A stretch of DNA of 25,354 nucleotides. Origin: a virus. The first letter of the stretch is position 1. Every line of letters starts with the position of its first letter. The stretch lies in the IMG/VR virus record IMGVR_UViG_3300034092_000751, positions 1 to 25,354 of that record; one strand, given 5' to 3'. A program made the translations under genes and the position numbers. Below the pieces are notes generated by a model. That model had not been told where the DNA came from and did no database searches. It saw nothing but the letters and a program-made list of their open reading frames with translations. Below are positions 1 through 25,354 of this stretch, in pieces.

Positions 1-3000
1 CCCGCTCGTCATAGAACTCAGTCATGCGGCGTGTGCCCACGGGGTCGTACAGGTAGTTGCTCAGGAGCGCGTACTTGTGCAGTGGGCGGTCAACTCGCGT
101 TGGGTTCAGCAGGCTGTCAGTCGTGGCCACCAGCAGCCCGGCAGTCGAGCCGAAGTACCCGCTCAGTGCGTTGTCCACCAAGATGGGCGAGATTTTGTCC
201 ACACCCACCACGTCACGGCTGAAGTTGGCAATGGCGATGGCCAGCTCCGACGTGTTCGACGCCCGGCGCATGCTGGGGTCCTGCTGCTTTTGGTAGATGC
301 CTTCCAGCTCCCGGCCAGTGAAGAACGAGTAGTTGGTCCATGCTTCCAGCAAAGGTTTGGCAGCCTGCGGGATAGGCACCGTGCGGCCGACGTACTGCTC
401 CATGATGTAGGCCAGAGCCGTGCGGGTGGCCTCCCATGCAGTCTGCTCCTCTGGGGTGCCTTGGCGGCGCATGTACTCGACGATGCGCTCCGGGATGACC
501 TTGAACAGCGCACCCAGTTCGGTTGGCACCGGCAGTTTGTAGCCGCCCGGCAGTATCCAGTTGCTGTCCCGGGTGCGCAGGTCCATCTCGTTGTAGTCTT
601 CGTCGTCATCCCCCTTGCCGAGTGCGTACAGCGTGCTCAGTGTCATGGCGATGGCAGCCCGGCTGTAGAACATGCGACGCGCTTGGGCCCGGCCCACTGA
701 GGAGCTGGAGTCCTTGCCGGATGCGGCGCGGTACAGCACGTCCATACCTTGGATGTATGCGTTGAAGAACGGGATGGTGGTCACCATGGCACCGACGAAA
801 TCGGAAGCGCCACGGCGGCGGAAGTTGATGAATTCCCGGGCCCGGGTCTGCGCCAGCAGTTGATCGCCTTGCGACTCCTTGATCGTCTGGTCGTAGATGG
901 CCTTGCGCACGGCCAAGTCAGACGCCCGGGTGATGCCCTCCAGTCGGTGCATGAGGGTCTCGAACTTGCCGCGTGGGCGGTAGCCGATGTCCTTGAGCAG
1001 CGACACTGCAGGCTTACCCTGCTGGAAGTCGAATTCACCTGTGAGACCCAGAGCCTCCATCTCGCTCACGGTGGGGTGGCGGATACCGCGCAGCTCAGCC
1101 AGTGCAAGCCCGCCGAAGTTGGAGAGCGTCATGCGCAGCAGTGCGCCGGGATTCTTCACACCGGAGGTCATGATGGCCCGCTGCACGTCGTCCGTCACCT
1201 GCTTGAGCGCAAAGGGCGGCAGGATCGTCACCGACTTGCGCAGCACGTTGGACACTTGGCCCAGCACCTGCAGCCACTTGGCCTTGGGTGGGTTGAGTTC
1301 TTGGAAGGCTGCCGCGTCGTAGCTGGACGGCAGGTCCCAGTACATGAGCTCGCCCTTGACGTAGGCCTTGGCCGTGCGGTGCTTGGTGCCGGGCATGCGC
1401 GACGGCTTGCCGGTGTACCCCAAGTCCTCCAGACTGCGCAGGGTTTGCACTCGGGCATCGTTGGTCATAACTTGGCCAACCATCCAGCCCATGGTGTTGA
1501 GGTAGTTCTCGAACACGTTGCCTACAGGCCGATCAAACGAGCCCTTGAGCTCGGGGTTCTTGGTCAGCATCAATGGCGCACGCCCGGTGGTCCGCTTGAC
1601 TGCAGTGAAGCGCTCTGCGAAGTCATCAATGCGGTCGAACGGCACGTAGCCGATCACGGACTTCCACTCGTCGCCCTGCTCCTTGGACAGCCGGCCCACT
1701 TTCACCATCTGGTCGACCAGCGCAATACGGGGCTTGTCCATGGCAGCGTTCATCTCTGCAAACGCTGGGTCTGCGTTGTACTCAGCCACCAGCAGCGCGC
1801 GGTCTGCATCCTTGATGTGTTTGGGGAAGTCGGGGTTGGTCTTTAGCACCTGCTCCAAACGGTAGGCCTCGATGACCCGGCTGGCAAACTGCTCGGCGCG
1901 CTCTTTGCTGCGGCCGGTGCGCTCCCCCCATGCGTAGATCAGCGGGAACACGTCGGTGGGCGCACTGCCATCGGCGGACTTGACCACTTTGTACTGGCCT
2001 GTTTCCTTCTCCTTTTGCAAGGAGCCCTCTTGGAAGTACGCCAGCAGCAGCTTGGAGTAGTCCTGCGCCTGACGGTACAGGCCCATGGGGTTGAGCTTGC
2101 CCAAGCTGTCGCGCACCGCGCCGTTGAAATGCCCGCTGAGCTTGTCCTCAACGGCAGCAGCAGAGTCGGCCACAGCCACGCGGAACTTGACCCCACGGCT
2201 TGGCTCGGCCGCAGCGCGCTCGCTGTCCTGTGCCCCTTTGAACATGCCCAGCACGCCGCGCTTGTCGATCGGTGTCAGATCGCCCATGCTGTCAACCACG
2301 TCTTCTGCGGTGTAGCTCTTGGCAAACTGCTTGCCGGTCTGCTTCTGCGCGCCCTCCATCTCCTCTTTGGTCAGGCCCAACAGGGTGTCGCCTACGCGCA
2401 ACGCTTCGGACAGGGCGGTGTCGGCCTTGGCCGGAATGCCCAGCAAGTCACGTACGTAAGTGACGAACTTGTTCCATGCAGTCTGACCCTTGTAGGGGAT
2501 AGTCTCCATGTACTGCTGCATCTCGCGGTTGGTCATGGACCAGACGAGAATCTCGTGCGAATCCGCAAGCGCGTTGTTCATACCGTTGTAATACCGCTGC
2601 TCGAAGTCGGTCAGCTTTGTGCCCGAGGCTGCGCGGTCGTTAAAGTGCTTGACAACAGCGCTTTGGAGCGCGAGGAGCTCGCGCACAGCCGTGCCGACTT
2701 TGGTGCCTTCAGCAGACTTGTAGCGCCCGACTTCAATAGCGCCCAACGTCGCTGCATGCAGCAGCTCATGCAAAATCACCTCGGGAGTAGTGCCGGATAA
2801 GGTGCCGTTGGACGGATGGTTGAGCGTGATGGTAATGGTTACGGGGCCGCTGCCAGCGGTGCGTTTGCCTCTAAAGTTTGTCGAGCCCAAGGCCCCGATC
2901 AAACGCCGCCCTTCGTCGGCAACCTTTACGGGGTTGAGCACTACCCCCATGTCTTGCAACTGGCGCAGTTTGACCAGCACCCGCTGCGCAATGACTTTCT

Positions 3001-5455
3001 GGTCAGGGTCAGGCAGGTTTTGCGCCGCCCATTGGGCCACGTCCACCATGGGCTTGCCGCTGATCGCTTTGAGCGTAGCTTCGTCCGACGGCGTTGAGGT
3101 CTTGGTGGGGGTTGCAGGTTCGAGTTCCGGCTCCTTGGTGAAGTCCAGCTCCATTTGACGCTTGTCTTTTTTGGCTGCGGCGGGGGCCTCTTCTGCCTCG
3201 GCCTCGGGCTTCTTCCGCTCCGCGTACTCGATCTCTTCCTTCTTGGTCATCGGGAACAGCATGGCCTGCGGGCCTCGCAGGATTTCCTTCTGGCCCTCTT
3301 CCATGCCGAACTCCGACGTGCCGGTGGGCTCGTACATTTTCTCTGGGATCGGCTTGGACGGCTCAGCTTTCTTGGGTGCCGCAGGCGCAGGCTTGGCAGC
3401 GGCGGGTGTGGGCCGTTGGGCTTTCTCCAGTGCCTCAAGGCGGCGCTTCATGTCCTCAGCCTCGGCCTTGCGGGCGGCTTCCGCATCAGCCGCTTCGGCT
3501 TCTACCGTGGGTGCTGGTGCTGGTGCTGGTGCTGGTGCTGGCTTGGCTGGTGTTACTGCAGCCGGCTCTGTTCCTTGAGCGCCATCTCCCGACACAACAG
3601 GCCGTCCAGCAGATACCAATCCGCGTCCGTCAGGTGCGACAGGTTCTCCGGCGGTAGCGGGTGCTCCGGCTCCGGGTTCAGGAACGATGGGGGCTGCAGG
3701 CTCACTAGGAACTCCCACGCTTGGCTCACCAGCTCGGGGCTCATCTCGCTGCTCAACTGCAGGCGTCGGGGCAGGGGTCGGCTCACTGGGTTTCTCCTTA
3801 AACGGCGCTGGCTGCGGTGCCAGCAGTTCACGCAAAATCTTGGCCCGTTTGCCGGGCCCGTCAACAAGCGTCGGGTCTTTGTCGACCATTGCCTGCACTT
3901 CGGCTTGCGTCTTGCCAACTACGTTCTTTTCGAACCAACCCTTGGTCGTGGACGGCGCGATGCCCGTATCCAACACGTTCTGCAGAGTAAACGGCTGCGC
4001 CACCTCACCGCCACGCATTGGCAGTTTGTACTGGTACGGCCCACTTCGAGCGTATGTTGGCACAGGGGTCGGCTCGCCGGGCTCTTCGGGTTTTTTGGCC
4101 TCGGGGATTTTTGGCTCCACGACGCCTTCGCCAAGGTCTTCGCCCGGGAACAACTCACCCTGCGTGCGGGCTTTGACTTCATCCGGCTGGGTCAGCAGAT
4201 CAGGGGCGTTGGCCAATGCTGGGAACTTCTTGCGGGTAGCGGCATCTTCGGCGGCTGCAGCGACAGCCAGCTCCTTCTCGGCGCGGATGCTCTCAATGTC
4301 ACTCTGGGTGAAGAGCTGCATCTGCCCGGTCAGCTCCGCCACGCGCGCTTTGACCTCTGGGGTCTGGGGCTGCTGGCGCAGGCGCTCGCGCTCCGTAGCC
4401 ATGTCGGCGTACTCACGCTGGAAGTCAAGGCCGAGGTCTTGCTGCCCTTCGGGTACGGCCATGGCCGCAGGCGGCTCAGCGGGTTCTGGGGCGCGGACCA
4501 CAGGCTTACCAAACAGGTCCCGGTCTGGCTCGGCGGGGACGGCGCGCTCGTCCGGCGCAAGCAACTCGCCCTGAACGCCCGGGGCGGTAACCAAGGGAAG
4601 GCTGGGCGGGGTTGGTTGGGCTGCGGCTTTTGCTGCGGCGGCTGCATCATCTTCTGCTTTGGCGGCGGCTGCGCCGCGTGCGCGTCGGCCGATGGCCAAG
4701 TCCAACAGACCCTGCACGATCGCGCCGGTTGCGCCGCCGTAGGCAGCTTGCTCTCCCAACCCGTCAATGAGCGCCTGCTCTGGCTTGTAGACACCCCGGG
4801 CGATCATGTTCTGGGCAAGGCCCGACGCGACTTCCTGCGCGGCTTCTTCACCACCTGCAACAAAGGCACGCTTGACGGCCTCCACCCCTGCAGCTTTGGA
4901 CGCCGTGGGGATGCGGGACAGGATACGGATCGGGGCGAACGCCTCCAGTGCGCCGGGGATTACACCCAAGGCCGTGGCAGTGCCGCGTTGGTCTGCGGTA
5001 GCGCCTTCTTGCTCAGCACGCGTGCGGGCTTCTCCGGCTCCGGCACCAACACCCATACCAACGGCAGCCGCGCGCCCCGCCAAACCGAACGGACCGGCAA
5101 GGAGAAACGGCGCGGTGGAGCCGATGGCCTCACTCAACTTGCGTGGGATGGATTCTTCGTACCCGGGGGCTGCAGCAAACGGCGCTTTGGCGGCAGCGGC
5201 CACCGACTTGATCTTCTCCCGAGCGGATTTCTCCATGTCCTCGGGCAGCAGCGCCGACGCGCCTGTGGCAGCGCTCTCGACCAACCCAACTGCGCCGGGC
5301 ACGAGGCCCTTGAACAGTTCCTTGGCCCCACCCAGCATGGTGGTAGGTTGGCTTGAAGCCAGAACCCGTTTGACCGTCGCTTGAATTACGCTAGGGTCGG
5401 TGCCGTCAGGAAACTCAAGGACTCGTCCATCGGCCAGTTCTGCTTCAATCGCCAT
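1..5455 (-). CDS. Giant virion-associated polyprotein (putative DNA-ejection protein) with zincin motif and LPD38-like region; 3' end outside window
   Basis: The frame stays open from the ATG at 5455 to the left edge, giving at least 1818 residues with no stop. A GAGGT-type ribosome site lies just upstream, overlapping the stop of the preceding gene. Visible in order: an N-terminal acidic segment with FPDGT (about residues 15-20), also seen at the N-terminus of other phage internal proteins; an Ala/Gly-rich, partly hydrophobic region (about 110-255); long Pro/Ala/Glu-rich linkers (about 255-780) including an Ala-Pro repeat near 640; a zinc-protease motif HELLH at 896-900 with E968 as a possible third ligand; a helical region with YVPFDR at 1270-1275; and a C-terminal region with NFRRRG near 1544 and IPFFN at 1561-1565, resembling LPD38 of phage polyvalent proteins. 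Last in a row of four large proteins, it fits the position of the largest T7-type ejection protein (gp16). The protease role and LPD38 label are inferences. Confidence 0.8.
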   Translation of the reverse strand, partial: MAIEAELADGRVLEFPDGTDPSVIQATVKRVLASSQPTTMLGGAKELFKGLVPGAVGLVESAATGASALLPEDMEKSAREKIKSVAAAAKAPFAAAPGYEESIPRKLSEAIGSTAPFLLAGPFGLAGRAAAVGMGVGAGAGEARTRAEQEGATADQRGTATALGVIPGALEAFAPIRILSRIPTASKAAGVEAVKRAFVAGGEEAAQEVASGLAQNMIARGVYKPEQALIDGLGEQAAYGGATGAIVQGLLDLAIGRRARGAAAAKAEDDAAAAAKAAAQPTPPSLPLVTAPGVQGELLAPDERAVPAEPDRDLFGKPVVRAPEPAEPPAAMAVPEGQQDLGLDFQREYADMATERERLRQQPQTPEVKARVAELTGQMQLFTQSDIESIRAEKELAVAAAAEDAATRKKFPALANAPDLLTQPDEVKARTQGELFPGEDLGEGVVEPKIPEAKKPEEPGEPTPVPTYARSGPYQYKLPMRGGEVAQPFTLQNVLDTGIAPSTTKGWFEKNVVGKTQAEVQAMVDKDPTLVDGPGKRAKILRELLAPQPAPFKEKPSEPTPAPTPAVEQRDEPRAGEPSVGVPSEPAAPIVPEPGAGAPATAGEPVAPDGRGLVSAGRPVVSGDGAQGTEPAAVTPAKPAPAPAPAPAPTVEAEAADAEAARKAEAEDMKRRLEALEKAQRPTPAAAKPAPAAPKKAEPSKPIPEKMYEPTGTSEFGMEEGQKEILRGPQAMLFPMTKKEEIEYAERKKPEAEAEEAPAAAKKDKRQMELDFTKEPELEPATPTKTSTPSDEATLKAISGKPMVDVAQWAAQNLPDPDQKVIAQRVLVKLRQLQDMGVVLNPVKVADEGRRLIGALGSTNFRGKRTAGSGPVTITITLNHPSNGTLSGTTPEVILHELLHAATLGAIEVGRYKSAEGTKVGTAVRELLALQSAVVKHFNDRAASGTKLTDFEQRYYNGMNNALADSHEILVWSMTNREMQQYMETIPYKGQTAWNKFVTYVRDLLGIPAKADTALSEALRVGDTLLGLTKEEMEGAQKQTGKQFAKSYTAEDVVDSMGDLTPIDKRGVLGMFKGAQDSERAAAEPSRGVKFRVAVADSAAAVEDKLSGHFNGAVRDSLGKLNPMGLYRQAQDYSKLLLAYFQEGSLQKEKETGQYKVVKSADGSAPTDVFPLIYAWGERTGRSKERAEQFASRVIEAYRLEQVLKTNPDFPKHIKDADRALLVAEYNADPAFAEMNAAMDKPRIALVDQMVKVGRLSKEQGDEWKSVIGYVPFDRIDDFAERFTAVKRTTGRAPLMLTKNPELKGSFDRPVGNVFENYLNTMGWMVGQVMTNDARVQTLRSLEDLGYTGKPSRMPGTKHRTAKAYVKGELMYWDLPSSYDAAAFQELNPPKAKWLQVLGQVSNVLRKSVTILPPFALKQVTDDVQRAIMTSGVKNPGALLRMTLSNFGGLALAELRGIRHPTVSEMEALGLTGEFDFQQGKPAVSLLKDIGYRPRGKFETLMHRLEGITRASDLAVRKAIYDQTIKESQGDQLLAQTRAREFINFRRRGASDFVGAMVTTIPFFNAYIQGMDVLYRAASGKDSSSSVGRAQARRMFYSRAAIAMTLSTLYALGKGDDDEDYNEMDLRTRDSNWILPGGYKLPVPTELGALFKVIPERIVEYMRRQGTPEEQTAWEATRTALAYIMEQYVGRTVPIPQAAKPLLEAWTNYSFFTGRELEGIYQKQQDPSMRRASNTSELAIAIANFSRDVVGVDKISPILVDNALSGYFGSTAGLLVATTDSLLNPTRVDRPLHKYALLSNYLYDPVGTRRMTEFYDER
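3511..3540. repeat. Hexanucleotide tandem repeat encoding Ala-Pro linker
   Basis: Five perfect copies of GTGCTG on the plus strand. On the coding strand this gives an Ala-Pro repeat near residue 640 of the giant polyprotein, a rigid linker of the type that may change length by slippage. Confidence 0.9.
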
Positions 5456-5463
5456 ACGCTACC

Positions 5464-7263
5464 TCATTTGATTGGGTTCCCTTGTGCGTCAAACCGCATG
5501 CGGGTGGTTCCGCCGGGGCTTCCTGCGCCGGGGGCTGGCGCAATTGTACGGCCCTCTGCCGCTGCCAGCAACCGATCAGTCTCCCGTTGCACCATCATGT
5601 CAACAAGGCCCGGGTTCTTGCGGGTATCCGCCAACAACCGCATGTTGGTCTTGAGCTCGTTCTGCACGTTGTCTTTGGCCTTGTTGGCAATCTCAGCGCG
5701 CTGGTTTGGCGTCAACTCAGTCTTGCCACTTTCACGGGCAGCCGCACTGATCCGGGTAGCCTGAAGTTGGGTTGCGTTACGCTCGCGTGCCTCAGTAGCT
5801 CTTTGGTCAATCTCAAGGCGCTTGAGCGTGTTCTCCTGTGCCAACTTTGCGGCTTCACGCTCGTCCGTAACGAGTGCTTTGGCAGCTTCGAACTCTTCCT
5901 TGTAGACCTGATCGAAGCGGGCTTTGCCCACGTTGTACTGTTCGGTGGCGAACGCCCGCACGGCGTCGATTTTCTTCTGCGAGATTTCCAGTGCCTGCTT
6001 CGACAGATCGAACTGCTCCAGTTGGCGAGCCTTTTCGGCTTTGCGCAGGCCAGCAGCACCGGCAGCCCCAGCCTCGAACGAGGACATGCCGCGAGGTGTG
6101 GCAGCGATCTGGCCAAGGTACTCCATAAGCTGGCCGAACGAGTCTTGCGGACCTTCCAGTTGGGCCTTGCGTTTTTCCAGCTCCGCAATCATGCGGTCGT
6201 GGGTTGAGGTGTCCAGCTCGCCAATTTCCTTGCGGCGGCGGGCTTGCTCAGCTTCGCGCTCGGCCATGGGGTCCATGTCCAGTCTCGCCTTTATCTTCTG
6301 AGCGGCGTCTGAGACTTGGGCAGGTGCCGTAGGCTGTTCGACTGGAGCTGGTGTCGGTGCAGCAGCCACGGGTGCTGGAGCCTGCTGGCGGCGCTTTTGG
6401 TCAGCCAGTGCCTTCAGGTCTGCAATGGGTTTTGGTGCGGGGGGCGCGCTGCGCGATGCTGCGTCGGACGCGTTGATGGCTCCACGATTCTCCGCTTGTG
6501 TTGGCGCAGGCTTCTTGGCCGCGACTTCACGAGCAGAAGCTTCGGATGCGGGCGCATTTTCTGAAGACGCCAAGAAGCGAGCGCGGGCGTCCATGAGCGG
6601 AGTCATGCTGGTGCCGCCGTGCTGCGTCAGGCCATACAAACCACGGATTGGGGCAGCGACGACATCGCCAGCAGCGGCCAACGGCGCAGACAAAAACGCC
6701 AAAGCTTTGAGGATGCCTTCGTTATCTTTTTTGCGCTCTGGGCGCTCCGCGTCTTCCCGGTTCTCGCGGTACAGCTTGTCAATACGGGTCTCGTATTCTT
6801 CGCCCTCATCTCCGCCTTTTTTGAACGCAACGATGCCGCCACCCGCGAGGCCGAACTCCACGGGCAGATCGTCGATGCCTTGGGCGCTGGGTTGCGCTTG
6901 GGCAAATTGCGTCCCTTCTGGGACTGGACCGGGGCCAGCTTGCTGCATCATGGCCTGCATGGCTTGTTGCTTTTGCTGGGCTTGAACTTGCTGGGCTTGC
7001 ATCTTCTGGCGGGCCTGCTCGCGCACGGAATCCATGACGGTGGGGGGCTTGCCTTGTGGGCCTTGCATCTGGGCAAGTTGGTCCATGGCCTGTTGCTTGG
7101 CCACGGCGTCTGTTTCGTTCGTGACGATGTTCAATGCCATCAGCTCGTGCAGGTCTGGTGGCAGGCCGGGCTTGCCCTGCTGCTCTTGCTGGATGCGCTG
7201 CTGGAGCGGTGCTGGGTTCCCACGGAACAGGGAGGCGATGCCTTGGGCGCTGGGTTGACTCAT
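5464..7263 (-). CDS. Putative virion-internal (ejection-type) protein, 599 aa
   Basis: Unrecognised by exact family. The start is the ATG at 7263 with an AAGGA site just upstream. The N-terminal 120 residues are Gln/Met/Ala-rich. A GLAGGGIVAFKKGG segment at 138-151 is of a type common in phage internal and tape-like proteins. It is followed by a charged helix, a weakly hydrophobic Ala-rich stretch (FLSAPLAAAGDVVAAPIRG), a Pro/Ala linker, and a long highly charged helical or coiled-coil region at about 330-520. The motif QPSAQGI occurs twice, at residues 3-9 and 124-130, encoded by an exact 22-base direct repeat. There is no catalytic motif. Its place between two other large low-complexity proteins and its composition suggest a packaged, unfoldable protein delivered with the DNA, analogous to the T7 internal core. 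A structural scaffold role is the alternative. Confidence 0.7.
   Translation of the reverse strand: MSQPSAQGIASLFRGNPAPLQQRIQQEQQGKPGLPPDLHELMALNIVTNETDAVAKQQAMDQLAQMQGPQGKPPTVMDSVREQARQKMQAQQVQAQQKQQAMQAMMQQAGPGPVPEGTQFAQAQPSAQGIDDLPVEFGLAGGGIVAFKKGGDEGEEYETRIDKLYRENREDAERPERKKDNEGILKALAFLSAPLAAAGDVVAAPIRGLYGLTQHGGTSMTPLMDARARFLASSENAPASEASAREVAAKKPAPTQAENRGAINASDAASRSAPPAPKPIADLKALADQKRRQQAPAPVAAAPTPAPVEQPTAPAQVSDAAQKIKARLDMDPMAEREAEQARRRKEIGELDTSTHDRMIAELEKRKAQLEGPQDSFGQLMEYLGQIAATPRGMSSFEAGAAGAAGLRKAEKARQLEQFDLSKQALEISQKKIDAVRAFATEQYNVGKARFDQVYKEEFEAAKALVTDEREAAKLAQENTLKRLEIDQRATEARERNATQLQATRISAAARESGKTELTPNQRAEIANKAKDNVQNELKTNMRLLADTRKNPGLVDMMVQRETDRLLAAAEGRTIAPAPGAGSPGGTTRMRFDAQGNPIK
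6873..6894. repeat. 22-base exact direct repeat, copy 1
   Basis: Identical to 7236-7257 (363 bases away). It encodes QPSAQGI at residues 124-130 of the 599-residue protein. Confidence 0.85.
7236..7257. repeat. 22-base exact direct repeat, copy 2
   Basis: Identical to 6873-6894. It encodes QPSAQGI at residues 3-9 of the 599-residue protein, immediately after the start codon. Confidence 0.85.
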
Positions 7264-7272
7264 GATCTGTCC

Positions 7273-10200
7273 TTAATTTTTTGCGGGGGCTGCTGTCTTG
7301 CCACTCAAGATGTCCAAGAGCTGCTGTACTGTCGTGGCCCCGCCAGCAAACTGCTGCAAATTACTGGCCCCCGGGATGTTGTACGACTGCGCCGCCAATG
7401 GCAAGCCCGAGAGCAGCGACTGCTGGAACTGCACCATCTTGTAGGGGTTCAGGCGAGCTTCCTCGAACTGCGCCTTGTCGGCTGCAATGCCCTCCGACTC
7501 GATGCCACGCTGAACACCGCCAGCTTCCAGTGTGCCGCGCAGGTTCGCCAGATCGGACTGCGACTGGAGAGCCCCAGCCTGAGCTTGGGTCTGTGCACCT
7601 TGCAGGCCAGTCTGCAAACCCTGCAGGCCAAACGTGGCACCGAACTGCGCCTCTTGTGCGCTGCGTGCTTGGTCGGCATTGAACTGCTGCATGGCTTTGT
7701 CGTAGGCGGTGGAGTACCCCTGCGCCAGCGCATCGGACTGTTTGCCCATCAGGTTGCGGCGACCCTCAGATTCCATGATGGCCTGACGGCTACCGCCATA
7801 CGCCCCGGCCTGCGTCAAGCGGCCAGCGTCTTGAACGCGGGCAATATCCGCAGCACGTTGCATTTCAGCCATCTGCGGACGCAAAGCGGACTCAAGGTAC
7901 GGGTTCATGTACTGCTGCGCAATGTTTCCAACCGGCTGTGAGGCCTGTGGCTGCTGTGGCTGTCGGCCCTGCTGACCTTGCATCAGACCGGGCAGGCCAG
8001 CTTCCTGACTTGGTGGGCGCATAACGCCCCCGGTCATTGCATCGCCCTGCATGAAAGGCTCGGACGACTCGCCAAAAGGCAGGGGCGTGCCTCCGCCAGT
8101 GGAAGGCTCTTGCTGAAAACCCGGAGGCAGCTTGTTGCTAGGGAGCGTTGACATGCCACCCTGAAGTCGTGGGTCGCCGGGTTGCAGCTTCACGAGATCG
8201 CGGGACTCAGCGCCCGTAGCTGGGTTGTATTGCGAGCCGCCATATTCACGCATGGGCTTCGTCTGAAACATGCCGCGACCGTCTTCCGAGCGATACGTTC
8301 CTGTGCTTTCATCAAAGTCACGAGAGCCCCCGGCGTAGTTAATGCCATTGTCTTGCTGGGGGTCGTAATCGTTGCGGGGGCCGTCGGCAAGAAGGGGCTC
8401 CCGACCGTTATAGATTCCCGCTGGTGGAGGGGTGGGGCCTCCTGTGGGTGGAGGTGCCACACCGGGGCGTGGCATTGGGATGGGGTTGGAGGGAGTGCCC
8501 ATCGGGTAGGGCTGCTGCTGGGGCATGCCCATGCCCATGCCGTAGGACGGAGCCATGTCCAGACCCGTTCTGTTTGGTGTGCCCAAGAACGATGTGGTCT
8601 GTGGGGTGTACCGCATGTTTGCCGCCAAGTTGGCGATGCCGCCAGCAGTGTTGGCAGCCTGACCAATAGAGCCGGGCGTGCGAAGATTCCCGGCCATGTT
8701 GAACGCTTGGTTCTGCAGTTGGGATGAACCCGCTGTCAGCGGGCCGGTGTAGGCATCGTATGGCTTGTTGGCCAGTGCCGCGCCTTGGCCAAGCATATTG
8801 GTGACGTAATCGCCACCCCAGTTGGACAAGCTGGACTCGGAGCCTGTAGCCCCGGCGGGCATTGTTGTTCCGCCTGTTGCGTATTTTTTCACAGAGCCTC
8901 CCGGCATGAATTTGTTGGGGTCGATTTGCTTGCCCTGCTCGGTGGTGCCGGTGCGCTCTTCACGAACACGGTCCATCATGGCGTACAGCTTCTTGGCACC
9001 CTTTTTGGCGTCACCGCCACCAATTTTTTTGACCATCTCAGGGGAGATGAACGCTTCTTCGTTGGCAACACGGGCCTCTTGCTTGCCGCCAATGGTTGTA
9101 GGGATGGAGTCGCTCATGCCATCGCCTTTACCCTTGATGGGCTCAGCTCCAAGGTTTGAAACAAGCAGCTTTAGGCCAGCTTCGGAACTGCCGTTGCCCA
9201 AGTGGCTCACCACGTCAGCGGGAATCACAAATCCATTTGGCAAGAGACCCCCCGCAGCAGCGCCGATGACGGGTTCGTTTTGCGCACCGTATGCCTTGGC
9301 TGCATTAAGGGTTGATTCGTCAACACCAAACTGCTGCATAGCACCCTGCAGCGCCTCCTGCGAAGGATTGGTGGCAAGAAAGCTGTTGATGCTGTCGTAA
9401 ACGCTGTTGATGCCGCCTGCAGCTTGACCCTCTTGGCTGCTGGCCCAATCGTTCACATCGGGCGGTGGAGCTGCGGGCTGGGGCGCGGGCTGCGGTGCTG
9501 GTGCCGCCCCAGCAATGCCGCCGCCCACGGTGACATTAGGAGCGGCTGCGGCTTGTTGTTGCCCGCGCTGAGCAGTGGCTGCTGCGCCAGCGGTCTGCTT
9601 GGCCATCCAATTAGGGTCCTCCCACATGCCGTATCCCTGCGGAGAATGCGCAAGTGTTGGGTCCAAACCCATCTGTGTGGCCGAATACATGGCATCGCGG
9701 CGGTCCTGCCGTTTCAGTTGCTCTTGAGCTTGCTGCTGGACGATTGGACTGTTGTAGGGATCAGTGATGCCTTGCTTGGCATACACATCAGCCAACGTGC
9801 CCTGACCCAGCGGGTTTGCTTGAGTCATCTGCCACTGGATGTAGTTTTTCACCTCTTCCGGGGTGGCGTCTTTGTTGGGGTCCATCGAAAACGTCAGGCC
9901 CTTCATGAGCTCGGCATCCTCGGCTGACAGGGTGTCCTTGTTAGCCGTCACCGCTCCACCAAAGGCGTTGACCCGGTAACCATCTGGCGTTATCACATCA
10001 CCCGTCTTGGGGTTGTAGATTCCTTGAGCGGTAAGGATGCGACCGTCCGGCAGCGGCGTTCCTTTCGTTGCGCCTGTGTATGGGGTTTGCTGATAGCCGG
10101 GCCGCGCAATAGCGCCATATTGGCCGGGCACAGAGACTGCGGAACCGCCCGGCTTAGTAGCACCCGGCGTTGGAACGCCACCGCCTACAACCACATTACC

Positions 10201-10920
10201 GGAACCGCCACCCGAGCCCCCGCCAACCACTGGTGTTGTTGGGGTTGTTGGGGTTGTTGGGGTTGTTGGTTTCGGATTCAACTGGTTCAGCAGCGTGACC
10301 AAATCAGATTGGCCGAGACCACCCTGTTGGCCCTCGTATGTGGCACCACGGTTGAATGGGTTGTTGATGGCAGCTTGGCGCAGCTCCTCCAAGGTCTTCT
10401 CGTTGGAGGAAACAACATTACCTTTTTCGTCGCGGAACGTGGCACCACCGCCGTAGTTGATGCCGCCCGAGCCGGGACGACGACCCACAGGAGGCGCTGT
10501 CAGCATGTTGCTTGTGGCCGTCAGTTTGGGAATTTTGCCTTGGTAGCCGGTGGGCGTGGAGCCGCTTGGGCGTGATGCCGCTAGCAACCCACCACCAAGA
10601 GCGGCCAACTGGGCGGGGTTTGTCAGAATGCCTTTGAGTTGGTTCCAAAGCGGCGTCCCATAAGAAGCAATAATTTTCTCCATGGCGGCACGCGCCGCTG
10701 GAGTCATTGCACCCTGCAGCCAATCCGAGTAAGACTTGCCACCAGTAATTTCTTTCAATTCCTGTTCCGGGATAAGGCCCGCTGCCGTGTCTGCATCAGC
10801 GCCATCATCGCTCGGCGAAGGGGTGTCGGTTCCGTAGCCGGGGATTACAACTTCCGTTACCGGGGTCTCGCTCTCGCCGTTATCGCGCAGCTCGCCGTCT
10901 TCATCAATGTAAAGCGCCAT
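7273..10920 (-). CDS. Large virion-internal (ejection-type) protein, 1215 aa
   Basis: The start is the ATG at 10920, preceded by an AAGGAG site lying in the end of the upstream gene. The acidic N-terminus is followed by Gly- and Pro-rich linkers with a Pro-Thr-Thr tandem repeat at about 218-230. A conserved segment begins with FVIPADVVSHLGNG at 564, continues through GKGDGMSDSIPTTIGG, and has a second related element from F624 ending in KLYAMMDRVREERTG. This segment type recurs in large internal proteins of many podophage-like genomes. After another Pro/Gly-rich section, the last 220 residues are helical and Gln/Ala-rich, with YMNPYLESALRPQ (about 1003) and GAYGGSRQAI (about 1040), also a recurrent phage pattern. 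No enzyme motif is visible. The most likely role is as an inner-core or DNA-ejection protein (inference from composition and position). Confidence 0.75.
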   Translation of the reverse strand: MALYIDEDGELRDNGESETPVTEVVIPGYGTDTPSPSDDGADADTAAGLIPEQELKEITGGKSYSDWLQGAMTPAARAAMEKIIASYGTPLWNQLKGILTNPAQLAALGGGLLAASRPSGSTPTGYQGKIPKLTATSNMLTAPPVGRRPGSGGINYGGGATFRDEKGNVVSSNEKTLEELRQAAINNPFNRGATYEGQQGGLGQSDLVTLLNQLNPKPTTPTTPTTPTTPVVGGGSGGGSGNVVVGGGVPTPGATKPGGSAVSVPGQYGAIARPGYQQTPYTGATKGTPLPDGRILTAQGIYNPKTGDVITPDGYRVNAFGGAVTANKDTLSAEDAELMKGLTFSMDPNKDATPEEVKNYIQWQMTQANPLGQGTLADVYAKQGITDPYNSPIVQQQAQEQLKRQDRRDAMYSATQMGLDPTLAHSPQGYGMWEDPNWMAKQTAGAAATAQRGQQQAAAAPNVTVGGGIAGAAPAPQPAPQPAAPPPDVNDWASSQEGQAAGGINSVYDSINSFLATNPSQEALQGAMQQFGVDESTLNAAKAYGAQNEPVIGAAAGGLLPNGFVIPADVVSHLGNGSSEAGLKLLVSNLGAEPIKGKGDGMSDSIPTTIGGKQEARVANEEAFISPEMVKKIGGGDAKKGAKKLYAMMDRVREERTGTTEQGKQIDPNKFMPGGSVKKYATGGTTMPAGATGSESSLSNWGGDYVTNMLGQGAALANKPYDAYTGPLTAGSSQLQNQAFNMAGNLRTPGSIGQAANTAGGIANLAANMRYTPQTTSFLGTPNRTGLDMAPSYGMGMGMPQQQPYPMGTPSNPIPMPRPGVAPPPTGGPTPPPAGIYNGREPLLADGPRNDYDPQQDNGINYAGGSRDFDESTGTYRSEDGRGMFQTKPMREYGGSQYNPATGAESRDLVKLQPGDPRLQGGMSTLPSNKLPPGFQQEPSTGGGTPLPFGESSEPFMQGDAMTGGVMRPPSQEAGLPGLMQGQQGRQPQQPQASQPVGNIAQQYMNPYLESALRPQMAEMQRAADIARVQDAGRLTQAGAYGGSRQAIMESEGRRNLMGKQSDALAQGYSTAYDKAMQQFNADQARSAQEAQFGATFGLQGLQTGLQGAQTQAQAGALQSQSDLANLRGTLEAGGVQRGIESEGIAADKAQFEEARLNPYKMVQFQQSLLSGLPLAAQSYNIPGASNLQQFAGGATTVQQLLDILSGKTAAPAKN
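10232..10267. repeat. 9-base tandem repeat encoding Pro-Thr-Thr linker
   Basis: Four copies of a 9-base unit (GGGGTTGTT, the first with one change) on the plus strand. On the coding strand it encodes a Pro/Thr linker of the 1215-residue protein. Three units are perfect, so slippage could vary the copy number. Confidence 0.9.
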
Positions 10921-10921
10921 C

Positions 10922-12418
10922 TCAGCTCCTTAAAAGCCGCGCAAGTTCGCGGGCTCGTGTAACAGGGTCACCTGCCGGAGGCGCAGACAGGGAAGTTCCA
11001 AAAATATCTTCCATCAATTGTACGTCTGCAGAGTTATCCTGACCAGATGACACAATCGTTGGTGCGGCTTGCTGTCCGCCGCCCAAAAGGGATGCGAGCT
11101 GGTTGATGTCGATGCCCTGCCCCGGCTTGGTTGGAACCTTGGCCACCCCCGCAGGTGGCTTTGCCGCAGCGCCCGGAGTTTTGGGGGCACCTGCGCCAGC
11201 GCTGTTCATGATCTGCTGGCCAGTCAACGGCGTCTTGCTGTTCTGCATGTAGCTGGTGTCGATCACCGTGCCGTCGGGCAGAGTCCAGTTGCCAGTGTCT
11301 GGGTTGTATTGGTAGTCGTCCATGGAACCAATGTTGGTCCCCGAGGTCTCATTGGTCAGATCGCCAAAACTCAGAGCACCGCCTTCATCCGGCATGAAGT
11401 GGCCAGTGATCTCGTCAAAGTACCCCTTGGTGTCCGGGGCATAGGTAGGCGGGGCAATATAACCCTCACCACCCGGGGCAAAGTACCCCTCGATCATGTC
11501 AGAGCTTTTGGGTCCGTCGAAAGCATCCTTTGGTAAAAAACCAGCGCCAGCCTTGATGATGGCCGCTGGGTCCTCGCTTTGGAGGGCCGTAACCATGCCA
11601 AGTGCCTTGCCGATGTCTTGCGTGGAGAACCCGGCCACCTCAGAAACACCGGCCAAGTTTGCCCCGCCGAGCGCAGCGCCCAGCAGGTCCTTGCTCTCCA
11701 GCGCCTTGAGCACGGTCGCAGCCTGCCGTACGTTGTTGAGTGTGTTTGCCGTCTCGATACTTGCCCCGAGTTTTCCAGCCAGCGGCACTGCGGCGCTCAG
11801 GCCAGACAGCAGCGCCTTTTCCCAATCGCCTTTGGATGCCGCGTATGCAGCATTGGCCGCAGCGATGTAGGGGCCGACGCCGGGGATAAACGGGGCAACC
11901 ATGTTGACGGCAGGGCGCAGGAAGTCCTCACGAAACTCCATCCAATCGCTTTGCTTTGGTGTTGAATAGGCCACAGGCGTGCCATCAGGGGCAAACTGCA
12001 ACTTGTATTCGTTTTTAAAACCATGGTTAGGCATAGTGACAGCCGCACCTGTGGGTTTGTGGTACAGCTCGGTGTCCATGTAGGTCTCAGGCCCGTTGTA
12101 CCCGTCTTGCGTGCGCTCCACTTGCCTCTGGCCAAGGTCGTAGATCGAGTCGGTGCCGGTCTCTGCCAGCCGGAAGGCAGTATCCCAGACCGTATCAGCT
12201 TCCCCAATCTTGCCAGCAGAGGTCGGCACCTTGTATTTCTTTTTCTGGTCTGCCAACTCTTGGTGAATGGCAATCACCCGATCCGCAAACGACAGTCCTT
12301 TTTCGGACTTACCGCCCTCAAGACCGCCGTACGTCTTGCGGATGAAGTCGGCAGTGATGTCGCCAGAACGCGCTTGATTGGCGTACTGGGAATATGCGTC
12401 GTCCCATGGGTTTGCCAT
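10922..12418 (-). CDS. Putative internal virion protein, 498 aa
   Basis: The start is the ATG at 12418 with an AAGG site overlapping the stop of the small gene upstream, and the stop lies 1 base before the next ATG. The N-terminal 170 residues are mixed and charged. Residues about 178-222 contain an Ala-rich hydrophobic stretch (PFIPGVGPYIAAANAAYAA) that could insert in or lie on a membrane, like hydrophobic stretches in ejection proteins. The middle is helical and Ala-rich and the C-terminal third is Gly/Pro-rich with a short conserved-looking final helix. I do not recognise a named family. As the first and smallest of four consecutive large proteins it occupies the place of T7 gp14, so a pilot or ejection role is plausible but not shown. 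Confidence 0.65.
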   Translation of the reverse strand: MANPWDDAYSQYANQARSGDITADFIRKTYGGLEGGKSEKGLSFADRVIAIHQELADQKKKYKVPTSAGKIGEADTVWDTAFRLAETGTDSIYDLGQRQVERTQDGYNGPETYMDTELYHKPTGAAVTMPNHGFKNEYKLQFAPDGTPVAYSTPKQSDWMEFREDFLRPAVNMVAPFIPGVGPYIAAANAAYAASKGDWEKALLSGLSAAVPLAGKLGASIETANTLNNVRQAATVLKALESKDLLGAALGGANLAGVSEVAGFSTQDIGKALGMVTALQSEDPAAIIKAGAGFLPKDAFDGPKSSDMIEGYFAPGGEGYIAPPTYAPDTKGYFDEITGHFMPDEGGALSFGDLTNETSGTNIGSMDDYQYNPDTGNWTLPDGTVIDTSYMQNSKTPLTGQQIMNSAGAGAPKTPGAAAKPPAGVAKVPTKPGQGIDINQLASLLGGGQQAAPTIVSSGQDNSADVQLMEDIFGTSLSAPPAGDPVTRARELARLLRS

Positions 12419-12419
12419 A

Positions 12420-12674
12420 TCAGACCTTCACTTTCAATACGTTGGACGCCGTGGTGTCCCGGTATACGTCACCCACGCGCAGATTGGCCACATCCGCCTG
12501 CGTTGGAAGCGTGTTGATGTCGATGTTTAAAGCGGCAATGTTGATTGGTTGCACAGCATTGATCTGCTTGAAGAACAAGTTGAAGATGTTCTGCATCTGG
12601 TCCATGAACGCAGTGGTGTACTGCGCTGGCGCGGCGGTTGGCCGAGGCGGGGTTACGCGACTGAACATGCCCAT
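12420..12674 (-). CDS. Small conserved phage protein, 84 aa
   Basis: Short protein between the nozzle-like gene and the first large internal protein, with a GGAG site upstream of the ATG at 12674 and only 2 bases to each neighbour. The N-terminus is Pro/Thr/Ala-rich, the middle carries an amphipathic helix (FMDQMQNIFNLFFKQINAV), and the C-terminal half looks like a small beta-structured tail containing LRVGDVYRDT. No function can be assigned. Size and location suggest a minor virion component or an assembly partner of the adjacent tail or core proteins. A second in-frame ATG at codon 3 is an alternative start. Confidence 0.6.
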   Translation of the reverse strand: MGMFSRVTPPRPTAAPAQYTTAFMDQMQNIFNLFFKQINAVQPINIAALNIDINTLPTQADVANLRVGDVYRDTTASNVLKVKV

Positions 12675-12676
12675 GG

Positions 12677-14587
12677 TTATCTCCGTCCGTCAGGTCTGAG
12701 GTCGAGTCGGGGAGCCCCAAGCTGCCACGTTACGCCAAGCCCATCGCTCTCCACCTTCACAGACATCTGACGTGCCCGCACCCGGGTGAAAATCTGGCCG
12801 GTGAATTCTTCAATCGGCAGAACTGCGGTGCGCGTGATTGGCCGGTTGTTCTCACCTCCCACCGAAGGAGGCGTGGTGTACCCAGAACCCGAGTTCTTCA
12901 GAGGCTGCATGTACATCCGGGCCGTAGGGGACGCGGCGTCAGACCCCCGGAAAGTGATGTCCGGCAGGACGCGGTATAGGAACATGAAGTTGTGCCCGTC
13001 GTCCAGATCGAATTCAGCGGACGTGATCGTTGCTGCGATTGGCGTAGGCATGGCCGTGGAGTTGTCGTCCACACCCGACTCATGGTTCACAATGTTGTTC
13101 AGGTACGTCGCAGCAATTGGGTAGTCCCGCAGGCCGGAATCCAGCCATGCCGAGCGGCTCATGTTGCCGTAGTACCAGATGTCTTCAAGGTAGTTGTAGA
13201 TGACGTACTTGTCCGCTACCAGCGATCCAGCAGAGCAGTAGAACCACCAGACCTCGTTGAAACCCTCATTGGTCCCAGCAAACACCTGCGAATACTGGTC
13301 TTTGTCCAGATCGGAGAAGATGTACTGGCGCAGATCGCAGCGCAAGGTTTGGACTCGACCATCGTACTTGTAGAACTTGTCCACGCCCATCCAGAACGTG
13401 ACGCCAGATGCAATGGTGACTGCGTTCTGGCTGACGATGGACGTGTTGTCGCCCAGCAGTGTTGCGCCCCACACAGCCGGTGGTCCAAGGTACTGCAGGG
13501 CATACACGGCGTTGTCGGTGAACACAATGATTTCTTGGCGCGATTGGATTGCCGTGATGATCTCTGAACCCCGGGATAGCTGCAGGCTACCCGCTTGGTT
13601 TGTTGCTGCTGGCGTCCAGTTTGCCGCATCCTCTTGGTCGGACCAGCGGATCAACATCGGGTTTTGCGTGGCACTTCCAAGATCGTTGCATCCAAAGCAC
13701 AGCACGAAGCGACTTACGTCCGAAACCAATATGGTGTTCTGCACCGTGGGCACATCCGAAGCGCCGCCCAAGGATGTCAGGTTTACTGCCCGGGTGCCTG
13801 TGCCAGCCGAAGAGTCCCAGTAGTAAATGGCTCCGCCTCGTGGCCCGAAGATCAGGTCTTCGCCAAAGTTGAACTGGCTCCACAGGCGCAGGGTTTCCAA
13901 GGACGATGTGCCTGTACCCCATGGGCCAGCGCCCCAGCCGCCAGCGCCCCAGCCGACCAGCGGGACGGCGTACTCAAAGCCGGTGTTGATCTGGTAAGCG
14001 GCAACGACCGAAGCCCCGCCGCCCGGAGAGCCCGACACGTCAGTGGCGTTGGCCGTAGCCGAGACGGTGATGGTGTAGGAGTTTGCATCCACCACGGTGA
14101 CTTGGTATTCTGCGTTGAGCACGCCCGCCGTGATGTTGCCGCCAAGGCCTACTGCCCCGCTGAAGGTCACAAAGTCCCCAGTGAGGCAGCCGTGTGCGGT
14201 GTCTGTGACGGTGATGACGCTGGAGCCCAGCGTGGCCACGAACGGGTTGTTGTTGATCGTCGGGGAACCGCGCAACGGCGTGATGTCGTAGTACGAGCCG
14301 CCGTTTTCAATGTAGAACTTGAGGTTCGTGCCCACGCCCAGCAGGTTGGCCCCGCCCAGCGTCACCCAGTTCCAAAGCGACCGGCATACACCAAGGAAGG
14401 AGTTTGCCGAGATGCGCTCCCAGCCACCGATCTTTTCAGGTGATCCAGAACGGAACCGAATCTTGTCGCACTCGTACCAGCCAGCAGAATACGCGCCGTT
14501 GACCCCCGTGGGTCCGACATTTTCTGAGAGGTAGCGCGTGTTTTCGCGGCTTACCCCCGGGCGGAATAGTAATTTTTTGAGTGGCAT
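12677..14587 (-). CDS. Large beta-rich tail protein (tail nozzle / DNA-stabilisation candidate), 636 aa
   Basis: The start is the ATG at 14587 with a GAGG site. The N-terminus reads like a recurrent phage family: FRPGVSRENTRY followed by GWYECDKIRFRSGSPEKIGG. Residues about 110-200 form a Val/Thr/Gly-rich beta domain. A Trp-Gly repeat (GWGAGGWGAGPWGTG) sits near 209-223. The following 300 residues have repeated beta-strand and Trp-containing blades (WSDQEDAANWTP, VDKFYKYDGRVQTL, VWWFYCSAGS) suggesting a beta-propeller. This organisation is compatible with the nozzle proteins of podoviruses (T7 gp12-like) or P22 gp10-type stabilisation proteins, but I see no direct similarity to either. It lies immediately upstream of the internal-protein genes, as T7 gene 12 precedes genes 14-16. 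Virion structural protein is firm; nozzle is an inference. Confidence 0.7.
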   Translation of the reverse strand: MPLKKLLFRPGVSRENTRYLSENVGPTGVNGAYSAGWYECDKIRFRSGSPEKIGGWERISANSFLGVCRSLWNWVTLGGANLLGVGTNLKFYIENGGSYYDITPLRGSPTINNNPFVATLGSSVITVTDTAHGCLTGDFVTFSGAVGLGGNITAGVLNAEYQVTVVDANSYTITVSATANATDVSGSPGGGASVVAAYQINTGFEYAVPLVGWGAGGWGAGPWGTGTSSLETLRLWSQFNFGEDLIFGPRGGAIYYWDSSAGTGTRAVNLTSLGGASDVPTVQNTILVSDVSRFVLCFGCNDLGSATQNPMLIRWSDQEDAANWTPAATNQAGSLQLSRGSEIITAIQSRQEIIVFTDNAVYALQYLGPPAVWGATLLGDNTSIVSQNAVTIASGVTFWMGVDKFYKYDGRVQTLRCDLRQYIFSDLDKDQYSQVFAGTNEGFNEVWWFYCSAGSLVADKYVIYNYLEDIWYYGNMSRSAWLDSGLRDYPIAATYLNNIVNHESGVDDNSTAMPTPIAATITSAEFDLDDGHNFMFLYRVLPDITFRGSDAASPTARMYMQPLKNSGSGYTTPPSVGGENNRPITRTAVLPIEEFTGQIFTRVRARQMSVKVESDGLGVTWQLGAPRLDLRPDGRR

Positions 14588-14618
14588 CGGTTACCTCGGC
14601 TTTGCGGCATTTTCGCAC

Positions 14619-15134
14619 TTAACTCAGAAACAGCGCAATTTCAGCTTCCCGGCGCTTGACCAGCCCGGGCAGAACCTTGCCGCCACCCTTGGTCCAAGCC
14701 CGGAACGCATCGGCTGCACCCTCCCAGTCACCCCGGTTGGCCTTCATTCGGATGGTGCTGCGCTGGAGGTTGCCTAGCCCGAAGTTGAAGGAAATAGAGA
14801 CAAGAGCGTCAAAAGCGCCTTGACGCCCAACCACGCTGGGAACAAGACGAAGAACACCCCGTTCAAAAGTTCCGACATCAACTCGGAATAGTTCGTCGAT
14901 CTCTTCTTTTGTCCAGACACGGTTGTCCTCCGGTTTTAGTGGGAACTCACTGCGGATCATGGGGATGTCGGCTTTGGTCTTGCCCGGTGGCCGGACCATG
15001 GGAAGCCTGATCTGCTCTTGGTACAGGACATGGCCGTAGCCAATCGTCCAGATGTGCGCTGGGCAAAGGTAGGGCCGAGAGCGTTTGCCCTCGAACCGGT
15101 GCATCAGGTCTTCGCCTGCCTTGCTCAGTTTCAC
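14619..15134 (-). CDS. Endolysin, GH24 phage lysozyme (E-C-T triad)
   Basis: Hydrolyses the N-acetylmuramic acid to N-acetylglucosamine bond of peptidoglycan at the end of infection. The family signature is clear: RFEG with catalytic E15, then TIGYGH at 30-35, then the C-terminal core FDALVSISFNFGLGNL and the final GGGKVLPGLVKRREAEIALFL. By alignment to T4 lysozyme (E11, D20, T26) the three residues here are E15, C24 and T30, so cysteine replaces aspartate. There is an insertion of about 30 residues (Pro/Lys-rich) after GYGH before the standard helix. There is no signal peptide or N-terminal signal-anchor, so export should need a holin pore. The start is GTG at 15134, overlapping the TGA of the holin-like gene as GTGA, implying translational coupling. 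At 171 residues it is normal to slightly long for the family. Confidence 0.95.
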   Translation of the reverse strand: MKLSKAGEDLMHRFEGKRSRPYLCPAHIWTIGYGHVLYQEQIRLPMVRPPGKTKADIPMIRSEFPLKPEDNRVWTKEEIDELFRVDVGTFERGVLRLVPSVVGRQGAFDALVSISFNFGLGNLQRSTIRMKANRGDWEGAADAFRAWTKGGGKVLPGLVKRREAEIALFLS

Positions 15135-15634
15135 TTCTTGCTCCAGCCGCGAGAGCCAAACCAGAAACCGATGATGCCACCAAGCATTGCCATCTCGTCA
15201 GCACTGAAGATCAGGTCGGAATAGCGGATCACGTCGTCAATGCTTTGGATCAGGGTTGGGTGACTCCACAGGTACACCGCCATGAAAGCGTTGATCGCCA
15301 CCAGCTCCAGAACGAATATGTAGGTCACCATGGGCCGCACGGTGCCCACAAAGTTAACGACCCATGTACTTGCCCTTGCCAACACCTTTTCATCGTGCGA
15401 GAGCGCGGCTTCGGTCATTCGAGCATCGGTCTCCATTTGGACCTGTTCGGTACGGATTTCCTCAATCTTTGCTTGGGCGGCAAACCCGGCAGCGGCCATA
15501 GCCAACTCGCGCTCGTTCTGCAGCGCCGCCAGCTTCAGCTCGTGCGCCTGATCGGCCTTGTTCTGGAAGTACTCCAGCAGCTTCGGCAAGCCGGAGATCA
15601 GCAGACCCCCAAGTGTTGAAAGAAGTGTAAGCAT
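15131..15634 (-). CDS. Holin-like membrane protein (resembles 3-TM GTA-type holin)
   Basis: I chose the ATG at 15634, which overlaps the upstream TGA by one base (TGATG). A TTG one codon earlier (15637) is also possible. The 167 residues comprise a hydrophobic or amphipathic N-terminal helix (about 1-22), a long charged helix (25-95), a membrane segment at about 101-122 starting with the motif RPMVTYIF, and a last hydrophobic segment ending in GGIIGFWFGSRGWSKK. The RP-(L/M)-(V/I)-TY motif plus terminal FWFGSR pattern recalls the holin family of gene transfer agents with three membrane helices (GTA_holin_3TM). Its stop overlaps the GTG start of the lysozyme, so the two would be made together. 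The likely role is to open the cytoplasmic membrane for the endolysin. The family call is from memory of motifs. Confidence 0.75.
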   Translation of the reverse strand: MLTLLSTLGGLLISGLPKLLEYFQNKADQAHELKLAALQNERELAMAAAGFAAQAKIEEIRTEQVQMETDARMTEAALSHDEKVLARASTWVVNFVGTVRPMVTYIFVLELVAINAFMAVYLWSHPTLIQSIDDVIRYSDLIFSADEMAMLGGIIGFWFGSRGWSKK

Positions 15635-16251
15635 CAATTACCCCTTTTGGTTAGCATGGCGCTGGCGATCTCCAGCATGAATTTTACTTGCTCGATGTCT
15701 TTCGGTGGCTCCGCCCAGCCCACCGTGATCTGCCCGACAAACCTGTGGCTGTCTGGCGGAACGCTCACCCGGCAGGTAAACGCGACCCCTTTGCCCAGAT
15801 ACCACAGGCCCACCTCAGACTGTGCGTAGCGGTACTCCCCGCAGGGGGTCTCGTTGGTCATCAGCTTGACCACATCCGAATTGTTGGCAGCATTGTGGCT
15901 GAACAGCCCAACGTCGATATCCTCAACGCCCTTGTCCCGACCATCCTTGGTGTAGGCCCGGTACAGCACCCGACTGTTGAACAGCGGGTTGACTTTGAAC
16001 ACCGCCACCACTGCAGCGCCCGTTTGCTTAAACAGCATGGCGCTGGCCTCGTCAGTCCGGCTGGTGTTGATCTCCGGCAGCTTCTTGGACTCCTTGTAGG
16101 CGTCGCGCATGAACTCTTGGTTCTGCCACAGGAAGTAGCCAGCGAAGGCCACCACGCCCATAAGCAGGATCGCGAACAGCTTGAACGGCGAGTCCACATA
16201 CCCGAGCACTTTGTCTAGGGTTGTGTTGGCGTTCAGCTTGTCGTCGCTCAT
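15634..16251 (-). CDS. Membrane-anchored protein with extracytoplasmic domain, 205 aa
   Basis: The start is the ATG at 16251, coupled to the upstream gene by an ATGA overlap. A short cytoplasmic N-terminus is followed by one membrane helix at about 24-42 (FKLFAILLMGVVAFAGYFLW), then a charged linker and an extracytoplasmic globular domain of about 140 residues. That domain has an alternating helix and strand layout (FKQTGAAVVAVFKVNP, FVGQITVGWAEPP) and two cysteines, C137 and C160, that could form a disulfide in the periplasm. The layout of the domain faintly recalls a GAF fold, a weak structural guess only. Its position inside the lysis block suggests a role in lysis, lysis timing or host-envelope modification. 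It is not a typical inner-membrane spanin because the periplasmic part is not a long coiled coil. Confidence 0.7.
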   Translation of the reverse strand: MSDDKLNANTTLDKVLGYVDSPFKLFAILLMGVVAFAGYFLWQNQEFMRDAYKESKKLPEINTSRTDEASAMLFKQTGAAVVAVFKVNPLFNSRVLYRAYTKDGRDKGVEDIDVGLFSHNAANNSDVVKLMTNETPCGEYRYAQSEVGLWYLGKGVAFTCRVSVPPDSHRFVGQITVGWAEPPKDIEQVKFMLEIASAMLTKRGN

Positions 16252-16697
16252 TTTTTGATGTACAGCATGTAAATGATGATGCCGTAAATAAGCAGGCCAG
16301 TAAGGATGAGTGAGGCCACGCCAAGCACCAAATACTCAATGAGCTGGTCCATCTTGGCTTTGCGCAGCTTGATGGCCTTAATTTCGGCCTCTTTGGCTTC
16401 CCTGCGCCTACGAGCAGCGGCAGCTTGGAACTTCTGCCAGTCAGCCCACATGCCCGGACGGCCTGCGTAAACCATGCGTTCACGCAGCTCAACCTCTTGG
16501 GCATTCAACTGCTCCAGAGCCATGAACTCTTCGAGGTCAGAGCCGCCACCCTTTTTATTGGCTTTTTCCTGAATCTTGGCTTTGTTGTCGAAGTAATCAA
16601 AGACCCGAGAGCCGAGCTGGTGTAGCTCTTTGCCGTTGGCCAGCGCACCTTTTATTACTGCGAAGGCTGCATTCGCTGCTGCAATTTCGGCAAGCAT
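16248..16697 (-). CDS. Tail-anchored coiled-coil membrane protein, 149 aa
   Basis: The ATG at 16697 directly follows the TAG of the small upstream ORF with no gap, and the stop overlaps the next ATG as ATGA. The N-terminal 50 residues form an Ala-rich helix then a Gly-rich turn. Residues 53-117 are a highly charged helix with an Arg/Lys/Glu-rich coiled-coil stretch (AAAARRRREAKEAEIKAIK), and residues about 121-146 form a single membrane helix. The protein is thus probably cytoplasmic with a C-terminal anchor. I recall similar unnamed proteins in aquatic phages beside holins, but no function is known to me. Possible roles are holin partner or regulator; it could also be a membrane-associated virion factor. 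Confidence 0.7.
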   Translation of the reverse strand: MLAEIAAANAAFAVIKGALANGKELHQLGSRVFDYFDNKAKIQEKANKKGGGSDLEEFMALEQLNAQEVELRERMVYAGRPGMWADWQKFQAAAARRRREAKEAEIKAIKLRKAKMDQLIEYLVLGVASLILTGLLIYGIIIYMLYIKK

Positions 16698-16796
16698 CTA
16701 CAAACTCCATACAAGCTGAGCAAAAATTCTTGCGCACCAAACCACCAGCCCAATCAGAAGGGCCGCTGCACAGAATGCTACGGCCCAGTCTTTCAT
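16698..16796 (-). CDS. Small single-span membrane peptide, 32 aa
   Basis: A short ORF occupies exactly the space between its neighbours. The ATG at 16796 overlaps the TGA of the lipoprotein gene (ATGA) and the TAG abuts the ATG of the next gene at 16697. The peptide starts MKDWAVAF and has a hydrophobic core (AAALLIGLVVW) at about 10-20, with W4, W20 and W30 near the interfaces, then CARIFAQLVWSL. The precise fit between two coupled genes argues that it is translated. It could be a tiny holin, antiholin or lysis accessory peptide, but the sequence alone cannot tell. Chance is the alternative, because any 32-codon open frame is cheap; the membrane character and the junctions are what support it. 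Confidence 0.6.
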   Translation of the reverse strand: MKDWAVAFCAAALLIGLVVWCARIFAQLVWSL

Positions 16797-17389
16797 GGCA
16801 CCGTGGCTTGTGTGGTGGTTGTCGTTGTGGTGTTGGTACTGGTCACCACAGTTGGAGTAGCCGTATTGTCAGTAATACCGCCACCAGCAAGGCGACCACT
16901 GTTGCCAGAGTTTGACCCACTGTTTGCCCCTATGCTGTACGAACCTGCGCCAATTACACCATTGCCGCCGATGGTTGTCACGTTGGCCGCTGGCGCTTGA
17001 ATCTGCGAGGCGATGCCCACGAACGCTGCGTTGGTGCTGACACCCAGAGCTGTTGCATTGTCAGACTGGCGCATGCCCAAGCTGGTCTGCTTGTTCACGG
17101 TATACACCTGTCCGATGGTTGGCAGCAGCAGGCCGGTCCACTGCATGGCGTAATCAGCCCAGTTCTTGGGAGCGTTGATCTGCGCGTTCTGCTGACCGCC
17201 ACCCATCTGAAGGGACATCACCGCAGCGACTTTGGCTGTGGTGTCACCTTGCCGAGCGATGTCAGCAAGGGCTTGGAAACGGGCTGTCTGGGCCGCTGCT
17301 TGAGCTTTATGGGCTTCGGCATAGGCTTGGTACTCGGCAGTGGCGCAGCCTGTCAAGGACAGGGCACAGAGAATGGCGATCAGGCGCAT
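16793..17389 (-). CDS. Putative outer-membrane lipoprotein, 198 aa
   Basis: The start is the ATG at 17389 with a TAGGAG site. The N-terminus is a lipoprotein signal: MRLIAILCALS then lipobox LTGC with the acylated cysteine at 15. The +2 residue is alanine, consistent with outer-membrane sorting in Gram-negatives. Residues 16-70 are an Ala/Gln-rich helix, the middle is mixed, and the C-terminal 70 residues are Gly/Asn/Ser/Thr-rich ending in a Thr-rich tail (TNTTTTTTTQATVP). It sits at the upstream end of the lysis block, so an o-spanin-like role is possible, but it is longer than usual o-spanins and not clearly proline-rich. It may instead alter the host surface late in infection. Confidence 0.7.
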   Translation of the reverse strand: MRLIAILCALSLTGCATAEYQAYAEAHKAQAAAQTARFQALADIARQGDTTAKVAAVMSLQMGGGQQNAQINAPKNWADYAMQWTGLLLPTIGQVYTVNKQTSLGMRQSDNATALGVSTNAAFVGIASQIQAPAANVTTIGGNGVIGAGSYSIGANSGSNSGNSGRLAGGGITDNTATPTVVTSTNTTTTTTTQATVP

Positions 17390-17397
17390 GATGGCTC

Positions 17398-17868
17398 CTA
17401 CAAAATGTGTGACAAAGCTGCTACCGGCACCAATGCGCCGAACGAGCAGATAATACGCTCGCCACCAGAAATTGGCGTGCTCCCATGACGTTCAAGACTT
17501 GCCAGACAAAGCCAAAGATCGCCCTCTTCGACTGGCACAACAACCCCATCCAAAATCGGATCGCCGCCCGCTGCGGGTTTTTTGACCATCCAGTTACAGC
17601 GAGTATGCACATACCCAACAGGAGCACCGTCTTTATGGGTGTGCGTTGCCGCGCCATCCAAATAGTGGTTGCCAATAAAGTTCCTGAACTGCGGTTCGCG
17701 CATAGTTTCCGTTATGCCAAACGCCGCAAATGCCTCATCTCGGAATGGGGCGTCTTCATAACTCATAAAGCGCCTGCCAAAACTGTTGTCGCGGTACACC
17801 CCTTCTGGCATATTAAAGCAGTCGGGATGCTTCCAACCCTTGATGACTCGCGGGGTTTGCAGCAGCAC
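17398..17868 (-). CDS. 2-oxoglutarate/Fe(II)-dependent oxygenase-like protein, 156 aa
   Basis: Residues fit the Fe(II)/2OG dioxygenase facial triad: HTHKD supplies H78 and D80 (HxD), H128 in LERHG is the distal ligand, and R138 ten residues later is placed to bind 2-oxoglutarate. The stretch EEGDLWLCLASLERHG and the following GERIICSFG strand are typical of this double-stranded beta-helix fold. Enzymes of the family hydroxylate or demethylate proteins, nucleic acids or small molecules; the substrate here is unknown. The start is GTG at 17868, with GGAG about 8 bases upstream. The next in-frame ATG (residue 20) would remove conserved-looking sequence. It directly follows the cupin gene. Similar small oxygenases occur in cyanophage and pelagiphage late regions. 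Confidence 0.8.
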   Translation of the reverse strand: MLLQTPRVIKGWKHPDCFNMPEGVYRDNSFGRRFMSYEDAPFRDEAFAAFGITETMREPQFRNFIGNHYLDGAATHTHKDGAPVGYVHTRCNWMVKKPAAGGDPILDGVVVPVEEGDLWLCLASLERHGSTPISGGERIICSFGALVPVAALSHIL

Positions 17869-17869
17869 T

Positions 17870-18226
17870 TTAGGTCTCCGTGGCGCGGCTTGCGAACACT
17901 TGCTCGGCTCCGGCGGGGATCATGTCCTCCGAAACCGTATCGCCACCATGCTCTGCACTGTCAGCGGTGTGCAAGCAAACGCAAACGGTTCCGGCTTCTT
18001 GACCTACCAATTCATGTTCCAACTCTGCTGCAATCCAGATGAGCTGCGGGGCTTTAAACACAGTCTCTTTGCCGCGACACCGCACCAAAACCGAGCCGTG
18101 CGCTACCAGCGTTGCATGATCATACTGGTGGGTATGCCCCAACTCAATGTCCCCCACATTTTGAAAATGCATCATGCGGGTAAAAAGTTTGTGTATGTGC
18201 GCAATTCGGATGTTTGGTTGTGCCAT
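17870..18226 (-). CDS. Small single-domain cupin protein, 118 aa
   Basis: Cupin motif 1 is recognisable: G25, then H31-x-H33, H37 in place of the usual glutamate, and G44 after six residues. Motif 2 contains P60 and H71. The three to four histidines suggest a bound metal ion in a small beta-barrel. Cupins range from dioxygenases and isomerases to simple sensors, so a reaction cannot be named. The ATG at 18226 follows the previous stop by 2 bases, with GGAG about 8 bases upstream, and the next gene (2OG oxygenase) starts one base after its stop. Co-transcription with another beta-helix metalloprotein suggests a shared pathway, perhaps modification of a virion glycan, a fibre or a host metabolite (inference). 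Confidence 0.7.
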   Translation of the reverse strand: MAQPNIRIAHIHKLFTRMMHFQNVGDIELGHTHQYDHATLVAHGSVLVRCRGKETVFKAPQLIWIAAELEHELVGQEAGTVCVCLHTADSAEHGGDTVSEDMIPAGAEQVFASRATET

Positions 18227-18228
18227 TT

Positions 18229-18657
18229 TTAAAGCTCCACAATATCAATTTTTCCGTTAGCATTTTCCGGGACAATAACCCAAGATACAGTCGCCTCATC
18301 CCAAGTGTAATACGGAGGGCTGTTCGGCTCCGGCATTGGCACGGGTGATTCCCACAAATACGAAAAGCTGTTCATGACCCATGAAGGATAGGGCGACGGA
18401 GACGCAAAGCCCCCACCCTCTGGTCCGTTGGGTAGCCACGTAAAGCCAATCCCTGCAAAGTTCTTGCGAAACGCTTTGGACTGGTCGGGATCAGGTGTAT
18501 TGGTGTTGGGGGTGTAATACACGCCGCCATGCGTGTTATAGCTGGTTTGCACCCAAGTTGCTGGGTCGCCCCAGCTACCCGTGTCAATCTCTGCTTGGTC
18601 AATGACCAGCACGCGCCGGACAATGCTGTTCTCGTCGATTTGGGCAAATTGGCTCAT
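18229..18657 (-). CDS. Small conserved phage protein of tail-fibre region, 142 aa
   Basis: The start is the ATG at 18657, coupled by ATGA to the glycine-rich protein gene. The N-terminus FAQIDENSIVRRVLVID and the block WVQTSYNTHGGVYYTP followed by FRKNFAGIGFTW match a pattern I recall from many cyanophage and other aquatic phage genomes, usually unnamed and next to fibre genes. The C-terminal half is Pro/Trp-rich with several Trp-containing repeats (SWVMNSFSYLWESP, WDEATVSWVIV). It is probably a structural or fibre-associated protein. No enzyme motif is present. Confidence 0.7.
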   Translation of the reverse strand: MSQFAQIDENSIVRRVLVIDQAEIDTGSWGDPATWVQTSYNTHGGVYYTPNTNTPDPDQSKAFRKNFAGIGFTWLPNGPEGGGFASPSPYPSWVMNSFSYLWESPVPMPEPNSPPYYTWDEATVSWVIVPENANGKIDIVEL

Positions 18658-19685
18658 GCTGTAAATGTCCCAGAGGATGTGAAGGTGTGGTATGTATAGC
18701 CGCCAGCAGAAGTGACTGTGCCGCCAGTGCCGCGCTGGGAGCCTGCATAACGGATGATGACGACGCCTGAACCGCCGCTGCGTCCAACACCGCTGTAAAC
18801 GGTAGCCCCGCCACCGCCACCGCCTGAGTTTGCCGCCCCGTCTGTTGCGGCAGTATCTACCCCCGAAGCTCCACCCCCGCCTAGACTTCCCGCAGCACCG
18901 ACATTATAAGCAACAGTACTGTACCCGTATGGTGTGGCAAATGCAGTAGAACCGCCGCCCCCTGCATACGCAATACCGTTTAACCACACCTTTCCAGCCC
19001 CGCCAACACCCCCAGAGGCCATGCCACTGGCAGTCCCCGCAGCATTTGCACCGCCGCCGCTGCCGCTCCGAGCCACCCGGTAAAAATTGTTATACCCTTG
19101 GTAAACGTCGGTAGCTGTGGCGGTGCCTCCGTTGTTTCCTTGCCCGGAAATTCCAGTCCCGGCAGTGAATGATGGGTAGGTAGAAGCACCGCCGCCAGAC
19201 CCGCCACTTGTGGCACCAGCGGCGCTGGCGGCTCCGCCAGCCCCACCGCCTATAGAAGTAGTGCTATTGAACGACGAATTATTGCCGCTACCGCCTGTAG
19301 CGGCACTGGGGGCACTTACCGCTGCACCACCTGACCCTACTGTCGCTGTGTATGAAGCCCCAGATGCAACAGTTATTGCTGAAATGGCTTGGTAACCGCC
19401 AGCGCCGCCGCCCCCTTGCCCAAGATAGGACCCCCAACCCGGCTGCCCGGTCCCACCTGCACCACCACCAGCAACAACCAAATATTCAATGGTGTAGGCG
19501 TTCGCTTTTCCATACAACGAGTTCATGCTCCACGAGGTGCCGCTACCACCAACACCTGCAAGAGTGCGGACTGCTGCATCGTTCATTGAGATAGTCGCGG
19601 TCAGGCTCAGACCGAGTTCTTGAGCGACACTGACTGGGCTTGATGTGCCTCCCATGTTCAGGGGGCCGCTTGCTGGCATTACCAT
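18654..19685 (-). CDS. Glycine-rich tail/receptor-binding protein candidate, 343 aa
   Basis: The start is the ATG at 19685 behind a perfect AAGGAG. An N-terminal region of about 65 residues (MNLYGKA-type helix: SWSMNSLYGKANAY) leads to YTIEYLVVAGGGAGG, then about 200 residues dominated by Gly, Ala and Ser runs. The protein ends with GSGVVIIRYAGS and a last beta segment GGYTYHTFTSSGTFTA. This is the architecture of glycine-rich phage tail proteins (Gly_rich_2 type). The glycine clusters could form polyglycine-II sheets, as in the S16 gp38 adhesin. It follows two fibre genes, so a tip or host-recognition role is plausible. Confidence 0.75.
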   Translation of the reverse strand: MVMPASGPLNMGGTSSPVSVAQELGLSLTATISMNDAAVRTLAGVGGSGTSWSMNSLYGKANAYTIEYLVVAGGGAGGTGQPGWGSYLGQGGGGAGGYQAISAITVASGASYTATVGSGGAAVSAPSAATGGSGNNSSFNSTTSIGGGAGGAASAAGATSGGSGGGASTYPSFTAGTGISGQGNNGGTATATDVYQGYNNFYRVARSGSGGGANAAGTASGMASGGVGGAGKVWLNGIAYAGGGGSTAFATPYGYSTVAYNVGAAGSLGGGGASGVDTAATDGAANSGGGGGGATVYSGVGRSGGSGVVIIRYAGSQRGTGGTVTSAGGYTYHTFTSSGTFTA

Positions 19686-19694
19686 GTTCGCTCC

Positions 19695-20576
19695 TTATGG
19701 GGTGCCGTAGGCGGTTACGTTGTCTTTGGCGATCAGAGCGCCTGCGCTGCTGAACGAGGCAACCACTGTGCCGCCATACTTGATCACGAGCTTACCGCCT
19801 TCTTCCATGATTGTGAAGTTGGTTGTTGTCAGGCTTGTGACGGAGCCGCCCAGCGTGATGTTGCCCGTGGATGTCACCGTGCCCGAAAGCGTCAGGCCGT
19901 TGGCGGAGCCAGTACCTGCAACAGAAGAAACCGAGCCACCACCAGTGCCTGCGCCGATGGCTGTGCGGAAGTCCGAAGCACTCAAAGATGAGACGGTGTT
20001 GTCTGCATTGAAACGTGGGAATGTCACCGCGCTTGGATTGGTGATCGTGAAGAGGTTGCCGCCCAGCGTTGTTGCGCCGAAGTTGGTCCGTGCCGCTGAT
20101 GCAGTTGACGCGCCTGATCCACCAGAGGCAACAGGCAGGGCCGTCAGCAAAGTCAAGGAAGACAAGAAGCTGATCTGCTCGCCCACGTCTGTACCGTCGT
20201 TGTACACCACCGTGCGCGTACCGGGAGGGACTGCCACACCGGTCAGGCCAGACACCTTGACTGTCACAGCGAAGCTGGAGCCGTTGATGACGATGTAGGG
20301 CTTCTGGATAGCGGGAACATTCACCGTGCCCGCAGCAGACACCGCGCCGGAGGCGATGTTCAAGCACAGTGCCCGGGCATCCTGAGCAGCCGTGGTGTTG
20401 GCCAGCGTCAGTGTGCACACGTTGGCTGTGAAGTCTGCTGCTTCCAGTGTCGCCATACCCGCAATGGCCTGCTCGATGGCAGTACCAATGTTGGAGTTGG
20501 TCGTGGTGCCCCAAGTGCCTGACTGCTCACCGTTGCCGATCAGCTCAAACTTTAGGTTGGAGAAGGTGCTTGACAT
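19695..20576 (-). CDS. Tail-fibre-like structural protein, 293 aa
   Basis: The start is the ATG at 20576 with AAGGA, overlapping the end of the S74 fibre gene's coding context. The N-terminus FSNLKFELIGNGEQSGTWG, followed by NIGTAIEQAIAG, is a recurring beginning of phage fibre-associated proteins. The middle has repeated beta strands with a helical break, and the C-terminal third (residues 210 onward) is Ser/Thr/Gly-rich beta sequence (SVSSVAGTGSANGLTLSG) like trimeric fibre shafts. It lacks the chaperone domain of its neighbour. It may be a second fibre, or a segment that co-assembles with the larger one. Confidence 0.7.
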   Translation of the reverse strand: MSSTFSNLKFELIGNGEQSGTWGTTTNSNIGTAIEQAIAGMATLEAADFTANVCTLTLANTTAAQDARALCLNIASGAVSAAGTVNVPAIQKPYIVINGSSFAVTVKVSGLTGVAVPPGTRTVVYNDGTDVGEQISFLSSLTLLTALPVASGGSGASTASAARTNFGATTLGGNLFTITNPSAVTFPRFNADNTVSSLSASDFRTAIGAGTGGGSVSSVAGTGSANGLTLSGTVTSTGNITLGGSVTSLTTTNFTIMEEGGKLVIKYGGTVVASFSSAGALIAKDNVTAYGTP

Positions 20577-20578
20577 GA

Positions 20579-22915
20579 TTATCCTTTCGCCTCAAGGGCG
20601 GCTATGCGAGCTTCGAGCGCAACAACACGTTCCGCCAACTTTACAGCAGCAACAAGGGCTGCGTTTCCGTATGCGAGGGTGAGGTTGCCTTTTTCATCAG
20701 TCTGGACCACCTCTGGCAAAAACGCCTGCATTTGCTGAGCGGACACACCGGCCTGCCGGTCGTCTGAATCAATCCGGGTGTATGTGCCGTGCTTGATCTT
20801 TGCCAACTGCGAAAGAAAATCACCGGGTAAATCGGCCCAGTCTTTTTTCAATCGCTCATCAGAATACGCAGTGACGTTGCCCGTGCAGACCAAGTTGCCA
20901 GCGTTTAGGTTGTAGTTTGTCCCGTCCCAGTACAGGTAGTGAGAGCCCGCGCTGCTGAGGTAGATTACCCCGGTTGTACCGCCACTTCGGTATGCAGTCA
21001 TATCTCCGTTGACCGCAGTAATTCCAGTACTGACGCCGGATGTGTTTGGAGTGGCGGTAAGTCTTGTAACTGAAACCGTCCCCGCGCTGAAGTTGCCAGA
21101 GGCATCCCGAGCAACGAGCGTTGAAACGGTGTTGGCGCTTGTTGCGTTCGATGTGACGGTGAACGTCGCGTTGCCTGATTGGTTGGCGGTGAATGTCTGA
21201 GAACCCGACAGGCCAGTGCCCGACACGTTCATTGTGAGCGTGCCGTTGTTGACGTTGGCCGCTGTGGTAGCCGTCGTAGCGTTACCGCTCAGTGCCGCAG
21301 TGATCGTGCCTGCGCTGAAGTTGCCCGAGGCGTCACGCGCTACGACCTTGCTGGCCGTGTTGGCGGATGTGGCGTCCACTGCCGCAGTGACTGCGCCAGA
21401 GCCGTTGTAGCTTGTACCGGTCAGATACGAACCCAATGTCAAAGCGTTCAGGTTGCTGCCCAAGGCCACACCCGAGATCGTGCCAGCACTCCATGTGAAC
21501 GCAGAGCCGTTCCAGTTCAGAACTTGGTTGGAGGCTGTGGGCGCTACCGCGAATGTCGTGGCCCCTGATCCGGTCTGGTACGCAATCTGGTTGGCCGCGC
21601 CGCCTGCAAGGTTGGTCGCTGTGGTTGCGCTTGTTGCCGAACCGCTCAGTGTGGCCGTGATAGTCCCGGCGCTGAAGTTGCCCGATGCGTCACGCGCCAC
21701 GACCTTGGAAGCAGTGTTGGCGTCCGTGGCATCCACGGCAAAAGTGCGGGCTGCGGAGCCATCAAACGTGCCGCCAGAAGTCAGGAACGTGCCCGCTGTC
21801 AGAGCGTTGGCCACCGAGCCAGCTTGGCCTGAGATGTTGCCCGACACCGCTGCGCCCGAGATGGCGATGGCCGTGGGGGTGACGCCTGTGACTTGACCTT
21901 GTGCGTTCGTGGTGATTACCGGCACCGTAGCGGCATCGCCGTATGTGCCAGCAGTACCCGTGTTGGTGATGCTGAACTGTGTGCCAGAGAGGGTCAAGCC
22001 CGTGCCTGCGCTGTAAATCTGCGCGGAGCTGATCTGGGCAAACGTGATGTTGGTTGTGCCAAACGTGATGACGCCGGTCGTGTTGCAGGTGTATGTCTCA
22101 CCTGCGCCTGTTGCGCCTTGCTGCACAAAAACGGTAGAGCCTTCGCTCAAGCCCGCAGCATTGTTGATGACGTAAGTGTCCGCATCACTGGAGCGAGTCA
22201 AAATCCAGTTGGTCGATCCCGAGCCCACGTTTGTCACCACGTAGATACCGTTTTGTGTCTGGGTAGTCTGCTGATACACCAACACGCGATCCGCCACGCT
22301 GACCGTCACACCATCAATTACCAAGGCAGCTTGTGCCCCTGCGTTGGTCAGAGTTGCGCCCACACCGGCGGTGCCGTTGTTGTACGTTGCGTTCAGGTTG
22401 ATCGGTGCTTCCACCCGCACTGGCTGGTGGAAGTGGATGCCGCTCGCTATGAGCGCATCGACGTAGGTCTTGTTGACCAAATCGTTTGCGCTGGCAGGTG
22501 CTGTTGAAACCGTGCCCGCTGTAATGTTGGCGGTGGTGATGTTGGCCGTGCTCGCACCCAAGGTGCCGATGTCCAGCACCGAAACGGCAGAGCCCGCTGC
22601 GTCCAGATACACCGCACGCGAAGATGGGTATGTGACAAACACGTCCTTGGAGCCAGCGCCAAAGTTCACCAGAGAACCAGCGTTGCTGGACGACACCACG
22701 GTTGTGCGCGACAGGGTTGTGCCCGAGGATGTGTAAGTGCCGACGCCCACTTCCCAAGCGCCAGATGCCGAGTCCACAATGGCGTAGAAGGTCTGGTTGC
22801 CGTCACCAACAGCGGCAAAGGACTGGAACCCTGCGGCTGCGCCAGCCAACGTAACCGTGCCGGTGCCGGTTGTTGTGGTCGTTTCCTTGACGCGATCTTT
22901 GAGTACCAATGCCAT
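20579..22915 (-). CDS. Tail fibre with C-terminal peptidase S74 (intramolecular chaperone) domain, 778 aa
   Basis: The start is the ATG at 22915 with AAGGACTC upstream. The N-terminal 100 residues carry a common phage module (LKDRVKETTTTTGTGTVTLA, then DGNQTFYAIVDSASGAWEVG and GTTLSRTTVV), probably the virion-attachment part. A long Ser/Thr/Ala/Gly shaft follows, with three copies of a VARDASGNFSAGT element. The last 94 residues begin SDERLKKDW, the S74 signature: S685 and K690 form the Ser-Lys dyad that cleaves the chaperone off after trimer folding, as in endosialidases. The end is a heptad coiled coil (ERVVALEARIAALEAKG). Role: host recognition fibre that self-processes. Confidence 0.9.
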   Translation of the reverse strand: MALVLKDRVKETTTTTGTGTVTLAGAAAGFQSFAAVGDGNQTFYAIVDSASGAWEVGVGTYTSSGTTLSRTTVVSSSNAGSLVNFGAGSKDVFVTYPSSRAVYLDAAGSAVSVLDIGTLGASTANITTANITAGTVSTAPASANDLVNKTYVDALIASGIHFHQPVRVEAPINLNATYNNGTAGVGATLTNAGAQAALVIDGVTVSVADRVLVYQQTTQTQNGIYVVTNVGSGSTNWILTRSSDADTYVINNAAGLSEGSTVFVQQGATGAGETYTCNTTGVITFGTTNITFAQISSAQIYSAGTGLTLSGTQFSITNTGTAGTYGDAATVPVITTNAQGQVTGVTPTAIAISGAAVSGNISGQAGSVANALTAGTFLTSGGTFDGSAARTFAVDATDANTASKVVARDASGNFSAGTITATLSGSATSATTATNLAGGAANQIAYQTGSGATTFAVAPTASNQVLNWNGSAFTWSAGTISGVALGSNLNALTLGSYLTGTSYNGSGAVTAAVDATSANTASKVVARDASGNFSAGTITAALSGNATTATTAANVNNGTLTMNVSGTGLSGSQTFTANQSGNATFTVTSNATSANTVSTLVARDASGNFSAGTVSVTRLTATPNTSGVSTGITAVNGDMTAYRSGGTTGVIYLSSAGSHYLYWDGTNYNLNAGNLVCTGNVTAYSDERLKKDWADLPGDFLSQLAKIKHGTYTRIDSDDRQAGVSAQQMQAFLPEVVQTDEKGNLTLAYGNAALVAAVKLAERVVALEARIAALEAKG
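21084..21706. repeat. Three dispersed copies of a fibre-shaft repeat
   Basis: Near-identical segments at 21084-21117, 21312-21349 and 21669-21706 on the plus strand, each starting GCGCTGAAGTTGCC. They encode the VARDASGNFSAG element of the S74 fibre. The latter two copies are the more similar pair. Confidence 0.8.
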
Positions 22916-22924
22916 TTTGAGTCC

Positions 22925-23608
22925 TTACGATGGTATCTGCGTCCAGCCGGGGGACTGCACATCGTTGATATTTTGCCAGTTCGGTGTCTGGCTGTCGTCA
23001 ATCGTGGCCCAGACCAACACCCCTCCGATGTTGATGTAAAGCTGCACGCCGGTCAGGTAGACGTTCTTGTCTTTGACTGCGCCCAGAGTGCTCAGGGCGC
23101 TGACAGCTTCCGCCATGGTGCCCGTGAAATTTACTTGAGCCACTTGGGTGGCCGCGCCCGTGGCGCTCTCTGCGATGGCCACGGAGATCAGCAGGCCTCT
23201 GGCCATGTCGTCAGTGCCCGTGGCGGTCTCAGCCTGCGCCGCCAAGAAAGTGCCCACAGCAGTCTGTGCTGCCGTGCCGGTGGTGCTTTCCGCCTGTGCA
23301 GCCAAGAAGGTGCCAATGGCCGTCTGGGTTGCTGTAGCTTCGGCCTGCTCAAGCATGCTGGCCACCATGGTGGCGATCACCGACTGCACGTTGGCTGCGG
23401 TGGCGGATTCTTCCTGCGCGGGCCTGAACGTGGCCGTAGCTACCTGCGCCTGCTGGCCGGTCACCGCCTCGTCAATGAGGCCCCCGCGAACAAGGCTCGG
23501 CACTGCGAAAACGCTCCCCGCCAAAGCCGTCTCGGCCTGCGCGACGGCAAACGTATTCCCGCCTAAAGAGGCGAAGGGTGCTTGGGCAAAAGTGACATCA
23601 CCAAACAC
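22925..23608 (-). CDS. Ala/Thr-rich repeat protein, fibre-associated, 227 aa
   Basis: The start is GTG at 23608, with an AGGGG site 6 bases upstream that lies just after the previous gene's stop. Residues about 20-170 are an imperfect repeat in which glutamate precedes Ala/Thr-rich strands. The clearest copies are TAIGTFLAAQAESTTGTAAQ and the following 20 residues of the same pattern. The C-terminus (YLTGVQLYINIGGVLVWATI then NWQNINDVQSPGWTQIP) is a conserved ending I recall in proteins next to phage tail fibres. It is probably a fibre-base or fibre-linker component. No enzymatic motif is present. Confidence 0.7.
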   Translation of the reverse strand: MFGDVTFAQAPFASLGGNTFAVAQAETALAGSVFAVPSLVRGGLIDEAVTGQQAQVATATFRPAQEESATAANVQSVIATMVASMLEQAEATATQTAIGTFLAAQAESTTGTAAQTAVGTFLAAQAETATGTDDMARGLLISVAIAESATGAATQVAQVNFTGTMAEAVSALSTLGAVKDKNVYLTGVQLYINIGGVLVWATIDDSQTPNWQNINDVQSPGWTQIPS

Positions 23609-23620
23609 CGCTTGCCCCTA

Positions 23621-24199
23621 TCAGGCCGCGTCGAGCGAGAAGGTGTAGGTCACATTCAGCGTGTCGCCGTTGTCCACCGTCTTGTCGCCGCCAGTAAAGT
23701 CACCAGCCGAGAACAAGATGCCAGACGTGCCGCTGTTCACACTGGCCAAGAACGCGCCAGCCACCACCGTGCCGTTCACCAGCATGGCAAACGAGGAAGG
23801 AGCTGCGGAGTTCGAGATCACCGATGGATCAGCCGTGGTGGCCGTGCCGAACGTCACTGCCTTGCGGTTGCCGGTGTAGGCTGTGCCGGGCACCAGTTCT
23901 GTCCATCCTGCGTGCGAAGCCAGCGTGTCAGCAGCGGCAAAGGTTGTGCCGGAGCCGGGGCCTTGGACCAAGCCAAGGAACCAAGCAGACGTGTAGCCAG
24001 AAGCAGCGAAATACTTGCTGTTCATGTCCTGCAGGCCTTGGTTGACCACGAGGTTGTGGAAGGTGTCAGACCACTTCTCTTTGCCGTCTGCGCCCACGCA
24101 GGTGACGGTGAACACACCGCCCGCGCCCACGCGCTCACCGCCTACACGGTTTGTGATCAGGCCTGCTGTAACGCTGTCGGCTGCTTTGCTGTGTTCCAT
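23621..24199 (-). CDS. Putative virion structural protein, 192 aa
   Basis: The start is the ATG at 24199 with AAGGA. Beta-rich sequence includes FHNLVVNQGLQDMNSKYFAA followed by WFLGLVQG, then a strand-rich half ending in DNGDTLNVTYTFSLDAA, a typical edge strand. The NLVVNQGL pattern recurs in phage tail and minor virion proteins. Position right after the adaptor-like and 148-residue genes, and before the fibres, suggests a tail or baseplate component. No named family is recognised. Confidence 0.65.
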   Translation of the reverse strand: MEHSKAADSVTAGLITNRVGGERVGAGGVFTVTCVGADGKEKWSDTFHNLVVNQGLQDMNSKYFAASGYTSAWFLGLVQGPGSGTTFAAADTLASHAGWTELVPGTAYTGNRKAVTFGTATTADPSVISNSAAPSSFAMLVNGTVVAGAFLASVNSGTSGILFSAGDFTGGDKTVDNGDTLNVTYTFSLDAA

Positions 24200-24208
24200 G
24201 ATGTGTCC

Positions 24209-24655
24209 TTATGAGATGCGCACGATTGCGCTGTTGGCATCGGCAGTTGGGAAAATGACTTGGAAGGTGTCGTTGCTCACGGTCTTGTCAGCGCCGAAGT
24301 CGAGAACAGCCACGGACTTGTTGCCCTCTGTGCTGTTGTAGATCAACGCGCCCCGGGCTGTGAAGGTTGAGCTTGTCCAAGAGGTGTTGGCAAAGCTGAA
24401 GTAGGCCGTGGGCACGTTGGCGCTGTTGTTTGCAGCCACAGGTGTGGTCGTAATGACCAGTGTGTTGCCGCCAGCCACGTAACCCGTACCAACGACTTCA
24501 CCTGATGTCGTGTAAACAGCCGTGGAGCCGTCCAGATTGGCGGCAGCGGTGTACAGCGCGATCTTGAACGTGTCGGGCGATGTCGGTCCAAAGTTGTGAA
24601 TGCCCTGCGGCAGCTCCACCTTGAACGATGTGGTTGCGGTTTGCGCGATTGTCAT
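24209..24655 (-). CDS. Putative virion structural protein, 148 aa
   Basis: The start is the ATG at 24655, coupled to the adaptor-like gene by ATGA. The first half contains NFGPTSPDTFKIALYT, then beta strands, and the C-terminus has RGALIYNSTEGNKSVAVLDFG followed by a strand (TFQVIFPTADANSAIVRIS). This C-terminal pattern recurs in unnamed phage proteins that lie downstream of head-tail adaptor genes. It is probably a tail or connector component with an immunoglobulin-like or jelly-roll fold. No catalytic motif. Confidence 0.65.
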   Translation of the reverse strand: MTIAQTATTSFKVELPQGIHNFGPTSPDTFKIALYTAAANLDGSTAVYTTSGEVVGTGYVAGGNTLVITTTPVAANNSANVPTAYFSFANTSWTSSTFTARGALIYNSTEGNKSVAVLDFGADKTVSNDTFQVIFPTADANSAIVRIS

Positions 24656-25305
24656 GACACTTTGATCCTTGTCTGACCGTCACGGTATGTGTCGGTGCGT
24701 TGTTTGCCGTCACCCAAGTTCTTGAGCAGCGCAATTGCCTGCATGTACATGTCTTGGTACAGCTTCACCATGTCAGCCTCGCCCTTCATGAAGCGAATGG
24801 CCTCTACCAGTGCGCCGTTGAGCAAAGCAGAATCGAAGTTCTCACCCAGCCACGTCTCACCTGCGGTCACGATGGACTCGGGGTAGTAGTAGTAGTGCAG
24901 CTCAGCCGCGTAAGTGGCGTCCGGTGTGGGTCCCAAGATGAACGTCAGCTCATTCACGTCGTTCGACTGAGGGCCGAAGATGGCGTAGTGCTTGGGCTTG
25001 CCGGTAGTAGCCGGATTGGGGTACGCCTGACGGATGAAGTTCACGTCCTTGTCCAGCAGGAACTCGTAGTTCCCGCCTGCAGCCGGGTAGATGGCCAACG
25101 AGTACACCGACAGGAAATCATTCGGCGCGGCCAGATACTTGTTGTTCGCAGTCAACGTGCCAGTGACGTTCTTGCGCAAGTTGGCCAACTGCACCGTGTT
25201 ATAGATTTTCTGCTCCGCCTGCTGGGCGAACATGGCGTACTGCTCCTCTGTGAACTCGTTTTCACAGATGTCAGCAATGTTGATCTTCAGCTCGGCGTAG
25301 TTCAT
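24652..25305 (-). CDS. Head-tail adaptor-like protein, 217 aa
   Basis: The start is the ATG at 25305. Mostly alpha-helical: the N-terminal helices contain NYAELKINIADICENEFTEE then FAQQAEQKIYNTVQLANLRK, followed by a beta insert (LTANNKYLAAPNDFLSVYSL) and helices at the end (FDSALLNGALVEAIRFMKGE, with VKLYQDMYMQAI after it). This layout matches small phage adaptor proteins at the portal-tail junction (SU10-type or T7 gp11-type), and I recall close unnamed relatives in aquatic phages. First complete gene in the window. The capsid genes would be expected upstream, outside the window. Confidence 0.7.
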   Translation of the reverse strand: MNYAELKINIADICENEFTEEQYAMFAQQAEQKIYNTVQLANLRKNVTGTLTANNKYLAAPNDFLSVYSLAIYPAAGGNYEFLLDKDVNFIRQAYPNPATTGKPKHYAIFGPQSNDVNELTFILGPTPDATYAAELHYYYYPESIVTAGETWLGENFDSALLNGALVEAIRFMKGEADMVKLYQDMYMQAIALLKNLGDGKQRTDTYRDGQTRIKVS

Positions 25306-25308
25306 GCT

Positions 25309-25354
25309 TTATGCCATTGGGCCTCGGGCCATGGTGCCCTTCGTGGCGCAGCCA
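25309..25354 (-). CDS. 3' end of upstream phage gene (partial)
   Basis: Only the last 14 codons and TAA (25311-25309) lie in the window, reading GCATKGTMARGPMA. The short basic C-terminus with a GCATKGT pattern is like small basic proteins near capsid and adaptor genes in related phages. The start is outside the window and the frame is inferred from the abutting downstream gene. Confidence 0.45.
   Translation of the reverse strand, partial: GCATKGTMARGPMA

Follow-up and report, generated by a model that had tools for sequence, protein, structure and literature searches.

The window, meaning the whole stretch of 25,354 nucleotides analysed here, begins inside a large gene carried on the minus strand (Table 1). 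The reading frame starts with an ATG at 5455 and leaves the window at position 2 after 1,818 residues. The sequence-only reading had described an open frame running off the window; it does so, on the minus strand, and the complete protein of 1,914 amino acids is found in a near-identical contig (locus L002), which is identical over the part lying in the window. At the N-terminus (5375-5455, minus strand) an FPDGTDP motif is seen, which is also present in the relative L109 and lies in a weak match to phrog_31061 (E 0.07). No stretch of the window protein passes a Kyte-Doolittle threshold of 1.5 over 19 residues and hence no membrane helix is claimed.

Four large genes lie next to one another on this strand (498, 1,215, 599 and 1,914 aa), with this one last and largest. 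For the 599 aa product nothing in Pfam exceeded the cut-off and nothing in PHROGs came under E 0.1, and for the 1,215 aa and 498 aa products no family was matched in Pfam or PHROGs. Genes for a virion structural protein (phrog_3287), a phage lysozyme, an S74 tail fibre and an SU10-type adaptor follow further upstream on the same strand. The tail-fibre-like protein (20579-22915, minus strand) has an S74-type chaperone domain (PF13884) near its end, and a glycine-rich protein is encoded near it at 18654-19685. DNA polymerase, helicase and primase are encoded by the sister contig. The large terminase was matched in seven of eight related records, above cut-off in five, and these seven are 61.2-67.5 kb long, with completeness not stated; no terminase match was obtained in the contig of L002, and no P22-type portal in any of the eight records. 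The virus would be a podovirus-type phage, uncultivated, with a genome of probably about 65 kb.

Table 1. Features of the probable ejection protein gene and of the genes upstream of it; positions are those of the window
Feature	Position	Strand	Remarks
Probable ejection protein gene	2..5455	-	residues 1-1818 in the window; full length 1,914 aa in the L002 contig
N-module	3572..5455	-	residues 1-628; collinear in many relatives, whether or not they share the zincin class (blastp maps, swap pairs)
Linker	3119..3571	-	residues 629-779; upstream side of the cassette; within Pro/Ala-rich 561-779
Zincin cassette (predicted)	2336..3118	-	residues ~780-1040; PDB sequence match, AlphaFold2 model, VIA
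HELLH	2756..2770	-	residues 896-900; presumed His ligands and general base
E968	2552..2554	-	probable third zinc ligand; invariant in 22 rows, predicted helix
C-module	2..2329	-	residues 1043-1818, continues beyond the window; abuts the zincin (alignments A1, A3)
LPD38 (PF18857)	95..604	-	residues 1618-1787; Pfam
Upstream gene, 599 aa	5464..7263	-	candidate ejection-module gene, from gene order
Upstream gene, 1,215 aa	7273..10920	-	candidate ejection-module gene, from gene order
Upstream gene, 498 aa	10922..12418	-	candidate ejection-module gene, from gene order

LPD38 is the sole Pfam match in the protein (E 1.9e-27, 97 bits against a cut-off of 27), which makes it, as judged by profile, a clear LPD38 member differing in no respect seen from the family. 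The domain had been suspected at residues 1370-1740; it is real but is placed by Pfam nearer the C-terminus. To our knowledge no function has been assigned to LPD38. A profile of the whole C-module found nothing of note in the PDB (best E 0.21). An AlphaFold2 model built from 45 rows was poor (pLDDT 65.6), and its VIA-align matches, at Z 6.5 at best, were mostly to terminal helices. As regards the C-terminal hub fold shared by gp16-class ejection proteins, this model gave no VIA match above Z 8. In view of the missing PDB match and the poor model, no fold is claimed for the C-module. Of the long Pro/Ala linkers proposed beside the HExxH region, a Pro/Ala-rich stretch is seen on the upstream side alone (561-779, 37% Pro + Ala), the zincin and the C-module containing 15% each.

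HELLH is the only HExxH in the protein, with 0.005 expected from its own composition. Conservation was followed in a 22-row alignment of the window protein, standing in for L002, and 21 relatives of the same zincin class (class A, described below), 19-84% identical to it; the cut-off L073 was omitted from the 23 class members. Five columns are invariant, namely A823, H896, E897, H900 and E968. The sequence-only reading had singled out the HELLH and had named E968 as a third-ligand candidate. Both choices are borne out, residue 968 being the Glu that is kept in every row. In PDB sequence searches residues 780-1038 matched 9sfn chain G, a 1,337 aa internal virion protein. The profile found this chain (E 3.5e-35), the tetrameric ejection protein of PhiM1 (5e-6, with HEAAH as its motif) and N4 vRNAP (E 0.0054), and in all three the HExxH and a Glu were aligned; a fourth match, 23sg chain S, was marginal at E 0.34. 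Among the PHROGs, residues 654-1057 matched a 'virion RNA polymerase' family and residues 1396-1780 a family of no assigned function. When the polymerase family (phrog_2206, N4-type) was searched piecewise, the zincin stretch matched (E 4.8e-13), and no match to residues 1-760 or to the C-module was seen at E <= 1.

The AlphaFold2 model of residues 776-1036 (pLDDT 80.5, pTM 0.76) has strands at model positions 75-77, 82-87 and 98-103. The HExxH (121-125) lies within the helix 116-135, so that H896, E897 and H900 are on one predicted helix, and E968 (model E193) lies within the later helix 191-200. The two outcomes named beforehand as refuting the zincin, motif residues not conserved or not on one helix, were both looked for and did not occur. 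In VIA-align the model was closest to the PhiM1 tetrameric ejection protein (8vb2_A, Z 9.7, rmsd 3.4 over 148 residues, chain 271-506) and to N4 gp50 (9pnt, Z 9.1, rmsd 3.8 over 188 residues, chain 2124-2365). Lethal factor entries (5.7 and below), a DPC-repair protease (4.8), presumably of the SPRTN type, and PPEP-1 (4.5) came next. Unrelated channels begin at Z 4.2, and therefore only the PhiM1 and N4 matches stand clear; the non-phage matches, all below Z 8, may reflect merely a common arrangement. Foldseek found no PDB match at E <= 0.001. Against viral models it gave 15 matches at that threshold, the best being to a core protein (1,337 aa) of a Pseudomonas phage, and up to E 0.01 the models were of internal virion or core proteins, N4-like polymerases, polyvalent proteins and a crAss-like phage protein. 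The zincin-like MPTase core has been described as an N-terminal helix, a three-stranded sheet and two C-terminal helices (PMC5512222), and these elements are matched by the predicted ones and by the VIA neighbours. From sequence and model together, residues 780-1040 are predicted to form an intact-looking zincin metallopeptidase domain, with zinc binding and proteolysis as its expected properties.

Domains of this type are known from other phage proteins. According to the parts of Iyer et al. (2017) compared here (PMC5512222), the zincin-like MPTase domain of polyvalent proteins was described then, together with its HExxxH variant. As in the window protein, an HExxH helix is followed by a helix bearing a Glu, in phage-type LPD38 proteins encoded among late genes. 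The C1 domain of N4 gp50 (2124-2375) carries a conserved HExxH (PMC12633501; PDB 9pnt, 11fw, as far as these sources were compared). The window zincin has a similar fold and a weak sequence match to it, and a large C-terminal region follows in both. In contrast to N4 vRNAP, the window protein shows no sign of a polymerase domain, either in Pfam or in the piecewise PHROG searches, and unlike that of N4 its C-terminal region has no detectable PDB match. A homologous zincin with HExxH and Glu is shared with those gp16-class (tetrameric) ejection proteins that have one, such as PhiM1 gp48 (8vb2; PMC11440229, in the part compared) and phiKMV gp37 (1,337 aa, the length of 9sfn chain G). Both are large internal virion proteins. 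They differ in being smaller than the window protein, in having their domains called endolysin-like and in C-terminal regions that are not detectably alike. The window protein is probably comparable to these two.

Relatives were collected from an initial 30 viral loci and then from a wider scan, in which 260 relatives were found and the best 80 kept. Already among the first 30 loci, the N-module (~1-628) and the C-module (from ~1043) were collinear in many relatives and the middle was often unalignable. From the loci so collected, the wider scan being limited to the best 80 of 260 relatives, 103 with a C-module frame were reduced to 62 at 95% identity. Four frames (L020, L048, L096, L101) are cut off before the slot, which left 58 with a readable slot. 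Exactly one HExxH or HExxxH per whole frame was present in 57 of the 58, as against 0.47 of 57 expected from shuffling. The exception, L109 (frame from 3615), has the linker alone between N-module and C-module; the zincin is dispensable at least there. In 51 of the 57 the motif lies 131-180 residues ahead of the C-module. The remaining six comprise L011, L015 and L029, in which an ART-PolyVal domain intervenes, L068, whose C-module start was misplaced by the profile, and L050 and L110 with distances of 255 and 290 residues. The ART (ADP-ribosyltransferase) domain was detected by pattern in these 3 of 57, in the same stretch as the zincin. A search of genome contigs gave one distant relative, L110.

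The distance from the motif to the frame end is 996-1,251 residues in 55 family members (1,019 in L002). In five distant named phages, of Planktothrix, Aeromonas, Vibrio, Escherichia and Achromobacter, which were chosen and not sampled, an HExxH or HExxxH stands 999-1,253 residues before the frame end, and with phiKMV the range over the six named records is 915-1,253. Two loci carry additional elements. In L112 (frame from 1), the large polyvalent protein of Planktothrix phage Pag-Yong1, a second motif occurs 1,158 residues upstream of the one at the slot position. The slot region of L029 (5245-9597) consists of a stretch with an SFGC pattern, a class C zincin and ART-PolyVal. The SFGC stretch weakly matches a PHROG of no assigned function, and we take it to be a candidate L,D-transpeptidase-like domain.

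When slot domains were linked by blastp hits over the motif, three classes were obtained: class B (HExGH...EWFAD) with 25 members, class A (HExxH...E) with 23, including the window, and class C (HEVGAH...DE) with 9. Profiles of the classes were only weakly joined by hhalign (probability 28, 2 and 2%; E 0.00065, 0.024 and 0.024); the first of these values, for A and B, suggests that these two classes may be distantly related. The later Glu is invariant in all three, beside HExxH or HExxxH. Four of five class B slots scanned resemble Peptidase_M78, below its cut-off.

The distribution of the classes was mapped on quick LG+G4 trees of the C-module. On a tree of 56 rows, from which the 3'-open L014 and L100 and the four cut-off frames were left out and in which L109 was unlabelled, at least 18 class changes are required, where the least possible is 2. 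Sixteen remain on a 50-row tree freed of long branches (L029, L075, L095, L107, L109 and L110 further left out), and when each class is counted by itself its strongly supported branches require no fewer than 9 changes for B, 7 for A and 5 for C. The class labels nevertheless cluster on the tree, since as few changes were seen in 1 of 200 shuffles; exchange is thus not free.

Individual exchanges are seen in three pairs of different class whose N-modules share 80% identity or more and whose C-modules share 85% or more: L091/L093 (N-module 94.7%, C-module 99.4%), L050/L051 (98.6% and 95.0%) and L093/L094 (82.1% and 99.0%). L093 is common to two of these, so that at least two events are shown. 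In L050/L051 the identity is 98% up to about residue 787 and drops sharply there; the two proteins differ within the slot, and from about 1156 the identity is back at 95%; the aligned DNA stretches of this pair are 91-98% identical. Assembly chimerism was considered as the source of such pairs. The flank-matched pairs would need two junctions per contig, and the same slot is hit often and in frame; any single pair could be chimeric. The converse is also seen. The zincins of L088 and L093 are 85% identical and their C-modules 65%, and the window zincin (as L002) is 84% like that of L054, with C-modules at 69%. In 11 of 42 close same-class pairs the identity of the zincins exceeded that of the C-modules by 5 points or more.

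Within the classes, close pairs show purifying selection. The dN/dS values, which are rough as many dS values exceed 1, were 0.035-0.196 in class A (12 close pairs), 0.046-0.199 in class B (12 of the 14 closest pairs, two being not computable) and 0.040-0.100 in class C (7 close pairs); L073 was omitted from both the dN/dS and the identity comparison. The sequences suggest a fixed slot in which three zincin classes have replaced one another repeatedly, and suggest that protease activity itself matters in infection. As the class is replaced while the catalytic residues are kept, one set per protein, selection would act on a protease-like activity and not on one domain.

These results bear on the role of the protein. 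The proposal that it is packaged and ejected with the DNA, made from the sequence alone, finds support in its relatives and in gene order. In the order of the chain, the N-module and the Pro/Ala-rich linker lead to the zincin directly ahead of the LPD38 C-module. The protein would be packed in the head and pass through the tail, and would refold in the cell envelope or beyond; there the zincin would bind zinc and cleave protein. We infer packaging, injection, zinc and activity, and consider it an even proposition that this is the largest ejection (internal virion) protein of the phage, with the zincin as a protease delivered into the cell. The idea that such a protease cleaves host proteins or processes its own chain is not new, both having been put forward by Iyer et al. 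in the part compared (PMC5512222). Host proteins appear the likeliest substrates, with the balance of chances level, and self-processing is the main rival. A host-directed effector would be expected to show frequent exchange of protease class while the remainder of the protein stays constant, and for this reason host substrates are favoured.

With self-processing, the zincin would cut its own chain or other ejection proteins, either while in the head or following entry, and free the C-module. Replacement of the class would then be neutral, since any protease with a nearby site would suffice. Iyer et al. proposed such a role with reference to the processing of P1 DdrB, and the same source, as far as compared, states that N4 vRNAP, a protein with a domain of this kind, is not processed before packaging (PMC5512222). 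The single motif per protein and its narrow range of distances from the C-module, kept also relative to the frame end in the six named records, are in keeping with self-processing, and self-cleavage after entry would also agree with the constant place of the zincin next to the C-module. Against it, the zincin domain of PhiM1 is part of a single 1,103-residue model of the chain in the mature particle, L109 does without a zincin, and frequent exchange between unchanged flanks would be unexpected if cutting sites had to match. The term 'polyprotein', which the sequence-only reading had applied, is rejected for want of cleavage evidence. We regard self-processing as rather unlikely. That the flanks are untouched by exchange, that N4 vRNAP is packaged unprocessed and that an ART domain sometimes joins the stretch incline us to attack on the host, and the zincin is more likely host-directed than the processing protease of a polyprotein.

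The domain could also be non-catalytic, a structural or regulatory part such as an interaction or refolding module which retains a metal site, as the polymerase-contacting C1 domain of N4 might be. The C-terminal domain of N4, C1 included, dampens transcription (PMC12633501, in the part compared). This reading is improbable in view of the class A columns, where apart from one Ala nothing but H, E, H and E is invariant, as in a catalytic site, and of the three classes, which are barely joined by hhalign and yet all keep HExxH or HExxxH and the later Glu. A peptidoglycan-degrading domain, as the annotation of phiKMV gp37 (L116, 4071-8084; 'internal virion protein with endolysin domain') and the 'endolysin/exotransglycosidase-like' label of PhiM1 Asp268-Asp528 (PMC11440229, in the part compared) would have it, is very improbable, because phiKMV gp37 has no Pfam match, to a peptidoglycan hydrolase domain or any other, at E <= 1, its region matching the window zincin contains HEAVH (residue 424 of the stop-to-stop frame) and a later Glu, as PhiM1 has its own motif and Glu, the best-ranked non-phage fold neighbours (at low Z) cut proteins, and the window has a separate lysozyme gene. 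The 'endolysin' label of the phiKMV and PhiM1 proteins is itself questionable, as the domain looks like a metallopeptidase.

Returning to the host-directed protease, proteins and domains of this kind had been described before, as had their association with LPD38 and the notion that a protease is injected; the exchange at the slot is the element for which no precedent was met in the literature searched. In the parts of Iyer et al. compared (PMC5512222), cassette recombination is raised for polyvalent loci with protein kinases, and repeated class replacement at one slot does not appear. No description of it was found in the titles and abstract openings searched, a body outside which most subscription journals and bioRxiv lie; the literature compared in part includes work on phage DEV (PMC10925440), P1 Dar (PMC12810830), a soft-rot phage (PMC8472413) and JC1 (PMC9144972), and an ejection-protein review (PMC8954989). 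We tentatively propose, at somewhat short of an even chance, that an interchangeable protease cartridge of three barely alike classes sits ahead of the LPD38 C-module and is traded between lineages under host pressure, serving as an injected effector against host factors or defence. If true, this would parallel, in phages, the exchange of cassettes seen in polymorphic toxins. Judging from the slot census, what selection appears to preserve is the catalytic site and not one given domain, and the census provides natural pairs of proteins, near-identical but for their protease, with which the question is directly testable.
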